DNA of 64,000 nucleotides, from positions 62,001 to 126,000 of the forward strand of contig JAQBQB010000028.1 of assembly GCA_028287235.1 (NCBI GenBank), in the 5' to 3' direction. The position numbers and the translations under genes are program-made. This stretch comes from Gemmatimonadota bacterium (GTDB lineage Bacteria; Gemmatimonadota; Gemmatimonadetes; Gemmatimonadales; Gemmatimonadaceae). Below, piece after piece: positions 1 through 64,000 of this stretch (positions are counted from its first letter, which is position 1; each line of letters begins with the position of its first letter). The notes under the pieces were generated by a model. It did not search any database and had not been told where the DNA came from. It worked only from the letters and a program-made list of their open reading frames with translations.

Positions 1-719
1 CGGTGCAGCATCTCGGCGTCCTCGATGCTCAACGCCGCGGCCGGAATCTTCGCCGTCGTGCTGTCGTACCGCGTGCCGCCCGTGTGCGGGCTCTGGATCG
101 AGAATGATTCGATCGAGCGGATCAATGTCGCAACCGCGCCGACTTTCGCCGCGGCGGCCGGCGATCCTCCGCGATAGACGTTCGCGGCGCGGTATCCCTC
201 CATGGGCGAAACGTTTGTCGGAAACGGGTGATCGAACAGCACGATCTTGCCCTTTGCCTGCGCGGCGTGCTGCTGGAGATCCTCGAAGCTGTTGACGACG
301 AGCACCGGTGCCGTGATGCCGCCCGCCGGCGTTCCAACGCTGCCGCCGAGGCCGAGCATGTGCAACGGAACGGCGCGCGGCGACACGAGAGCGGCGGACT
401 CGTCCCCGCGCACCCAGTGCGGCACCATCACCGGCTCGCCGCGCACGTTGGCCATGCCGTCGGCGCGCATCTGATCGAGGATCCAGCTGATGGCGTTCTC
501 CAACGACGGCGATCCGCTCAGCCGGCTACCGAACTTGTCGGTCAAGGTGGCGAGCCGCGCATAGCCGGCCGAGTCCCGAAGTGCCGCGTCGATCAGCCGG
601 TTGGCATCGGCGCGCTGGCGCTCCGTGAGCGACGCCTGGGCCGGGGCGACGCACGGAAGGCCGACGCACGCCGCGAGGGCGCCTAGGTGGAGGAACCGGC
701 GGACGAAGGATCGAAGCAT
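1..719 (-). CDS. M28-family peptidase, carboxypeptidase Q-like (N-terminal part, cut by window edge)
   Basis: This minus-strand gene starts at the ATG at 719 and runs open off the left edge, so only about 239 residues are visible. The start MLRSFVRRFLHLGALAACVG followed by a small-residue stretch ending APAQA is a signal peptide. Residues 45-95 hold the typical opening of PGCP/carboxypeptidase Q-like M28 enzymes (LTDKFGSRLSGSPSLENAI). Residues about 120-230 form a PA-type insert (VLVVNSFEDLQ, KGKIVLFDHPF, AATLIRS-like strand, IPAAALSIEDAEML). The zinc ligands would lie beyond the edge and cannot be checked. It is probably an exported di-zinc aminopeptidase or dipeptidase acting in the periplasm. 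It is divergent from the gene at 855. Confidence 0.8.
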   Translation of the reverse strand, partial: MLRSFVRRFLHLGALAACVGLPCVAPAQASLTERQRADANRLIDAALRDSAGYARLATLTDKFGSRLSGSPSLENAISWILDQMRADGMANVRGEPVMVPHWVRGDESAALVSPRAVPLHMLGLGGSVGTPAGGITAPVLVVNSFEDLQQHAAQAKGKIVLFDHPFPTNVSPMEGYRAANVYRGGSPAAAAKVGAVATLIRSIESFSIQSPHTGGTRYDSTTAKIPAAALSIEDAEMLH

Positions 720-854
720 GAGTGTGGTCGTCGGAAGGGGGAATTGGCGGGGTGAATATACGCGGCCGCTCGGGTTCCAACCATCGAGAGTCCAGCGCTG
801 TCACAGGAGTAGCGAATCCATCGTTCGATCCGTCTGGAGACACCGGAGATCCCT

Positions 855-1670
855 ATGAGCCGCCCGCTACCGACCCGCGCCCTTCTCGCTGCCGCCCTCA
901 TGGTGAGCGCCGCCGCCGCGGCAGCCGCGCAATCCGACCGCGCGGCCCGCTTCATGGAGAACTGCCAGCGCAACCGAAGCGACAACGAGCAGTTCTGCGA
1001 GACGCGCGACTTCACGCTCGCGGCGGGCAAGTCGCTCACGGTGGACGGCCGCGAGAACGGCGGCATCACGGTGCACGGTTGGGATCGCGCCGAGACGAAG
1101 GTGGTCGCAATGATCCAGGCGCAGGCGCTGAGCGTGTCCGACGCGGCCAGCATCGCGAAACAAATCTCGATCGCGACGAACGGCGCCGACGTTCGCGCCA
1201 CCGGCCCGAGCATGAACGGCCGGCGCGAGTCGTGGTCGGTGAGCTATGAGATCTGGGCGCCGCGCCAGACCGATCTATCGCTGAGCGCGAGCAACGGCGG
1301 GCTCTCGGTGGACGGCATCGCGTCGCGAATGGATCTCGAAACGGTGAACGGCGGGCTGTCGCTGGCCGACGTCGCCGGCGATGTCCGCGGCACCACGGTG
1401 AACGGCGGGATTACGGCCGATCTTTCCGGCGACCGGTGGGTGGGCTCCGGGCTCGACCTGAAAACGTCGAACGGCGGCGTGCATCTCACGCTGCCGAGCA
1501 ACTACTCGGCACAGCTGGAAACTGGAACGGTGAATGGCGGAATGGACATTGGATTTCCGATAACTGTTCAGGGAACTCTTGGGCGGCGATTCAGCACCCA
1601 GTTGGGAAACGGTGGGGCGATGATTCGGGCAACGACGACGAACGGTGGAGTGTCGATTCGTCGGAGGTAG
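855..1670 (+). CDS. Exported DUF4097-like beta-repeat protein with NGG motifs
   Basis: This is a 271-residue protein with an N-terminal signal peptide (LAAALMVSAAAAAAAQS). GGAG-type RBS (ggag at 845-848) supports the ATG at 855. The body carries eight Asn-Gly-Gly turns, at about residues 68, 147, 165, 183, 206, 227, 252 and 263, each between short beta strands such as SNGGLSVDG and TNGGVSIRR. This is the pattern of DUF4097/DUF4098 proteins, which fold as a right-handed beta helix and are often found near cell-envelope regulators. Two cysteines near the N terminus (NCQRN, FCETR) could form a disulfide. The function is unknown. The gene is followed directly by the large palindromic repeat at 1690-1997. 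Confidence 0.75.
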   Translation: MSRPLPTRALLAAALMVSAAAAAAAQSDRAARFMENCQRNRSDNEQFCETRDFTLAAGKSLTVDGRENGGITVHGWDRAETKVVAMIQAQALSVSDAASIAKQISIATNGADVRATGPSMNGRRESWSVSYEIWAPRQTDLSLSASNGGLSVDGIASRMDLETVNGGLSLADVAGDVRGTTVNGGITADLSGDRWVGSGLDLKTSNGGVHLTLPSNYSAQLETGTVNGGMDIGFPITVQGTLGRRFSTQLGNGGAMIRATTTNGGVSIRRR

Positions 1671-1689
1671 GGGGTTTCGTTTCGGCACG

Positions 1690-1997
1690 GCCGGCCGCTC
1701 TGCCGGGAGGATTCCGTCGTTTTGTTCACGGATGACGCGGAAACTGCCGCGGAAACGGCCGGATCGCTCCGTGAGGAGCGACGGGCCCTCTCGCAACGAG
1801 CCCGGACGATTTTTTCTTTGGAAGAGACGCTCGGGACGCCGCTCGAAACGTCCCGAGCGGCTGTGCCAAAGAAAAAGTTCGTCCGGGCTCGTTGCGTACG
1901 GAATCGTCAATGCGCTCGGAGCAATCCGGCCGTTTCCGCACCATCCGCGTCATCCGTGAACAAAACGACGGAATCCTCCCGGCAGAGCCGCAAGCCG
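1690..1997. repeat. Giant imperfect palindrome, copy A (about 308 bp)
   Basis: The whole gap between 1670 and 2053 is dominated by one inverted repeat centred near 1843. Outer arms share GGATTCCGTCGTTTTGTTCA (1709-1728) and its reverse complement ending near 1979, continuing through CGGATGACGCGG and GGAAACGGCCGGAT. Inner arms are CGCAACGAGCCCGGACGA (from 1793) and TCGTCCGGGCTCGTTGCG, then TTTTTCTTTGG and CCAAAGAAAAA. The centre is CGCTCGGGACG (1828-1838) facing CGTCCCGAGCG (1849-1859). A second copy with the same internal blocks lies at 12822-13137. No protein-coding potential is evident. It could act as a processed RNA, a terminator or a MITE-like element. Confidence 0.9.
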
Positions 1998-2052
1998 GCG
2001 CGCAACGCCACAGCGGCTTGCTCACCCAATGCCTTTCTGCTATACGTCATCC

Positions 2053-2436
2053 ATGCGCCCCGCCCGGCTCACGCGTTCAGTTATCGCGGTATTCGCTCTG
2101 ATTGTTTTGGCGTGTACGCGCATGCGTTCCTCGGTCCCGGCGGACGATGAGACGGACGTCGTCACCGTGAACGTCGTGAATCACCATCTTCTCAACGTCG
2201 TCGTTTTCAACGTCGTGCAGGGGCACCGTGACCGGCTCGGCGACGTCACGTCGGCGTCGAGCATGTCGTTCCGGCTGCATCTGCGACGGATGGTTGGCGG
2301 CGAGCTGCAGCTGTACGCCGATCCCGTTGGTGCGACGCGGGGCGTGACGAGTGAGCTGCTGCACGTCTCGGCCGGCGACACCGTGGACTGGACGCTCGAG
2401 ACTGATCTCGCGCGCTCGCACATCGAGATCCACTGA
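2053..2436 (+). CDS. Small hypothetical lipoprotein
   Basis: I chose the ATG at 2053, which gives a 127-residue protein beginning MRPARLTRSVIAVFALIVLA followed by CTRMRSS, a good lipoprotein signal with lipobox VLAC. An ATG at 2029 is in frame, but it would put extra residues before a normal signal peptide. The mature part has no motif I recognise. It contains alternating hydrophobic strands (VTVNVVNHHLLNVVVFNVV) and an ending LLHVSAGDTVDWTLETDL, which suggests a small beta-sandwich. It converges with the next gene, ending only 4 bases from it. The product is probably anchored in the outer membrane or periplasm. Confidence 0.6.
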   Translation: MRPARLTRSVIAVFALIVLACTRMRSSVPADDETDVVTVNVVNHHLLNVVVFNVVQGHRDRLGDVTSASSMSFRLHLRRMVGGELQLYADPVGATRGVTSELLHVSAGDTVDWTLETDLARSHIEIH

Positions 2437-2440
2437 AAGT

Positions 2441-2896
2441 CTATTTCGCCGAGCCCTGGCTGTTCTTTCCGCCGCCGAAACCGAAGCCGTTGCCCTGGAA
2501 GCCCTGCCGAATGGCGATCAGCGCGACGGCAATGGCGCCGCTGAACAGCACGGTCCGCGTGCGTGAGAAGCGGCGCTCGTCCACCCGTGCGATGAGCGGA
2601 CGACCGATGGCGACGTGCTCCCCCTTCCAATCCACTTCGTTGCCGTCGCGTTGACGCACCGCGGTGAGCGCCAACAGCATGGCGCTCGCCGAATCGCCGG
2701 CGACATGGCCGTACACCACCTCGGCGGACGGGCCGATGCGCGGCGCGAGAATCACCGAACCCGAGTCGGTGAGCGTCACCTGAACGTCGCGGCCTGTCGG
2801 CGCGGCCGCCCTGACCGGATAGTAACCGTAGCATCCACCGAACACGGCGAGCACCGGAAGCATCGGGAGCAGCAAAGTTCTGCGGGGCATGATCAT
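2441..2896 (-). CDS. Hypothetical lipoprotein with C-terminal membrane segment
   Basis: This 151-residue protein starts MIMPRRTLLLPMLPVLAVFG followed by GCYGYYPV, giving a clear lipobox (VFGGC). An alternative ATG at 2890 lies two codons inside. The mature part has a short beta-rich region (RDVQVTLTDSGSVILAPRIG, EVVYGHVAGDS, WKGEHVAIGRPLIARV). A hydrophobic segment (TVLFSGAIAVALIAI) and a Gly-rich tail (NGFGFGGGKNSQGSAK) follow. I do not recognise a family. It lies downstream of the SusC/SusD genes on the same strand, but a strong hairpin at 2911-2951 separates them, so it probably has its own promoter. Confidence 0.6.
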   Translation of the reverse strand: MIMPRRTLLLPMLPVLAVFGGCYGYYPVRAAAPTGRDVQVTLTDSGSVILAPRIGPSAEVVYGHVAGDSASAMLLALTAVRQRDGNEVDWKGEHVAIGRPLIARVDERRFSRTRTVLFSGAIAVALIAIRQGFQGNGFGFGGGKNSQGSAK

Positions 2897-2910
2897 GGAG
2901 AGAAACTACA

Positions 2911-2951
2911 CGCCCGGCCGGCGCGCACACCGTGTGTGCGCCGGCCGGGCG
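2911..2951 (-). terminator. GC-rich hairpin after the SusD-like gene
   Basis: CGCCCGGCCGGCGC at 2911-2924 pairs with GCGCCGGCCGGGCG at 2938-2951, with further CACAC/GTGTG pairing inside. It begins 23 bases after the stop of the SusD-like gene on the minus strand. There is no long U tract, so it is either a weak intrinsic terminator or a 3' stabilising hairpin. Confidence 0.6.
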
Positions 2952-2973
2952 TCATGATAATCTACTGAACGAT

Positions 2974-4329
2974 CTACTGACAGGCGTTCGGATCGTTCGC
3001 GTTGCGTACGGTGAACAAATTCTGGGCGCCGCTCGCCGGCGTGTTGGGGTTGGTCTGCTCTTCGGTGAGGCCGTAGTAGATGCGTCCCGGAATGCGCGAC
3101 TTGCCACGCGCCGGCTTTAGCACCGGCAGGCAGGTGCGCTTGTAGTCGTTCCAGGCCTCGGGATTCTGAAAGAGCGCGATGTACTTGGACGTCATGATGT
3201 CGTTCAACGTCGGCGCGGCGATCGCCGCCTTGCCGTACCGCGCGCGCACGATGTTGAGCGCCGCCGCTGCCGTGGGCACGTCACCCGTCTGGAACGCGGC
3301 CTCGGCGATGATGAGCTGGTTCTCGTCGTACGTGATGATCGGCTGACGGAAGGTGGGATCGCTCGTGCGGCCGGAGCCGCTGATCTGAGAGATCGTCAAC
3401 GGATTGGTGCTTCCGGTGCTCACGTCGTAACCGCCGAATGCGCCCTGGGGATTCTTTCCGAAGTATTCAGCGAGACGCGGGTCGCTCTGCGCGACCATGA
3501 TGCTGGCGAGCGCCGACCCGGCGACGAGGTCGTTGCCGAACGACGACGTTTGGAACTGTGCCCACATGTTGCGCTCCGACGTGGCGCTGGTGTGTGCCGT
3601 CTTCCAGTCGTTGGCCGGAGCGCTGATGCCCTTGCGCGCCTCGGCGAGCGCGCTGGTGTACTGCGTGTTGCCGAGCTTCTCGACCTGGTGCAGATAGATG
3701 CGCGCCTTCAGCGTATGCGCGGCTTCGGTCCACTTCGCCGCGTTGCCGCCGTACACCAGATCGTAGGCACCGGGCCCTGTGCCACCACCGGCGATATCGG
3801 CGATCGCTTTGTCGAGCAGCTTCAGCAGGTCGGCGTAGACCTGCATCTGCCCCTCGAACGCGGGCGTCGTGTTGGCGCCGACCGCGTCGGCATAGGGAAT
3901 GTCACCCCAGACGTCGGCGGCGAAGCCGATGTCCATCGCCTCGAGGACCTCGGCGATGCCGAGATACAGCTTATCGCCGTCGGCGGACGCGCTCGCCTGG
4001 ACGGCGCGCAACCCGACCAATCCACCGCCGTTGAAGATGTTCTCGAACGGAATGTCGAAGCTCGACGCGTCGATCGTGTAGGTGCCCTGGGTATCGACGA
4101 ACCGCCCGTTGATCCCCGCGCACTGCTGTACCCATTCGCAGATGAGCATCGCCACGCCGCCTTCCTCGTTGGCGAAGACGTTGGCGAGCGTGCCGACGAA
4201 CAGCTGGTTCCGCGTCGCCACGGTGGGCGCGTTGGGATCGGCGACGGCCTTGGGCGAGTTCAAAAAGTCCTTACAGCCGCCGAGCACACTCAGACAGAGC
4301 GCCGCGGCCGCGATTGATGATTTCCTCAT
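2974..4329 (-). CDS. SusD/RagB-family nutrient-binding outer-membrane lipoprotein
   Basis: This 451-residue protein begins MRKSSIAAAALCLSVLGG and then CKDFLNSPKAV, a lipobox with an immediate SusD-like DFL motif. The body has the helical TPR-like scaffold of the family, including a region with EAMDIGFAADVWGDIPY, which matches the conserved segment of SusD-like group 2 proteins. Near the C terminus PEAWNDYKRTCLPVL also matches that group. Such proteins sit on the cell surface and hand ligands to their SusC partner. The gene starts 18 bases after the SusC stop, with an AGAGGA RBS, so the two are co-transcribed. The substrate cannot be told: no glycosidase or lyase gene is adjacent. Confidence 0.9.
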   Translation of the reverse strand: MRKSSIAAAALCLSVLGGCKDFLNSPKAVADPNAPTVATRNQLFVGTLANVFANEEGGVAMLICEWVQQCAGINGRFVDTQGTYTIDASSFDIPFENIFNGGGLVGLRAVQASASADGDKLYLGIAEVLEAMDIGFAADVWGDIPYADAVGANTTPAFEGQMQVYADLLKLLDKAIADIAGGGTGPGAYDLVYGGNAAKWTEAAHTLKARIYLHQVEKLGNTQYTSALAEARKGISAPANDWKTAHTSATSERNMWAQFQTSSFGNDLVAGSALASIMVAQSDPRLAEYFGKNPQGAFGGYDVSTGSTNPLTISQISGSGRTSDPTFRQPIITYDENQLIIAEAAFQTGDVPTAAAALNIVRARYGKAAIAAPTLNDIMTSKYIALFQNPEAWNDYKRTCLPVLKPARGKSRIPGRIYYGLTEEQTNPNTPASGAQNLFTVRNANDPNACQ

Positions 4330-4347
4330 TGGAATATCCTCTCGAGG

Positions 4348-7300
4348 TCAGCGGGAGATGTTGACGGTCACGACGAACGAGCGCGTGAGCGGCAGATTGA
4401 AGTAATCGGTGCCGCCGACGCGGGCCGTCGATCCGCCAACGGACGTCTCGGGATCGAGGCCGGTGTAGCGCGTCCAGGTCTTCAGGTTCCGCCCCGCCAC
4501 GCGCACCTCGACCGAGCCCATGCCGAGCGAGCGCGACACCCACGGCGAATCGAAGGTGTAGCCGATCGACACCTCGCGCAGCTTCACGTAGCCGCCGTCC
4601 TCGATGCACGGATCGTCGATACCGGTGAACGGACAGGCAGCCAGCCCGCTCGTCCGATACCAGTTCTCGCCAATCGGCAGCTGGACATTCGCGCCCGGAC
4701 CGGTGACCGGGCCCGGATAGAAGCCCGCCTCGCCGAACGCGTGCAGGTTGCCCGAGCAGCTCGCCGTCGACGCCGTGGTGCACGTCGCGCGGTTCTCGGT
4801 GTCCTTGTGCGTGCCGTAGCTGTACAGCGCGCCCTTGGTGCCGTTCCAGACGTCGCCGCCCTTCTTGACGTCGACGAGACCGGAGAACTCGAACTTGCGA
4901 TAACGGAAGCTCGTGTGCGCGTTGCCGGTCCATCTCGGGTTCGGGTTGCCGATGATGCGCTCGGTATTGTCCACGCACGGCATGCCCTTGTCGCCGCAGC
5001 CGTCGTGCGTGCCGTCGTCGAGGTAGAGCGTACCCTTGGTCTTGCCGTTGCACGCCGATGCCAGATCGACTCCCGGAATGGCGTCGTTGGCGCTCTCGCC
5101 GCAACGCACCCAGCCCAGACTGCGGATGGAGCCCAGCGGATACCCCTGCTGCGCCACCGTCTTGATCAACGTGTTGTCGGTGAGCAGGAACTGCGCGCCC
5201 GCCAACGTGTCGACGTTCGACAGGTTGCGTCCCCAGCCGATCCCGAGATCCCACGAATAGTTGGGACGGGTCAGCGGACGCAGGTTGAGCGACAGCTCGG
5301 TGCCGCTGTTCGAGAACACGCCGCCGTTCTTCGCTTCGCTCGAGTAGCCGGTGGACGGCGCCACCGGGAGCACGAGGATCACGTCGCTCGTCTTCGAGCG
5401 ATACACCGTGGCGCTGAAGTCCGCCTTCTCGCCCCAGAAGCCGAGGTCGAAACCGCCCTCGAGCTCCTTCGTGCGCTCGGGGTGGAGCGCGGTGGCCGGC
5501 TTGGTGAAGTTCGTGAACAGACCGCCGAGCCCACTCTGTGTCGGCGTGAAGCCGGTGCCCTGCGAGATGCCGCCGACGAGATTGGTGCCGCTGTACGTCG
5601 CCGACGTCAAATAGGGCTGCGGCTCCTGGCCCGCCTCGCCGTACGAGATGCGCATCTTACCGAACGTCAGGAACTTCGGCTTGTAGGCGTTGGTGAACGT
5701 CCACGCGGCGCTCGCCTTGGGGAACAGGCTGCGCTCGTTCTGCTGGCCGAAGGTCGTCGAGCCGTCGTCGCGCAGCGCGCCCGTGAGATAGAACTGGTTG
5801 TAGATGTCGAACGTCGCCTGGCCGAAGTACGACTCGTTGTGGATCTCGGTCTGGTAATCGCTCGCCGGATCGCGCGACAGCGTATTGATGATGCTGAACG
5901 GCTGCGGTGCGATGAGCGTGCGCCCCACCACGGAGAAAGTGCGGTAGTTGCGCGAGTTGAGATTCTGTCCCAGCGTGACCGTGCCGCCCAAGTTCGTGTT
6001 GTAGTGCCATGCCGCGGTACCGGTGAGGTTGTGGTCGAGCTGGTAGTCGGTCAGCCGGCCTTCCGTGATGCGCCCACCCGTGGCCACGTCCGAGCATTCC
6101 GCCGGACAGCCTTCGACGCGCTCGTCGTTCGAGTAGTCGGCGCCAAGGGTGTAGTTGAACTTGAGCCACGCATTGGCGATGTACTCGGCGTTGATGTTGC
6201 CGAACGCGCGGTTCGCCTTCTGATCGTTCAGCTCCTGGTTCAACACGAAGAACGGGTTGTCGAAGATGCGCGTCTTCCCCGCCGTGGCCGGCGTGGCGTT
6301 CGGCACCATGTACGATCGGTGCAACCCCGAAAGCGTGTCGAGATACGGGAAGTTGTTGAACCCCGGCGGCGTGCGGAACAGCCCGAGCAACAGGCCGTTC
6401 ACGTTGTTGCCGCGCTGCGTGAGATGGCCGCGCGTGTCGGCAAAGGAGAAGTTGCCGCCGACCGTGATGCCGTCGGTGAGGTGATGTGAAGCGTTGAGCC
6501 GGGCCGTGGCGCGATCGAAGTAATTGTTCGGGCCCACGAACACGCCGTTGTTGCTGTTGTAGTTGCCCGACAGATAGAACGTGGTGCGGTCGTTGCCGCC
6601 CGAAACGTTCAACGTGTTGTCGGCTTGGTGGCCGGTGTCGAACGCTTCGTGCGCGTGATCGTAGGTGGCACCGCTGATCACCGCCCCCCAACTCCGCGTC
6701 ACGAGATTGTTCACACCGAGGAGCCCCTGGCCGAACGTGCGCTGTAGCGGGTAGAACTTCGTCACCTGGTCGTTCGAGAGGGAGCTGCGCAGCCCGTACC
6801 GCGTTTGGCCGGACTTGCCGCGCTTCGTCGTGATCAGGATGACGCCGTTCGCCGCGCGCGAACCGTAGATCGCCGCGGCCGCCGCGCCCTTGAGGATCTC
6901 GATGTTCTCGATGTCGTTCGGATTGAGATCCATCATGCGGTTCGGCGCCGAGGTGCCCTCGAGCTCGCCGCCCACGTCCTGCCCGCCCACACCCGTCGTG
7001 GAGCCGGCGTCGATCGGATTGAAGTTCGTCGTCGAGAAGGTGGTGTTGTTCACCGGCACGCCGTCGATGATGAACAGCGGCTCCACCGATCCGTTGAGCG
7101 TGCGCAGTCCGCGAATCGTGATCTTCGATCCCGCGCCGGGATCGCCCGACGACTGCGAGATCTGCACGTTCGGCGCCTTGCCGGCGAGCGCCTGCACCAC
7201 GTTCGATTCGTTCGACTTTTCGATCAGCTCTGGCGAAACGGCGTTGCGCACGTTGCCGAGCTTCTCGACTTCGGTCGCCGTGCCCGCGCCGGTGACCACT

Positions 7301-7650
7301 ACTTCGCCGAGCTGCAACGGGTTGGCCTCGAGCAGGAAGTCCTGCGTGGACGACCCGGGCGTGACGATGACGCGCGCGCTCTTCGGCTTGTAGCCGACGC
7401 GCTTGGCGGCGATGGTGACCGCCTGGCGATTCACGCGTGCACTCGGCACGAGGATGGTGTACGTGCCGTCGTCTCGAGTCGTGGAGCCGAGCCCGAGCTC
7501 GGGAATGGAGATGGTGACCGCGGCGAGGCGAACTCCGCCCTCACCCGTGACGCGCCCCGTGATAGTTGCGGATTCCTGAGCCGCTGCGATCACGGGGAGC
7601 AGCGAGAACGCGCCTATACAGGCGAGAGTACGGCGAACCGAGAGTGCCAT
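4348..7650 (-). CDS. SusC/RagA-family TonB-linked outer-membrane transporter
   Basis: With the ATG at 7650 this is a 1100-residue TonB-dependent receptor. The start is supported by GGAGGAGG just upstream and by the signal peptide MALSVRRTLACIGAFSLLPV ending AAAQ. A carboxypeptidase-regulatory-like domain (ATITGRVTGEGGVRLAAVTI) occupies about residues 25-110. A SusC-type plug follows, with LGEVVVTGAGT, APNVQISQSSGDPG and IRGLRTLNGSVEPLFIIDGV. A 22-stranded barrel makes up the rest and ends NISR. It should import a ligand presented by the SusD-like protein. The reading frame stays open upstream to 7800 and that stretch also looks like a signal peptide (MSRCLVVRACVAVLLVSSPA), but the RBS favours 7650. 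Confidence 0.95.
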   Translation of the reverse strand: MALSVRRTLACIGAFSLLPVIAAAQESATITGRVTGEGGVRLAAVTISIPELGLGSTTRDDGTYTILVPSARVNRQAVTIAAKRVGYKPKSARVIVTPGSSTQDFLLEANPLQLGEVVVTGAGTATEVEKLGNVRNAVSPELIEKSNESNVVQALAGKAPNVQISQSSGDPGAGSKITIRGLRTLNGSVEPLFIIDGVPVNNTTFSTTNFNPIDAGSTTGVGGQDVGGELEGTSAPNRMMDLNPNDIENIEILKGAAAAAIYGSRAANGVILITTKRGKSGQTRYGLRSSLSNDQVTKFYPLQRTFGQGLLGVNNLVTRSWGAVISGATYDHAHEAFDTGHQADNTLNVSGGNDRTTFYLSGNYNSNNGVFVGPNNYFDRATARLNASHHLTDGITVGGNFSFADTRGHLTQRGNNVNGLLLGLFRTPPGFNNFPYLDTLSGLHRSYMVPNATPATAGKTRIFDNPFFVLNQELNDQKANRAFGNINAEYIANAWLKFNYTLGADYSNDERVEGCPAECSDVATGGRITEGRLTDYQLDHNLTGTAAWHYNTNLGGTVTLGQNLNSRNYRTFSVVGRTLIAPQPFSIINTLSRDPASDYQTEIHNESYFGQATFDIYNQFYLTGALRDDGSTTFGQQNERSLFPKASAAWTFTNAYKPKFLTFGKMRISYGEAGQEPQPYLTSATYSGTNLVGGISQGTGFTPTQSGLGGLFTNFTKPATALHPERTKELEGGFDLGFWGEKADFSATVYRSKTSDVILVLPVAPSTGYSSEAKNGGVFSNSGTELSLNLRPLTRPNYSWDLGIGWGRNLSNVDTLAGAQFLLTDNTLIKTVAQQGYPLGSIRSLGWVRCGESANDAIPGVDLASACNGKTKGTLYLDDGTHDGCGDKGMPCVDNTERIIGNPNPRWTGNAHTSFRYRKFEFSGLVDVKKGGDVWNGTKGALYSYGTHKDTENRATCTTASTASCSGNLHAFGEAGFYPGPVTGPGANVQLPIGENWYRTSGLAACPFTGIDDPCIEDGGYVKLREVSIGYTFDSPWVSRSLGMGSVEVRVAGRNLKTWTRYTGLDPETSVGGSTARVGGTDYFNLPLTRSFVVTVNISR

Positions 7651-8173
7651 GCCTCCTCCAGGGAGCCAGATGGCTGTGGGACGGGAGACCGGCGACGCGG
7701 CGGGAACGCGCGACTGGGGAAGCCGCGCATTTCCGGCGAGCGCCGGCGAGGACACCAACAACACCGCTACGCATGCACGAACGACCAAGCAACGAGACAA
7801 CGCCTGCGCTGCCGGAAACGAGAGTGGGTCGGCAGGTCAAACGATCGGTTGTCGGTGGTGCAGCGCCGCTGCTCGATCAGCTCGAGGCTGGAATCGGAAT
7901 GGCAGTCGGCGGAACGATGGCGCGTGAACCCATCACATTGGTCCGGCCTCGGACCTGCGGCACGTGGTACGGGTGAGACGTGTGGTACGGACAACGGGCG
8001 CGGAGGTCATTCCGCGATACCCAATTAACCCCCTCCCATACTCTTTCGTCACTAGGCGGATACAAATAGTTGACGCATATAGTATCCAATCCGTACGTCT
8101 GCGCTAGAGAGCGTTGCGCGGTTCCGCGGCGAACACGGGATTGAGCAAATCCTCGTTTCGCCGCGCGAACGGG
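7651..8173. other. 523-base intergenic region upstream of the SusC gene
   Basis: No gene I can support lies here. It separates the stop of the BTAD regulator from the SusC start and must hold the susCD promoter. A direct repeat, ACGTGGTACGG at about 7962 and ACGTGTGGTACGG at 7978-7990, could be a regulator site. The stretch around 8060-8090 is locally AT-rich (GATACAAATAGTTGACGCAT). I could not identify a convincing -35/-10 pair on the minus strand. Confidence 0.5.
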
Positions 8174-11146
8174 TCAGTGCACCAGTCGCCGCGAGAAAAA
8201 GCGGAAGCGCTTCGCCATCGTCGGCGGCGCGGCGTCGGCCAAGACCGGATGCCGCTTGGTGGCCATCAAACGCTCGGTGGCCGAGCGCGCGGTGGCGGTG
8301 TCGCCGAGAGCCAACGACAGCTCCGTCAGCAGCTCGAGGCCCGTCGCGCGATAGCGCGGCCATCCGCGCATGTACGACCGGCGTTGCAACGCCGCGGCCG
8401 CATGCCGCGGGTCGCCGATCGACTGATACTCGCGCGCGACCACGAGATTCGCGTAGCGCATCGCGTCGCTCACCGCCGGTCCGCTCAACATCAGAGAATC
8501 CAAATGCGCGAGACGATCGTGCGCCGCCGCGCCGCGCTCGGCGATCGCGAGCGACGCATCGAGCAGCTCGGCGCAGGCGGACGGATTCGCGCCGACCGGC
8601 ACAGTGAAGCGCAGCACGCCTCCGGTGCGGAGCACGCGGAGCGCGGCGCGCGCGCCCGATGTGTCGCGGACCGACAGCCGCCACTGGCCCACCACGCAGG
8701 CGTCCGCCAACCGCACCGCGCTGTCGGCGCGCGCCCCCGGCGTCGCGCCGTCCACGAATCGCTCGAGCTGCGCAGCGGCGGCGAGCGCGGCGCTATAGTC
8801 GCCGTTCGAGTACAGCGCGTCGAGCACGCGCAGCCGAAGCTGCGGGTGCAGCGCCGGTTGCCGGGCGCCGACGTCGCTCGTGATGGCGAGGGCGGACGCG
8901 AAGTCGCCGCTGTTGAGTGCGCGGCTGTGTCGCGCCAGCGCGACGTCCACTTCCTCGGCGTCGCTCAATTGACGGCGGCGCAGAATCTCGAGCGCACGGT
9001 CGCCGTCGTCGATCGAGACGCCGTCGAACTGGCTCGTCATGGCGATCGCGCGCAATGCACCGTTCGGTGCGCCGTCGAACGCGCGGCGCACGCGCGATAG
9101 CTCACGCGTGTCCCCCAGCGCGTTTGCCGCGCGCCAGCGAACGAACACGCTCATCGCGTCGGCGGTGTCGGGCGTTTGATCGTCGGCGATCAGCCGTCGC
9201 AGCGCCGCGGTGTCGCGTTGGCGCGCGAGGAGCAGCGAGAGCATCCGCCGCGACGGCGCGAAGGTGGGATCGAGCTGCAGGGCGTGCCGGAACGAGTCCT
9301 CGGCGCGCACCGGGCCGTCGTGCATACCCAGGACTTCGGCATCGTAGTAGAAACTTTCGCCGAGCTCGTGCCACCCCTCGGCGCGATCGGGCGCCACGCG
9401 AACGACGCGCTCCCACGCGGCGAGCGCCTCGGCGGCCGACGACGGCTCGGGATAGCGCGGTCCGGCGAACGCGCGAAGATATGCGCGATCGGCGGGCGGC
9501 AGATCCGCCTGGCGAGCCCACGCCAGCGCAAGCCCGCGATCGTGTTGCTCGGCGGCGTTGGCGCGATCCGCGGCCATCGCGAGGCCGAGCGCCGCGAGCG
9601 CGAATCCCTGGTCCTGCGCGAGCGCCTGCTCGTAGGAGCGCGACGCCCCGTAATAGTCGGCGCGCCGGTAGGCCGACCGTCCGGCGAGATAGGCGCGCAG
9701 TCCGGCCGGCGAGATACTCTCCGTGGGCGGCAGCGATCCAACACGATCGCCCGCCTCGGTGAGGATCAATCCGCTGATGATGCGATCGGTGAGGACGATC
9801 AGGCTGTCGGGCGAGCCGCGCACGTCGGCTTTTGCCTTGACGCGCGCACGAATGGCGTCGACGAGGGACACGTGCACGATCACGCCGGCGGGTGAGCTCT
9901 CGACGGAGCCGATGACGACTTCGCCGGCGTCGAGATCGCGCGCGACGCGCGATGCATCGATCACCGACACCGCGCTGTCGCGGCCGTAGCCGGCGCGCCG
10001 CCAGGCCTGCAGCACGCGCGCCGGATCGGCGGCGCGCTTCGTGTCGGCATCGGCGATCCGCGTGGTGAGGAGGTCGAGCAACCCTTCGCGGAGATAGGCC
10101 GTGGCCGGGTCGGTGTCGGCGACGTGAAACGGCGCGACCATGATGGTGGACGCCTGCACCGCCGCGCGCGCGTTCGCGAGCCGCGACACCACGCCCCCGA
10201 GCGCGGCGGCGACGCCGACGAGTGCGGCTGCGGCGAGTGCCCAGCGCGCTCCCCCGCTCAATCTCCGTCGCCGCGCGACCGCGTGTGTCGCCGTTGGAGC
10301 TTCGACGGAAACGGGCGCGACCTGGGCGCCGACGGACTCCGCGCCGTCCAGCGCGCTGTCGTGGCGATCGGGCGCGGCGGCGTCGCGAACTGGCGCGTCC
10401 GCGACGATGGCGGCGATTGGCGGCTGCTCCCTGAGCCGTGCGACCAACGCGACGACTGCCCGATCGGGGGGAAGATCGAGTTCTTCGCGCATGCGCGATT
10501 CGTGAGCGCGGGCCCGCTGCAACGCGCCGGCTGCGTCTCCGGCGGCCATCATGCAGGTCATGAGCTGCGCGACGGCAGCGCCGTCGAGCGGATCGTGATC
10601 CGCCAGTCGCGACCGCCATCGAAGCTCGGACTCCGTGTCACCGGCGCGGGCACACGACTCCGCGAGCGTCTTCAGTACGTCGGCGTACGCACGCGACAAC
10701 CGATCTCGCTCGACGGAGACCCAGAAATCGAATTCGGGGCCCCCGTTGAGGTAGAACCCATCGAGAAACGGCCCGCCGTACGCCTCCGCCGCGTCAGCAA
10801 GGCGGCCCTCGTGCAACGCACTTTGAAAATCCCCCACGTCCGACGCGATCACGACCGGATTCAGGCGGAGATCGGCGCCTTGAAGAAAGATTTGTTCGAC
10901 GCCGAGCGCGCGGCGTATATGGTACAGGGATTGGGTGAGCGCATGGCGAGACTTGTCGGGATCGCCCTCGGACCAGAGCAGGGCGAGTAGCTTGTCTCGT
11001 GACACGCCTCCTCCACCTGCTCGGGAGCCTGCGGTCGCGAGCACGCTGAGGATCGCGAGCAGGCGCCGCTGGCCGGCGGCTCCGGAGAGGAGCTCGCCGT
11101 CTTTGCTCAGGTAGACACTTCCGAAGGTGCGCAGCCGTAGCGTCAT
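8174..11146 (-). CDS. Membrane-anchored BTAD (SARP-like) transcriptional regulator with TPR-like region
   Basis: I place the start at the ATG at 11146, where MTLRLRTFGSVYL opens the winged-helix domain, giving 990 residues. Residues 1-95 are an OmpR-type DNA-binding domain (KLLALLWSEGDPDKSRHALT, QSLYHIRRALG). Residues about 105-235 are a bacterial transcriptional activation domain (FLDGFYL, DHDPLDGAAVAQLM, LDLPPDRAV). A membrane helix spans about 301-322 (ALAAAALVGVAAALGGVV). After it come a TolB/adenylate-cyclase-associated type segment (MVAPFHVADTDPATAYLREG) and helical TPR-like repeats. It probably senses an envelope signal through its periplasmic part. It lies upstream of SusC on the same strand and may regulate it. 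Confidence 0.85.
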   Translation of the reverse strand: MTLRLRTFGSVYLSKDGELLSGAAGQRRLLAILSVLATAGSRAGGGGVSRDKLLALLWSEGDPDKSRHALTQSLYHIRRALGVEQIFLQGADLRLNPVVIASDVGDFQSALHEGRLADAAEAYGGPFLDGFYLNGGPEFDFWVSVERDRLSRAYADVLKTLAESCARAGDTESELRWRSRLADHDPLDGAAVAQLMTCMMAAGDAAGALQRARAHESRMREELDLPPDRAVVALVARLREQPPIAAIVADAPVRDAAAPDRHDSALDGAESVGAQVAPVSVEAPTATHAVARRRRLSGGARWALAAAALVGVAAALGGVVSRLANARAAVQASTIMVAPFHVADTDPATAYLREGLLDLLTTRIADADTKRAADPARVLQAWRRAGYGRDSAVSVIDASRVARDLDAGEVVIGSVESSPAGVIVHVSLVDAIRARVKAKADVRGSPDSLIVLTDRIISGLILTEAGDRVGSLPPTESISPAGLRAYLAGRSAYRRADYYGASRSYEQALAQDQGFALAALGLAMAADRANAAEQHDRGLALAWARQADLPPADRAYLRAFAGPRYPEPSSAAEALAAWERVVRVAPDRAEGWHELGESFYYDAEVLGMHDGPVRAEDSFRHALQLDPTFAPSRRMLSLLLARQRDTAALRRLIADDQTPDTADAMSVFVRWRAANALGDTRELSRVRRAFDGAPNGALRAIAMTSQFDGVSIDDGDRALEILRRRQLSDAEEVDVALARHSRALNSGDFASALAITSDVGARQPALHPQLRLRVLDALYSNGDYSAALAAAAQLERFVDGATPGARADSAVRLADACVVGQWRLSVRDTSGARAALRVLRTGGVLRFTVPVGANPSACAELLDASLAIAERGAAAHDRLAHLDSLMLSGPAVSDAMRYANLVVAREYQSIGDPRHAAAALQRRSYMRGWPRYRATGLELLTELSLALGDTATARSATERLMATKRHPVLADAAPPTMAKRFRFFSRRLVH

Positions 11147-11268
11147 GGAGCCGTGTAGGGCCGTGTCGTGCCGTCTGATATTGATCTGAGGCTCTGCAAC
11201 TATAAATGCGTCGTTGGCAGGCCGGAACGCAACAACGGCTGAGTCGTCAAGCAGTCGTACGCCCTCGC

Positions 11269-12111
11269 ATGAGCCCACCGATGTCCGCTGCAGTCCCTCT
11301 AACTTTTCCCGGCGGCGACGACCCGCAACGCGACGCGGCCCCCCGCGCCGGTCAGCGCGTCGCCGTGAGCGTGGTCATTCCGACGCTCAACGAGGCCGCG
11401 CAAATCGGCCAAGCTGTCGGGGACCTGTCGTGGGCCGACGAGGTCGTGGTGATCGACGGCGGCTCGACGGACAACACTGCGGCGCTCGCCGAGGCGGCCG
11501 GCGCCCGCGTGATCGTCGTGCGCGGGGAGACGATCGCCGCGCAACGGAACGCGGGCATCGCCAGCGCGCGCAACGCCTGGGTCCTGGCCCTCGACGCCGA
11601 CGAGCGCGTGAGCCCACAGCTCCGTGCCGAGCTCGGACAGGTGGTGGCCGGCCGCAATCCCACCCACGCGGCCTACCGGATGAAATTCCGGAACCACTAC
11701 CTGGGACGCGAGCTTCGGCACGGACCGTGGGGCCGCGACTGGCACGTGCGGCTGTTTTCGCGCGACCGCCGGTACGTGTGCCATCGCGTCCACGAGCACC
11801 TCGAGGCGATCGACGACGTGGGTACGCTCACGGGCCCGATCATCCACAACCCGTATCGCGATCTCTCCCACCACGTGACGAAGATCGTGAAGTACTCGCG
11901 ATGGGGCGCGGACGATCTGCACGCGCGCGGACGGCGCGCCGGGGTGTGGGAGCTGACGGCGCGTCCGGCATGGCGGTTCGTCCGTGATTACGTTGTCTTC
12001 TCCGGGTGGCGCGACGGAGCCGTTGGTTTCGTCGCGGCCGCGCTGAGCGCCTTCGCGGCGTTCCTGAAGTACGCCTTTCTCTTTGCCAGGAGCCAGTCGC
12101 CGAACGCATGA
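11269..12111 (+). CDS. Family 2 glycosyltransferase, LPS core type (WaaE/KdtX-like)
   Basis: The ATG at 11269 gives about 280 residues; the ATG at 11281 is an equal alternative. The GT-A fold shows as VSVVIPTLNEAAQIG, the DGGSTDNT nucleotide-sugar loop and LDADERV, which is the DxD metal site. The segment after the DxD (MKFRNHYLGRELRHGPWGRD, then HRVHEHLE) is typical of the WaaE/KdtX group, which adds a glucose or similar residue to the LPS inner core. A hydrophobic C terminus (FVAAALSAFAAFLKYAFLFA) suggests attachment to the inner membrane. The stop overlaps the next start as ATGA, so the two genes are translationally coupled. It is divergent from the BTAD regulator. Confidence 0.85.
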   Translation: MSPPMSAAVPLTFPGGDDPQRDAAPRAGQRVAVSVVIPTLNEAAQIGQAVGDLSWADEVVVIDGGSTDNTAALAEAAGARVIVVRGETIAAQRNAGIASARNAWVLALDADERVSPQLRAELGQVVAGRNPTHAAYRMKFRNHYLGRELRHGPWGRDWHVRLFSRDRRYVCHRVHEHLEAIDDVGTLTGPIIHNPYRDLSHHVTKIVKYSRWGADDLHARGRRAGVWELTARPAWRFVRDYVVFSGWRDGAVGFVAAALSAFAAFLKYAFLFARSQSPNA

Positions 12112-12821
12112 AGCTCACGATCCTGATGTATCACAAGATCGACGAGCTCACCCCCAGCGTTCGCTACCCCGGCAACTACGTCACTCCCGCTCAGTTCGCG
12201 CGACAGATGGACGCGCTCCTGATGTGGGGGTATCGCACGATCCGCTTCGACCGGTGGCTCGATTACCGCGACGGACGCGCCACCGACCTTCCCGAGAAGC
12301 CGCTGATCGTCACCTTCGACGACGGCTACACCTGCTTCGACCGCAACGCGTGGCCGGTGCTCAAGGCACGCGGCATGGGCGCGACGGTGTTCCTCGTCGC
12401 CGGCCAGATTGGCGGCACGAACGCCTGGGATCGCGAAGAGAAGCAGGAACCGCTGCTGGACGCACCGCGCATCCGCCAACTACAGGGCGAAGGCGTGCAC
12501 TTCGGGTCGCACAGCTACAACCATGCGGCGTTGGCGAGGATCCCTGAGGCGCGCGCCCTCGATGAATTGAAAAAATCTCGTGCGACGCTCACTGCGGTGC
12601 TCGGCCGTGCTCCCGATGTCGTTGCGTATCCGTTCAGCAACCAAAATCGGGCGATCCGGCGAATGGCCGAAGAAGCCGGGTACCGTTGCGCGGTTCGCGG
12701 AAAAGGTCGGATGAATTGGAAATGGAATGATCCATTCGGGTTGCGACGAATCAAGCCCGGAAACGATCTGGGCGATTTGCGCCGGACGTTGCTGCGGGAA
12801 CGGTACGTTAGAGTTTTCTGA
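12108..12821 (+). CDS. Polysaccharide deacetylase (NodB / CE4 family)
   Basis: This 237-residue protein starts at the ATG that overlaps the preceding stop. The CE4 motifs are present in order: TFDDGYTCFD near residue 64 (catalytic Asp plus metal Asp), HSYNHAALA (metal His pair), VVAYPFSNQN, and a C-terminal hydrophobic motif. There is no signal peptide, so it may act in the cytoplasm on a lipid- or nucleotide-linked sugar. It is more likely to be linked to the partner glycosyltransferase than to degrade external chitin. The family removes N-acetyl groups from GlcNAc residues. The gene ends exactly where the palindromic repeat at 12822 begins. Confidence 0.85.
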   Translation: MKLTILMYHKIDELTPSVRYPGNYVTPAQFARQMDALLMWGYRTIRFDRWLDYRDGRATDLPEKPLIVTFDDGYTCFDRNAWPVLKARGMGATVFLVAGQIGGTNAWDREEKQEPLLDAPRIRQLQGEGVHFGSHSYNHAALARIPEARALDELKKSRATLTAVLGRAPDVVAYPFSNQNRAIRRMAEEAGYRCAVRGKGRMNWKWNDPFGLRRIKPGNDLGDLRRTLLRERYVRVF

Positions 12822-13137
12822 GCTTGACTGGCCGCTACACCGGGAAGACTCCGTCATTTTGTTCGCGGATGACGCGGAAACTGCGGCGGAAAAGGCCGGA
12901 TCGCTCCATGCGCATTCGAGTCTCCGAGCGCAACGAGCCCGGACGAGCTTTTTCTCTGGAACTGACGCTCGGGACGCCGCTACTGGCGTCCCGAGCGTCT
13001 CTGTTTTTCCAAAGGAAAAGTCCCGGCTCGTTGGGCCGGGACTTTTCTATCGAGAGGAGCGATCCGGCTTTTCCCGCGTCATCCGCGTCATCCGTGTGAA
13101 AACGACGGAATCCTCTTGGAGTAGCGGCCGGTCAAGC
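12822..13137. repeat. Giant imperfect palindrome, copy B (about 316 bp)
   Basis: This inverted repeat starts on the base after the deacetylase stop and ends 20 bases before the stop of the convergent gene, so it fills the gap completely. Outer ends are GCTTGAC (12822-12828) and GTCAAGC (13131-13137). Arms share GGCCGCTAC, CGGATGACGCGGA and GCCGGATCGCTCC. The centre is GACGCTCGGGACGCC (12964-12978) facing GGCGTCCCGAGCGTC (12985-12999), a perfect 15-bp stem. Blocks CGCAACGAGCCCGGACGA and CGCTCGGGACG are identical to copy A at 1690-1997. In this position it would work as a terminator for both strands. Confidence 0.9.
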
Positions 13138-13157
13138 AAATCGGTTCAGATCGAGCC

Positions 13158-16100
13158 TCACGGAACCAGCGGATGCTCCGGTCCCAACACCCGATTGACC
13201 TCCTTCTCGAACGCATCCAGATCTTTCCGCAGCACCGAGTATCGCTCGACGGCGTCCCGGCCAATTCTCTGATCGGCTCTTCCCGTCATGCCCGAGAGAT
13301 AGGTGATCTGCGTCTGCAGGCCGGGCTGGCCGTAGCGAATTCCTTCGCCCGCGCCGAAGATCGTCGTGGCCAACGCGTTGACCTTGGCGAGTGAGTCGGC
13401 GTTGCCGCCGTTCCGCAGACGGGTGCGTGCCTGGCGGACTCGGTTCGCGTAGCGGTTGGTCTCCGCCACCATCTCGCGCATGCGCACGTTGTGGTCGTAC
13501 TGCTCCTTCAGGTCGGCCGCGGTAACGCCGTCGGCTCCGAGGCGCGGGTCCATGCGCAGCGCGAGCGGCTGCGTGTCCGTCCAGCTGCCCGCGGTCATCT
13601 TCACACGATACGCGCCCGGCGGCACCATCAGGCCCGCACCGTCGTTGTAGTCCCACGTCACGCGGTTCATGCCCCCGTTCGTGGTGAGACGCACCGGCGG
13701 CGGCGCACGACGCGCGACCGGCGCTTCGTCATCGCTCGGTGCGGCGGGCGTATCCTCCGCGGCCGTAGCGGTCGCGGCTTCGCTCGAGTACTTGCGAACG
13801 GACTTGCCTGCGGCGTCGAGAATCTCGATCGTCACCGGTCCGCTCTGTCCTCTGCCGAGGAAGTAGTTCACCGACGCGCCGTTCGGCGCGAACTGCGGTT
13901 GGCCGGACAGCGCCGGTCCGCCGCCGCCGAATCCACCGCGGCCTCCGCCCAGCCGCGCACGAATCGCTTCGCGCGGCTTGAACAGCACCGCCGCGCTCGC
14001 GGCGGTCTGCTGCGCGATCTGCTGGAGCGGCGTGATGTCGTCGAGCACCCAGATCGAGCGACCCTGCGTGGACACGACGAGATCGTTGTGGTGCACCTTG
14101 ATGTCCGTGATCGGAACCACCGGCATGTTCAGGTCGAACTTCTGCCAATGCGACCCGTTGTCGTACGAAATGAACATCCCGAACTCGGTGCCGGCATAGA
14201 GCAGCCCCTCTCGCGTGGGATCTTCACGCACGACTCTGGTCGGCCAGTCCATGGGAATGCCGTTCTTGCCGTCAGTCAGACGCTTCCACGTGGCGCCGTA
14301 GTCGTCGGTCTTGTAGATGTACGGCTCGAAGTCGCCGAGCAAATAGCGATAGACCGCGTAGTACGCGGAACCTTTGCGGTGCGGCGACGTCTCGATGTAC
14401 TGCACGCGGCCGCCCTTCGGCAGATCCTTGGGCGTGACGTTCTTCCACGACTTGCCGTTGTCGCGCGTGATGTAGAACGGACCGTCGTTCGAGCCCGTCC
14501 AGATGACGCCCGGCTCGAGCTTCGACTCGCTGATCGCGTAGATCGTGCTGTAGAACTCCTCGCCCGTCACGTCGCGCGTGATCGGCTCGCCGCTCCCGCC
14601 TTGCCCCTCGAGGGGATTGGCGGTCAGATCGGGCGAGATCTTTTCCCAGTGCACGCCGCCGTCGCGCGAGCGGTGCACGAACTGCGAGCCGTAGTAGACG
14701 ACGCTCGTATCGTGGAAGGAGACTTCCATCGGCGACACGCGCTGGAAGCGATAGATCAGGTCCTTCGCGTCGTTGCCGTACAGCGACTGGCCGCCGACCC
14801 AGTAGCTCTGCTCCTGCCGCGTGTTCATGAACATGCGACTGAACTGGCCCTTGCAGGCGCCGTACACGACCGCGGGATTCTTCGGATGCGGAATGATCGG
14901 TCCCGTCTCGCACCCCGGGCCGCCTTCGAAGGGCTCCGTCTGTCCCGGCACCGGCGCACTCGGCGCGATGATCGTGGCGTCGTCCTGCTGCGCCCCGTAA
15001 ATGCGATACGGGAATTGTTCGTCCATCCACACGCCGTAGATCTCGGCGGTGGGCTGATTCATCTGCGTCGACCACGTGCGTCCGCCGTCCTGTGAGACGT
15101 TCGCGCCGCCGTCGTTCGACTGGATCATGATCTTCCCGTCCTTCGGGTTGATCCACATGTCGTGATTGTCACCGTGCGGCGTGCGCAGCGTCGTCCAGTT
15201 TGCGCCGCCGTCGATGGACTTGTAGAAATTCTCCGCGCCGCCGTAGACGATGTCGGCGTTCGTCGGATCGGCCGCGAGCGCCACGTAGTAGAACGGGCGC
15301 GTCGTCAGCTGCCCGAAGGTGCTGATCAACTTCCACGACTGGCCCGCGTCCTCGGAGCGATACAGTCCGCTGCCGGGCTTCGCTTCGATCAGCGCGTAGA
15401 CGCGATTCGGGTTGGCCGCCGTCACGGCGAGGTTCGCCTTTCCCACGAGCTCCGTCGGAAGGCCGTTCGTGATCTTGGTGAAGTGCTCGCCGCCGTCGGT
15501 GCTCTTGTAGAAGCCGCCCTCGCGCGCGCCGCTGATGATCGTCCACGGCTTGCGTTGGCCGTGCCACATCCAGACGTAGACCACGTCCGGGTTCGCGGGG
15601 TTGAGCTCGATGTCCGCGGCGCCCGTGCTGTCGGAGATGAAGAGCACGTTGCGCCAGGTCTTGCCGCCGTCGGTCGTCTTGAACACGCCGCGCTCGTGGT
15701 TCGGCTTGAACGCGTTGCCCACCGCCGCGACCCACGCCACGTTCGGATTGCTCGGATGAATGCGCACGCCGCCAATCTGGCCGGCGTCGTACAGTCCCGC
15801 GAAGCTCCAGCTTTGCCCGGCGTCGGTCGACTTGTAGATGCCACGGCCGGTGGAGACGTTGCTGCGAATGTCGTCCGAGCCGGTGCCGAGGTAGATGATG
15901 TTCGGATCGGACTCGGAGACCTCGACAGCGCCGGTCGACGCGACCGGCAGTTTGCCGTCGGTGATCGGAAGCCACGACGCGCCCGCGTCGGTCGTCTTGA
16001 ACAATCCGCCGCTCGCAACGCCCATGTAGAAGGTGCGCGGTTGCGACGGGACGCCGGTCACCGTGGTGACACGTCCGCCACGCGGCGGGCCGACGTTCCG

Positions 16101-16244
16101 GAAACGGAGACCGTGCAACAGCGTCGTGTCGACGCTCGGGAGCATGACCGAAATTTGCGCGCCCGATGCGGCGCGCTGTTGTTGAGCTTGGAGTACGCCG
16201 GCTGCCGCGAGAACGGTGACCGCCGCTAGATGACGAACGCGCAT
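13158..16244 (-). CDS. Exported Asp-box (BNR / VPS10-like) beta-propeller protein
   Basis: This 1028-residue protein has a signal peptide (MRVRHLAAVTVLAAAGVLQA). About ten Asp-box repeats of the S/T-x-D-x-G-x-x-W type lie between residues 60 and 700, for example TDAGASW, STDAGQSW, TTDGGKTW, SIDGGANWTT, SQDGGRTW, TRDNGKSW and SYDNGSHW. This indicates two seven-bladed propellers as in sortilin/VPS10 and xyloglucanase-like proteins. A Gly-rich linker (RLGGGRGGFGGGGPALSG) precedes a beta-sandwich domain and a helical C terminus. Proteins of this build are numerous in Gemmatimonadota and Acidobacteriota. No glycosidase catalytic residues can be assigned, so a binding or scaffold role is as likely as hydrolysis. 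Confidence 0.85.
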   Translation of the reverse strand: MRVRHLAAVTVLAAAGVLQAQQQRAASGAQISVMLPSVDTTLLHGLRFRNVGPPRGGRVTTVTGVPSQPRTFYMGVASGGLFKTTDAGASWLPITDGKLPVASTGAVEVSESDPNIIYLGTGSDDIRSNVSTGRGIYKSTDAGQSWSFAGLYDAGQIGGVRIHPSNPNVAWVAAVGNAFKPNHERGVFKTTDGGKTWRNVLFISDSTGAADIELNPANPDVVYVWMWHGQRKPWTIISGAREGGFYKSTDGGEHFTKITNGLPTELVGKANLAVTAANPNRVYALIEAKPGSGLYRSEDAGQSWKLISTFGQLTTRPFYYVALAADPTNADIVYGGAENFYKSIDGGANWTTLRTPHGDNHDMWINPKDGKIMIQSNDGGANVSQDGGRTWSTQMNQPTAEIYGVWMDEQFPYRIYGAQQDDATIIAPSAPVPGQTEPFEGGPGCETGPIIPHPKNPAVVYGACKGQFSRMFMNTRQEQSYWVGGQSLYGNDAKDLIYRFQRVSPMEVSFHDTSVVYYGSQFVHRSRDGGVHWEKISPDLTANPLEGQGGSGEPITRDVTGEEFYSTIYAISESKLEPGVIWTGSNDGPFYITRDNGKSWKNVTPKDLPKGGRVQYIETSPHRKGSAYYAVYRYLLGDFEPYIYKTDDYGATWKRLTDGKNGIPMDWPTRVVREDPTREGLLYAGTEFGMFISYDNGSHWQKFDLNMPVVPITDIKVHHNDLVVSTQGRSIWVLDDITPLQQIAQQTAASAAVLFKPREAIRARLGGGRGGFGGGGPALSGQPQFAPNGASVNYFLGRGQSGPVTIEILDAAGKSVRKYSSEAATATAAEDTPAAPSDDEAPVARRAPPPVRLTTNGGMNRVTWDYNDGAGLMVPPGAYRVKMTAGSWTDTQPLALRMDPRLGADGVTAADLKEQYDHNVRMREMVAETNRYANRVRQARTRLRNGGNADSLAKVNALATTIFGAGEGIRYGQPGLQTQITYLSGMTGRADQRIGRDAVERYSVLRKDLDAFEKEVNRVLGPEHPLVP

Positions 16245-16318
16245 GAACGATGAACCTCGATCGGGGTGGACTGGATGCTGCGGGCACGGCCGTTGCGCTC
16301 CCCATGGATGGACTCACC

Positions 16319-16927
16319 ATGAGAGCGCTCACCATGCTGAACAGTACGCAGATTCACCGCGCCGTGTTGGCCGGCGCCGCGGCCGCCGCCCTTCTCTCGG
16401 CGTGCTCGAAGAAGCCCGCCGGCGAATCGGCCGGGACGGTGGATACCGCCACCCTGCACACGAGTGCCGTGACGCAGGCGGTCGGCCCGGGCGTTCACGT
16501 CACGCGTACCGACGCAAGTAGCGCGTCGAAGGCCACGGGGTTGGAGCTGACGCCGCAGAACTTCACCGCCTTTGTCGCCGCGGCCGATAGCCTCGTCGCG
16601 CTCCAGGGGCGCGATGCGGCAGCCCATACGTATTTGACCGCGAACCTGACCGACGCCGGATCCACTGACGCGGATGCGGGCCTCAAGTATCTGGAGTCGA
16701 ACGACGCGGTGAGCAAGGCGATCAGCAGCGCGGGCATCTCGCCGCGCGACTACTTCGTCGAGGCGATCGCCATTGCGGACGCGTCGCAGTTCATGAACGA
16801 CCCCAAGGCCGCGCCGCCCACGCCGGCGCTCGCGAAGAACGCCGAGTTCCTGCGCCAGCACACGGCCGACCTCGCGCGGCTGCGCGCGCAACAAGACAAC
16901 AAGCCGGCGGTGGTGGTGACGCCGTAG
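16319..16927 (+). CDS. Hypothetical lipoprotein, helical
   Basis: The lipoprotein signal LAGAAAAALLSAC followed by SKKPAGES fixes this gene as exported. Several starts are possible: ATG at 16304, 16319 and 16334 all lie just before the signal, and I use 16319. The mature part is alpha-helical, with ELTPQNFTAFVAAADSLVAL and a Lys/Ala-rich C terminus (FLRQHTADLARLRAQQDNKP). This resembles small Gemmatimonadota lipoproteins of unknown function, and I cannot name a family. It is divergent from the Asp-box gene, with starts about 75 bases apart, so they share a promoter region. The following M14 peptidase lies 108 bases downstream on the same strand. Confidence 0.6.
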   Translation: MRALTMLNSTQIHRAVLAGAAAAALLSACSKKPAGESAGTVDTATLHTSAVTQAVGPGVHVTRTDASSASKATGLELTPQNFTAFVAAADSLVALQGRDAAAHTYLTANLTDAGSTDADAGLKYLESNDAVSKAISSAGISPRDYFVEAIAIADASQFMNDPKAAPPTPALAKNAEFLRQHTADLARLRAQQDNKPAVVVTP

Positions 16928-17035
16928 GTCGCTCCAACGTCGTGACGCCTTCCGCCCCTTCGTGGCGCGCGATATTCTCCGTCGCGCGCCCACGTTGGAT
17001 TTGCGGCGCCGACCCTCGCCTCGACGCCACGACAC

Positions 17036-19357
17036 ATGTTTGCTACGCCACGACTCCGCACCGTCAGTCTCCTTGCGGTTGCCGCCGCCATCGCCGCGGC
17101 ACCGCGCCCCGTCCTCGCTCAGCGAGGCATTCCCACGCCGGCCTCCATCCTCGGTTTCGAGCCGGGCGCCGATCGCCATCTGCCAAGCTGGAAGCAGATC
17201 GTCGACTACTTCACGGCGCTCGACAAGGCGAGCCCGCGCGTCAGCGTGCGCACGCTCGGCAAGACGACGCTCGGCCGGCCGTTCATCGTCGCCTTCATCT
17301 CCGATTCGGCGAACCTCGCGAACCTCGAGCACTACCGGCAGATCCAGCGCAAGCTGATGGACCCGCGCCTCCAAGCGCCAGGCGAGCGCGCCAAGCTGCT
17401 CGACGAGGGGAAGAACATCATCCTCGTCACGTCGGCGATTCACTCGAATGAATCGGGCGGCTTTACTACTCCAATCGTCTTCGCCGACCGTCTGGCGCGC
17501 GCCGCCGACCCCGAAGCGCGCGCCATTCTCGCGAACACGATCATCATGGTCGTGCCGTCGCAGAATCCCGACGGCGTTGACATCGTGGGCGACTACTACC
17601 GCTCCACGCTCGGCACGCCGAATGAGGGACGCGACCCGCCGGACCTCTACCACAAGTACGTCGGCCACGACGACAACCGCGACTGGTACGCGTTCACACA
17701 GGTCGAGACGCGCTACACCGTCGACTCGCTCTACACGCCGTGGGATCCGGAGATCGTCAACGACATCCACCAGCAGGGCTCCGACGCCGGACGCATCTTC
17801 ATTCCGCCGTACATGGACCCGGTCGAGCCCAACATCGATCCCATTCTCACCGCGGCCACGAACGGCCTCGGCATGTCGATCGTGTGGCGCATGACGAATC
17901 AGGGCTTCACCGGCATTGGCAGCAACGCGGCGTACGACCAGTGGTCGCCGGCGCGGCAGTACTCGCTCTACCATCGCGGCGCGCGGTTGCTCACCGAAAC
18001 AGCGAGCGCCCGCCTGGCGACGCCGATCGACATTCCGTTCGACCAGCTCCGCCCCGCGCGCGGCTACGAGCCCAAGACGGCGACGTGGAACTTCCCCTCG
18101 GTCTGGCCGGGCGGGCATTGGACTTACGGCGACATCGTGCGCTACCAGACCGCCGCGAGCTGGGCGCTCTTCCTCGACGCCGCACAGAATCGCCGCGCGT
18201 GGCTCGAAGGCTACGCCACGCAGGGCGACCGCGCCCTCGGTGCGCTGCCGGCGTGGGGACGCGACGCGTGGCCCACGGCCATCGTCATCCCGAAGACGCA
18301 GCCAGACACGCAGGCGCTCAGCCGCATGATCTGGACGCTGCAGCACGGGCAGGTGGAGATTCGCGAGTCCACCGCGCCGGTGACGGTCGACGGAAAGAGC
18401 TATCCCGCCGGCAGCTACGTGGTGCTCACCAAGCAACCGTTCGGCGGCTACGCCAAGACGCTGCTCGAGCGGCAGCAGTATCCCGATCTGTTCGACTATC
18501 CGGGCGGTCCGCCGAAGCGTCCGTACGACGTTACCGCGCACACACTGCCCCTGATTTTCGGCGTGGACGTGGCGCACGTCGCGAGCGCCGCGCCGGCCAC
18601 CGGCGGAGTGTTGAAGGAGATCGCCGAGCCCACGTACACCTCGGCGCTCACCGGGAAGACAGCGAAGCGCATCGCGATCTACCGCCCGAGCACCAATCAG
18701 CCGATCGACAACGGCTGGACGAACTGGGTGTTCGACACCTACAAGATTCCGTTCACCACGATCACCGAGAAGGACCTGGCGGCCGGTTCACTCAACGACC
18801 GGTTCGACGCGATCGTCTTCCCCGAGGGCGGAATCGGCGGCGGTGGCGGCGGACGTGGCGGCCGCGGGGGCGCGGCGAGCGGAGGCGATGTCTTCCCGTC
18901 GCTCGACGCGTTCGCGACGAACGGCGGAACGATCCTGGCCTTCAACAGCGCCTCGACCGCGATGATCGACGGCCTCAAGCTGCCGGTGAAGAACGTGCTC
19001 GGCGGCGTGCGCAACGCCGACTTCTACGCGCCGGGCTCCATCCTCGGCGTGGAGATCAAGCGCGACAGCCCGTTGGCGCGCGGCTTCACGGCCACGGTGC
19101 CAGCCGTCTGGTTCGAGAACGGGCCGGCATTCGAGATCTCTGATCCGTCGCAAGCCACCGCGGTGGCAACCTATCCGGCGGCGGGCAATCCGCTCCTCTC
19201 CGGGTGGCTACTTGGCGGATCCAAGCTGAACGGGAAGGCCGCGCTGGTGGACGTGCGGCACGGCAAGGGACACGTCGTGCTCTACGGCTTCCGGCCGCAG
19301 TACCGTGGGCAGTCGATGTCGACCTATCCGCTGATCTGGGGGGCGATTCTGGAGTAA
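17036..19357 (+). CDS. Exported M14-family zinc carboxypeptidase
   Basis: This 773-residue protein has a signal peptide ending VLAQRGIP. The peptidase M14 domain covers about residues 45-400. Zinc ligands are visible as H and E in TSAIHSNESGG and the third His in VNDIHQQG. RDWYAFTQVET and PSQNPDGVDIVGDYYRS match the substrate-binding strand. The C-terminal half is a large extra domain with a Gly-rich loop (GGGGGGRGGRGGAASGG at about 600) and an ending like a glutamine-amidotransferase or ThuA-like fold (GKGHVVLYGFRPQYRGQSM). The same architecture occurs in other exported M14 proteins of soil bacteria. It probably trims peptides in the periplasm. It stands alone between unrelated genes. Confidence 0.9.
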   Translation: MFATPRLRTVSLLAVAAAIAAAPRPVLAQRGIPTPASILGFEPGADRHLPSWKQIVDYFTALDKASPRVSVRTLGKTTLGRPFIVAFISDSANLANLEHYRQIQRKLMDPRLQAPGERAKLLDEGKNIILVTSAIHSNESGGFTTPIVFADRLARAADPEARAILANTIIMVVPSQNPDGVDIVGDYYRSTLGTPNEGRDPPDLYHKYVGHDDNRDWYAFTQVETRYTVDSLYTPWDPEIVNDIHQQGSDAGRIFIPPYMDPVEPNIDPILTAATNGLGMSIVWRMTNQGFTGIGSNAAYDQWSPARQYSLYHRGARLLTETASARLATPIDIPFDQLRPARGYEPKTATWNFPSVWPGGHWTYGDIVRYQTAASWALFLDAAQNRRAWLEGYATQGDRALGALPAWGRDAWPTAIVIPKTQPDTQALSRMIWTLQHGQVEIRESTAPVTVDGKSYPAGSYVVLTKQPFGGYAKTLLERQQYPDLFDYPGGPPKRPYDVTAHTLPLIFGVDVAHVASAAPATGGVLKEIAEPTYTSALTGKTAKRIAIYRPSTNQPIDNGWTNWVFDTYKIPFTTITEKDLAAGSLNDRFDAIVFPEGGIGGGGGGRGGRGGAASGGDVFPSLDAFATNGGTILAFNSASTAMIDGLKLPVKNVLGGVRNADFYAPGSILGVEIKRDSPLARGFTATVPAVWFENGPAFEISDPSQATAVATYPAAGNPLLSGWLLGGSKLNGKAALVDVRHGKGHVVLYGFRPQYRGQSMSTYPLIWGAILE

Positions 19358-19569
19358 GGAGCGGCGTGGACGGCAGCCTCGTCCGCCACTGGGCGGGCGA
19401 CGGTGATTCCCATTACAATACGCTACAATACGGTTGCTCTACCCGGTCGCTACTCGTCTGAACCTTTGTAGCGGCCGCGGGTATGACCGTTTGACAGAGC
19501 GCCTCCCCGGCGCATCTCGGACTGCGGCACGACCCCCTCCTCGGCAAGTTTCCTCCCTCCTCGTAGTTC

Positions 19570-20325
19570 ATGCCGAATCGCAAGTCTCTCCCCTTCGCGG
19601 GACGCGCATTTACCCTGCTTGCGGCGGCAGTCGTCGCATCGGGCATCGTCGACTGCGCCACGTATCCCTCCGGCGCGCACGACGGAACGCTGAGCACTAC
19701 CCTGTCGACTCCGTCCGCGCGCACCCCAGCCGCGGTCACCCACGCCCGCCGCAGTGTCGGCGAGTTGCTCGCCGTGGGCGCCAACACCACGTACATCGGC
19801 CGCCTCCTTGCCGAGCGCGATTCCACGATCGAGCGCTGGCCGGACTTCAACGGGCGGCCACTCCGCGTGTGGATCGATTCGTCGTCGACGATCGGCGGCG
19901 CGCAGGCGACCTTTCCTGCGGCAATCCGCGCCGCGTTCGCCGAGTGGGCCGGCACTGGCATTCCCCTCCGCTTCGCGTACGTGACGTCAGCGCGCGACGC
20001 CGACGTGCGGGTGCGCTGGACCGACCATCTCGACCGCAAGACCGGCTCGACCACCTGGCGCACCGATCGACAGGGCTGGCTGGTGAGCGGCGACATCACG
20101 CTCGCCACGCACATCAGCGACGGCCACGCATTGGACGGCCGCGGCATGCGCGCCATTGCGCTGCACGAAGTCGGGCACTCGCTTGGCCTGAGCCACAGCA
20201 CGGATCCGCACGACATCATGGCGTCGCTGGTGCGCGTCGACGGGTTGAGCGCTCCCGATCGCGAGACCATCCGATTGTTGTACTCCCTGCCGGCGGGGCG
20301 AGTCCCGACGGGCCAGGGCTTCTAA
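19570..20325 (+). CDS. Matrixin-like zinc metalloprotease (M10/M12 type)
   Basis: This 251-residue exported protein has a lipoprotein-like or Sec signal (LLAAAVVASGIVDC). The catalytic motif HEVGHSLGLSHS at about residue 198 is a complete metzincin site with three His and the catalytic Glu. DPHDIMASLVR follows, giving the Met-turn (IMAS). Before it, FAEWAGTGIPLRFAYV and DVRVRWTD match the matrixin fold, and TLATHISDG is the substrate strand. It should be an active zinc endopeptidase on the cell surface or in the periplasm. The upstream gap 19358-19569 holds a short direct repeat TACAATACG (19392-19412), possibly part of its promoter. Confidence 0.85.
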   Translation: MPNRKSLPFAGRAFTLLAAAVVASGIVDCATYPSGAHDGTLSTTLSTPSARTPAAVTHARRSVGELLAVGANTTYIGRLLAERDSTIERWPDFNGRPLRVWIDSSSTIGGAQATFPAAIRAAFAEWAGTGIPLRFAYVTSARDADVRVRWTDHLDRKTGSTTWRTDRQGWLVSGDITLATHISDGHALDGRGMRAIALHEVGHSLGLSHSTDPHDIMASLVRVDGLSAPDRETIRLLYSLPAGRVPTGQGF

Positions 20326-20350
20326 CTCTCTCCAGAACGGCACCGTCCTA

Positions 20351-21283
20351 ATGCGCGTCTCCCGCCTGTTGCTTCCCTGCCTCGTGCTGCTCGGCGCCTG
20401 CGACACCAAGGCCAAGGAACAGCTCCGCAGTCTCGCTCACGCCGATTCGCTCCGCACCGATTCGCTCGTGTCGATCAAGAACGACCTGCTGAACGAGGTC
20501 ATGACCTCGACGCAGTTCGTGAACGACATCAACACCGAGATGACGAAGCTCAAGTCGCGCAAGGCGGCGACGTTGAGCGCCCGGCTGACGAGCGAGTCGG
20601 ACGTCGCGTCGATGAAGGACGAGCGCACGGCGGTGGTCACGCGCATTCGCCAGCTCGTCGCGCGGCTCGACTCGAGCGAGGCGCGCGTCGCGTCGCTGCG
20701 TTCCCGCGCCTCGAAGCTTTCGAAGCAGGACTCGTCGCTCGTGTCGCAGGTTGCCGAGTATGAGAAGACGATCACCGCGCTCCGACAGACGGTGGCGCAG
20801 CAGAAGGCGGAGTACGAGGCCACGATCGCGCGGCAGAATACGCAGATCGCGTCGCTCAACTCCAAGGTGGATACCGTCACCAAAGACAATGTCCGCCTGT
20901 CGGGCGAGAAGACAGCGCTCATCGACACGGTGAGCAACCTCGTCTCGGAGAAGAACACCGCGTACTACGTGATCGGCACCAAGGACGAGCTCGTGAAACA
21001 GGGCGTGCTCGTCGAGGAAGGCCACAAGCGCTTCGTCCTGGTCGGCGGCCGCTCGCTGACGCCGGCACGCGAGCTCGATCCGGCGAAGTTCACGAAGATC
21101 GACCGTCTGCGCGATCGCACGATTACCTTCCCCGCCGGCGAGTACACCATCGTCACGCGCCAGAATCCCGCGTTCGCCTCGCCGTTCTCCGCCAAGGATG
21201 GCAAGTTCTCCGGCGGCCTTCGCGTCGATCAGCCCGAGCGCTTCTGGGAGCCGTCGAAGTTTCTGATCATCGTCAAGTCCTGA
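20351..21283 (+). CDS. Coiled-coil lipoprotein of unknown function
   Basis: This 310-residue protein starts MRVSRLLLPCLVLLGA followed by CDTKAKEQ, a clear lipobox. Residues about 60-190 form a long coiled coil (MKDERTAVVTRIRQLVARLD, SEYEKTITALRQTVAQQKA-like heptads). The C-terminal 100 residues form a globular domain (FVLVGGRSLTPARELDP, ITFPAGEYTIVTRQNPAFA, RFWEPSKFLIIV). Similar proteins appear across Bacteroidota and Gemmatimonadota as unannotated envelope lipoproteins, and I know no defined role. The gene follows the matrixin gene with 25 bases between them and probably belongs to the same transcript. Confidence 0.7.
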   Translation: MRVSRLLLPCLVLLGACDTKAKEQLRSLAHADSLRTDSLVSIKNDLLNEVMTSTQFVNDINTEMTKLKSRKAATLSARLTSESDVASMKDERTAVVTRIRQLVARLDSSEARVASLRSRASKLSKQDSSLVSQVAEYEKTITALRQTVAQQKAEYEATIARQNTQIASLNSKVDTVTKDNVRLSGEKTALIDTVSNLVSEKNTAYYVIGTKDELVKQGVLVEEGHKRFVLVGGRSLTPARELDPAKFTKIDRLRDRTITFPAGEYTIVTRQNPAFASPFSAKDGKFSGGLRVDQPERFWEPSKFLIIVKS

Positions 21284-21319
21284 CGAGACGTCCGACGAGG
21301 CGATTGACGAAGCGGGCGA

Positions 21320-21673
21320 TCATCCGGCTTTCCTGATCGCCCGCTTGATCGTTTCGTCGAGCTCGGCGGGATCCGGCGGAACGAGCAGCATGTCGATGTC
21401 GTGCTCCAGCGCCAATGCACGAACCCGGTCGAGCGCGGCGCTTGTGCCGAAAATCACGACAGAAATGCCACGCATGGCCGCGCGCCCGAGGACCTCGTCG
21501 TTGCATGATCCCGGATCGACGCAGTCGAGTAGACAGACCTTCGGCCGAACGCGGCGAATCGTCTGGTCGGTGTTTTCCGGGGGCCGAGCGAACCGCACGG
21601 GATAGCCGAGCGTTTCGATGAGCGCCCCCAGGAGCGCCGCGGCTACCGCGTCAGCGGAAAGAATCAGGATCAT
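21320..21673 (-). CDS. Receiver-like single-domain protein
   Basis: From the ATG at 21673 this is a 117-residue protein with a CheY-like alternation of strands and helices. It opens MILILSADAVAAALLGALIE, followed by PKVCLLDCVDP, which matches the strand-3 phosphoacceptor region (Asp in LLDC). RGISVVIFGTSAALD and an ending DAELDETIK-like helix complete it. The acidic pair normally found after strand 1 is weak (SADAV), and the usual Lys after strand 5 is missing (LLVPPDP), so phosphorylation is uncertain. ATG at 21718 and TTG at 21748 are alternative starts. It converges with the preceding gene and diverges from the next. Confidence 0.55.
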   Translation of the reverse strand: MILILSADAVAAALLGALIETLGYPVRFARPPENTDQTIRRVRPKVCLLDCVDPGSCNDEVLGRAAMRGISVVIFGTSAALDRVRALALEHDIDMLLVPPDPAELDETIKRAIRKAG

Positions 21674-21844
21674 GGAGTCGGGGTGCGTCGGCGGGTTCGC
21701 CTCGAATCCGATAGACATTGGGTGGAAATGTCGCAAGCACTGAACCAACCGTCTTGACTGCCACGAAACGGCGGGAGAGATTCAGCATGCCGGCCTGAGC
21801 CGACGATCAATCTTAATCGCATCACCTCGCGGAGTCGTCCCCGC

Positions 21845-22147
21845 ATGATGGCATTCGACCGCACGCCGTCCCTTCCCAACCTCGACCCCAAGACGGTCGA
21901 AGCGATCCGGGCGGTGTTGACCACATCGGTCGCGCAGGGCAACCACGCCGACAGTTTGCGCGACCTGCTCTGTACGGCGGCCGCCGAAGCGCGCGAGAAA
22001 GGGATTCAAGCCGAGCGGCTGCTGGTCATCCTCAAGGACGTGTGGTACTCGCTGCCCGAAGTCGCCAAGGCCCAGTCGTCCACCGCCGAGAACGCCTTGC
22101 TGCAAGAGCTGATCAGCCGGTGCATCCAAGAGTACTACGCGGTCTAG
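21845..22147 (+). CDS. Small helical protein of unknown function
   Basis: This 100-residue protein begins MMAFDRTPSLPNLDPKTVEA. It is predicted to be all helical, with a compact pattern of Ala, Leu and charged residues (LRDLLCTAAAEAREKGIQAE, RLLVILKDVWYSLPEV). There are no membrane segments and no family I recognise. Its stop lies just upstream of the helicase gene hrpB, whose coding frame is already open inside this gene's end. Translational coupling between the two is therefore possible. Confidence 0.55.
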   Translation: MMAFDRTPSLPNLDPKTVEAIRAVLTTSVAQGNHADSLRDLLCTAAAEAREKGIQAERLLVILKDVWYSLPEVAKAQSSTAENALLQELISRCIQEYYAV

Positions 22148-22163
22148 CTCTCCGTCCCTTCCG

Positions 22164-24650
22164 ATTGAGGCTGTTCTTCCCGACATAAGGAAGACGCTGG
22201 AGTCGCATCGGGCCGCGGTGGTGCAGGCCCCTCCTGGCGCGGGCAAAACGACGCTCGTTCCACTCGCGCTGCTCGACTCGGCCTGGCTCCGCGACAAAAC
22301 CATCGTCATGCTCGAGCCGCGCCGCCTTGCGACGCGCGCCGCGGCGCATCGAATTGCCGAGTTGCACGGCGAGCAGATCGGCGGCACGGTGGGCTATCGC
22401 ATGCGAGGCGACAGCCGTGTCGGTCCGCGCACGCGGATCGAGGTGGTGACGGAGGGAATTCTCACGCGCCGCCTGCAGCGCGATCCCACGCTCGACGGAG
22501 TCGGCCTCGTCATCTTCGACGAGTTTCACGAGCGCAGCCTCCACGCCGATCTCGGCCTGGCGCTCACACGTCGAACGCAAGCGCTCGTGCGCGACGACCT
22601 GCGTTTGCTCGTGATGTCGGCCACGCTCGACGTCGACGCCGTCGCACGCCTGCTCGGCGGCGCGCCGGTCATCGCCAGCGAAGGGCGCATGTTTCCCGTC
22701 GACACGCGGTACATCGCGCCGCGTTCAGGAACTCGCACCGAGACCGCGGTGAGCGCGACGGTCGCTGAAGCGATCCGCTCCGACGACGGTGACGTCCTGG
22801 TCTTTCTCCCCGGCGCCGGCGAGATCCGCCGTGTCGAGTCGCTGCTCGCCGACCGCGATCTTCAGGGCGCAGCCGTGCTGACGCTTTACGGCGCGATGAT
22901 TCCGGATGCGCAGGACCGCGCGCTCCGTCCCGATCCAACAGGCCGGCGCAAGATCGTGCTGTCGACGTCGATCGCCGAGACGAGCCTCACGATCGAAGGC
23001 GTGCGCATCGTGATCGACTCGGGGCTGTCGCGCGCGCCGCGCTTTTCGCCGCGCACCGGCATGACGCGTCTCGAGACCATGCGCGTGTCGCGCGCCTCGG
23101 CAGACCAGCGTCGCGGGCGCGCGGGACGCCTTGGCCCGGGCGTGTGTTATCGGCTGTGGCCGGAGCATGAAAATCTGCACCTGCTCGCCAACACGCCGCC
23201 CGAGATCACGAGCGCCGACCTCGCGCCGCTCGCGCTCGATCTCGTCGCGGCCGGTGTGAGCGACCCGCTGGAGCTCGACTGGATCGACCCGCCCGCGCCC
23301 GCGGCCTACGCGCAGGCGCTCGAGCTGTTGCGCGAGCTCGACGCCGTGGATGCATCGTCGCGCCTCACGGCCCACGGCCGGGAAATGAACGCGCTGCCCG
23401 TGCATCCTCGGCTCGGCCACATGCTGCTGCGCGCCCGCGACCTCGGCGCGACGGCGCTCGCCTGCGACCTCGCGGCGCTGCTGTCCGAGCGCGACATACT
23501 GCGCGGCATCGCGGGACCGATCGACGCCGACGTCGGCTATCGCGTGCTCGCGCTGCGCGCGGCCGGCGACGCACTCCCGCTGGGCGCGGAAGTCGATCGC
23601 GACGCCATGCGCCGAGCACGCACCGAAGCCGATCGTCTCGCGCGACAGCTCGGCGCGGAGCGCACCACGCCGCAGCCGTCGCTCGACATGCTCGGCGTGT
23701 TGCTGGCGCTCGCGTACCCGGATCGCGTCGCGCAACGCCGCACCGGCGCGCGCCCGCGGTACGTGCTGCGCAACGGACGCGGCGCCGAGCTCACTGGAGC
23801 GCAGTCACTCTCGGAATCTCCGTACATCGTGGCGGCCGAGCTCGACGACCAACGTCCGGAGAGTCGCGTCTTTCTCGCCGCGGCAGTCACGATCGATGAG
23901 ATCCGCGCCGCGTTCGGCGACCAGATCGTGAGCGAGGACGTCGTGGAGTTCGACGACACCTCGTCCGCCGTCGTGGCGCGCCGCCGCGAGCGGCTTGGCG
24001 CGATCGTCCTGCGCGATGTTTCGCTCGCCGAGCCAAATCCCGCGTCGATCGCCGACGCCCTCGTCGGCGCGGTGCGCCGCCGCGGCATCGCTTCGCTGCC
24101 GTGGTCCGATGCGGCACGCGCGCTTCGCGAGCGCATGGCGTTCGTGGCGCGCCACGACGCGTCGTGGCCCGACGTGAGCGATGAGGCGCTCGTTGCCACG
24201 CTCGGCGAGTGGCTCGGGCCACTCGTCACGGGCGTCCGTCGTCTGAGCGATCTCGCACGCGTCGACCTCGTTTCCGCGCTGCTCGAGCGGCTCGATTGGA
24301 AGCAGCGCCGCGCCCTCGACGAGCTCGCGCCCACGCACATCGAAGTGCCAAGCGGCTCGCACATTCGGGTCGACTACACGAACCCAAGTGCGCCCGTGCT
24401 CGCGGTGCGCATTCAGGAAGTGTTCGGCCTCACGGAATCACCACGGCTGGTGAACGGGCGCGTGCCGGTGACGATGCACCTCCTCTCGCCGGCACAGCGC
24501 CCGGTGCAGGTCACCCAGGATCTCGCCGGCTTCTGGCGAACGAGCTATTTCGACGTGCGAAAGGATTTGCGCGGGCGGTATCCGAAGCACGAGTGGCCGG
24601 AGAATCCGCTCGAGGCCACGCCCACGCGCCGGGCGAAGCCGCGGGGGTGA
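22164..24650 (+). CDS. hrpB: ATP-dependent helicase HrpB (DEAH-box)
   Basis: This is a DEAH helicase of about 828 residues. Motif I is APPGAGKTT, motif II FDEFHERSLHADLGL (DEFH), motif III MSATLD, motif V STSIAETSLTIEG and motif VI QRRGRAGRLGPGVCYRLW. The C terminus has the HrpB-specific domain (LPTHIEVPSGSHIRVDY-like and VTQDLAGFWRTSYFDVRKDL with GRYPKHEWPENP). The similarity to E. coli HrpB starts at LPIEAVLPDIRKTL, before any ATG, GTG or TTG in frame. The first such codon is GTG at 22218, next to motif I. I therefore mark a non-standard ATT at 22164 as a possible start, with low certainty about the exact base. The family's precise RNA substrate is not known. Confidence 0.9.
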   Translation: MEAVLPDIRKTLESHRAAVVQAPPGAGKTTLVPLALLDSAWLRDKTIVMLEPRRLATRAAAHRIAELHGEQIGGTVGYRMRGDSRVGPRTRIEVVTEGILTRRLQRDPTLDGVGLVIFDEFHERSLHADLGLALTRRTQALVRDDLRLLVMSATLDVDAVARLLGGAPVIASEGRMFPVDTRYIAPRSGTRTETAVSATVAEAIRSDDGDVLVFLPGAGEIRRVESLLADRDLQGAAVLTLYGAMIPDAQDRALRPDPTGRRKIVLSTSIAETSLTIEGVRIVIDSGLSRAPRFSPRTGMTRLETMRVSRASADQRRGRAGRLGPGVCYRLWPEHENLHLLANTPPEITSADLAPLALDLVAAGVSDPLELDWIDPPAPAAYAQALELLRELDAVDASSRLTAHGREMNALPVHPRLGHMLLRARDLGATALACDLAALLSERDILRGIAGPIDADVGYRVLALRAAGDALPLGAEVDRDAMRRARTEADRLARQLGAERTTPQPSLDMLGVLLALAYPDRVAQRRTGARPRYVLRNGRGAELTGAQSLSESPYIVAAELDDQRPESRVFLAAAVTIDEIRAAFGDQIVSEDVVEFDDTSSAVVARRRERLGAIVLRDVSLAEPNPASIADALVGAVRRRGIASLPWSDAARALRERMAFVARHDASWPDVSDEALVATLGEWLGPLVTGVRRLSDLARVDLVSALLERLDWKQRRALDELAPTHIEVPSGSHIRVDYTNPSAPVLAVRIQEVFGLTESPRLVNGRVPVTMHLLSPAQRPVQVTQDLAGFWRTSYFDVRKDLRGRYPKHEWPENPLEATPTRRAKPRG

Positions 24651-24710
24651 GTCTCGGGAGCGCGGGATGACACCGCGATGACACCGCGATGATGCCGGCG
24701 TTCGCTGCCG

Positions 24711-26138
24711 TTACTCGCGCCGCACGAATTGTAGGTCGCGCACCCGGCTGATCGTCAGCGTGAATCCCGTCACCGTCCCGCCGTCCGCCCGCATCACGCG
24801 CAATAGCATTTTGTCGCTATTTGTATATAAATCCGTTGCCAGCGGGATGAATCGAAGGTCGGCGGCCCGGCGCCGCTGGATGACGAGAATTCCGTCGCGC
24901 GCGACCAGCGTCACCGGCATGTCCAGCTCGTCGCTGTAGTAGTTGCCCACGAGCTGCGCGAGCTGCGCGGCGGGGCGCAGTGGCGCGACCGAGTCCGTCT
25001 GCGTCTGTGCACCAGCGGAGAGCAGACTCGTCGAAAGGTCGATTGCCGCAACGGTCGGCTTCTGCGATGCCAACCGGAGGAACACGCTGCCAACCTGCTC
25101 GGCGAGCGTCGACGACGCGATCGATGTATTGCACAGCGTGATCACCGAGAGCCCCTTATCGGGAAAGCGCAGCAGCGCGCTCTGATAGCCGCCGTAGGAG
25201 CCGCCGTGCGAATAGGTCTTCAGCCCGCGAAATTGCCCGATAGTGAGCGCGAGCGCGTACGGAATGATCTGACCGTCGTTGAGCGCTCCCGGTGCCTGGA
25301 GGAGTGCGATCGCCTCCTTGCCGCCCACGCGCCCGCTGCGAAAGTTCGCGTCCCACGTCGCCAGATCCTCCACGGTCGAGTACACCCCGCCGTCGCCCAC
25401 CACGTCGAACTCGGGCTGGCTGATGCGATACGTCGACCCATTCGGCTGGTAGCCGAGCGCGCGCTGTGGAATGAGCGCGTTGTGATCGTCGCGGAACTCC
25501 GTGTGCGCCATGCCGAGCGGCTGGAAGATGCGCTCGGCCGCGAAGTCGCGCAGCGACTGGCCCGACGCGCGCTTCACGACGATCGACAGCAGGACGTAGC
25601 CGGTGTTGCTGTACAAGAATTCGTCGCCCGGCTGAAAATTTAGACTTTTCTGACGGCCGACGAGATTGAGGAACTGCTGATCGGTGAGATGCCCGTCGCT
25701 CGGCCAGCCGGAGACGGCCAGCAGGGTGAAGTAGTCGCGCAGTCCGCTGGTATGATGCAGCAGGTGGCGCAGCGTGATCGTCGCGCCGAACGACGGCACC
25801 TCGGGCACCCATTTCTGGATGGAGTCGTCCAGCGACAGCAGATGCTGCTGTTCCAGCAGCACGATGCTCATCGCCGTGAACTGCTTGGAGATCGACGCGA
25901 TGTAGAAACGCGTATCGCGCGTGATCGGCGAGTCGTGCTCGAGGTCGGCCATGCCGTACCCCTTCGCAAGCGTCACGACGCCATTTTGGGTCACGGCCAC
26001 CGCGCACCCCGGCGACTGGCGAGAGTCGTAAGGCGCGAAGATGGAATCGACCCAGCGAGACGCCGAGTCGGCCGGGGCCAGTTGGGCGCCGGTCTGTGCG
26101 GCCACCACCATCATGGCGAGCACGACGCGTCGGAGCAT
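24711..26138 (-). CDS. Exported serine hydrolase, class C beta-lactamase / PBP4-like family
   Basis: This 475-residue protein has a signal peptide (MLRRVVLAMMVVAAQTGA). The catalytic SxxK motif is SISKQF at about residue 82, the second motif YSNTGY (Tyr-x-Asn) at about 181, and the third a His-Gly-Gly (YSHGGSYGG) near 315. These are the marks of the PF00144 group, which includes D-alanyl-D-alanine carboxypeptidases, esterases and class C beta-lactamases. A C-terminal beta-rich extension of about 110 residues (LVGNYYSDELDMPVTLVARD) is common in exported peptidase or esterase members. The substrate is uncertain, and resistance activity should not be assumed. It converges with hrpB. Confidence 0.9.
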   Translation of the reverse strand: MLRRVVLAMMVVAAQTGAQLAPADSASRWVDSIFAPYDSRQSPGCAVAVTQNGVVTLAKGYGMADLEHDSPITRDTRFYIASISKQFTAMSIVLLEQQHLLSLDDSIQKWVPEVPSFGATITLRHLLHHTSGLRDYFTLLAVSGWPSDGHLTDQQFLNLVGRQKSLNFQPGDEFLYSNTGYVLLSIVVKRASGQSLRDFAAERIFQPLGMAHTEFRDDHNALIPQRALGYQPNGSTYRISQPEFDVVGDGGVYSTVEDLATWDANFRSGRVGGKEAIALLQAPGALNDGQIIPYALALTIGQFRGLKTYSHGGSYGGYQSALLRFPDKGLSVITLCNTSIASSTLAEQVGSVFLRLASQKPTVAAIDLSTSLLSAGAQTQTDSVAPLRPAAQLAQLVGNYYSDELDMPVTLVARDGILVIQRRRAADLRFIPLATDLYTNSDKMLLRVMRADGGTVTGFTLTISRVRDLQFVRRE

Positions 26139-26268
26139 GACGGGACCTCCCTCCTAACCTTTCACCCGAACGGCGCCGCTGTCCAGTCGGAACGGTGGCG
26201 CCCGGCTTGCAGACTGTGTAGGCGTACCCGGCGTCACCAGACCCGGGTCCACCCATGGGGGATTCTTA

Positions 26269-26385
26269 ATGGCCGAGATCCGAGTCGAGCCCAAACGTCG
26301 CAGCTTCACGTGGTTATGGGTCCTGCTGCTCGTCGTCGTCGTGGGCGGACTCGGCTATTACGTCCTCTACTATCGGAACGGCTGA
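26269..26385 (+). CDS. 38-residue single-pass membrane protein
   Basis: ATG at 26269 opens a 38-residue frame: a charged start MAEIRVEPKRRSFTWLW, a 16-residue hydrophobic helix (VLLLVVVVGGLGYYVL) and YYRNG at the end. The positive-inside rule places the N terminus in the cytoplasm. The last five codons are repeated directly as TATCGGAACGGCTGA (26371-26400), so the stop region is tandemly duplicated. It precedes the PRC-barrel gene by 56 bases on the same strand and could be co-transcribed. There is no known family. Confidence 0.5.
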   Translation: MAEIRVEPKRRSFTWLWVLLLVVVVGGLGYYVLYYRNG

Positions 26386-26441
26386 TATCGGAACGGCTGA
26401 CCAGCGCGAACGTTTCTCGTAGCCGAACGCAGGAGCACTGC

Positions 26442-26990
26442 ATGGAACGCAACGACCGTGAGAGCCGCGATGCCGCCGGCATCGGCCCCTATGCACGAGA
26501 ACGCGAGCAGCTGGTGGCCTTGAGCACCCTCGGCTCCTGGACGGTGTCGGAGGGTGAACCCGACGTCCGCGGCTGGGACGTCCGCACCGTGAGCGGGCGA
26601 CAGCTGGGCAGCGTCGCCGACCTGCTCGTCGATGCCAAGGCCGGCGAAGTCGTTCTGCTCGACGTCGATCTTCCCGGTACCGACCGCCACACCTTCGTGC
26701 CAATCCGTGTCGTGCAGATCGACCGTGCGAAGCGCGTGGTGCTCATGGATTCCGCCGACCTGCCGGAGACGGCAGAGGCGCGCGGCGCCAAGGTCGTCGT
26801 TGCGGATCGCCGTGGCGAGTCAAACGCGGGAACCGTTCGCTATCCGCGGAGCGATCGCGAGATCGAAGTCGCGCGTCCGCCGGTCGCCGACGACGTGGCG
26901 CCGCTCGACACGCGTGCGGCCGACCTTGCGGAGAGCGAGCGTCGGCGCGGCGACCGGCGGCGGATCGAGCGAGTCGGCACTGATTTCTGA
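26442..26990 (+). CDS. PRC-barrel domain protein
   Basis: The ATG at 26442 follows an AGGAG RBS and gives 182 residues. A PRC barrel covers about residues 35-115, with VRGWDVRTVSGRQLGSVADL, the conserved LLVDAKAGEVVLLDVDLPG and FVPIRVVQIDRAKRVVLM. PRC barrels are small beta-barrels found in RimM and in photosynthetic reaction centre H subunits; the stand-alone type is often stress-linked. The C-terminal 65 residues are charged and probably disordered (SESERRRGDRRRIERVG-like). It ends 4 bases from the convergent FAD-oxidoreductase gene. Confidence 0.85.
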   Translation: MERNDRESRDAAGIGPYAREREQLVALSTLGSWTVSEGEPDVRGWDVRTVSGRQLGSVADLLVDAKAGEVVLLDVDLPGTDRHTFVPIRVVQIDRAKRVVLMDSADLPETAEARGAKVVVADRRGESNAGTVRYPRSDREIEVARPPVADDVAPLDTRAADLAESERRRGDRRRIERVGTDF

Positions 26991-26994
26991 ACGA

Positions 26995-28116
26995 TCAGGC
27001 CCGCAGCAGCTCCGCCAACTCCGACCGCCCGTCCACGATCCGTTCCGCCACGGCACGCCCGCACAGCGCGCCGACGACGTTTCCAGTTCCTGAATAGGCG
27101 CCGATCGCCCACACGCCGGGCCGCACCTCTTCGAGAATCGGCATGCCGGTGTGCGTGTAGCCCACGGCAGCCCCCCACCGGTGCGTCACCGGTGCGTCCA
27201 CCTGCAGCTCGTCGCGAAGGAACGCCGTGAGCGCGGTTTGTACGGCCTCGGACGGGCTCGAGTCGCTCGTCCACTCCGCGTCACCGCCGACGTCGCGAAA
27301 GCCGCCGAGCACGATGCGACGATCGGGACGCTGCTGCCAGTAGTCGAGGCCCCAGCGCGCGTACACCGGTCGCGGCAGGTGGACGTTTGGCACCGGCGCG
27401 GTCGCGAGCATCTGCAGCCGCGCCGTGCGCACGCGCGGCGCGAGCTCCGGCAGGATCGTCTCGAGGCGTCCGTCCACCGCGACGACCACGTGCTCGGTGT
27501 GTACCCGGCCGTGCGGCGTGACGACCCATCCGTCGTCGATCGACAGCGCCGGTGAGCGAGCGAAGAGGCGCGCGCCCCGATCCACCGCCTGTTCGGCGAG
27601 CGAGGCGCAACGGCGCGCCGGATCGAACGCCGCGTCGGCGGGAAAGAGCAACCCGCGGCCTTCCGGACCGGCGTAGCGCTCCACGGGCAGCGCGTCGCGA
27701 CGCATCGCCTCGTATTGCAGCGCGCAGTCGCCGGCCTCCTCCTCGGAGAGCGCGATGCGGAGCGTGCCGGTGCGACGCACGGCGGCTGGCGTCTCCTCGC
27801 CCATGCGGAGGATTTGCTTTAGCGTTTGCTCATAAATCGCCGTCGCCGCACGGCGGCCGAGCCGTGTGACGGCGTCGTGGTGAAACATCGCGAGCCCGCC
27901 GAGCAGGAACCCGCCGTTCCGGCCCGCCGCGCCGCCGGCGACGGACACGGCGTCGATGCCGACGACACGTTTGCCCGCGGCGAGCAGCGCGTGCACGCAA
28001 GCGAGGCCTGAGCCGCCGAGCCCCACGACGCAGACGTCGGCGTTCACGTCGCCCGACAGCTCGTGCAGCGTGAGCGTATCGGGCACGCCCCAGATCGGTG
28101 TGTTCGCGGCCGTCAT
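26995..28116 (-). CDS. FAD-dependent oxidoreductase of the DAO family
   Basis: The ATG at 28116 gives a 373-residue protein. The FAD-binding motif is VCVVGLGGSGLACVHALLAA near residue 25 (GxGGxG), followed by RNGGFLLGG, typical of gamma-glutamylputrescine oxidase and glycine/sarcosine oxidase-like enzymes. The C-terminal part has THRWGAAVGYTHTGMPILEE and VWAIGAYSGTGNVVGALCGR, the second FAD contact. The family oxidises amines or amino acids, transferring electrons to O2. The open frame continues far upstream of 28116 but overlaps the ADOP gene and has no gene-like sequence. It is divergent from the ADOP permease at 28243, sharing 126 bases. Confidence 0.85.
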   Translation of the reverse strand: MTAANTPIWGVPDTLTLHELSGDVNADVCVVGLGGSGLACVHALLAAGKRVVGIDAVSVAGGAAGRNGGFLLGGLAMFHHDAVTRLGRRAATAIYEQTLKQILRMGEETPAAVRRTGTLRIALSEEEAGDCALQYEAMRRDALPVERYAGPEGRGLLFPADAAFDPARRCASLAEQAVDRGARLFARSPALSIDDGWVVTPHGRVHTEHVVVAVDGRLETILPELAPRVRTARLQMLATAPVPNVHLPRPVYARWGLDYWQQRPDRRIVLGGFRDVGGDAEWTSDSSPSEAVQTALTAFLRDELQVDAPVTHRWGAAVGYTHTGMPILEEVRPGVWAIGAYSGTGNVVGALCGRAVAERIVDGRSELAELLRA

Positions 28117-28242
28117 TCGGCGAAATCTAGACGGCCATGGTGCCGCGCCGCGAAACGGCGTGGCTGAAACCGCGACCGCCGAGCTCGCGTACGACCACCC
28201 ACGAGTCGCCGTCCGACGCTTCCCTCTCGTATCGAGATTCGC

Positions 28243-30663
28243 ATGCACGCCCTGCTTCGCGATGTGCGCTACGGCATCCGCTCGCTGCTCAAGAGCCCCG
28301 GACTCTCCATCGTCGCGGTACTCGCGCTGACGCTCGGCATCGGGCTCACCACGACGATGTTCAGCATCGTATACGGCGCGCTGATGAAGGGGCTGCCCTA
28401 CCCCGACGGCGATCGCATCATGGTGGTGCAGCGCGCCAATCCGGGTCGCGGCATTCAGCAGCAGGAGCTGCCGATCCAGGACTACGCCGATTTCAAAGCG
28501 CAGCAGCGGAGCTTCGGCGAGCTCGCCGCCGTCACGTCGGGCACGATCTACGTGAGCGGCGACGAGAAAGCCGAGCGCTTCGACGGCTCGTGGATCACGG
28601 CGAACATGTTCGACATGGTCGGCGTTCGGCCGGTGATCGGCCGGAATTTCCGCGCCGGCGAAGACTCGCCGTCGGGCGAAAAAGTCGCGATCCTGGCCTA
28701 CTCCATGTGGACCGAGCGCTACAGCGGCGATAAGAACATTGTCGGAAGGCAAATTCGCGTAAATGGCGTACCGTTCACAGTCGTCGGCGTCATGCCCGAC
28801 GGCTTCGCCTTTCCGAACAACGACAAGATCTGGGTTCCGCTGCAAACCGACCCCCTTGCCTCCAAGCGCGGCGAAGGACAATCCGTCCTGGCGGTGGGCA
28901 AGCTCAAGCCGGGCGTGTCGCTCGATCAGGCGAACGTCGACCTGGCGACGATCTCCAAGCGGCTGGCGAGCGAGTACAAGGAGACGAACGACGGCTTCAC
29001 CGCCTCGGCGCAGAAATTCACCGACAACTACATCGGCAAGGAGCCGCGGCAGCTCCTCTTCACGATGCTCGGCGCCGTGTTCTTCGTGCTGCTCATCGCC
29101 TGCGCGAACGTGGCCAACCTGCTGCTCGATCGCGCGGCGCATCGCACGAAGGAGGTCGGCATCCGCACGGCGCTCGGCGCTTCGCGTTCGGCGGTGGTGC
29201 GCCAATTCCTCGCCGAAGCGCTCGTGCTCTCTCTCGCCGCGACGGTGTGCGGCGTGATCGTCGCGCACTTCGGCGTGCTGCTGTTCAACCGGGCAATCAC
29301 GGTCACGCAGGTTCCCTCGTTCATCGACATTCGCCTCCATCCGCCGGTCCTGCTCTTCACGATCGCCGTGGCATTCCTGACGACGTTGATCTCGGGCGCC
29401 ATTCCGGCGATCCAGTCGTCGCGTGCCGACATCAACGCGATTCTCAAGGACGAATCGCGCGGCGCGTCGAGCTTCAAGATCGGGCGCATCAGCAAGGCGC
29501 TCGTGGTGTTCGAGATCGCGCTGTCGTGCGGGCTGCTTGTCGCGGCCGGCCTGATGATCAAGAGCGTGACGAAGATGAAGACGATGGATCCGGGCTACAC
29601 CGCGGCGAACGTCTTTACGGCGCGCCTCGGATTTCCCGCGGCGTACACCGATACCGTCGCCGAGTGGCGCTTCTTCGATCAGGCGCTCGAGCGCGTGAGC
29701 GCGCTGCCCGGCGTGCAGTCGGCCGCGATCAGCAGCGGATTGCCCGGTGCGAGACAGGGTTACAGCGGCAACCGCTTCGCCGTGGACGGCCAGACGTATC
29801 TCAAGGACAAGGACTACCCCACGACGAGCTGGCTCATCGTGAGCCCCAGCTTCTTCGCGACGCTGCGGGTGCCGCTCGTCGAAGGGCGTGTCTTCAATTC
29901 GTCGGATCGTGCCGACGGCTTGCAAGTCACCGTCGTCAACCGGGCGTTCGCGAACAAGTACTTCAAGAACGTGAGCCCGATCGGCCGGCGCATTCGCCTC
30001 GGCGGAGCGAACAGCACGACACCGTGGCGCACGGTCGTGGGCGTGGTGGGCGACATGTTCAGCGGCAATCAGGACGAGCCGATGTCGCCGGCCATGTTTC
30101 AACCGTTCGCGCAGGCTCATGTGTCCTTCGCGTATATCTCGGCGCGGACTGCCGGACCGCCGCTCACGATCGCGCAGAGCGTGCGCGACGCCGTCGCATC
30201 GATCGACGCCGACATTCCCCTGTACTGGGTCCAGTCGCTCGACGAAGCGGTGTCGCAATCGCTGTGGTTCATTCGCGTGTTCGGGACGATGTTCATGATC
30301 TTCGGGTTCGTCGCGCTCTTCCTCGCGTCGGTCGGGCTCTACGCCGTGATGTCCTTCTCCGTGAGCCGCCGCACCCGCGAGGTGGGCATCCGCATGGCGC
30401 TCGGCGCGCAGGGGCGCGACGTCGTGCGCATGATCTTCGGGCAGGGCGCGCTGCAGCTCGGCGTGGGCATGGCGTTGGGCCTCGCGTTGGCGCTCGGCAT
30501 CTCGCAGCTGCTCAAGATCGTGCTCTTCCAGGTGCAACCGCGGGACCCCGCCGTATTCGGCGGGGTGGCGCTGGTGCTCGTGATCGTGGGGCTGTTCGCC
30601 TGCTTCATTCCGGCGCGCCGGGCGACGCGGGTGGATCCGCTGGTGGCGCTGCGGAGCGACTGA
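28243..30663 (+). CDS. FtsX/MacB-type ABC permease, ADOP family
   Basis: This 806-residue inner-membrane protein opens MHALLRDVRYGIRSLLKSPG, the signature of ADOP (Acidobacterial duplicated orphan permease) proteins. Four-plus-four transmembrane helices are arranged as two FtsX-like units around MacB_PCD periplasmic domains. The first unit includes SIVAVLALTLGIGLTTTMFS and ACANVANLLLDRAAHRTKEVGIRTALG. The second has FFVALFLASVGLYAVMSFSV-type helices with SRRTREVGIRMALGAQGRDV. There is no ATPase gene beside it, as is normal for this family. Such permeases may act in lipoprotein export or peptide efflux. Unlike the one at 57018, it lacks a PadR partner and the short N-terminal extension. Confidence 0.9.
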   Translation: MHALLRDVRYGIRSLLKSPGLSIVAVLALTLGIGLTTTMFSIVYGALMKGLPYPDGDRIMVVQRANPGRGIQQQELPIQDYADFKAQQRSFGELAAVTSGTIYVSGDEKAERFDGSWITANMFDMVGVRPVIGRNFRAGEDSPSGEKVAILAYSMWTERYSGDKNIVGRQIRVNGVPFTVVGVMPDGFAFPNNDKIWVPLQTDPLASKRGEGQSVLAVGKLKPGVSLDQANVDLATISKRLASEYKETNDGFTASAQKFTDNYIGKEPRQLLFTMLGAVFFVLLIACANVANLLLDRAAHRTKEVGIRTALGASRSAVVRQFLAEALVLSLAATVCGVIVAHFGVLLFNRAITVTQVPSFIDIRLHPPVLLFTIAVAFLTTLISGAIPAIQSSRADINAILKDESRGASSFKIGRISKALVVFEIALSCGLLVAAGLMIKSVTKMKTMDPGYTAANVFTARLGFPAAYTDTVAEWRFFDQALERVSALPGVQSAAISSGLPGARQGYSGNRFAVDGQTYLKDKDYPTTSWLIVSPSFFATLRVPLVEGRVFNSSDRADGLQVTVVNRAFANKYFKNVSPIGRRIRLGGANSTTPWRTVVGVVGDMFSGNQDEPMSPAMFQPFAQAHVSFAYISARTAGPPLTIAQSVRDAVASIDADIPLYWVQSLDEAVSQSLWFIRVFGTMFMIFGFVALFLASVGLYAVMSFSVSRRTREVGIRMALGAQGRDVVRMIFGQGALQLGVGMALGLALALGISQLLKIVLFQVQPRDPAVFGGVALVLVIVGLFACFIPARRATRVDPLVALRSD

Positions 30664-30739
30664 GGCACTAGGGCTGGGCGCTGGGCGCCGTGACGGGCGC
30701 CGCCCTTCGTGCGTCATTCCCGGTACGAACGGCCGAGAG

Positions 30740-30768
30740 TTGACCACGGAGCGAGCGCGGCGTAGGTT
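30740..30768 (+). promoter_or_regulatory. Sigma-70 type promoter ahead of the tRNA-Asn leader
   Basis: TTGACC at 30740-30745 and TAGGTT at 30763-30768 are separated by exactly 17 bases. Transcription would start near 30775, which is the A of an ATG. It is the only convincing promoter before tRNA-Asn, since the 32 bases between the terminator and the tRNA have no room for one. Confidence 0.6.
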
Positions 30769-30774
30769 CAGTGC

Positions 30775-30840
30775 ATGATGACGCCCGCCAATAATTCCAA
30801 TCGGCTGAATAATCGGAACTCCTCGAGGAGATCTGGCTAG
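30775..30840 (+). CDS. Asn-rich 21-residue leader-like ORF
   Basis: The frame ATG ATG ACG to TAG encodes MMTPANNSNRLNNRNSSRRS followed by G. Six of 21 codons are Asn, five of them AAT, which is very unlike the GC-rich codon use nearby. Its first base lies at the predicted transcription start, so it would be read as a leaderless mRNA. A terminator hairpin starts 25 bases after its stop and tRNA-Asn starts 87 bases after. By analogy with amino-acid biosynthetic attenuators this may be a regulatory leader peptide. It could also be chance; no RBS is visible. Confidence 0.35.
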   Translation: MMTPANNSNRLNNRNSSRRSG

Positions 30841-30864
30841 CACGCGCTCATCGATACGACGCGA

Positions 30865-30895
30865 GGCCTGCCAGATTCACCGGCGGGCCTTTTTT
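30865..30895 (+). terminator. Intrinsic terminator between Asn-rich leader and tRNA-Asn
   Basis: GGCCTGCC (30865-30872) pairs with GGCGGGCC (30882-30889), one G-U pair, and is followed by six T. It would stop transcripts from the 30740 promoter before the tRNA unless read through. CCTCG at 30821-30825 can pair with CGAGG at 30862-30866, offering a competing structure. Confidence 0.8.
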
Positions 30896-30927
30896 GTAAG
30901 AGCACGTGAAGGTGCAGGGCCAAGTGA

Positions 30928-31000
30928 TGGGGTGTAGATCAATTGGCAGATCGCCTGACTGTTAATCAGGAAGTTGTAGGTTCGAGTCCTACCGCCCCAG
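30928..31000 (+). tRNA. tRNA-Asn (GTT)
   Basis: All four stems pair fully: acceptor TGGGGTG with CGCCCCA (one G-U), D stem GATC/GATC, anticodon stem CCTGA/TCAGG with loop CTGTTAA (anticodon GTT), and T arm GTAGG-TTCGAGT-CCTAC. The discriminator is G and CCA is not encoded. It stands alone, with a strong terminator downstream. Confidence 0.97.
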
Positions 31001-31030
31001 TGATGTAAATCGTTGACACGACATGCGACA

Positions 31031-31074
31031 AGCGAGACCGCTCCGTGCACCACCGGAGCGGTCTCGCTTTTCTT
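31031..31074 (+). terminator. Intrinsic terminator after tRNA-Asn
   Basis: AGCGAGACCGCTCCG (31031-31045) pairs perfectly with CGGAGCGGTCTCGCT (31054-31068), loop TGCACCAC, then TTTCTT. It lies between the tRNA and the convergent glycosyltransferase gene and can serve both strands. Confidence 0.9.
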
Positions 31075-31079
31075 GCGCC

Positions 31080-32054
31080 CTACCAGAACAACACGCGATG
31101 CCGCACGGCTCCCTGCACTCTCCAGAACACCGACACCGGCGGAACGAGCGCCGACGTGATCACCATCTCCGCGCGATGCGACAGCGTGCGCGACGTTCCC
31201 CGTAGACGGCGTAACGTGAAATTCAGGGTGAGCGCGAGCCACACCGCGGCGCAGACCATCGTCACGTTCGGGTTTCCCGTGACTGCGCCGATGACCATGC
31301 CGGCGAGCGCCGCGACGATGGGGTAGTAGCTCCACGGCCGCCCAGGCCGCACGAAGTCGTCGTAGTGCTTGGGATGCTTTTTGTATAGGAGGGCGTCGTA
31401 CGTGGCCTTCTGTTGTTGGCGCACGCTCACTCCCCACGCCGCGCGGCGCACCGGATGGACCACGACGGCCTCCGGTACGTATTCGACCCAGTGGCGCGCG
31501 TCGAGCAGGCGAAAGTAGAGATCGCTATCCTCGCGCCACGCGGCACCGAACGCCTCGTCGAACCCGCCCAACTGCTCGAGCACCGCGCGGCGCACGAAGC
31601 AGTTTGCGCTCACGAAGCCGGCGCTCTCGAGGCCAGCGGCGTCGCGCTCGTAATCCGTCGGCAATCCGGATAGCGGCACGCTGATGCGTCCCCACGCGGC
31701 ATCGACGCGCCGATCGTCGAACAGCTTCGCGGCTTGTTCGAGCCAGTCCGCCGCCGGTATGGTATCGTCGTCGGTGAAGCCGACGACCGGCGCCTGCGCC
31801 GCGCGCCAGCCCATGTTGCGCGCCACCGACGGTCCGTGACCCTTGCCTTCAACCTCGATGTAGTGGAGCGTGGCTCCCGGCCGGCCACCGCTCGCCGCGA
31901 ATCGGACCTGCTGGCGCGTATCGTCGCTCGCCGCATCGTCGGCGACGATGATCTCGTACTCCCACGCCGAGAGAGATTGGTTGACCAATGCGCGCAGGCA
32001 TCGCTCGAGTAGCTCGGGCCGCCGATACGTCGGCACAACGACGGAGATGCGCAT
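31080..32054 (-). CDS. Family 2 glycosyltransferase
   Basis: With the ATG at 32054 this is a 324-residue protein. The GT-A fold opens MRISVVVPTYRRPELLERCL. The nucleotide-sugar site is IVADDAASDDT, the metal site VGFTDDDTIP, and the acceptor-side motif AWREDSDLYFRLLDAR is the (E/D)D-type catalytic region. Two membrane helices follow near the C terminus (YYPIVAALAGMVIGAVTG and VTMVCAAVWLALTLNF). It should add a sugar on the cytoplasmic face of the inner membrane. Its start overlaps the carbamoyltransferase stop as ATGA, and it is the last gene of the glycan operon. Confidence 0.9.
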   Translation of the reverse strand: MRISVVVPTYRRPELLERCLRALVNQSLSAWEYEIIVADDAASDDTRQQVRFAASGGRPGATLHYIEVEGKGHGPSVARNMGWRAAQAPVVGFTDDDTIPAADWLEQAAKLFDDRRVDAAWGRISVPLSGLPTDYERDAAGLESAGFVSANCFVRRAVLEQLGGFDEAFGAAWREDSDLYFRLLDARHWVEYVPEAVVVHPVRRAAWGVSVRQQQKATYDALLYKKHPKHYDDFVRPGRPWSYYPIVAALAGMVIGAVTGNPNVTMVCAAVWLALTLNFTLRRLRGTSRTLSHRAEMVITSALVPPVSVFWRVQGAVRHRVLFW

Positions 32055-33814
32055 CACACGAGCCGCGGCGTAACCGCCGGAACTTCGATCGGTTTTTCCA
32101 ATGGTTTTTCCACGATGAACGAACCGATCACCAGCGCGTCGAGCGGCGACGTCCAAAAGCTCTCGATCGCGTCGCGGGGCGTGCAGACGATCGGCTCGCC
32201 GCGGGTGTTGAACGACGTGTTCACGAGCACGGGCACACCGGTTTTCCGTTCGAACGCGCTCAACAGATCGTAGTAGCGCGCGTGCTGGTCGCGGCGGATC
32301 GTCTGCACGCGCGCCGTTCCGTCGACATGGCGCACCGCCGGGATTCGATGCTGCTTGTCCTCCCGCACGCCGAACGTGAACAGCATGAACGGTGCGCTCG
32401 AGGCCTCCACGAACCACTCGGCGGCATCCTCTTCCCTGATCACCGGCGCAACGGGACGAAAGTCTTCGCGATCCTTGATGTCGTTCAGCCGCGATTGCAT
32501 GGCGGGATCGATGGGGCTCGCCAGAATCGACCGTGCGCCAAGCGCGCGCGGCCCAAATTCCATCCCGCCCTGAAACCAGCCGATCACTCTGTTGTCGGCG
32601 AGCAGCGCCGCAGTGCTCTCCGCGACGTCGTCGACGCGGCGATAGGGCAACTTGGACCACTTGAGAAATTCCTCGATCTCGTCGTCGGCGTAGGCCGGAC
32701 CGAGGTAGGCGTGCTCCATGTTCCAGTGTGTCGTCGCGCCTCGTTCGCGCGCGTCTACGAGGAGCGCGGCGCCGAGCGCGGTACCAGCATCGCCGGCGGC
32801 CGGCTGCACCCAGACCTCGTCGAAGATCTTCTCGTCGCGCACCCGGGCGTTCATGACGCAGTTGAGCGCCACGCCCCCGGCCATGCAGAGGCGCGGCGAC
32901 GCGGTCGCGCGGCGCAACCACTTGGCGAGGCGAACCACCGTTTCCTCGAGCACGACTTGCAGCGAGCGCGCGACGTCGAAGTGCCGCTGCTCCAGCGGGC
33001 CACCACGCTCGCGCGCCTCGCCGAACAGCGCGGTGAAGTCCGCCGGTTCGATGGTGTACGTACCGTCGCCGCGCACATTTACCACGCGCCGGAACTGATC
33101 GACGAACGCCGGTTCCCCGTACGACGCGAGCGCCATCACCTTGTACTCGTCCGACGAGCGCAGGAAGCCGAGATGATGCGTGACGTCCTCGTAGAGCAGT
33201 CCGAGCGAATGCGGCACGTCCACCGTACCGAGCGCATCGAGCGTGGCGTCGCGGCCGTACCAGTAGCTCGTCGTCGCCCGCTCGCCGCGCCCGTCGAGGC
33301 AGAGCACGGCGGCGTCGGCAAACGGGGAGGCGAGAAACGCGCTGGCAGCGTGCGCCTCGTGATGCTCGACGAAGTACCAGCGGTACGGTGAGTCCCAGCA
33401 TGCGCCCTTGAACCGTTTTCGCAAATGCAGCGGCACGCCGTCGACGAGCTGGCGCGGCGCGTTCAGAACGTGCGAGAGGAAGAGCGGGTCCCACGGCCCC
33501 TCCGTGCCGTTCTCGGGATAGGCGGCCGGATTCAGCGGGATCGCGATCGTCGGGTCGCCGGCCCGTGCTCCGAGCAAACCCCGCGGATCGAAGGAATACG
33601 CAACGTGCGCCACGTCGCAGAGCGTGAGGCGGGCGCGATCGAGACAGAAATCGATCGCGTGAAACGGTAGCTCCCACGCGCTGAACGGCACCGGCCGTTT
33701 GCCGTGCTTGATTTTGTTGAAGCGTTCCTCTTCCGCCGCCGCGACGACCACTCCGTCGTGCACGAGACAGGCGGCCGGATCATGGAATGCCGCATTGATT
33801 CCCAGCGTATACAT
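32054..33814 (-). CDS. Sugar O-carbamoyltransferase (NodU/CmcH family)
   Basis: The ATG at 33814 gives 586 residues beginning MYTLGINAAFHDPAACLVHD, the invariant start of this family. The N-terminal half is a Kae1-like ASKHA domain with the metal-binding motif EHHEAHAASAF and AVLCLDGRGE. The C-terminal half is YrdC-like (FRPVAPVIREEDAAEWF, NTSFNTRGEPIVCTPRDAIE). Members transfer a carbamoyl group from carbamoyl phosphate to a sugar or antibiotic hydroxyl, using ATP. Here the glycan setting implies carbamoylation of a surface sugar. It overlaps the preceding GT9 gene by 35 bases. Confidence 0.93.
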   Translation of the reverse strand: MYTLGINAAFHDPAACLVHDGVVVAAAEEERFNKIKHGKRPVPFSAWELPFHAIDFCLDRARLTLCDVAHVAYSFDPRGLLGARAGDPTIAIPLNPAAYPENGTEGPWDPLFLSHVLNAPRQLVDGVPLHLRKRFKGACWDSPYRWYFVEHHEAHAASAFLASPFADAAVLCLDGRGERATTSYWYGRDATLDALGTVDVPHSLGLLYEDVTHHLGFLRSSDEYKVMALASYGEPAFVDQFRRVVNVRGDGTYTIEPADFTALFGEARERGGPLEQRHFDVARSLQVVLEETVVRLAKWLRRATASPRLCMAGGVALNCVMNARVRDEKIFDEVWVQPAAGDAGTALGAALLVDARERGATTHWNMEHAYLGPAYADDEIEEFLKWSKLPYRRVDDVAESTAALLADNRVIGWFQGGMEFGPRALGARSILASPIDPAMQSRLNDIKDREDFRPVAPVIREEDAAEWFVEASSAPFMLFTFGVREDKQHRIPAVRHVDGTARVQTIRRDQHARYYDLLSAFERKTGVPVLVNTSFNTRGEPIVCTPRDAIESFWTSPLDALVIGSFIVEKPLEKPIEVPAVTPRLV

Positions 33815-34922
33815 CGGCGTTCTCCAGAAGATTTTGTGAGCGGGGCGACAGAGCAAGCAGCTCGAGCGCGGCACGCGTGAGCTCGTCGGGCTCGACGCCG
33901 CGCAGACAAGCGTTGTGGCCGTACGGACACACGCTCTTGAAGCAGTTCCTGCACGGCACGTCGTGCGACAACACGCGGCTCGCCACCTGCCAGGGCGTGT
34001 GCTGCGGATTGGTGAGCGCGTAGAGATCGACAACCGGCGTGCCGACCGCCGCCGCGATGTGCGCCGGTCCCGTGTTGTTGGTGATGAGCAGCGGCGCCGC
34101 CTCGATCAGCGCGGCGAGGCCCGCGAGGTCGAGGCGGCCCGCGAGGTCGACGGCGCACTGCCCCGCCCTCGCGCAGACGTCGGCAATGAGCGCGGACTCA
34201 TTCGCGTCGCCGGTCACGAGTACGCGATGCGGGCGCGAGGTGCAGATCGCGCGCACAGCGCGCGCGAAGCGGTCGGGCGGATACCGGCGCGACGCGGCAC
34301 TGGCGCCGGGGTGCAGCACGAGCCAAGGATCCAGCGGTTCGACGCCGACGCCGGCCAGCAACGCGCGGACGCCGGCGCGCGCAGCGGCGGGCACTCGAAG
34401 AACGAGACGCGTATCCGACGGGCGCGACCCAACCTCGGCGACCAACGCGAGCTGGCGCTCGACCTCGTGCCGAATGCCTTGCGCCGGCTCCGGATCGGGC
34501 ACCCAGGTCGACAGCAGTTGATACGGATTCTCGCGCGCGTGCGCGAGCCGCAGCGGAATGTCGGCGAGATGACACAACATCGCCGACGGCAGCGCGCTCT
34601 GGGAGAACACGGTAAAGATGACGGCGCCGTCGAAGCGCCCTTCGCGCAGCGCCTCTATGATCCCGCGATCGGCCGCGGCCGAGATGCGCGCGCGCGTGGC
34701 CTTCAGCCAGGGCGCGTCGTACAGGACGACGTCATCGACGTGAGGAACGAGGGCGGCAGCCGCCGCGCCCGATGGCGACGTGAGCAACGTGATGTGGCGA
34801 TCGCGTCCGCTCTCTTTCAACGCGCGGATCGCCGGCGTCGTCATGAGCACGTCGCCCATGGAATCGAGCCGGATGCACAGGAGTCGGCGAGTGCTCGCCC
34901 ACGCGGCCGCTGGATGCGTCAT
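33780..34922 (-). CDS. ADP-heptose:LPS heptosyltransferase-like GT9 enzyme
   Basis: The ATG at 34922 gives 380 residues. The GT-B fold opens RRLLCIRLDSMGDVLMTTPA, as in WaaC/WaaF. The donor site is WLVLHPGASAASRRYPPDRF, followed by LITNNTGPAHIAAAVGTPVV. The C terminus carries a four-cysteine motif, CRNCFKSVCPYGHNAC, which is repeated in the second GT9 of this operon. It should transfer a heptose or related sugar to the core oligosaccharide. The start overlaps the GmhB stop as ATGA. Confidence 0.9.
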   Translation of the reverse strand: MTHPAAAWASTRRLLCIRLDSMGDVLMTTPAIRALKESGRDRHITLLTSPSGAAAAALVPHVDDVVLYDAPWLKATRARISAAADRGIIEALREGRFDGAVIFTVFSQSALPSAMLCHLADIPLRLAHARENPYQLLSTWVPDPEPAQGIRHEVERQLALVAEVGSRPSDTRLVLRVPAAARAGVRALLAGVGVEPLDPWLVLHPGASAASRRYPPDRFARAVRAICTSRPHRVLVTGDANESALIADVCARAGQCAVDLAGRLDLAGLAALIEAAPLLITNNTGPAHIAAAVGTPVVDLYALTNPQHTPWQVASRVLSHDVPCRNCFKSVCPYGHNACLRGVEPDELTRAALELLALSPRSQNLLENADVYAGNQCGIP

Positions 34923-35491
34923 GCAATCGCCCTCGTGGTGCCGAGCACGATATCGGCGACGGTGGCGAAGCGTCGTGTGACGTGATCGGGTTTTCGAAGC
35001 GGCGACGTGCGCCATTCTGTCTCACCGCCGGAGTCGAACAGGATCGCGCGACAACCGGCCGCGTGCGCCGCTTCGACGTCGTCGAGTATGTCGCCGACCA
35101 TCCACGCCTCGCCGGGATCGACATGCAACGCGGCCAGCGCTCGCTGAATGAGTCCAGCGTTGGGCTTGCGGCACCGACAGGCGCAACGGTAGCGAACGAC
35201 CGAAGCATTCGGGTGATGCGGGCAGTAGTGAAACCCGTCGAGCTGCGCTCCACAGTCGGCGAACAAGCCGTGAAGCCTGCGCTCCACCCCGACGAGCGCG
35301 GATTCCGGAAAATACCCGAAGGCGACTCCCGGTTGGTTCGATACCACCGCCATTCGAACTCCGGCGCGCGCGAGGCGCGCGACCGCGCGACCAGCGCCGG
35401 GCATGAAGCGGATGCGCTCCAAGTCGACATTGAACGGCAGATTCTCGACGAGCGTTCCGTCCTTGTCGAGGAGCAGCGCGCGTGAAATCAT
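34919..35491 (-). CDS. gmhB: Heptose bisphosphate phosphatase, HAD family (GmhB-like)
   Basis: This 190-residue HAD phosphatase starts MISRALLLDKDGTLVENLPF, with the catalytic DKDGT (nucleophile and acid Asp). VSNQPGVAFGYF is motif II, CRKPNAGLI has the motif III Lys, and VGDILDDVEAA is motif IV. The zinc-binding loop CPHHPNASVVRYRCACRC is typical of GmhB and the HisB-N group. GmhB removes the C7 phosphate of glycero-manno-heptose 1,7-bisphosphate on the way to ADP- or GDP-heptose. Two heptosyltransferase-like genes in the same operon support this role. Both ends overlap neighbours as ATGA. Confidence 0.88.
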   Translation of the reverse strand: MISRALLLDKDGTLVENLPFNVDLERIRFMPGAGRAVARLARAGVRMAVVSNQPGVAFGYFPESALVGVERRLHGLFADCGAQLDGFHYCPHHPNASVVRYRCACRCRKPNAGLIQRALAALHVDPGEAWMVGDILDDVEAAHAAGCRAILFDSGGETEWRTSPLRKPDHVTRRFATVADIVLGTTRAIA

Positions 35492-36777
35492 GCGCCCCCC
35501 TCCACTGCCACGGCGCAGAGCACGATTGACGTGGTCCGTGCTCTCGCGCGGATGACGTCGGCGTACAGCGCGTCGATCGATGCCGCGACGTCGCGCCAGC
35601 GGAAGTGACATCGCACCCGTGCCACGGCACTGCGCGACATTCGCTCGCGGAGCACCGCGTTGGTGCAGAGCACGGCGGCGCGATCGGCGATCGTGGCCGG
35701 ATCGTGCGGCGGAACGAGAAACCCGGTCTCGCCTTCGATCACGCTGTACTTGATTCCACCAACGCGCGAACCAATCACCGGCGTACCACACGCCATCGCC
35801 TCGAGCGGGGTGATGCCGAAGGGCTCGTACCAGGGCGTCGTGACGAACGCATCCGCCGCGCTGTAGTAATAGCGGAGGATGTCCCCTCCGCGACGACCGA
35901 CGAACGTCACGAGACTCCGAACGCCGAGTGTCTCGGAGAGCTCGCGCAGTTGGCGCAGATAGGGCGTCGCCGTTTCGTCGGGAAGATCGCTCTCGCCACC
36001 CACCACCAGGAGCCGGGCGCTGACGCCGTGCCTGGTACGCAGCTCGGCGAGCGCGCGAATCACGTCCTCGACGCCTTTGCGCGGAACGAGGCGCCCGAGC
36101 TGCAACAGCGTCGGCGCGTGCGGATGGAGCTTGAGCACCGTGCGCGCCCGACCGCGGCCCACAGGGTGAAAGCGCCGCCGGTCGACGCCGCACGGCACGA
36201 TGCGCAACCGCTCGGGCTTGGCGTGATAGAGCTTGGTGAGGTCCTCGGCATCCTGCGGGCACTCCGCCACCACGGCATTTGCCTCGGCGACGAGCCGCTC
36301 CTCGATCTCGCCTCGTTCATCTGGGAATCCGTCGGCAGACCCTTGATGGAGCCGCCGCACTCGGCCGAGCGCATGGAACGTGACCACGAACGGGAGACCG
36401 ATCGCCTGCTTGACGAGTCGCGCCGCGACCGCCGAGGTCCAGAAGTTCGCGTGCGCGATATCGTAGGCCGTTCCGCTGCCCTGAGCGAAGCTCACGATGA
36501 AGTCGGCGAAGGCCGGCATGAACGGCAGCAGCGCCTCCTTCGCCACGGCGCACGGTGGGCCGGCGTCGACATGAACGACGCGCACGCGAGGTGCCCACTG
36601 CAGAACGGTCGGGAGCGCCCCGTCGTCGCGGCGCGTGAACACGTCGACCATGTGTCCGCGGTCGGCCAGCTCGAGCGCGAGCTGCGCGACGTAGACGTTC
36701 TGCCCACCACAGTCGGTTCCGCCGAGCGCGGCGAGAGGCGAGGCGTGCTCGCTGATGATCGCGATGCGCTTGCTCAT
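35488..36777 (-). CDS. Family 4 glycosyltransferase
   Basis: From the ATG at 36777 this is a 429-residue GT-B enzyme. The acceptor domain opens MSKRIAIISEHASPLAALGG and continues GGQNVYVAQLALELADRGH, close to the MshA and sucrose-phosphate-synthase branch. The donor half includes RLVPRKGVEDVIRALAEL and the catalytic E-x7-E motif YEPFGITPLEAMACGTPVIG. It is a retaining enzyme using a nucleotide sugar. Both ends overlap the flanking genes by ATGA. The acceptor is unknown, but it should extend the same surface glycan as its neighbours. Confidence 0.9.
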   Translation of the reverse strand: MSKRIAIISEHASPLAALGGTDCGGQNVYVAQLALELADRGHMVDVFTRRDDGALPTVLQWAPRVRVVHVDAGPPCAVAKEALLPFMPAFADFIVSFAQGSGTAYDIAHANFWTSAVAARLVKQAIGLPFVVTFHALGRVRRLHQGSADGFPDERGEIEERLVAEANAVVAECPQDAEDLTKLYHAKPERLRIVPCGVDRRRFHPVGRGRARTVLKLHPHAPTLLQLGRLVPRKGVEDVIRALAELRTRHGVSARLLVVGGESDLPDETATPYLRQLRELSETLGVRSLVTFVGRRGGDILRYYYSAADAFVTTPWYEPFGITPLEAMACGTPVIGSRVGGIKYSVIEGETGFLVPPHDPATIADRAAVLCTNAVLRERMSRSAVARVRCHFRWRDVAASIDALYADVIRARARTTSIVLCAVAVEGGA

Positions 36778-37727
36778 GCCGCGACCTCCCTGAGCACCGC
36801 ATCCCAATCGCTGGTGAATCGCTGGATGTTGTACCGCTCCATGGCGGTCTTTCGCGCGCCCTCGCCAAGCCGCTGCGCTTCGCCCCGATCGGCGAGCAGC
36901 CCGCGCGCCGCGTCGGCGACGCGATCGAGCGACGTGTCGATGAAACCCGATTCGCCGTTGCGGATGACCGCCGCGAGCTCGCAGGTCGCGAGTCCGACGA
37001 TCGGCAGGCCGATCATCATGGCCTCGAGAAGAGCGAGCCCGAGGCTCGTTTGGCGAATCGGGCTGAACGCGAAACGATAGCGAGCCTGGAACGCTGCGAG
37101 CTGCGGCGGGTCGATCTCGCCGATTCCGCCCAACGATTCCGCGTCCATGCCCACGAGGTCGATGGGGACATGCGCGCCGACGCGGGTGAACACGTCCGCC
37201 CCCATTCGCCTGCCGCGCCCGCGCAGGTGATTGATGGCGCACACGCCGCGCGGCAGCTCGCCCGTGAAGCGGACGTCGCCGGGAATGAGCACGCCATGCT
37301 CGATCACGCGTACAGGCGAGCGTCCCGAATCCCACATCTCGGCGTTCCACGACGTGACGTGCACCACGAGCACGCTCGGATCGTCGACGGGATGCAGCTG
37401 CGCGAATGGATGGTCGAGCGGCGGATCGTGCTCGAGGTACACGCCGGGCAATTGTCGCTGCGCGGGCGAGAGAATCTCGAACTGATCGGCGGTATAGTTG
37501 CGCCGCTGTTGAAAGAGCACGCAGTCGAACGCGGTGCGCCGTACCGCGTCCGAGGGGATCTCATGCAGGTTCGACGGCCACGGAAACGTGCCCGCCCGCC
37601 CGCCGTACGGATGCGGCCGTCCCGCTTTGAACGGGACGTAGAAGTCGTGCGGCGTTTGTGACAGGTACCACAAGTAGTTCCCATGCACGTGCCAAGTCAG
37701 GACTCGCAGGCGCGCGTTGCTATGCAT
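36774..37727 (-). CDS. Glycosyltransferase, GT4-like
   Basis: From the ATG at 37727 it encodes 317 residues. The N terminus, RLRVLTWHVHGNYLWYLSQT, and PFKAGRPHPYGGRAG are seen in a group of glycosyltransferases that act with GT4 enzymes. The C-terminal half contains RYRFAFSPIRQTSLGLALLE AMMIGLPIVG split across the E-x7-E region, then AAVIRNGESGFIDTSLDR, as in GT4. It is shorter than a normal GT4 (about 370-400), so the acceptor domain is compact. It overlaps both neighbours by a few bases (ATGA at the 3' end, 8 bases at the 5' end). Confidence 0.8.
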   Translation of the reverse strand: MHSNARLRVLTWHVHGNYLWYLSQTPHDFYVPFKAGRPHPYGGRAGTFPWPSNLHEIPSDAVRRTAFDCVLFQQRRNYTADQFEILSPAQRQLPGVYLEHDPPLDHPFAQLHPVDDPSVLVVHVTSWNAEMWDSGRSPVRVIEHGVLIPGDVRFTGELPRGVCAINHLRGRGRRMGADVFTRVGAHVPIDLVGMDAESLGGIGEIDPPQLAAFQARYRFAFSPIRQTSLGLALLEAMMIGLPIVGLATCELAAVIRNGESGFIDTSLDRVADAARGLLADRGEAQRLGEGARKTAMERYNIQRFTSDWDAVLREVAA

Positions 37728-38757
37728 GAGCGAGCTCCGAGTGAAGCACTGAATCGGCCGCGTGGAGCACGTCGCCGACGGAGACTCCCGCGGCGCACTC
37801 GTGGCCGAAGGGGCAGGTGACGTGCATGCACGGCCGGCAGGGAACGTCGTGCCAGAGCACGCGATGGCGAGATGCATCGACCGGCGCCCAGCGCGCGACG
37901 TCAGAGCCCGACGCGACCACGACGCTCCGTGTTCCGACGGCCGCGGCGACGTGTGACGTGCCGGTGTCGTTGCAGACGACGAGCGCCGCGTCTTTGATGA
38001 GCGCGGCGAACGCGCCGAGGCTGAGAGCACCGGTGAGGTCGACTGCCGCTGCACGCATGCGATGGCGGACCGCCGCTGTCTCGCCGCCTTCTGCGGCGAC
38101 TCCGGTGAGTACAACCGTGTAGCCCCGCTCCGCCAGCGCGTCGCCAACCGCGGCGAATCGCTCCGGCGACCAGCGTCGCGATGGAAAGCGAGCTCCCGGG
38201 TGAATGCAGACGTACGGCTGCGCACCCAGGTATAGGCTCGCTTCGGTCGCGCGAAGCCGCGCACGATGTGCCGCCGTCACCTCGAGCTCGAGCGCCACGC
38301 CGGTGTCGGGACACCCCAGCGCCCTCGGAAGCGCGAGCAGCCGCTCGATCTCGGTACCGGACTCCGGCCACGGGACGAACAGTCCGCCACCGGAGACGAC
38401 GTCGTCGCCACGGTAGAACGCGGCGATCCACCGCGCGCCGAGCAGCGCGACGAGCTCGTTGACGTGCGCCCCGCTGCCGTGAAGCTGAATGACGATGTCG
38501 AACGGTCGTCGCTGCATGCGGTCGAGGAAGCCAACGATGCGTGCCGGGTGGACGTCGCGCTCCGGAAGTCCAGGGAATCCCGGGAACTCCTCGAATACGT
38601 CGACATACCGATGCAAGTGCGCGACGAGCTCGCGCGCCCACGGCAGACCGACGAGCGTGATCTCCGCCCGCGGGAACCCGGCGCGCAACGCGCGTAGCGC
38701 GGGCACGGCACACAGCATGTCGCCGAGATGAAGCGCCCTGATCACGGCGATACGCAT
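37720..38757 (-). CDS. Second GT9 heptosyltransferase-like enzyme
   Basis: This 345-residue protein starts MRIAVIRALHLGDMLCAVPA, the GT9 signature. The donor site has YVCIHPGARFPSRRWSPERF and VVCNDTGTSHVAAAVGTRSV. The C terminus has the Cys motif CRPCMHVTCPFGHEC, parallel to that of the GT9 at 33780. It is the first gene of the seven-gene minus-strand operon, so the promoter should lie between 38758 and the divergent MFS gene at 38969. It probably adds the first heptose-like residue. Confidence 0.9.
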   Translation of the reverse strand: MRIAVIRALHLGDMLCAVPALRALRAGFPRAEITLVGLPWARELVAHLHRYVDVFEEFPGFPGLPERDVHPARIVGFLDRMQRRPFDIVIQLHGSGAHVNELVALLGARWIAAFYRGDDVVSGGGLFVPWPESGTEIERLLALPRALGCPDTGVALELEVTAAHRARLRATEASLYLGAQPYVCIHPGARFPSRRWSPERFAAVGDALAERGYTVVLTGVAAEGGETAAVRHRMRAAAVDLTGALSLGAFAALIKDAALVVCNDTGTSHVAAAVGTRSVVVASGSDVARWAPVDASRHRVLWHDVPCRPCMHVTCPFGHECAAGVSVGDVLHAADSVLHSELAHA

Positions 38758-38968
38758 CAGGCCGTGCCCCCTGTGATTTTAGATTTTTCTAATGGCGCTC
38801 GCTTCGCTGTGCACATGCCACGACCGCCGTTTGCGTGAGGGACGGTGCGCTCTGCAAGCGGCAGACCACTTCCGTGCCGCGCGCGCGACTCTGCACGCAT
38901 GCGAATACGGGTGTCGTTTCACGTCTCGCGCGCTGGTGGCGGCACACCCTCTGCTTCGCCGGGAACCG

Positions 38969-40408
38969 ATGTCATCGCGCGAGCCACGTCTCTGGACGAA
39001 CGATCCGCGCGCTAGCTGGCGTCGTGTCGGCCAGCTCGTCGATGCGAACGCCATCGCGCAGACGGTCGCGTCGCAACTCGCCGGCGGAGTATTCCTCACC
39101 GGCTTCGCGCTTGCGCTGGGCGCCGGCTCACTCGCCATCGGAGTGATCGCGGCCATTCCTCTTGCGGCGAAGATTGCGCAGCTCGTGCTCTCGTGGTGGA
39201 TCGAACGCGCCGGCCACTGGGCCGAGTGGGCGATATGGGGCGCGGTGACGTCGCGCGGACTGCTGCTGAGCGTTCCCGTGATCGCGCTGGCGCACGGCGA
39301 ACCCCGTGCGCGCCTCGATCTGCTCGTCGTCGTGTTGACGCTCTCAGCGCTGGCGGCGAGCGTCTACGAGCTCTCCGTTCTCACCTGGCTCGCCGAGTTG
39401 ATTCCGGAACCGCTGCGCGGCGTGTTCTGGGGACGGCGCGGGAGAAACGCGGGCGTCATCGGCATCGCGGCGTCGATCGCCGCGTCGCTGCTCGTCGACC
39501 ACGACGATCGCGGTGCCAACGCACTGCTACCGCGCTTCGCGCTCGTCTTCGGAATCGGCGCGGTAGTCGGGCTGCTCGGTGTGTACTTCCTCGCGAGTCT
39601 GCCGCGTCCGCGGCGCGAGCACACCCGCGATACCGCGATTCCATTGCGCGAGGTGCTTCGCGCGCCGCTGCACGACGCGAACTTTCGCCGCTTCGTCCTG
39701 TTCAGCGCGCTCTGGAGCTTCGCCGCCGGATGGATGGCCCCCTTCTATATGGTGTTCATGCTCCGACAGCTCGGTCTATCCTTTCTGCAGGTGACCTTGC
39801 TCACCAGCCTTACCAACATGCTCATGGCGCTGTCTCAGACACATTGGGGACGGCTCGGCGACCACTTCGGCACGAAGCCGGTGTTGAGGATCGGCGCGTA
39901 TCTGATCGCGCTCACGCCGCTGGCCTGGCTCGCAACCGCGCCGGGCCGCGCGTGGCCGGTCATCGTGGTGCAGGTGCTCTCCGGATTCGGCTGGAGCGCG
40001 TTTCACGTGAGCTCGAGCAATCTCGCGCTCAAGCTGGCGCCGGTACAACGCCGTCCCTCGTACCTCGCGTCGTTCGGCGCACTGAGCGGTCTTGCCGAAG
40101 GTGCGGCGCCAGTGATTGCCGGAGCCGTGCTGTCGGCGCTCGGCAGCGGCGCAGCGCCAACAATGTTGGAGTATCGTGTGATGATGATCACACAGTTTGT
40201 GCTGTTCGCCATTGCAACCGCGCTTCCGCGGTGGATCGTCGAGCCTGGAGGGCAGGCGGTGGGACACCTCCTCCGCGTCATGGGGCGCTTCCGCGCGATG
40301 GACGCGAGCCGGCCCGTCGCGATGCTCTTCGATCACGGGTACACGCACCTAGCCCGCGTGGCCGATCTCATCGCGCGCGAATTTCCGCGCGACGCAGAAC
40401 CGATCTGA
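38969..40408 (+). CDS. MFS-type transporter
   Basis: I prefer the ATG at 38969 (MSSREPRLWTNDPRASWRRV), giving 479 residues. The frame is open upstream but the extra part is not membrane-like. Twelve hydrophobic helices can be traced, including VFLTGFALALGAGSLAIGVI, AIPLAAKIAQLVLSWWIERA and FFLASLPRPRREHT in the middle loop. Between helices 2 and 3 there is the basic loop ERAGHWAEW, and HWGRLGDHFGTKPVLRIGAY is the family loop before helix 9. The substrate is unknown. It lies 77 bases before the cyanophycin genes on the same strand, which fits export or import of Asp, Arg or the dipeptide, but this is inference. Confidence 0.8.
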   Translation: MSSREPRLWTNDPRASWRRVGQLVDANAIAQTVASQLAGGVFLTGFALALGAGSLAIGVIAAIPLAAKIAQLVLSWWIERAGHWAEWAIWGAVTSRGLLLSVPVIALAHGEPRARLDLLVVVLTLSALAASVYELSVLTWLAELIPEPLRGVFWGRRGRNAGVIGIAASIAASLLVDHDDRGANALLPRFALVFGIGAVVGLLGVYFLASLPRPRREHTRDTAIPLREVLRAPLHDANFRRFVLFSALWSFAAGWMAPFYMVFMLRQLGLSFLQVTLLTSLTNMLMALSQTHWGRLGDHFGTKPVLRIGAYLIALTPLAWLATAPGRAWPVIVVQVLSGFGWSAFHVSSSNLALKLAPVQRRPSYLASFGALSGLAEGAAPVIAGAVLSALGSGAAPTMLEYRVMMITQFVLFAIATALPRWIVEPGGQAVGHLLRVMGRFRAMDASRPVAMLFDHGYTHLARVADLIAREFPRDAEPI

Positions 40409-40485
40409 GTTCGCGTCCGAGATCATGGCGCAGGGCATGCCGCTTGCTGCACCCGCGGCTCCCAACTTCAACGAGTCGCGGCCGC

Positions 40486-41646
40486 GTGATCAGCTTCATC
40501 GAGAACGGTGAGATCTACGCACCAGAGCCACGAGGCCGCGCGTCGGTGTTGTTGCTCGGCGACACTGTCGCCGCGATGGGCGCGATCAGCCGTCCCGCGA
40601 TCGATGCGCTCGGTATCGAATACGACGTCATCGACGCCTCGCACTCGATCGTTTGTCCAGGGTTCATCGATCCGCACGAGCACCTCCTCGGCGGCAGTGG
40701 CGAGCAAGGCTTCTCCACCGCCACGCCGGAGATCTTCCTCGAGGAAATAATTCGCTACGGCTTCACGACGGTCGTGGGCTGCCTCGGCGTCGACATCACA
40801 GGGAAGAACATGGCGGGCCTCATCGCCAGAGTGAAAGCGCTGCGCGAAGAGGGCGTCAACGCCTTGGCTTGGACCGGCGGCTATCGCGTGCCGCCGGCAA
40901 CGCTCACGGGCACAGTGCGCGACGACATCATATTCATCGACGAGGTCATCGGCGCGGGTGAGGTCGCCATCTCGGACACGCGCAGCATGGATCCCGATCC
41001 GCGCGAGGTGGCCAAGGTCGTCCACGATGCGTACGTCGGCGGAATGCTGGCGCGGAAATGCGGCCGTACTCACTTTCACGTTGGCGATCGCCCACGCCGT
41101 CTCGCGCCGCTGCGCGAGCTGATCTCGCTCTACGACGTCGAGCCCGAGTGGCTGTACGCCACCCACGTCGAACGCAGCGAGGCCCTGATGCGCGAGGCGA
41201 TCGCGCTCTCGCGCCAGGGCGCATATGTCGACATCGACGTGGTCGAAGAGGATCTGCCGAAGTGGCTCCCGTTCTATCTCGGCAACGGCGGCGACCCTTC
41301 GCGGCTCACGGTCTCGTCCGACGCATCGATCTCCAGTCCGCGCACCCTGTTCGAGCAGCTGCGCGCCAGTGTACGCGACGCGAAGCTCCCACTGGAGCGC
41401 GTTCTTCCACTGGTAACGTCGAACACCGCCGGAGCGCTTCAGCTCGCGCGTCACGGTAGGATCGCCGTAGGATGCCGCGCGCACGTCGTGCTGCTCGATC
41501 GCGTCTCGCTAGAGGTGACCGACGTGCATGGGCGCCGCGGATGGATGTTGCGTGGCGGCGAGCTCACGACCCGGTCGCATTGGTTGAGCGGCAGCAAGCG
41601 TGAGATTCATCTGGCGGGCACCAACGCCCGAGGAGAAGCGTCATGA
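40486..41646 (+). CDS. iadA: Isoaspartyl dipeptidase-like amidohydrolase
   Basis: GTG at 40486 opens a 386-residue amidohydrolase (start ISFIENGEIYAPEP). The metal motif is PGFIDPHEHLLGGSGEQGF (His-x-His). HFHVGDRPRRL and ATHVERSEAL hold further His ligands and VSSDASISSP the catalytic Asp. GCLGVDITGKNMAGLIARVK matches the IadA fold. IadA cleaves beta-Asp dipeptides, and cyanophycinase releases beta-Asp-Arg, so the enzyme completes polymer breakdown. It is followed immediately by cphB with ATGA overlap. An ATG is absent at the start, and the GTG fits the usual IadA N terminus. Confidence 0.88.
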   Translation: MISFIENGEIYAPEPRGRASVLLLGDTVAAMGAISRPAIDALGIEYDVIDASHSIVCPGFIDPHEHLLGGSGEQGFSTATPEIFLEEIIRYGFTTVVGCLGVDITGKNMAGLIARVKALREEGVNALAWTGGYRVPPATLTGTVRDDIIFIDEVIGAGEVAISDTRSMDPDPREVAKVVHDAYVGGMLARKCGRTHFHVGDRPRRLAPLRELISLYDVEPEWLYATHVERSEALMREAIALSRQGAYVDIDVVEEDLPKWLPFYLGNGGDPSRLTVSSDASISSPRTLFEQLRASVRDAKLPLERVLPLVTSNTAGALQLARHGRIAVGCRAHVVLLDRVSLEVTDVHGRRGWMLRGGELTTRSHWLSGSKREIHLAGTNARGEAS

Positions 41647-42488
41647 CACACAAGCGTGGGGCACTGATCGTCATCGGCGGACACGAGGACAAGGAAGGCG
41701 ACAAGCTGATCCTCCGCGAAGTCGCTCGACGGGCCGGACCGAACGGCAAAGTCGTTGTCTCGACCGTCGCGAGTAGCGATCCCGACGAGTATTGGGAGAT
41801 CTACAAGCGCGTCTTCCGCGGACTCGACGTACCGCACGTCTTCCATCTCGACGTGCGCGACCGCGAGGAGGCACGGTCGGAGAGGAAGTTGCGCGTGCTC
41901 GACGACGCCACCGTGGTGTTCTTCACCGGAGGCGACCAGCTCAAGATCACCAGCCAGCTGGGCGATTCCCCGCTCTACGAACGTATCTGCCAGATCTACC
42001 AGGAAGAGGGCGGGACGATCGCAGGCACGTCGGCCGGTGCCTCGATGATGTGCGAGACCATGCTCGTCCGCGGCGATCAGGAGCAGTCGGCGCGCGTCGG
42101 CGCGGAGCTCGTCATGGCACCCGGGCTGGGATTCATCAAGAACGCGATCATCGATCAGCATTTCGCGCAGCGCGGGCGCATCGGTCGGCTGCTTGGCGCG
42201 GTCGCGCACAACCCGCGGGTCCTCGGCATCGGCATCGACGAAAACACCGCCTCCGTTTTCGAGGACGCGCACTTCTCCGTCATCGGCGAGAACGCGGTGT
42301 ACGTCGTCGACGGCAGCACGTCAGGGTATTCGAACCTCGCCGAGTTGCAGCAGGATCACGCACTGTCGTTGTTCGACGTACGAGTGAGCGTGTTGAGCCA
42401 TGGAGACAGATTCGAGCTCGAGGAGCGGCGAGCGAAGGGGTCGCCGGAATGGGAGAAGAGACGGGAGCCAACAGAAGTGGTGGCCTGA
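41643..42488 (+). CDS. cphB: Cyanophycinase (peptidase S51)
   Basis: This 281-residue serine peptidase starts MTHKRGALIVIGGHEDKEGD. The nucleophile is in GTIAGTSAGASMMCETML; VFFTGGDQLKI precedes it, and FIKNAIIDQHFAQRGRIGRL supplies the catalytic His. LGIGIDENTASVFED is the family signature. CphB cuts the multi-L-arginyl-poly-L-aspartate polymer into beta-Asp-Arg dipeptides in the cytoplasm. It overlaps iadA by ATGA and reaches 40 bases into the cphA frame if cphA begins at 42449. Confidence 0.95.
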   Translation: MTHKRGALIVIGGHEDKEGDKLILREVARRAGPNGKVVVSTVASSDPDEYWEIYKRVFRGLDVPHVFHLDVRDREEARSERKLRVLDDATVVFFTGGDQLKITSQLGDSPLYERICQIYQEEGGTIAGTSAGASMMCETMLVRGDQEQSARVGAELVMAPGLGFIKNAIIDQHFAQRGRIGRLLGAVAHNPRVLGIGIDENTASVFEDAHFSVIGENAVYVVDGSTSGYSNLAELQQDHALSLFDVRVSVLSHGDRFELEERRAKGSPEWEKRREPTEVVA

Positions 42489-45154
42489 GCACCGCGGAGG
42501 GCGGAGTCGCAATCGCGGCCGCGCCGTTCGGTTCGGCCGAGATGCTCGTCAGCCGGGTGCGCGCGTTGCGCGGCCCGAACTACTGGCGCCTCGCGCCGGT
42601 GATCGCGTGCGACGTGCGCCTGGGTGCACTCGAACGGGCAACGTCGGCGGAGCTCCCGGATTTCTGCGACCGGCTGCTCGCCTTCTTGCCGTCGCTGCGG
42701 GAACATCTCTGCGTCGGCGGCGCCTCGGGCGACTTCGCCGAGGCGCTGACCTCGGGCGCAGAGCTGACGTTCGTGCTCGAACGCGTCGCGCTCGAGCTGC
42801 AGAAGTTGGTGGGGTGCGACGTCTCGTTCGGCCGGGTGGTTCACTCGGGCGACACGGGTGTGTGGTGGGTCATCGTCGCCTACGACGAAGAGGACGTCGG
42901 GCTCGATGCGATGCACGACGCCGTACTCATCGTGCGCGCGTGTATCGACGGCGCGCCGCTCGAGGTCGGCGCCCTAGTGGCGGATTTACAGGATACATAT
43001 GAGCGTTCTCGGCTCGGGCCGTCCACGGCGGCCATCGTCGAAGAAGCCCGCCGGCGCGGGATTCCCGTGCGGCGGCTCAACTCCCGCTCGCTCGTCCAGC
43101 TCGGGCTGGGGCGCAACCTCCGTCGAATTCAGGCCACGATCAGCGAGAATACAGGCTCCATTGCCGTGGAGATCGCACAGAACAAGGAGGATACCAAGCG
43201 CGTGTTGAGCAACATCGGCCTCCCCGTCCCACTCGGCGGTGCGGTGCGATCGCTGGAGCACGCCATCGAGCTGGCCAACGAGATCGGCTATCCGGTGATC
43301 CTCAAACCGATCGACTCGAGCCATGGGCGCGGCATCTCCGGGCGTCTCGACTCGCCCGACGCCCTGCCCGATGCCTGGGAGCTCGCGCGCGTCGTCTCCC
43401 TTGGCGTGCTCGTCGAGCACTTTCATACCGGGCGAGATCACCGGGTGCTCGTGGTGAACGGCCGCACGGTGGCCTGCGCCGAGCGCGTACCGGCACATGT
43501 GGTGGGCGACGGCGAGCGCACGATCCGCGAGCTGATCGACGCCGCGAATCGCGACCCGCGACGCGGCGCGGGCCACCGCAAGATCCTCACGCATCTGCCC
43601 AACGACGAACGTACCGTGGCGTTCCTCGCCAAACATGCGCTGAGCCTCGACAGCGTGCCCCTGGTCGGAGAGCGGGTATCGCTTCGCGGCACGGCCAATC
43701 TCTCGACCGGCGGCACGTCCATCGACCGCACCGACGAGATGCATCCCGACAACGTCACCGCATGCGAGATGGCGGCGGCCATCGTGGGCCTCGACATCGC
43801 CGGGATCGACGTGCTCACCGCGGATATTTCCGTGCCCTTCCGCGACAACGGCGCCGTGCTCCTCGAGGTGAACGCGGCACCGGGAATCCGCATGCACACG
43901 CATCCCACGGAGGGCCGGTCGCGTAATGCAGCCGGACCGATCGTCGACATGCTCTATCCGCCGGGCACCGATGCCACGGTACCCATCCTCGCTGTCACCG
44001 GCACGAACGGGAAAACGACGACGGTCCGTCTGCTCGCCCATCTCTTCCGAAACACCGGCCATCATGTCGGCTTCACCACGACCGACGGCGTCTACATTCA
44101 CGATCGCCTGGTGATGGAGGGCGACATGACGGGTCCATTCGCCGCCAACATCATCCTGTCGAACCCGACGATCGACGTCGCGGTACTCGAGACGGCGCGC
44201 GGCGGGATTCTCCGCTCCGGCCTCGGCTTCGACGAATGCGACGTCGGTATCGTGCTCAACGTGGCGGCCGACCACCTTGGCCTACGAGGCATCAACACTG
44301 TAGAGCAGCTCGCCGACGCGAAGAGCGTGATTCCCGCGGTCGTCAAACGCGAGGGGCACGCGGTGTTGAACGCCGACGACGCGCTCGTGTACGCAATGCG
44401 CGAGAAGACGGGCGGCGACGTCGTGCTCTTCACGGCCTGCTCGTGGGCGGAGAATCCGCGCGTCGTCGAACATCTCGCGCGCGGCGGGATCGCGGTCTGC
44501 ATCGACGACGGCCAGTTCACCGTGCGGCGCGGCACGCTCCGCATTCCGATCGCGACCGAGCGCGAGGTACCGCTGATGCTCGGTGGCGCGGCGCGCTTTC
44601 AGCGCCAGAACGTTCTCGCGGCGATCGCCGCGGCATACGCTCGGGGAATGCGCTACGACGACGTGCGCGCCGGCCTGCTCTCCTTCTTCCCCTCCGCCGT
44701 GCAATCACCGGGTCGCCTCAACATCATCCCGCTGCGAAACGGCGCGCGCGCCATCGTCGACTACGCGCACAATCCGCCGGCTATCGCGGGGTTGGTGGAT
44801 CTGATCCGACGGATGCCGGCGCGCCGGCGAGTGGGAATCGTCACGGTACCCGGCGACCGGCGCGACGACGACATTCGCGAGGCGGGCCGCCTCTGCGCCG
44901 GATTCGACCATGTGATCATCAAGGAAGACCGGGATCTTCGCGGGCGCGAGCCGGGTGGTATCGCCGCGCTGCTGCGCGAGGGACTGGCGCAGTCGGGGCG
45001 CAACGGCGGATCCGTCGAGACGATTCCGAGCGCGCAGGTGGCCATCGAGCGTGGGATGGCGCTGGTGGGCCAGGACGATCTGCTGATCATCCTGGCCGAG
45101 AAGGTGCCGCAAACCCTCGCCGCGATTCGCGCCTATGCCGTCAACCGCGAATGA
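42449..45154 (+). CDS. cphA: Cyanophycin synthetase
   Basis: This 901-residue enzyme polymerises Asp and Arg onto cyanophycin using ATP. The N-terminal domain starts at residue 32 with MLVSRVRALRGPNYWRLAPV. The ATP-grasp region (about 185-500) has NEIGYPVILKPIDSSHGRGI and LEVNAAPGIRMHTHPTEGRS. The Mur-ligase-like region has the P-loop VTGTNGKTTTVRLLAHLF at about 516 and ETARGGILRSGLGFDECDVG. The C-terminal domain includes IVDYAHNPPAIAGLVDL. Length is normal for CphA. ATG at 42542 is an alternative start exactly at the conserved block, but 42449 has AAGGGG upstream. It overlaps the next gene as ATGA. Confidence 0.97.
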   Translation: MGEETGANRSGGLSTAEGGVAIAAAPFGSAEMLVSRVRALRGPNYWRLAPVIACDVRLGALERATSAELPDFCDRLLAFLPSLREHLCVGGASGDFAEALTSGAELTFVLERVALELQKLVGCDVSFGRVVHSGDTGVWWVIVAYDEEDVGLDAMHDAVLIVRACIDGAPLEVGALVADLQDTYERSRLGPSTAAIVEEARRRGIPVRRLNSRSLVQLGLGRNLRRIQATISENTGSIAVEIAQNKEDTKRVLSNIGLPVPLGGAVRSLEHAIELANEIGYPVILKPIDSSHGRGISGRLDSPDALPDAWELARVVSLGVLVEHFHTGRDHRVLVVNGRTVACAERVPAHVVGDGERTIRELIDAANRDPRRGAGHRKILTHLPNDERTVAFLAKHALSLDSVPLVGERVSLRGTANLSTGGTSIDRTDEMHPDNVTACEMAAAIVGLDIAGIDVLTADISVPFRDNGAVLLEVNAAPGIRMHTHPTEGRSRNAAGPIVDMLYPPGTDATVPILAVTGTNGKTTTVRLLAHLFRNTGHHVGFTTTDGVYIHDRLVMEGDMTGPFAANIILSNPTIDVAVLETARGGILRSGLGFDECDVGIVLNVAADHLGLRGINTVEQLADAKSVIPAVVKREGHAVLNADDALVYAMREKTGGDVVLFTACSWAENPRVVEHLARGGIAVCIDDGQFTVRRGTLRIPIATEREVPLMLGGAARFQRQNVLAAIAAAYARGMRYDDVRAGLLSFFPSAVQSPGRLNIIPLRNGARAIVDYAHNPPAIAGLVDLIRRMPARRRVGIVTVPGDRRDDDIREAGRLCAGFDHVIIKEDRDLRGREPGGIAALLREGLAQSGRNGGSVETIPSAQVAIERGMALVGQDDLLIILAEKVPQTLAAIRAYAVNRE

Positions 45155-46209
45155 CGGACCATCCCTTCCCGGATCCCGCCGGCGAAATCTGCATCGCGAC
45201 GCTGCACGCGGCGCGCGGAATCAATTTCTGGTCGCGCCGGCCGGTGATCCGCATGGACATGAGCGTGGGGGCGTATGACGACATCTCGTCGGCCGACGCG
45301 GGCGACACCACCGACCGGCTGGTTCGCGCAATGCCGGGACTCCACGAACATCACTGCAGCATCGGCGCTCCCGGTGGATTCGTGACGCGCCTGCGACGGG
45401 GAACCTACGCGCCGCACATCATCGAGCACGTGGCGCTCGAGCTACAATCGATGATCGGACACGATGTCGGATATGGACGCACCCGCGGCGGCGGCGCCCC
45501 CGGCGAATACACCGTCGTATTCGAACACCAGCACGAGCACGTGGGACTGCGCGCCGCGGCCCTGTCACTCGGCGTCGTACAACAGGCCTTCGCCGGCACG
45601 CTCGACAGCGTGGCACCGTTGGTGACCGAGCTCGCGATGCTCGCCGGGACCAACGACACTCCTGCGATCGATCAACGCGTGCTGTGCGGCATCACGGGAG
45701 GAAGCGGCCGCGCCGAGACTCGGCAACATCTCATCGAACGTCTCGCGACCGCCGGCATTTCCAACGCATTGGTGATCGACGTCTCTCCGGCCGATCTCCT
45801 CCAGGCCGGTATTCCCTACTCGCGGTCGGAGGTCGCGGTCGTGCTCGACGCCGAGCTCACCGACGTGCCGCAGCGCTACCGGGCAGCCGACCATGCACGC
45901 CGGCTCGTCGGTATCCTCGCCGACGCCGTGCAACGCGACGGTGTCGTGATCTGTCCGGCCAAGGACTGGGAGCTTCAGGACTACGCACGCGATCAGGACT
46001 GCCGCGTCGCGATCTTCGCCTCGGACGACGACGTGACGACGCGCGACCAGAAGGTGGCGATGGCGGTTGGACGCGTTCGCGACGGCCAGATCGTTCTCCA
46101 AAACTGCGGCGATCCGATTTCGGCTGGCCTCGTGCGCGACGACTCTCCTGTCGCGCCGCAGGTCGCCGCTGCGCTCACCGAGTACATCATCCGAAACCAT
46201 GCCGAATGA
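45151..46209 (+). CDS. Truncated cyanophycin synthetase-like protein lacking ATP-grasp
   Basis: This 352-residue protein aligns with CphA in two separate parts. Residues 14-165 match the CphA N-terminal domain (IATLHAARGINFWSRRPVIR, APHIIEHVALELQSMIGHDV, EHQHEHVGLRAAALSLGVV). The ATP-grasp domain is missing entirely. From about residue 177, VLCGITGGSGRAETRQHLIE stands where CphA has VTGTNGKTTT, so the P-loop Lys-Thr pair is gone. Then ALVIDVSPADLLQAGIPYSR and VAVVLDAELTDVPQRYRAAD match the rest of the Mur core, with about 35 residues deleted. It cannot be a normal synthetase and may bind polymer or CphA. It overlaps cphA by ATGA and the next gene by 11 bases. Confidence 0.85.
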   Translation: MTDHPFPDPAGEICIATLHAARGINFWSRRPVIRMDMSVGAYDDISSADAGDTTDRLVRAMPGLHEHHCSIGAPGGFVTRLRRGTYAPHIIEHVALELQSMIGHDVGYGRTRGGGAPGEYTVVFEHQHEHVGLRAAALSLGVVQQAFAGTLDSVAPLVTELAMLAGTNDTPAIDQRVLCGITGGSGRAETRQHLIERLATAGISNALVIDVSPADLLQAGIPYSRSEVAVVLDAELTDVPQRYRAADHARRLVGILADAVQRDGVVICPAKDWELQDYARDQDCRVAIFASDDDVTTRDQKVAMAVGRVRDGQIVLQNCGDPISAGLVRDDSPVAPQVAAALTEYIIRNHAE

Positions 46210-47143
46210 TCGCGACGACGTGCCGCACGTGGCACGTGGGAATCAGACACGGCCGCGTGAACGCGCCGACTCCACCGGCGCCGAGGGCGCGCTGGTGTTG
46301 CTTGGCGGCGCGTGCACGCCGCGCGGCCACGCGCTGCGATCCTTTCTCGAACTCTCCGGCGCGTTGGCTGGAGCGCCGATCGTCGTTCTCACCGCCGCGA
46401 GCGCGGACCCCGAAGAGAGCGCGTGGTACTGGGCCGGAGCGTTCAAGTCGATCGGCGCCGGCAACGTCACGATTCCCATGTTCGACCGCGCCGATGAAAT
46501 GCGCGACCGTGTGATCGCTCACACGATCGACCAGGCCGGTGGTGTGTTCCTCGGCGGAGGCGATCAGGTGAGGCTGGTCGGCGCACTGAGCGGAACGCGA
46601 ACCGCGTCGGCGATCGTGAGTCTATTCCGCCGCGGCGGCACCGTGTGCGGCACGAGCGCCGGGGCCGCGGCGCTCACCGAGCTCACGATGTCGGGCGGCG
46701 AGGTCGACGAAGAGGGGAGTCTCGTGGAGCAGTACATCGGTCCGGGCCTCGGCCTCCTCGGCTTCGGAGCGATCGTCGACACCCACTTCTCGGAGCGCCG
46801 ACGGCTGCAGCGGCTCTTTCTGGTGATCGCGTCGAACCCCGGACTGTTCGGCTTGGGAATCGACGAAGACACGGCGCTGGTGGTGCGCGGGGGCATTGGC
46901 GAAGTGCGAGGCGCCGGCGCGGTGACCTTCGTCGACGGCCGCGACACGGTGCGATTCGACAACGCCGCGGAGCTGGAGAAAGGGCGCCAGCTCACGCTCA
47001 GCCATTTGCGCGTAGGGATCGTCGGCACGCACTATCGCCTCCACCTCGGCGCGCGCGAGCTGCTGGACCTGGTGGTGCTATCGCGCGGCGATCAGGGCGT
47101 GCGCAGCCAGTCCATCGCCACGTCGCGCGACGCGAACTCGTGA
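46199..47143 (+). CDS. Second cyanophycinase-like S51 peptidase
   Basis: The ATG at 46199 gives 314 residues, with an N-terminal extension of about 30 residues. The nucleophile region is GGTVCGTSAGAAALTELTM, the oxyanion side GGVFLGGGDQVRLVGAL, the His site LLGFGAIVDTHFSERRRLQR and the signature LFGLGIDEDTALVV. All S51 catalytic elements are therefore kept, and activity is likely. The middle (GEVDEEGSLVEQYIGPGLGL) differs from the cphB at 41643, so substrate or polymer end preference could differ. It is the last gene of the cyanophycin cluster and runs 52 bases into the convergent gene at 47092. Confidence 0.88.
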   Translation: MPNDRDDVPHVARGNQTRPRERADSTGAEGALVLLGGACTPRGHALRSFLELSGALAGAPIVVLTAASADPEESAWYWAGAFKSIGAGNVTIPMFDRADEMRDRVIAHTIDQAGGVFLGGGDQVRLVGALSGTRTASAIVSLFRRGGTVCGTSAGAAALTELTMSGGEVDEEGSLVEQYIGPGLGLLGFGAIVDTHFSERRRLQRLFLVIASNPGLFGLGIDEDTALVVRGGIGEVRGAGAVTFVDGRDTVRFDNAAELEKGRQLTLSHLRVGIVGTHYRLHLGARELLDLVVLSRGDQGVRSQSIATSRDANS

Positions 47144-47460
47144 ATCTCGCGGCCGGTGAGGTTCACGATCTGGCGCAAGGCGATCCGATGCACCACGGTC
47201 AGGCCGATCACGGCGCTCTTGATCACATACGGCTCGTTGTGCGAGACGAGCTCGCGCAACGCGGCGATGACGGCCAGGGACATCCGCGATCCCGAGACGT
47301 CGGTGATCGCGAGGAGCGACTTCGGCGGCCGCGCGGAGACGAGGGCCTTGGCCTCCCGAATCGCCTCGAACGCTTCGTCGTCGGTGCGGATGTTGGTGAA
47401 ATCGAAGCTGACGAGTGCAACGCCGACTTCTGGTCGAATGCTGGTGCGAGCCACCTTCAT
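47092..47460 (-). CDS. Small alpha/beta protein, possibly STAS/SpoIIAA-like
   Basis: This 122-residue protein reads MKVARTSIRPEVGVALVSFD and then FTNIRTDDEAFEAIREAKAL. The strand-helix alternation (SLLAITDVSGSRMSLAVIAA, VIKSAVIGLTVVHRIALRQI) recalls SpoIIAA/STAS-like folds, but I cannot assign the family with certainty. There is no signal peptide. The 3' end overlaps the convergent S51 gene by 52 bases. It lies 114 bases downstream of the Lgt-like gene on the same strand. Confidence 0.6.
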   Translation of the reverse strand: MKVARTSIRPEVGVALVSFDFTNIRTDDEAFEAIREAKALVSARPPKSLLAITDVSGSRMSLAVIAALRELVSHNEPYVIKSAVIGLTVVHRIALRQIVNLTGREIHEFASRDVAMDWLRTP

Positions 47461-47574
47461 CGGCGGGCTCCCAAGGAGGGGTTGAGCGGAGGTATCGGCA
47501 GCAGGGCGGGGCCCACTGAACGAACAGGAACGAATTAATGCAGGTCCGGCGCCACGAACCGCTGGATCCGCCTA

Positions 47575-48438
47575 CTACCCCGCCCGCACGGTTTCGATCG
47601 GCACGGGGCGCCGCACCAAGAGGACCAGCGCGCCAATCAGCAGCAGGCCAGCCGCGTACTGGCCGGGCGTAAATCCAAAGTACCGCACGTCGGCCACGCG
47701 CAGCGTATCGAACGCGAGCCGCATGGGCGCGTACACGAGCGCAAACGTGGCGACCCACGCCCCGGGCCGCTTGAGCCACGCGGGCCTCGTCCGATCGAGC
47801 CACAGAAAGAGCGGCACCACGACGAACGTCAGATACAGAAACTCATACCAGCCGAGGTCGTGAAAGCCGAGGCGCGTGAACTGATCGGCCGCGGGAAGGG
47901 GCAATCCCGCATCGGCGTACACACCGGCGATGTACGCGCGCGCGCGCGCCGACGACAGGCTGATCGCCAGCGGGAAGCTCGTGATCGTTCCCGGATGATC
48001 GTGAGCGAGCGAGCATGCGATACGACCAACGGCCCAGCCGAAGGGAGCCACGTACGCCACGGCGTCGAGATACGCCCACTTCACCTGGCGCGGCAGCGAC
48101 GCGCCTTTTGTGCGAAGGTAGAGGACCGCGCCGAGCGCGCCGCCCAACATACCGCCGAACGAGCTGACATCCTCCCACACCTTGAAGATGAGGAGCGGAT
48201 TTCGCGCCACCTTGTCGGGGAAGTAGAGCAGCAGCGAGAACAGGTGTGCGACCACGAAGCCGGTGACGAGGATGTACCACGCCATCCCCATCCCCGTCTC
48301 GACGTCGAGTCCCAACTGGCGCATGCGGCGGCGGTACATCGCTTCGCCGACCAGCACCGCGATCATCAGAATGGCGCCGAACGCCTGGAGCCTGATCGGA
48401 CCGAACGCGATGCTCGGCTGTTGGATGAATGGGATCAC
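47575..48438 (-). CDS. Prolipoprotein diacylglyceryl transferase-like membrane protein
   Basis: From GTG at 48438 this is a 287-residue protein with about seven helices, starting VIPFIQQPSIAFGPIRLQAF as Lgt does. GGMLGGALGAVLYL replaces the usual HGG motif, so the His of the family's catalytic site is Phe here (SFGG). The Arg of GRIACSLAHDHPG is kept, as is an Arg near the end (FDTLRVADVRYFGFTPGQ). Lgt transfers diacylglycerol to the lipobox Cys. It may be a diverged paralogue with another lipid substrate. An ATG at 48486 would overlap glgA by 29 bases, and I consider GTG more likely. Confidence 0.8.
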   Translation of the reverse strand: MIPFIQQPSIAFGPIRLQAFGAILMIAVLVGEAMYRRRMRQLGLDVETGMGMAWYILVTGFVVAHLFSLLLYFPDKVARNPLLIFKVWEDVSSFGGMLGGALGAVLYLRTKGASLPRQVKWAYLDAVAYVAPFGWAVGRIACSLAHDHPGTITSFPLAISLSSARARAYIAGVYADAGLPLPAADQFTRLGFHDLGWYEFLYLTFVVVPLFLWLDRTRPAWLKRPGAWVATFALVYAPMRLAFDTLRVADVRYFGFTPGQYAAGLLLIGALVLLVRRPVPIETVRAG

Positions 48439-48457
48439 CAGCTGGCCGTCCGCTCGC

Positions 48458-50056
48458 TCACGCTGGAGCCGCCACGGTGCCTGCAACGCTTCCCATGACC
48501 CGCCGGTAGACGTTCAGGTATTTCACCGCCGACTGATCCCAGCCGAAGTCGCGCAACATCGCGGAGCGCATCATGGCGAGCCAGCCGTCGGGCTCCTCGA
48601 ACTGGTCGATCGCCCGCGCTACGGCGCGGGTGAAATCGTCCGGCGTGTAGTCGTCAAACAGAAACCCCGTGACGCCGTCTTCGATCGTGTCGGCCAACCC
48701 GCCCACGCGGCGGGCGATCGGAATCGTTCCGTACCGCTGGGCGCGCATCTGCGTGAGCCCGCACGGCTCGTACTGCGACGGCATGAGACACATGTCTGCG
48801 CCGGCCAGCACCCGGTGCTCGAGCTCATCGCTGAACCGCGTCTCGACCACGATCCGGTTCGGGGCGCGGTTCGCGATCGCGCGCAACGCCGTCTCGTAGC
48901 GCGGCTCACCCGCGCCGAGAAAGAGGAACTGCGCGTCGAACGCGAAGTAGTTCGGGTTGCCGAGGATCAGGTCGAGCCCTTTCTGCGATACCAGCCGGGC
49001 GCTCATCGCGACAATCGGCATCTCGTCGGTCGGCCGGAGGCCCGTCTCGCGCTGCAGCGCGTACCGGCACTCGAGCTTTCCGGCCAGGGAATCGACGGAG
49101 TAGTTCTCCGCCAGGAGCGGGTCCGTCGCCGGATCCCAGAGCTGTTGGTCGATACCGTTCGCGATACCCACGAACCGGTCGCGCAGCGACACGAACACGC
49201 CGTCGAGGCCGAAGCCGCCGGCGAAGGTGCGCAGCTCGTGCGCGTGGGTCGGGCTCACGGTCGTCACGGCATCGGCGAAGACCAGCCCTCCCTTCAGCAT
49301 GTTCATCTGTCCGTGCCACTCGAGCTGACGCCAGTTGAACAACGCGGGCGGCAACCCGAGGTCAGCCATCGACGCCGGCGGAAAGTGCCCCTGAAACCCC
49401 GCGTTGTGCACCGACAGCACGACCTTCACCCGCCGGTACCGCTCGTCCGAGGAGAACTTGGTGCGCAGATAAACCGGAGCGAGCGCCGTATGCCAGTCGT
49501 GCACGTGCACGAGCACCGGATCCGACCCCGCGATGGTCGGAAGTGCGGCAAGCGCCGCCATGCTGAAGCAGGCGTACCGGCGGGCGTTGTCCGGAAAATC
49601 ACTGCCCGGTGGACCGTAGATGTACGGCCGCGCGAAATACGCCTCGCTCTCGATGAAGTACACGCTCGCACGTCCCAGCGGACCGTTCGGCCGCGAAGGA
49701 AGCTTCCAGAGGCGAACCGTCTCGCGGCGCGGCCCCACCTGGACGTGAAACTCCGGTCCCACCGGCTCGATATCGGGAGCGGTCGCTCTCACGGCGTCGT
49801 ACAGCGGCATGACGACCGCGGTGCGAATCCCCGCTGCGGACTGGAAGCGGGCAAGGCTGTTCACCGCCTCGCCAAGCCCGCCGCTCCGCGCAAAGGGCGC
49901 CAGCTCGGCCACGACGTGCACGACGCACGCATCGCGTCCGTCCGCCGTCTGCAGCGGCGACGGCGTAGTCGGAGCGGCGGGTACGGCCGGCGGAGCGCTG
50001 GTCAACGAGATGACCGGCGCCGCTGGTCGAGTGCTGCGGTGCGGCAGGTTTTTCAT
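48458..50056 (-). CDS. glgA: Glycogen synthase, GT5 family
   Basis: The ATG at 50056 follows an AGGAA RBS and gives 532 residues. About 40 Pro/Ala-rich residues precede the catalytic domain, which starts ACVVHVVAELAPFARSGGLG. The family's KTGGL loop is read here as RSGGL, so the ADP-glucose-binding Lys is Arg. Other motifs are intact: VHVHDWHTALAPVYL, FSVHNAGFQGHFPP-like, and the C-terminal SQYEPCGLTQMRAQRYGTIP and RRVGGLADTIED. The enzyme extends alpha-1,4-glucan from ADP-glucose. It is 19 bases upstream of the Lgt-like gene, which may be co-transcribed. Confidence 0.93.
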   Translation of the reverse strand: MKNLPHRSTRPAAPVISLTSAPPAVPAAPTTPSPLQTADGRDACVVHVVAELAPFARSGGLGEAVNSLARFQSAAGIRTAVVMPLYDAVRATAPDIEPVGPEFHVQVGPRRETVRLWKLPSRPNGPLGRASVYFIESEAYFARPYIYGPPGSDFPDNARRYACFSMAALAALPTIAGSDPVLVHVHDWHTALAPVYLRTKFSSDERYRRVKVVLSVHNAGFQGHFPPASMADLGLPPALFNWRQLEWHGQMNMLKGGLVFADAVTTVSPTHAHELRTFAGGFGLDGVFVSLRDRFVGIANGIDQQLWDPATDPLLAENYSVDSLAGKLECRYALQRETGLRPTDEMPIVAMSARLVSQKGLDLILGNPNYFAFDAQFLFLGAGEPRYETALRAIANRAPNRIVVETRFSDELEHRVLAGADMCLMPSQYEPCGLTQMRAQRYGTIPIARRVGGLADTIEDGVTGFLFDDYTPDDFTRAVARAIDQFEEPDGWLAMMRSAMLRDFGWDQSAVKYLNVYRRVMGSVAGTVAAPA

Positions 50057-50253
50057 CTGCAATTCCTCGGATCGTCGGAGCGATCACGATCGTAATTCAC
50101 ATTATCCCGTCCCCGTCGTCGGCGCCATGGCCAGCGAACGGGCAGGCTCGGCAAACGGGCGACCGAGACAGGCTCGTTACCCCGTCAGGAGATTCCCGCT
50201 TGCGCGGCACGCCTTTCTGCCGTAACCGTGTCGTTACTCACAGGGAGGGCGAC

Positions 50254-50514
50254 GTGGCCCGATCGATCGTTAAGGGAGCGCTTGCGCTCGTACTATTGCA
50301 AGCTGCGTGTCAGCAGCGAAACGCGGACATCCGGGAGTTTCCGCGCGAGTGCCCGCCAGGGTGGGCATTCCTCTTCACGGACTACACGACGCCGAAAGGT
50401 GTCATCGTGTGCCGCAGGTCGTCCGCCGACTCGGCCAAGCCGCCTCCCGGTCCGCCCCGCGAGTCGCGGGCGTCGACCGGGGCTCAAATAGTCTTGAGCT
50501 CTCCCTCGAGGTAG
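50254..50514 (+). CDS. Small hypothetical lipoprotein
   Basis: I take GTG at 50254, preceded by AGGGAGGG, as the start, giving 86 residues. The signal is ARSIVKGALALVLLQAAC with a lipobox-like QAAC. The mature part has two more Cys (RECPPGWAFLF, GVIVCRRSS) that could pair, and a Pro-rich tail. There is no recognised family. It overlaps the convergent membrane-protein gene by 31 bases. Confidence 0.5.
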   Translation: MARSIVKGALALVLLQAACQQRNADIREFPRECPPGWAFLFTDYTTPKGVIVCRRSSADSAKPPPGPPRESRASTGAQIVLSSPSR

Positions 50515-50711
50515 CCGAGGATCGCGAGCGCCACCGGAATGGCGGCGAGGATGACCGCCGCCGACGTGATGAGCCACCGGTGGTGCATGCGGGACGACAG
50601 GCCCGGAATCACGGCGCTCAACAACAACGCCACCCCAATGAGGGTGGCGTCGAGAAACAAGCCGAGGATCGCGCCCGAGACCGTGCTCCAGAGCAAGATC
50701 GAGGTTCGCAC
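50484..50711 (-). CDS. Small membrane protein with two helices
   Basis: This 75-residue protein is nearly all hydrophobic: ILLWSTVSGAILGLFLDATL and WLITSAAVILAAIPVALAIL, joined by a short loop RMHHR. The C terminus GYLEGELKTI is polar. There is no family I recognise. It starts 18 bases downstream of the L,D-transpeptidase on the same strand, so they are probably one transcript. Confidence 0.6.
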   Translation of the reverse strand: MRTSILLWSTVSGAILGLFLDATLIGVALLLSAVIPGLSSRMHHRWLITSAAVILAAIPVALAILGYLEGELKTI

Positions 50712-50729
50712 CGGAGCCGCGCGCGAGGG

Positions 50730-51281
50730 CTACGGCTTGATCTGAATGACGGCGCCGTTCGGTACCGCGCGCCAGATCTCTTCAATCTCCGCGTTGGTCA
50801 CCGCGATGCAGCCTTCCGTCCAATCGTACTCCCGATGCGCGGCACCCAGATCGGCGTACGCGGGTGGCAGGCCGTGGATCATGATGTCGCCGCCCGGCGA
50901 CGAGCCGAGCGAGTTCGCGCGCTGCACGTGCGCCGCATCCGGATACGAGATGTGGAGCGACATGTGGTACTTGCTCTGCGGGTTCCGGAAGTCGATGTGG
51001 TACACGCCTTCGGGGGTCCGGCCGTCGCCGATCTTGATCTTGTCGCCGGTAGGCTGCTTGCCGAGCGCGACCTGATAGGTGCGCACCGGGAAGCCACCCT
51101 GGAAGAGCGTCAGCGTGTGCTTCGTCTTCTCGACCACCAGGCTATCGGCGAGAATCTGGCCCTTGATCCCGACCACCGGCGTATGGCTGATCGTCGGCGT
51201 CACGATGCTCGCCCGCGAGGCGGACGTATCGCGCGGGGCACCAGACAGCAGGGCGGCAACGCCGAGCAACGGAAAGAGCAT
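50730..51281 (-). CDS. L,D-transpeptidase (YkuD family)
   Basis: With the ATG at 51281 this 183-residue protein begins MLFPLLGVAALLSGAPRDTS, a signal sequence. The YkuD catalytic domain has VVEKTKHTLTLFQGGFPVRT, VALGKQPTGDKIKIGDGRTP, the His motif DIMIHGLPP and the nucleophile motif DWTEGCIAVTNAEIEEI with the catalytic Cys. The family forms 3-3 crosslinks in peptidoglycan or attaches lipoproteins to it, in the periplasm. The upstream frame to 51506 lacks a plausible start. It is divergent from the ABC exporter at 51467. Confidence 0.9.
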   Translation of the reverse strand: MLFPLLGVAALLSGAPRDTSASRASIVTPTISHTPVVGIKGQILADSLVVEKTKHTLTLFQGGFPVRTYQVALGKQPTGDKIKIGDGRTPEGVYHIDFRNPQSKYHMSLHISYPDAAHVQRANSLGSSPGGDIMIHGLPPAYADLGAAHREYDWTEGCIAVTNAEIEEIWRAVPNGAVIQIKP

Positions 51282-51466
51282 GGATGAAATACGGGGATTA
51301 CGCCGAGTGGGCGGCGTGCCGGAGGGGGACTGCGGAAGGGCCGTACAATGCATCGACGCACAATATACGGTCTGCGTCACCACTCCATCCAGACCCAACT
51401 TCGGAACTGGCGGCCACAGCCCGTTTCCGGGTGCGCTTGGCCTTCCCATGCCCCGATATTCCGACC

Positions 51467-53260
51467 ATGGCCCTCCTCTACAAATACCTGCGCGGCTACT
51501 GGCCACTCGTGGCCCTCGCGCTCGTCCTGGCGGCGATCAACCAGGTCTTCTCCCTGCTCGATCCCCTGATCTTCCGCCACGTCATCGACGATTACGCAAC
51601 TAAGTACGACCACTACACCAACGGGCAGTTCTTCCGGGGAGTCAGCATTCTCCTGGGAATGGCCGTGGGCGTGGCGTTCGTGTCCCGGGTCGCAAAAAAC
51701 TTCCAGGACTACTTCGTCAACGTCGTAACGCAACGTTTGGGCGCGCAGCTCTATTCCGACGGAATTCGCCACTCGCTGTCACTTCCCTTCCAGGTCTTCG
51801 AGGACCAGCGCAGCGGCGAAACGCTCGGCAAGCTCCAGAAGGTGCGGGCCGACACGGAGAAGTTCATCGCCGCCTTCGTGAACGTGGTGTTCACGAGCCT
51901 CGTGGGCGTGGTCTTCGTGATGATCTACGCCTACAAGGTCCACTGGTCGATCGCCCCCGCCTTCCTGCTCACCGTGCCCGTGCTCGGCGGTCTGAGCTCG
52001 GTGCTGAGCCGGCGCATCAAGATCATCCAGAAGGTCATCGTCGCCGAAACGACCGCGCTGGCCGGCGCGACGACCGAGTCGCTGCGCAACATCGAGCTGG
52101 TGAAGAGCCTGGGTCTGTCCGACCAGGAAGTTCGCCGGCTCAACACGACGACCGACAAGATCCTCAAGCTCGAGCTGAAGAAGGTGAAGTACATCCGAAG
52201 CCTGAGCTTCATCCAGGGCACGTGCGTCAATTTGATTCGCACGGGCATCCTCTTCCTGATGCTGTACCTGATCTTCGACAAGCAGATCTCGGTGGGCCAG
52301 TTCTTCTCGCTGCTCATCTACTCGTTCTTCATCTTCGGGCCGCTGCAGGAGATCGGGAACGTCATCAACATCTACCGCGAGACCGAGGCGTCGCTCGCGA
52401 CGTATGAGGATATTTTAAATATGCCGGTCGACCCCAAGCCGGCGAACCCGGTGGCGGTGAACGACCTGCGCATCCTCGACTTCGAGTCCGTGAGCTTCAC
52501 CCACCAGACCGCGTCGACGGCCGCGCTGTCGGACATCACCTTTCGCGTGGAGCGCGGCGAGACGATCGCGTTCGTGGGACCGTCGGGCGCCGGCAAGACG
52601 ACGCTCGTGAAGCTGCTCGTGGGGCTGTACCAGCCGAGGCAGGGACGCGTGCTGTACAACGGCGTCGACAGCGGCCGCGTGGATCTCGACAAGTTTCGTG
52701 AGCGCATTGGCCTGGTGACGCAGGACGCGCAGCTCTTCTCGGGCTCGATCCGGGAGAACCTCCTTTTCGTGCGGCCCGACGCGACCGACGAGGAGTGCAT
52801 CGCGGTCCTTCGGCGCGCCGCCGCCGAGACGCTGCTGCGTCGCGCGGACAAGGGCCTGGATACCGTGATCGGCGAAGGCGGCATGAAGATCTCGGGCGGC
52901 GAGAAACAGCGCCTGTCGATCGCGCGGGCGTTGCTGCGCCACCCGCACCTCCTCGTCTTCGACGAAGCCACGTCTGCGCTGGACTCGCTCACCGAAGAAG
53001 AGATCTCGCGCACCATGCGCGACATCTCGGCCACCGCCAACGTGATCACGGTCCTGATCGCGCATCGGTTGTCGACGGTCATGCACGCGGATCGCATTCA
53101 CGTGCTCGAGCAGGGGCGCATCGTGGAAGTGGGCCGCCACGAGGAGCTGCTCGACCTCAAGGGATTGTACTACGCCATGTGGCGCCAGCAGGTCGGTGAG
53201 CGGCGCGCGGTGCGACTGGAGAAGGGCCTGCCCGATGCGAAGCTGGCTGTGGGGGTCTAG
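51467..53260 (+). CDS. ABC exporter half-transporter (membrane and ATPase domains fused)
   Basis: The ATG at 51467 gives 597 residues. Residues 1-330 are the six-helix membrane domain (YLRGYWPLVALALVLAAINQ, IYRETEASLATYEDIL at its end). The ATPase has Walker A GPSGAGKTTLVKLLVGL, Q-loop LVTQDAQLFSG, signature ISGGEKQRLSIARALLRHP, Walker B LLVFDEATSALDS and H-loop LIAHRLST. It should work as a homodimer exporting a lipid or small molecule at the inner membrane. The substrate cannot be inferred. The upstream codons in frame lack gene character. Confidence 0.93.
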   Translation: MALLYKYLRGYWPLVALALVLAAINQVFSLLDPLIFRHVIDDYATKYDHYTNGQFFRGVSILLGMAVGVAFVSRVAKNFQDYFVNVVTQRLGAQLYSDGIRHSLSLPFQVFEDQRSGETLGKLQKVRADTEKFIAAFVNVVFTSLVGVVFVMIYAYKVHWSIAPAFLLTVPVLGGLSSVLSRRIKIIQKVIVAETTALAGATTESLRNIELVKSLGLSDQEVRRLNTTTDKILKLELKKVKYIRSLSFIQGTCVNLIRTGILFLMLYLIFDKQISVGQFFSLLIYSFFIFGPLQEIGNVINIYRETEASLATYEDILNMPVDPKPANPVAVNDLRILDFESVSFTHQTASTAALSDITFRVERGETIAFVGPSGAGKTTLVKLLVGLYQPRQGRVLYNGVDSGRVDLDKFRERIGLVTQDAQLFSGSIRENLLFVRPDATDEECIAVLRRAAAETLLRRADKGLDTVIGEGGMKISGGEKQRLSIARALLRHPHLLVFDEATSALDSLTEEEISRTMRDISATANVITVLIAHRLSTVMHADRIHVLEQGRIVEVGRHEELLDLKGLYYAMWRQQVGERRAVRLEKGLPDAKLAVGV

Positions 53261-53797
53261 CTACGCCTTTATCAGCCGGTCGAGATACTTCTTCCTGAAC
53301 TTCGCCACCTTCGGCGCGATCACGACTTGGCAGTACCCCTGATCGGGATTCTGCGAGTAGTAGTCCTGATGGTACTTCTCGCCGGGAAAGTACGCCGGCG
53401 CCGCGACGATCTCGGTCACGATCGGATCGTCCCACACGCCTTCCCGCGTGAGGTCGGCCATGACCTCCTCGGCTGCGGCGCGCTGCTCGTCGGAGTGGTA
53501 GAACACGACCGACCGATACTGCGTGCCGACGTCGGCGCCCTGGCGGTTGAGCGTGGTGGGGTCGTGGATCGTGAAGAACACGCCGAGCAGATCGCGGTAC
53601 GACACCACGTTCGGATCGAAGGTGATCTGAACGACCTCCGCGTGGCCCGTCGTGCCCGAGCACACCTCACGATAGGTCGGACTGTCGACCGTACCCCCGG
53701 CGTAGCCCGACTCCACCTTCTCCACGCCGCGGAGCTGGCGAAAGACGGCGTCGAGGCACCAGAAGCAGCCGCCGCCAAAAGTCGCGATCTCTGTCAT
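53261..53797 (-). CDS. msrA: Peptide methionine sulfoxide reductase
   Basis: The ATG at 53797 follows AGGAG and gives 178 residues. The catalytic motif is FGGGCFWCLDAVFRQLRGVE. YAGGTVDSPTYREVCSGTTG and HAEVVQITFDPNVVSYRDLL follow, with EKYHQDYYSQNPDQGYC near the C terminus, ending with the resolving Cys. The enzyme reduces methionine-S-sulfoxide in proteins with thioredoxin. It lies on the same strand as the sigma gene, separated from it by the perfect hairpin at 53850-53898. Confidence 0.95.
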   Translation of the reverse strand: MTEIATFGGGCFWCLDAVFRQLRGVEKVESGYAGGTVDSPTYREVCSGTTGHAEVVQITFDPNVVSYRDLLGVFFTIHDPTTLNRQGADVGTQYRSVVFYHSDEQRAAAEEVMADLTREGVWDDPIVTEIVAAPAYFPGEKYHQDYYSQNPDQGYCQVVIAPKVAKFRKKYLDRLIKA

Positions 53798-53849
53798 GCT
53801 GAGCTCCTGTTGGCTTAAGACCAAATTCGGCGATTCGCGCGCTCCTGTT

Positions 53850-53898
53850 CTCAGGGCTCTGGGAGGAGGATACTGAATCCTCCTCCCAGAGCCCTGAG
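53850..53898 (-). terminator. Perfect 22-bp hairpin after the sigma factor gene
   Basis: Bases 53850-53871 (CTCAGGGCTCTGGGAGGAGG followed by AT) pair without mismatch with 53877-53898, loop ACTGA. There is no T tract on either side. It starts 49 bases after the sigma stop and 53 bases before msrA. It may be a terminator of an unusual type or an mRNA-stabilising or regulatory stem. Confidence 0.75.
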
Positions 53899-53946
53899 TC
53901 CGAGAGTGCACGAAATTGTAGACGCGCAATTGATGCGCGGGAAGTC

Positions 53947-54819
53947 CTACGCGGCCATTCCATCTCGAAGGACGTCCGCCGTATCCGTCTCCCGCAGCCG
54001 CTTCAACGCACGGTCGCGCAGCTGACGAACCCGCTCGCGCGTGACACCGAGCTCGCGGGCGATCTCCTGCAGCGTCATCGGCCGGTTGCCCTCGAGTCCG
54101 AAGTACAGGATCAACACGCGGCGGTCGCGCGGCGACAGCACTTCCAGCGCGCGGGCGATCGCTTCGCGGCGCGAATCGCTCTCCACGCCGCCCGGCAACA
54201 CGTCCTCGTCCTCGCCACGCTCCAACACGAGCGTTTCGCCGAGCGTTCGGCCGCCGTCGGCGGCGTTCGTCGGCTCGTCGAGCGAACGCGTCGGCTGCAA
54301 CAAGGCCACGAGTCCGCGGGTGACGTCGAGCGAGAGATCGGCGACCGACGCGATCTCTTCCTCGTACGGCTCACGCGAGAGCTTCTGCCGCAGCACTTCC
54401 TGGGCGCGCGACACGCGCGTCAGGTCGGCCGCGCGGTTGAGCGGCACCTGCACGGTGCGTCCCTGCCGTTGCACGGCGGAATGCAGCGCCTGGCGAATCC
54501 ACCACACCGCGTAACTGATGAAGTTCACGCCGACGTCCGGATCGTACTTGTCGGCGGCGCGCACGAGACCCGCGTTCGCCTCGCTGACGAGATCGCCGAG
54601 CGGCACGCCGCGGTTCTGATATTGTTTCGCCACGGAGAACGCAAAGCGCAAGTTCGCGCGGATCAGCTCCGATCGCGCCTCCTCGCGGATGTCGTCGTCC
54701 GTCGCGGCGCGCATTGCGCGCGCGAGATCTTTTTGCTGCTGTGCCGTGAGCACGGGCTCACCGCGGAGCTCTTCGATGTAGAGATCCAGCAGGTCGCGAT
54801 CGTCATTCGTCGAATACAT
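53947..54819 (-). CDS. RNA polymerase sigma factor, SigA/RpoD-like (short form)
   Basis: This 290-residue sigma-70 starts MYSTNDDRDLLDLYIEELRG with region 1.2. Region 2 is LIRANLRFAFSVAKQYQNRG and KYDPDVGVNFISYAVWWIRQ. Region 3 is VPLNRAADLTRVSRAQEVL, and region 4 has the HTH MTLQEIARELGVTRERVRQL. There is no region 1.1, as in Bacteroidota-type primary factors. A short insert (DGGRTLGETLVLERGEDEDV) lies between 3.2 and 4. Whether it is the main or an alternative factor cannot be told here. Its upstream region carries the AACCATCTAA motif also found before arsR. Confidence 0.93.
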   Translation of the reverse strand: MYSTNDDRDLLDLYIEELRGEPVLTAQQQKDLARAMRAATDDDIREEARSELIRANLRFAFSVAKQYQNRGVPLGDLVSEANAGLVRAADKYDPDVGVNFISYAVWWIRQALHSAVQRQGRTVQVPLNRAADLTRVSRAQEVLRQKLSREPYEEEIASVADLSLDVTRGLVALLQPTRSLDEPTNAADGGRTLGETLVLERGEDEDVLPGGVESDSRREAIARALEVLSPRDRRVLILYFGLEGNRPMTLQEIARELGVTRERVRQLRDRALKRLRETDTADVLRDGMAA

Positions 54820-54863
54820 CGCTCACCTCCGGCGCATGTGCGCCAGACCTGATGTTCATGCAG

Positions 54864-54881
54864 TTATACAACCATCTAATT
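54864..54881. promoter_or_regulatory. Possible ArsR operator before the sigma gene
   Basis: AACCATCTAA at 54870-54879 is identical to 55370-55379 upstream of the ArsR gene, with similar flanks (TATACAACCATCTAAT here, TAGATAACCATCTAAG there). Both sit about 45 bases before their start codons in locally AT-rich DNA, where a promoter would lie. Shared control is inferred. Confidence 0.4.
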
Positions 54882-54924
54882 AACGGGCGAACCGGTCGCG
54901 CTCTATCGGGGACTTGCTCCGCTA

Positions 54925-55332
54925 CTACGCCTGCTTTGCCGCGCTGGTTCTCCGGCGCGGCGGCTTGGCGCGCGTAGCGCCCCCTTCCTTCAGATCCTTC
55001 ACATCCTTGATATCCTTCACGCCAGCGTCGACCTCTGCTTCGACGTGCGCCTTCACCTGCACCGCCATCTTCCGGCGAAGCTCGGCCATGTACGTCTCGA
55101 GCACCGCCGGCCGGGTACGGTAGTACACGAACTGCCCGTCGCGCCGCGATTCCACGAGGCCGGCGCTGGCGAGCTCCTTCAGGTGATGCGAAATCGTGGC
55201 CTGTCGCACCGGAAAGCAGCCGCAAAGCCGGCGACAGCCGACCTCGCTCTGCTTCGCGATATGCTCGAGAATCTCGAACCGTCGAGGGTCGGCAAGCGCC
55301 TTCGCGATTCGTTGGAACTGCTCTGCGTCCAC
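54925..55332 (-). CDS. ArsR-family transcriptional regulator
   Basis: GTG at 55332 opens a 135-residue protein beginning MDAEQFQRIAKALADPRRFE and ILEHIAKQSE. The winged helix has the recognition helix VRQATISHHLKELASAGLVE followed by the wing SRRDGQFVYYRT. CRRLCGCFP just before it could be a metal or arsenite sensor, as in ArsR proteins with Cys in this helix. The C terminus is Lys/Ala-rich and disordered. An inverted repeat CTACCATACG/CGGTATGATAG (55336-55363) overlaps its start region. It sits directly upstream of the sigma gene on the same strand. Confidence 0.88.
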   Translation of the reverse strand: MDAEQFQRIAKALADPRRFEILEHIAKQSEVGCRRLCGCFPVRQATISHHLKELASAGLVESRRDGQFVYYRTRPAVLETYMAELRRKMAVQVKAHVEAEVDAGVKDIKDVKDLKEGGATRAKPPRRRTSAAKQA

Positions 55333-55335
55333 GGT

Positions 55336-55379
55336 CTACCATACGCTCCAAACGGTATGATAGATAGATAACCATCTAA
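55336..55379. promoter_or_regulatory. ArsR promoter region with inverted repeat and shared motif
   Basis: CTACCATACG (55336-55345) and CGGTATGATAG (55353-55363) form an imperfect inverted repeat. Next to it TAGATAACCATCTA (55365-55378) is a second short inverted repeat that contains the AACCATCTAA shared with the sigma promoter. Together they look like an autoregulatory operator. Confidence 0.5.
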
Positions 55380-55458
55380 GTGTACGACGCAAGGGCGGCA
55401 GAAGTTCCATGGGCGGAGCCGGTTACCTTTCGGCCCAATACCTGCCAAATCGTCCCCG

Positions 55459-56697
55459 ATGATGACCAGCACCGCGCCGCAACGCCGCGCCAACAACGCG
55501 GCCGCAGATTCCTCCTCGACGGGCAAACGCGCCGTTCCGACGCATCGCCTCACCGATCTTCCAACCTACGTGTTCGCCTGGCTCGACGAGCTCAAGGCTG
55601 AAGCTCGCGCAGGCGGCGCCGACCTGATCGACTTGGGCATTGGCAATCCCGACCAGCCCACGCCCCAGCCGATCATCGACGTGATCACGGCCGCGTACGC
55701 CGACCCCCGCACCCACGGCTACCCGCCCTTTCGCGGCACCGAGGAATTCCGCCGCGCGGTCGCCGGCTTCATGGACCGCCGGTTCGGCGTAGCCGTCGAC
55801 GCCGAGGACGAAGTGCTCTGTCTGAGCGGCGGCAAGGAGGGCATCGCCCACGCGACGATCGCCTTCGCCGATGAATCCACGATCTCGCTCGTGCCCGACA
55901 TCTGTTACCCTGTGCACGCGCGCGCCACCGGGCTCGCCGGCGGGCGCACGCATCTCCTGCCGCTCACCGCCGAGAACGGCTTCGTGCCCGATCTGGGAAG
56001 CATTCCAGCCGAGGTGCTGCGCGATGCGCGGTTGTTACTGCTCAACTTTCCGCACAACCCAACGGGAGCCGTCGCGACGCTCGAGCTGTACGAAGAGGCG
56101 GTGGCGCTCTGCCGCGACAACGGCATCGTGCTCATCTCCGATCTCGCGTACAGCGAGCTGACGTACGACGGCCATGTGGCGCCGAGCGCGCTCCAGGTTC
56201 CCGGCGCGAAAGACGTGACTCTCGAGTTCCACTCCTTCTCGAAGACGTTCAACATGGCCGGGTCGCGCATCGGCTTCGCCGTGGGTAGCCGCGAGCTGAT
56301 CGACACGCTGCTCGGCGTGCGCACCAACATGGGCTACGGCACTCCGGTGCCGATCCAAACCGGCGCGGCCTACGCGCTCGACCACATCGAAGAGCTCGAG
56401 GGGCCCGTCGTGGCGCGGTATGAAAAGCGGCGTGATGCATTGTTGGCCGGGTTCCGCTCACTCGGCTGGAAGACGGAAGCGCCGCACGCCACGATGTTCG
56501 TTTGGCTCCCCATTCCACGCGGCTTCACGGCGCAGGGATGGACCGAGCATCTGATCGACCGTGCGGGTGTGGTGGTCACTCCGGGTAACGCGTTCGGCCC
56601 GGGCGGCGAGCGCTTCTTCCGCGTCTCGCTCGTAGGCGACGAAGCGGTGCTCGAAGCGGCGATCGAGCGGCTGCGGGCCGCGGGGATTCGTTATTGA
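55459..56697 (+). CDS. Class I/II aminotransferase, LL-DAP/alanine aminotransferase-like
   Basis: This 412-residue PLP enzyme begins MMTSTAPQRRANNAAADSSS, a disordered lead. Fold I features are LIDLGIGNPDQPTP, HGYPPFRGTEEFRRAVAGFM, LNFPHNPTGAVATL, ISDLAYSELTYDG and the PLP lysine in FHSFSKTFNMAGSRIGF. The C terminus has VVVTPGNAFGPGGERFFRVS. This resembles AlaC and the DapL-like group. It probably makes alanine or diaminopimelate precursors, and which one is uncertain. It is divergent from arsR, with about 125 bases between the starts. Confidence 0.9.
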   Translation: MMTSTAPQRRANNAAADSSSTGKRAVPTHRLTDLPTYVFAWLDELKAEARAGGADLIDLGIGNPDQPTPQPIIDVITAAYADPRTHGYPPFRGTEEFRRAVAGFMDRRFGVAVDAEDEVLCLSGGKEGIAHATIAFADESTISLVPDICYPVHARATGLAGGRTHLLPLTAENGFVPDLGSIPAEVLRDARLLLLNFPHNPTGAVATLELYEEAVALCRDNGIVLISDLAYSELTYDGHVAPSALQVPGAKDVTLEFHSFSKTFNMAGSRIGFAVGSRELIDTLLGVRTNMGYGTPVPIQTGAAYALDHIEELEGPVVARYEKRRDALLAGFRSLGWKTEAPHATMFVWLPIPRGFTAQGWTEHLIDRAGVVVTPGNAFGPGGERFFRVSLVGDEAVLEAAIERLRAAGIRY

Positions 56698-56778
56698 GAG
56701 GAAGCACTTCCTCCTTCCCTCCTTCGCCCGTCCGTGGCGCGCCTCCTGCACTTCAGTTCGCCCAACCAGGAGGATTTC

Positions 56779-57012
56779 ATGACAGACGACATCAACGACC
56801 GCGACGGTTTGATCGATTCACAGAACGCGAGCAGCGTCCCCGCCACCGATAGCGCCGCCGGCGGCGCCGTCGATCCGAACGACGAGGTGCCCGTTCCTCA
56901 GGCGATGTGGCCGTCGGAGATCGACGAGCGCGCACAGGTCGTCGAAGCGCTGCGCGGAAAAGGTCCCGTGCCGCGCACCGACACGCAGGTCGATCCGCCG
57001 GCGAGCCTGTAG
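56779..57012 (+). CDS. Small acidic protein of unknown function
   Basis: The ATG at 56779 follows AGGAGG and gives 77 residues, starting MTDDINDRDGLIDSQNASSV. The sequence is rich in Asp, Ala and Pro and is probably disordered, apart from a short helix WPSEIDERAQVVEALR. No family is recognised. It ends 5 bases before the convergent ADOP gene. Confidence 0.6.
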   Translation: MTDDINDRDGLIDSQNASSVPATDSAAGGAVDPNDEVPVPQAMWPSEIDERAQVVEALRGKGPVPRTDTQVDPPASL

Positions 57013-57017
57013 TTCTT

Positions 57018-59732
57018 CTAGCTGGCCCTGAGCGCCTCAGTAGGGCTGACCGTAGTCGCGCGGCGCGCCGGAAGCGCGCACGCGCACACGGCCACAGCGG
57101 TGAGCACGCACGTCACCGCCGCGAGGGTCGGAAGATCGGTCGTCGTCACGCCCACGAGCAACGTGCGCAGCAACCGGTCGACCACCATCGCACCGGCGAG
57201 TCCCAGCACGAGTCCCGTAGCGGTCATCCGAACGCCCTCGCCAAGAATCAGCCGCATCACCGAGCCCGTCGATGCGCCGAGCGCCATGCGCACGCCGATC
57301 TCGTACGTCCGCTGCGACACGCTGAACGCGATCACGCCGTAGATCCCGATTCCCGCGAGCGCCAACGCGAGCGCGGCAAACCCGACGAGTAGAATTGTCG
57401 TGAAGGTGCGGCTGGCAATCGAACGTCCGACGACCTGCTCCATCGTCGCCACCTGTGCGATGGCCACGAGCGGATTGGCCGCGCGAACCAGGGCGCGCAC
57501 CGTCGGCGTGATCCCCGCGGGATCGCCAGACGTGCGGACGATGAGCGACATGGTGCGCGGCATCGAGTACGCGGCGACTCCCGACTGCGCGTACGGGAAA
57601 TACATCGTCGACGGCACGTCCGCCTGGATGCCGCGCACCCGCACGTCGGCCACGACGCCCACGATCGTCACCCACGGCGCCGTGTCGTTGAACATCTTTA
57701 ACGTGCGGCCGATCGGATCGACGCCGGGCCACAGCGTCTTCGCCATCGTCTCGTTGATGACGGCGACCGGCGGCGCGCCCATGCGGTCGGATTCGGTGAA
57801 CACGCGGCCGCGCAGAATACGGATCGACATCGTGCGGAAATAGTCGGGAGTCACGGGGTTGGGGCGGCCGACCGGCGCCTCGGCGATCGTCTTCACGACT
57901 CTGCCGTCGATCATGATCGACCAGCCGTTGTCGCTGCCCGAGATCGGCAGGGCCGCGTCGGCGGCGGCCGCGGTGACGCCGGGCAGGTGCGCCGCGCGCG
58001 ACACCAGCTGGCGAAAGAACTCGTCCGCCGTCGTGTCGGTGTAGCCGCGCGGCGGAAGTGTGAGCTGCATGGTGAGCAAACGCGATGCGTCGAATCCCAT
58101 GTCGACGGCTTGCAGCTTTACGAGGCTGCGCACGAGCAGCCCCGCGCCCGTCAGCATGATGACCGCCAACGCTACCTCGGCCGCGACGAGCGCGCGGCGC
58201 GCCAGCCGCGACGCACCCACGGCCGACGTCTTCCCGCCGTCGCGGAGCGTTTCATTCGAGTCGCCCCGCAGTCCGCGCGCGGCCGGTGCGAGGCCGAACA
58301 GCAATCCGGTGGCGAGCGTGATCGCCGCCGTGAAGAGGACGACGCGGTAGTCGACGCCCACCTCGTCCATGCGGGGCACATCGCCCGGCGCGAGCGAGAC
58401 GAGCGCGCGCACACCGACGATGGCGAGCCCCACACCGAGCACCGCGCCGAACAGCGCGTAGAGCATGCTCTCCGTGAGCATCTGCCGCACCATACGCCCG
58501 CCCGACGCGCCGAGCGCGGCACGGATCGCGAACTCCTTTCGCCGCGACTCGCCGCGGACGAGCAGCAGATTCGCCACGTTCACCGATGCGATGAGCAGGA
58601 TGAACGTGACCGCGCCGAGCAGCGCGAGCAGATAGGGCCGCGTAGGTCCGAGCAGCGCGTCGCGCAGCGGCGTGATGGCCGCGGTCAGCGGCTGCGACGG
58701 AAAGTACGTCTCCGGAAAATCGCGCATCCACCGCTGGTCGAGCGTCCGCGCCTGCGCGCGCGCCTGCTCCACCGTCGCGCCGCTCGCGAGCTGCCCAACG
58801 AGACGCATGTAGTGGTTGTTGCGCGTCTGCAGGCTGTCGACGTTCATTCGCCAGGGCGTCCAGAGCTCGGTGGTCGCGTCGGGAAAGTTGAAGCCGGGCG
58901 GCATGACGCCGATCACCGTGAACTTCGTTCCACTCACCTGCATCGTCTTTCCAATGACGCCCGGATCGGCGCCGAACTGCTGGCGCCACAACGCCTGGCT
59001 GATCACCGTGACGCGCGCCTTCGACGCCGGCGCGAACTCGTCGCGCGCGAAGGTGCGCCCGAACGACGGCTTCGTGCCGAGGATGTCGAAGAAGTCGTGG
59101 GACACGCGAGCGCCGCTGGCCCGCACCGGCTGATCGCCCACGGAGATCGTGGCGGTCGGCGTGCTGTACGCGGCGAGCTTCGACAGCGACGTCATGTCGC
59201 GCTGGTAGTCCACGAATTCGTGCTCCGACACCTGGACGTACGGCGCTTGATGCGTGAACGCGACGATCCGCTCGACGTGCGCAAACGGCAGCGGACGCAG
59301 GAGCACAGCGTTCACCACGCTGAAGATCGCCGCGTTCGCGCCGATGCCGAGGGCGAGCGTGGCGAGAACCACCGCAGTGAATGCCGGGCGGTGCACCATG
59401 CTGCGGAGCGCGTAGCGAACGTCCTGCTGCAGGATCGACATGGATTCCTCGGGGCGGTGGAGATGTGGATCGAGCGCCGGCGAGCCGTAGCGCGTGCGAT
59501 CGGCGAGATAGGCGGCCCGTTCGGCGAGCGCGCTCATGACGAGATCGGGAACGAGCCGCATCCAGAGGCGCGCGGCAGCGGGTGCGGAGCGCGCTTCGCC
59601 GCGGACGCGATCGCGATAGAACTCCGCCATGTCCTCGGCGTAGCGATGGCGGAACGGAGGCGGATAAAGCCGGAGCAGCGCGCGGTATAGGCGCTCACCG
59701 CGCGCGGCGGTGTGGCGATCGGCGTGCGTCAT
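57018..59732 (-). CDS. FtsX/MacB-type ABC permease, ADOP family
   Basis: This 904-residue inner-membrane protein has the extra N-terminal segment typical of PadR-linked ADOPs (RLYRALLRLYPPPFRHRYAE, DMAEFYRDR), then SILQQDVRYALRSMVHRPAF. Two permease units follow, with FTAVVLATLALGIGANAAIF, LIASVNVANLLLVRGESRRK plus EFAIRAALGASGG, and SVSQRTYEIGVRMALGASTG. Periplasmic MacB_PCD domains lie between them. No ATPase gene is near. Its start overlaps the PadR stop as ATGA. A role in exporting lipoproteins or peptides, or in drug efflux, is likely but not shown. Confidence 0.92.
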   Translation of the reverse strand: MTHADRHTAARGERLYRALLRLYPPPFRHRYAEDMAEFYRDRVRGEARSAPAAARLWMRLVPDLVMSALAERAAYLADRTRYGSPALDPHLHRPEESMSILQQDVRYALRSMVHRPAFTAVVLATLALGIGANAAIFSVVNAVLLRPLPFAHVERIVAFTHQAPYVQVSEHEFVDYQRDMTSLSKLAAYSTPTATISVGDQPVRASGARVSHDFFDILGTKPSFGRTFARDEFAPASKARVTVISQALWRQQFGADPGVIGKTMQVSGTKFTVIGVMPPGFNFPDATTELWTPWRMNVDSLQTRNNHYMRLVGQLASGATVEQARAQARTLDQRWMRDFPETYFPSQPLTAAITPLRDALLGPTRPYLLALLGAVTFILLIASVNVANLLLVRGESRRKEFAIRAALGASGGRMVRQMLTESMLYALFGAVLGVGLAIVGVRALVSLAPGDVPRMDEVGVDYRVVLFTAAITLATGLLFGLAPAARGLRGDSNETLRDGGKTSAVGASRLARRALVAAEVALAVIMLTGAGLLVRSLVKLQAVDMGFDASRLLTMQLTLPPRGYTDTTADEFFRQLVSRAAHLPGVTAAAADAALPISGSDNGWSIMIDGRVVKTIAEAPVGRPNPVTPDYFRTMSIRILRGRVFTESDRMGAPPVAVINETMAKTLWPGVDPIGRTLKMFNDTAPWVTIVGVVADVRVRGIQADVPSTMYFPYAQSGVAAYSMPRTMSLIVRTSGDPAGITPTVRALVRAANPLVAIAQVATMEQVVGRSIASRTFTTILLVGFAALALALAGIGIYGVIAFSVSQRTYEIGVRMALGASTGSVMRLILGEGVRMTATGLVLGLAGAMVVDRLLRTLLVGVTTTDLPTLAAVTCVLTAVAVCACALPARRATTVSPTEALRAS

Positions 59733-60109
59733 GCCGGCAGCGGCGCGATCACCCGCCGCTCTTCGCCGAGGCGTACGAGCGCGCGCAGCCGCTCGAGCTC
59801 CGCCGCCAACACGCGCCGGCCGAATGGAGACAGCCGATAGTATCGCCGGCGCTCGTCGTCGGTCTGGGCAGACGGGCGCCGGCTGGATTCGTCGAGTAGC
59901 CCGTCTGTCTCGAGCCGGCGGATGGTGCGATAGAGGTTGCCCGCCTCGAGTGCGATGGCGCCCCGGGTGTGGTCGATGATGTCCTGCCGAATCCCGTAGC
60001 CGTGCCGTTCGCCGGCGGACAGCATGGTCAGCACGAGGAGCTCGACCGGCTTGAGCGGGCGCAGCGAGTCAGGCGCGGAGTGCTGCGCGGGATGGTGCGA
60101 CACGGGCAT
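59729..60109 (-). CDS. PadR-family transcriptional regulator
   Basis: This 126-residue repressor has the PadR winged helix LKPVELLVLTMLSAGERHGY, GNLYRTIRRLETDGLLDESS and RRYYRLSPFGRRVLAAELER. It overlaps the ADOP gene by ATGA. This pair is a standard unit in Acidobacteriota and Gemmatimonadota, where PadR controls its own ADOP. A perfect 7-bp inverted repeat at 60129-60147 lies 20 bases before its start codon, which fits autorepression. Confidence 0.93.
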   Translation of the reverse strand: MPVSHHPAQHSAPDSLRPLKPVELLVLTMLSAGERHGYGIRQDIIDHTRGAIALEAGNLYRTIRRLETDGLLDESSRRPSAQTDDERRRYYRLSPFGRRVLAAELERLRALVRLGEERRVIAPLPA

Positions 60110-60128
60110 CTCCGGTGGCGTCCGCAGG

Positions 60129-60147
60129 TATAGTCGAATTGACTATA
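60129..60147. promoter_or_regulatory. Candidate PadR operator
   Basis: TATAGTCGAATTGACTATA is a perfect 7-bp inverted repeat (TATAGTC/GACTATA) with a 5-base centre. It lies 20 bases upstream of the PadR start, on the likely promoter. Confidence 0.65.
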
Positions 60148-60305
60148 TGCGTTCGACACCGAGAATCCGGCGATGGTTGGAATGCGACGAGGCGCCTAAT
60201 AGCGAGCTCAGCCAAGCGTCGCCCTTGATAACTTCAGGCTGGCCGCCGATTATTGCGCCGGCGCCCAAGGGGCGCGGTACTTCGCACTTGGCCGGAGGGT
60301 CGAGG

Positions 60306-60713
60306 ATGGTCCCCCAGCAACACGCGACCGCGCGATCAGACGAGTTCTCGGTCGTCCCTCCGGACATCGCGAGCGCGGCATCACGCTATCAGACGTTCCG
60401 CGAGATCGAGGCCGAGCACCTGGCGCTCATGGCGCGCCACAACCTGCTCGAGGAGTGGACCGACGACGTCCGCGCCACGGTGCTCGAAGCACGCGAGCGC
60501 GTACGCGAGGCGCGAGAATCGCGCGCCGAATTCCGCGGCCACGTTCGCGAGTTCGTGCTGGCGCTGCGCACCACCGGCGACTCGCTCCCAACTGTGCTCC
60601 GCCACACCCGCGTGATGCTTCAGCTGCTCGAGCGCAGTGGAGCGATCCGCGGCGACGGCGGTTGGCTCGAGGCCGAGATCCTCGAATGGGCGATCGAGGA
60701 CTACGAGACCTGA
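60306..60713 (+). CDS. Helical hypothetical protein
   Basis: The ATG at 60306 follows GGAGGG and gives 135 residues. The centre is strongly helical and possibly coiled coil (FREIEAEHLALMARHNLLEE, ATVLEARERVREARESRAEF). A globular C terminus follows (FVLALRTTGDSLPTVLRHTR, WLEAEILEWAIEDYET). There is no signal peptide and no family I recognise. It could be a small scaffold or a regulator that works by oligomerisation. Confidence 0.6.
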   Translation: MVPQQHATARSDEFSVVPPDIASAASRYQTFREIEAEHLALMARHNLLEEWTDDVRATVLEARERVREARESRAEFRGHVREFVLALRTTGDSLPTVLRHTRVMLQLLERSGAIRGDGGWLEAEILEWAIEDYET

Positions 60714-60749
60714 GCGAGTGGTCGTCGAGCAGACTCGCGTTAGCGCCGC

Positions 60750-60938
60750 TTAGACCCGCGCGCGCCACTCGGCCGACGATTCGGGCACGAGCCGCGCGCC
60801 CCACTGCCCCACCTCGAGGATGTAGTAGTCCCGGCGCGTTTGATCGCGCGGGTCGATCACCTCGTAGTAGGTGGGTTGCGGCTCGACCTTCACGGTGATG
60901 CCGTTGCATTCTCCGCCCACGCATTTGACCTGAATCAC
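60750..60938 (-). CDS. Small hypothetical protein
   Basis: This 62-residue protein begins MIQVKCVGGECNGITVKVEP and continues QPTYYEVIDPRDQ. The pair of Cys (CVGGEC) and the beta-rich pattern (DYYILEVGQWGARLVPE) are all that can be said. It follows the gene at 60961 on the same strand by 22 bases and may be co-transcribed. Confidence 0.5.
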   Translation of the reverse strand: MIQVKCVGGECNGITVKVEPQPTYYEVIDPRDQTRRDYYILEVGQWGARLVPESSAEWRARV

Positions 60939-60960
60939 GCCTGCATCCTCCGGCGAGCGC

Positions 60961-61458
60961 CTAGCTCGCCTGTTGAACTTTCGATCGCGCTCCGCCGGAG
61001 AGAAACCGGGGACCGGTGGCGCATGCGCGCTCCACGCTGGCTGCGATGCTCTCGGGCAATCGGACCGCGCCGCGATTGTGCGCTTCCCACACCAGCCGCA
61101 GCGCGCGGCGCTGGCGATCGAACGCCGACAGCAGTTGCGCGCCGCCGTCGGGGGCCGACAGCACGCCGTGCACGAGCCGCTGCAGGGATGCCTGCTCGCT
61201 CATCTCGCTGGAATCGGCCATGCACACTTCGAGATTCCAGCGCGCACGATGGTCGTCGCAGAGACCCGCGCGGCCGGCGCGCGGTGCGTCTTGAGTGCAT
61301 GCCGCGCAGAACGCGATGTCGCGCAACAGGTCCGCACTCGGAACGAAGGACATCGGGTCTTCCTCTAGCACTTGGCGCAAGTCCTTCAACAATTGGGGAT
61401 CACGAGTCGTCGCGGCGACGAGCTGAAGTCGGCGGCGCGCGTTCGGTTCGATGCTCAT
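60961..61458 (-). CDS. Hypothetical protein with Cys-rich centre
   Basis: This 165-residue protein begins MSIEPNARRRLQLVAATTRD. The centre CAACTQDAPRAGRAGLCDDH has three Cys and a His spaced as in a small zinc site. The second half is helical (QRRALRLVWEAHNRGAVRLP, ESIAASVERACATG). There is no signal peptide. The family is not recognised. Confidence 0.55.
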   Translation of the reverse strand: MSIEPNARRRLQLVAATTRDPQLLKDLRQVLEEDPMSFVPSADLLRDIAFCAACTQDAPRAGRAGLCDDHRARWNLEVCMADSSEMSEQASLQRLVHGVLSAPDGGAQLLSAFDRQRRALRLVWEAHNRGAVRLPESIAASVERACATGPRFLSGGARSKVQQAS

Positions 61459-61676
61459 CGCGCGCCTCCGAAAACGTCGAACAGGGTCGAGCGCCGCGGG
61501 GTGGCCCGGTTCCGGGCCGGAACCACCACCGCAGTCGTTCGAACAAACGGTCGGCGACCGAGACGTCGAGTGTGACCTCGAGTTAGTCGCAAGGTGTTAC
61601 TCATCCATGACATGCCCGTCAGAGAGGTGTGCGAACATGAAGCTGTGCCGCGCTCGCTGACCGTCGCTCCAACGTC

Positions 61677-62591
61677 ATGACTACGCCGCCCAACGGGCTC
61701 CCGCTCCCGCAACACAACGCGCTCGACACGCTGGACCGCCACTGGGCGGTCAAGGTCGTGACCCCGGAGGATCGCGCGGCGGCGATTCACTACGGGATGG
61801 GCGTGCTGACGCGACTGGTCGGCGGCGAGTCGATGGCCGACGCCGCGCCCCCGCCCGACTTCGTCGTGCCGCTCGCCGGCGCGTACGTCATCGCGGCAAG
61901 CGAGTGGCTGGACTTCGAGGGCGCCGCCTCGCCGTCCGCCATGCTCTCGATCGAGCAGGAAGCGCAGCGCGCCGCCCACATCGAGATCGGCGCGGACCGG
62001 GCGTTCATTCTCACCGCGGCGCTCCCCGTCGAAGCCGACGAGCGCATCGCGTCGCTCTACCGCGCGCTGCTGCTCGCGGGTCTCTCGCAGCTCGCCAACC
62101 GGCAGACCGAGTTCCGTCACTGGCTGCGCGCGCACGACGACATGCTCTTTCCCCCCGATGCGGAGGCCGCGCGCTGGGATATCGCGCTGCTGCGCCGCAT
62201 CGTCGAGCTGTGGACGCACGTGCTGCGCGGCGCGGGCCCGTCGGGCCTGGAGCACGCGATGGAGATCGTCGCATCCATTCGCGAGGATCGCCCCATTCGC
62301 GAGCCGCAGTTCACGGCCACCGTCGACACCGTCGACGAGGGTCGGACGCGCTTCTTCCTCTTCACGCTCTTCCATCTCACCGAAGCCGCCACGGAGCTGC
62401 TGCTCTTCCGCCTGCACGGTGAGCCGGAGCGCATCGAGTCGCATCTCTACAGCCACTTCACGCTGGCGCGCGACGCCGCCGGCGGCGATCCCCGTCTGGA
62501 CGCGAGCTTCGATTGGTTGTACGAGGCCTCGCGCCGCATCGTGGCCCAGCGCACCGCGCAACTCGAGCTGCTCCCCGAAGGTCGCCGCTAA
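61677..62591 (+). CDS. Hypothetical helical protein, about 304 residues
   Basis: This 304-residue protein begins MTTPPNGLPLPQHNALDTLD. It is mainly helical (IVELWTHVLRGAGPSGLEHA, FFLFTLFHLTEAATELLLFR), with a central acidic part. There is no signal peptide, membrane helix or known motif. It diverges from the 61458 gene, with 218 bases between them, and is convergent with the lipoprotein-like gene at 62944. Confidence 0.6.
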   Translation: MTTPPNGLPLPQHNALDTLDRHWAVKVVTPEDRAAAIHYGMGVLTRLVGGESMADAAPPPDFVVPLAGAYVIAASEWLDFEGAASPSAMLSIEQEAQRAAHIEIGADRAFILTAALPVEADERIASLYRALLLAGLSQLANRQTEFRHWLRAHDDMLFPPDAEAARWDIALLRRIVELWTHVLRGAGPSGLEHAMEIVASIREDRPIREPQFTATVDTVDEGRTRFFLFTLFHLTEAATELLLFRLHGEPERIESHLYSHFTLARDAAGGDPRLDASFDWLYEASRRIVAQRTAQLELLPEGRR

Positions 62592-62614
62592 GTCAGCCGG
62601 CCGCGCGTCGAGGT

Positions 62615-62944
62615 TCATCGCGTGTTCCGACGCGCGCTACCACCCACCAACATGCGGCGCCCGTCGGGCGACTGCGCGACCACGACCGACACGCGCGACT
62701 GCGGACGCGTCTTGGGGCGAATCGTGAGCATCCACGGGTCGGTCGCGCGCGCGGGAGCTGAAGCCTCATCGTCCGCGACCGCGAACCATTCGACGCCACC
62801 GTTGATGCGCGTGCAACGCACGTAGTACGCGTCGGACGACCAAAACCCGTCCCAGCTCTCACCCTCGACCGAATCCGCAAGCAGCGCAGAACGCGGCGCG
62901 TCTTCGAGCGGTTCTTGAGGGGTGGCGCAGGCGACGAGATGCAT
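62615..62944 (-). CDS. Hypothetical protein with short lipoprotein-like start
   Basis: This 109-residue protein starts MHLVACATPQEPLEDAPRSA. VAC could be a lipobox, but the hydrophobic part before it is too short for a normal signal, so an unseen upstream start is possible. DGFWSSDAYYVRCTRINGGV and RVSVVVAQSPDGRRMLVGG are beta-like. No family is recognised. Confidence 0.45.
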   Translation of the reverse strand: MHLVACATPQEPLEDAPRSALLADSVEGESWDGFWSSDAYYVRCTRINGGVEWFAVADDEASAPARATDPWMLTIRPKTRPQSRVSVVVAQSPDGRRMLVGGSARRNTR

Positions 62945-63423
62945 GGACCCGGTTTTGAGCGATTGCCCCGAGCTGAGACGGACATCCGTGATGGGTCACC
63001 GTCGGCGGGAGCGGCATACTAGAAAAACCGGAATCAAAGCGCAATAGGAAAGTTTTCCATAAGTCGTTGGTATTACTGTGGATAGCTCATGTGGAACACT
63101 GTCGACAACTCGCTAACTCCGTGTGCCGGTGGTGCTAAGCCCAAGGTGGATCCTGTGGACAACGAGTGTGGACAGATGTGCACGAATTCGTATCAGGCTG
63201 ACTTTATTGTGCGCGGAATCCGCTCGATTCGCGGTCGTTTTTTCTGCTCATTTTTTGTGTCTGCATGGCACGATTTTCTGCGCCGATGAGTAACCGATTC
63301 GGGAATTTTTTTCTGTCGATTTATTGTCGACAACTGCAGGGTTTCCACATTCGCATGTGGACATGTTGTTGATAGCACCGCAGTTGCAATTGCTCCCGCC
63401 AGCCTACCATTGGGAGCTGTGCA
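62945..63423. other. AT-rich intergenic region with DnaA-box-like 9-mers
   Basis: No gene is seen in 479 bases. Nine 9-mers resembling TGTGGATAA or its complement occur: TGTGGATAG (63077), TGTGGAACA (63090), TGTCGACAA (63100), TGTGGACAA (63154), TGTGGACAG (63167), TGTCGACAA (63325), GTTTCCACA (63341), TGTGGACAT (63356), TGTTGATAG (63367). T-rich DNA (63236-63325, with runs of six and seven T) lies between the two groups. This arrangement is like a replication origin. The region also contains the Ku promoter. Confidence 0.5.
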
Positions 63424-64000
63424 ATGCGTCCAGTCTGGAGCGGGAGCTTGACCTTCGGCCTCGTGAACATTCCCGTGAAGCTGCACTCCGCGGTACAGGG
63501 CAAGGAGCGCGTCAGCTTCCGGCTGTTACATAAGAAGGACCTCTCGCCCATCAAGTACGAGCGCGTCTGCCAGAAAGAAGGCGAGGCCGTCGACTGGAAG
63601 GACATCGTCAAAGGCTACGAGTACACGAAGGGCAAGTTCGTGGTGCTCACCGACGAGGACTTCAAGGCGGCGGCGATCGAATCGTCGAAGACCATCGAGA
63701 TCATCGACTTCGTAAAATCCGAAGAAGTCGATCCGCGCTACTTCGAGACGCCGTACTACGTCGTGCCGGCCAAGGGCGGCGAGAAGGCCTACGCGCTGCT
63801 GCGCGAAGCGATCAAGAACACGGGCATGGTGGGCATCGGCAAGATCACGATGCGCTCCAACTCCCTGCATCTCGCCGGCGTGAAAGCGGTCGAGGATGCG
63901 CTCGTGCTCGAGATCATGCGCTTCGGGGATGAGCTGGTCGAGGTCGGAGACTTCAGTTTTCCAACAGACGCCGGCGTGCGCCCCCAAGAGCTCAAGATGG
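63424..64000 (+). CDS. ku: Ku protein, N-terminal part (cut by window edge)
   Basis: The ATG at 63424 opens a frame that runs off the right edge, with about 192 residues visible. It starts MRPVWSGSLTFGLVNIPVKL, the invariant start of bacterial Ku. RLLHKKDLSPIKYERVCQKE, GYEYTKGKFVVLTDEDFKAA and YFETPYYVVPAKGGEKAYAL match the Ku core beta-barrel. Ku binds DNA ends as a homodimer and recruits LigD for non-homologous end joining. The partner ligD is not in view. Confidence 0.95.
   Translation, partial: MRPVWSGSLTFGLVNIPVKLHSAVQGKERVSFRLLHKKDLSPIKYERVCQKEGEAVDWKDIVKGYEYTKGKFVVLTDEDFKAAAIESSKTIEIIDFVKSEEVDPRYFETPYYVVPAKGGEKAYALLREAIKNTGMVGIGKITMRSNSLHLAGVKAVEDALVLEIMRFGDELVEVGDFSFPTDAGVRPQELKM

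Follow-up and report, generated by a model that had tools for sequence, protein, structure and literature searches.

Cyanophycin is a nitrogen-storage polymer, and CphA is the enzyme that makes it. In the window, by which we mean the whole stretch of 64,000 nucleotides analysed here, from a lineage of soil bacteria of the phylum Gemmatimonadota, the cphA gene lies in one tight run in the order isoaspartyl dipeptidase-like gene, cyan1, cphA, a short cphA-like gene referred to below as the twin, and cyan2. Neighbouring genes overlap by a few bases throughout the run, with the caveat that the exact start of cphA is uncertain. An earlier sequence-only reading described the short gene as intact and overlapping cphA in an operon, and this description holds: the reading frame is uninterrupted, and its ATG and the stop codon of cphA share the letters ATGA. 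The features discussed below are as follows.

40447..41646, + strand: IadA-like isoaspartyl dipeptidase-like gene (TIGR01975, 287 bits against a cut-off of 331; start uncertain)
41643..42488, + strand: cyan1, the first, conventional cyanophycinase (TIGR02069, 279 bits)
42485..45154, + strand: cphA, T type (TIGR02068, 1056 bits; start codon uncertain)
42770..42784, + strand: ruined zinc site of the window CphA, with F96 for H79 (42770-42772) and R100 for H83 (42782-42784)
45151..46209, + strand: the twin, 352 aa, a CphA1 N domain and a predicted dead Mur-ligase core, with neither ATP-grasp nor C-terminal lid
45253..45585, + strand: N domain of the twin, PF18921, residues 35-145 (120 bits; E=2e-24 against SuCphA1 7lg5)
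45355..45429, + strand: Cx19HxxEH motif of the twin, corresponding to SuCphA1 C59, H79, E82 and H83
45355-45357, 45415-45417, 45424-45426 and 45427-45429, + strand: codons of C69, H89, E92 and H93 of the twin, each residue present in 39/39 twins
45697..45720, + strand: degenerate P-loop GGSGRAET, residues 183-190, with Arg187 for the Walker Lys (Arg in 32/34 twins, Lys in 0/34)
45922..45924, + strand: Asp258, equated with SuCphA1 M-domain Glu607 by phmmer sequence alignment, not by coordinates; acidic (D or E) in 34/34 twins scored
46199..47143, + strand: cyan2, the second cyanophycinase, overlapping the twin by 11 bp

The domain content of the twin is much reduced. The proposal that it keeps the CphA N-terminal domain and has lost both ATP-grasp and the C-terminal domain is borne out by the Pfam search, in which PF18921 was the sole domain detected and neither ATP-grasp nor Mur_ligase_C gave a match. 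The twin scores 157 bits against TIGR02068, below the threshold of 850 for three-domain CphA1 proteins. For the region behind the N domain, sequence comparison gave weak matches, namely a second, sub-threshold phmmer segment on CphA1 554-643, an hhalign match of the remainder to the M domain of the partner CphA (E=1e-4, probability only 57%), and matches of the twin profile to CphA1 M domains, with E-values between roughly 1e-6 and 1e-9. The AlphaFold2 model of the twin (pLDDT 93, pTM 0.85) settles the assignment, and the weak matches agree with it: the region is modelled as a Mur-ligase core, shortened as the earlier reading had supposed. Model residues 172-350 have the Mur central-domain fold, aligning with the cores of MurC/D/E/F at Z 15-17. 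Residues 13-352 align with TeCphA1 and SuCphA1 at Z 33 (best 33.5) and 2.4-2.6 A, with ATP-grasp skipped, and 333 residues superpose on 7txv, the SuCphA1 E82Q-polymer complex and one of the nearest known structures, at 2.6 A (Z 33.3). Prediction of the twin alone, which had been suggested as a check, yields an N domain and a Mur core that superpose on CphA1 as a single unit, with the fold and the mutual pose retained.

According to Sharon et al. 2022 (PMC9262961), the N domain of CphA1 carries a Cx19HxxEH site, also called the cryptic third active site of this enzyme, and acts as a slow, zinc-dependent endo-cyanophycinase that generates primers from traces of polymer. In SuCphA1, primer-independent synthesis was reduced or lost upon the substitutions H57A, C59A, R70A, H79A and E82Q, and the isolated N domain gave primer independence in trans to TmCphA1, a CphA1 without the site; this isolated domain required solubilising mutations in a loop normally packed on the M domain, whose residues S603 and E607 contact polymer bound in the N site (PMC9262961). 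The counterparts of H57, C59, S60, G65, G66, F67, R70, H79, E82 and H83 (SuCphA1 numbering) are present in all 39 twins, R102 in 38/39 and Y110 in each of the 38 readable ones. The combination of Cx19HxxEH with H57, R70 and F67 that marks a CphA1-type N-domain endo-cyanophycinase is likewise found in 39/39. The twin N domain is therefore predicted from its residues to carry a complete endo-cyanophycinase site, with every residue known to be needed in CphA1; the sequence-only reading had overlooked that this domain looks like an enzyme. M16 inverzincins share HxxEH with the twin, but in CphA1 N domains the third ligand is an upstream Cys; the two groups are distantly related at best (PMC9262961), and no Pfam match to M16 was obtained for the twin at E<=1. 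In the twin of genome G357, a CC pair stands at the start of the motif, and the aligned spacing is still C-x19-HxxEH.

The second half of the twin has evolved differently. GGSGRAET, already pointed out by the earlier reading, stands where GTNGKTTT is expected, and the Asp-His pair is gone in the twins, so that neither the P-loop and Asp-His set of CphA1 nor the P-loop and C-terminal domain of a Mur ligase is present. The Mur core is accordingly predicted to be catalytically dead. It has acquired new invariant positions (P213, G220, P240 and L252, with R242 and Y243 nearly so), and these, together with the retained pose of the N domain on the M domain, suggest that the core serves as a scaffold.

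The PF18921 survey covered 395 genomes of the phylum, every one of the 179 available from the family, and 21 from a second family. Together with the fetched loci, it yielded 39 twin-bearing genomes, 41 motif-bearing T-type partner CphAs, 72 S-type CphAs and 6 motif-less CphAs. The two-part architecture, which the earlier reading had proposed to look for next to cphA in other genomes, is thus carried by 39 Gemmatimonadota genomes. The twins form one clade (support 100/99), separate from the T-type CphAs (100/98), and are of similar length and position across the two families. An alignment-based contig scan returned full-length twins in Gemmatimonadota only, among the best 80 of 256 matches; a single-protein query against genome contigs gave no match. 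Over the full 352 positions, no match was found in the phylum samples of G443 (Microcoleus, 292 genomes), G441 (Sphingobacterium, 296) and G444 (Legionella, 299), and on plasmids only cphA was found, with no twin. In G909, a short frame of 171 aa matches twin positions 13-148 only.

The partner synthase is altered at the corresponding place. The earlier reading called the neighbouring cphA intact, which is right for the ATP-grasp and Mur sites (P-loop and Asp-His pair) and wrong for the N site, where both zinc His residues are lost and S60V, G66D, R70A and T75A are further changes. Since these changes are many and in frame, a sequencing error is unlikely. A PF18921 search of the window genome returned two genes only, cphA and the twin, so the twin is the only intact third site detected there. 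Zinc-ligand loss was seen among T-type cphAs in the window genome alone; outside it, the zinc ligands and HxxEH are kept in 41/41, and the idea that all partner CphAs lack HxxEH was rejected. What the T-type CphAs have in common is a change of substrate contacts: T101V in 38/41, R102V in 40/41 and Y110W in 38/41, as against CphA1 of other phyla, which retain T in 60/61, R in 52/61 and Y in 57/61 at these positions. S-type CphAs mostly retain T101, R102 and Y110. E607 is affected as well: all 34 T-type CphAs scored have A, S or Q there, compared with E in all 23 CphA1 proteins scored from other phyla. An intact N site is present at least once in each of the 114 Gemmatimonadota genomes with cphA that were examined.

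The partner N domain shows no sign of general relaxation: dN(N)/dN(G), its rate relative to that of the ATP-grasp domain, is 1.32, versus 1.36 in S-type CphAs of twin-less genomes (p=0.98). The twin N domain is slower than the partner N domain in 10 of 11 disjoint pairs when the pair G353/G437, in which the G437 twin is frameshifted, is excluded, and the Wilcoxon test gives p=0.13 when it is included; slower evolution of the twin N domain is thus no more than suggested. The frameshift in G437 is the only one among the twins and is possibly an assembly error. CphA paralogues without the N motif occur in 5/39 twin genomes versus 1/75 others (Fisher p=0.017, with phylogeny not corrected for).

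We consider it probable that the twin is an endo-cyanophycinase which serves CphA in trans, mostly by making primers; the third active site of CphA1 would here stand alone, as a dedicated protein. Its N domain would bind zinc through C69, H89 and H93, use E92 as general base and make internal cuts in cyanophycin. The Mur core would neither bind ATP in the usual way nor add arginine, and would hold the N domain in the CphA1 pose, with D258, the counterpart of E607, as one acidic contact to the polymer. The substrate would be polymer from the neighbouring CphA, and the main output would be short chains used by CphA as primers. The N site of the partner lacks substrate contacts throughout the lineage and, in the window genome, the zinc ligands as well. 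From the observed conservation, architecture, fold, residue pattern and genomic coupling, we infer both an activity of the twin and a preference for priming over breakdown; of these, internal cutting is better supported than the physiological role.

Breakdown is the main rival and a serious alternative, though we regard it as rather unlikely: the twin would open stored polymer for the exo-cyanophycinase cyan2, the two would form a breakdown unit, and priming would be incidental. Where contig ends permit a view, the twin usually lies between the T-type cphA and cyan2, which belongs to a distinct cyanophycinase subfamily in which the S51 Ser-His-Glu triad is intact and Gln173 is replaced by Thr in 37/37. 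This subfamily tracks the twin, occurring in 22/24 twin genomes of the family versus 0/154 others, a co-occurrence whose p-value is inflated because the genomes are closely related and hence not phylogenetically independent. The twin follows cyan2 as closely as it follows cphA, and in G322 and G384 the twin and cyan2 stay together apart from cphA. However, in G019, G363 and G400 the twin adjoins cphA and no adjacent cyan2 was found, the operon already has a conventional exo-cyanophycinase, and among the genomes surveyed no twin genome without a T-type cphA was found. T-type cphA with no detected twin was seen in G339 and G349 (both also with an S-type cphA), in G198 (contig end) and in G436 (incomplete). 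Moreover, the N site of CphA1 is slow (PMC9262961), which makes priming a better fit than bulk breakdown.

The sequence-only reading had suggested that the twin caps or binds the polymer, or forms mixed complexes with CphA; that it is a non-catalytic partner of this kind is improbable. The modelled N-M unit of CphA1 is retained, the overlapping start and stop codons suggest that the twin is expressed together with cphA, and CphA1 is active as dimers and tetramers (PMC9262961). On the other hand, E82 and the metal ligands are kept in 39/39 twins while the Mur site decays, and a passive binder would not need them; mixed oligomers with CphA may form, are compatible with catalysis and compete with the preferred reading only if the site is dead. 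Hardly credible, and rejected, is a remnant of a second cphA decaying under relaxed selection. The Mur core does evolve faster than the N domain, and the C-terminal part of the Roseisolibacter-type twin of G019 is shortened further, but dN/dS is mostly 0.03-0.3 for the N domain and 0.08-0.44 for the Mur core (0.63 in one pair), which indicates purifying selection, and the catalytic residues are invariant in a single clade of 39 genomes that keeps its length and place in two families. The full-length second cphA that would have marked the twin as a remnant was not found at this place in relatives, which carry the short form.

The endo-cyanophycinase proposed here shares with the CphA1 N domain (SuCphA1, 7txv, PMC9262961) its sequence, fold, Cx19HxxEH motif, accessory residues and pose on the Mur core. 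It differs in being a separate natural gene product with no ATP-grasp and with a predicted dead, lid-less Mur core; trans action was seen experimentally for the isolated CphA1 domain, whereas the twin is known here from sequence and model. Like the twin, CphA2 is paralogous to CphA, has a degenerate Mur core and is left with a single active site. However, CphA2 is defined by the absence of the N-site motif (PMC9262961) and works via ATP-grasp, and the twin is its mirror image, with the motif present in 39/39 and the ATP-grasp domain absent; the earlier view that this is not the CphA2 layout was correct. The S51 cyanophycinases (CphB/CphE), two of which are encoded in the operon, also cut cyanophycin but are unrelated serine exo-peptidases.

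It was not until 2022 that the primer-making third site of CphA1 was reported, and then for a single enzyme; an engineered domain was used to show that it can act in trans (PMC9262961). Nature seems to have built an equivalent construct, with a scaffold instead of solubilising mutations and beside a synthase that lacks the site. No report of such a protein was found in the literature searched, where a natural stand-alone N site on a pseudo-Mur scaffold, paired in two Gemmatimonadota families with a synthase whose site is altered or lost, appears to be undescribed. The twin and CphA offer a clean natural test of the in vivo need for primer making. Primer supply was reported to limit cyanophycin yield in heterologous hosts (PMC9262961), and the twin-CphA pair could help production there. 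Annotation is affected too: a gene with PF18921 and a length of 350-440 aa should not be labelled as truncated cphA.

Tandem cphA genes are common among the sampled Pseudomonadota genomes with matches. In 12/12 fetched pairs (loci L230-L241), the N motif is found in the upstream protein, in which the usual M P-loop/Asp-His set is missing; the downstream protein has lost the N motif and keeps an intact M site. Such a split favours the view that a partner protein can take over the N site. The Pseudomonadota N-site partner has 720-907 aa and retains the ATP-grasp region, whereas the twin has 352 aa and no ATP-grasp. The cphA/cphA' genes of Ralstonia eutropha are presumably a tandem pair of this sort. 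Adjacent 'CphA1, CphA2' genes have been mentioned (PMC5178258) and may be such a pair; in the literature searched, no description of an N/M-site split between tandem CphAs was found. As a tentative and possible extension, the T-type CphA, the twin and cyan2 might form an obligate module in which the cutting site has moved to a separate pseudo-Mur subunit, perhaps within a mixed CphA-twin particle; the Pseudomonadota split would then be independent, and natively heteromeric synthesis a general design. The upstream proteins of L238 and L240 contain an unrelated or variant GxxGKT-like string.

The second cyanophycinase of the operon (46199-47143, + strand) directly follows the gene of the twin, the CphA-derived protein with an N domain and a dead Mur core, and represents a distinct cyanophycinase subfamily, in which Gln173 is replaced by Thr in 37 of 37 cases. 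Within the Gemmatimonadaceae, this subfamily occurs in 22 of the 24 genomes that carry a twin, compared with none of the 154 others.

The twin open reading frame at L178:3220-4857 (the same twin as L100) is 545 aa long and continues into an unrelated-looking tail, a length that possibly reflects a lost stop codon or an assembly effect; no such cyanophycinase adjoins it within the stretch read. The twin of genome G019 (L029:6850-7722), whose Mur core is shortened by about 60 residues, has none beside it either.

In tandem cphA pairs of Pseudomonadota (loci L230-L241), the active sites are divided between the partners in all 12 of 12 pairs: the first protein has the N motif (Cx19HxxEH) and lacks the usual Mur-ligase site, while the next has the Mur-ligase site and lacks the N motif.

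Five CphA paralogues (L094, L093, L183, L184, and L189), four of them housed in twin genomes, form a clade of their own, with a ruined N site and an intact P-loop; in L093, the N domain lies in a different frame from the ATP-grasp and Mur-ligase parts. A 171-aa open frame (G909:C51:26902-27315) in the phylum sample around the Sphingobacterium genome G441 has an N-domain match; it may be cut off by the end of its contig or belong to a truncated cphA.

Near the cyanophycin operon of the window lies a putative glycogen synthase gene (48458-50062, - strand), named from its translation only, which would make carbon-storage and nitrogen-storage genes neighbors here.
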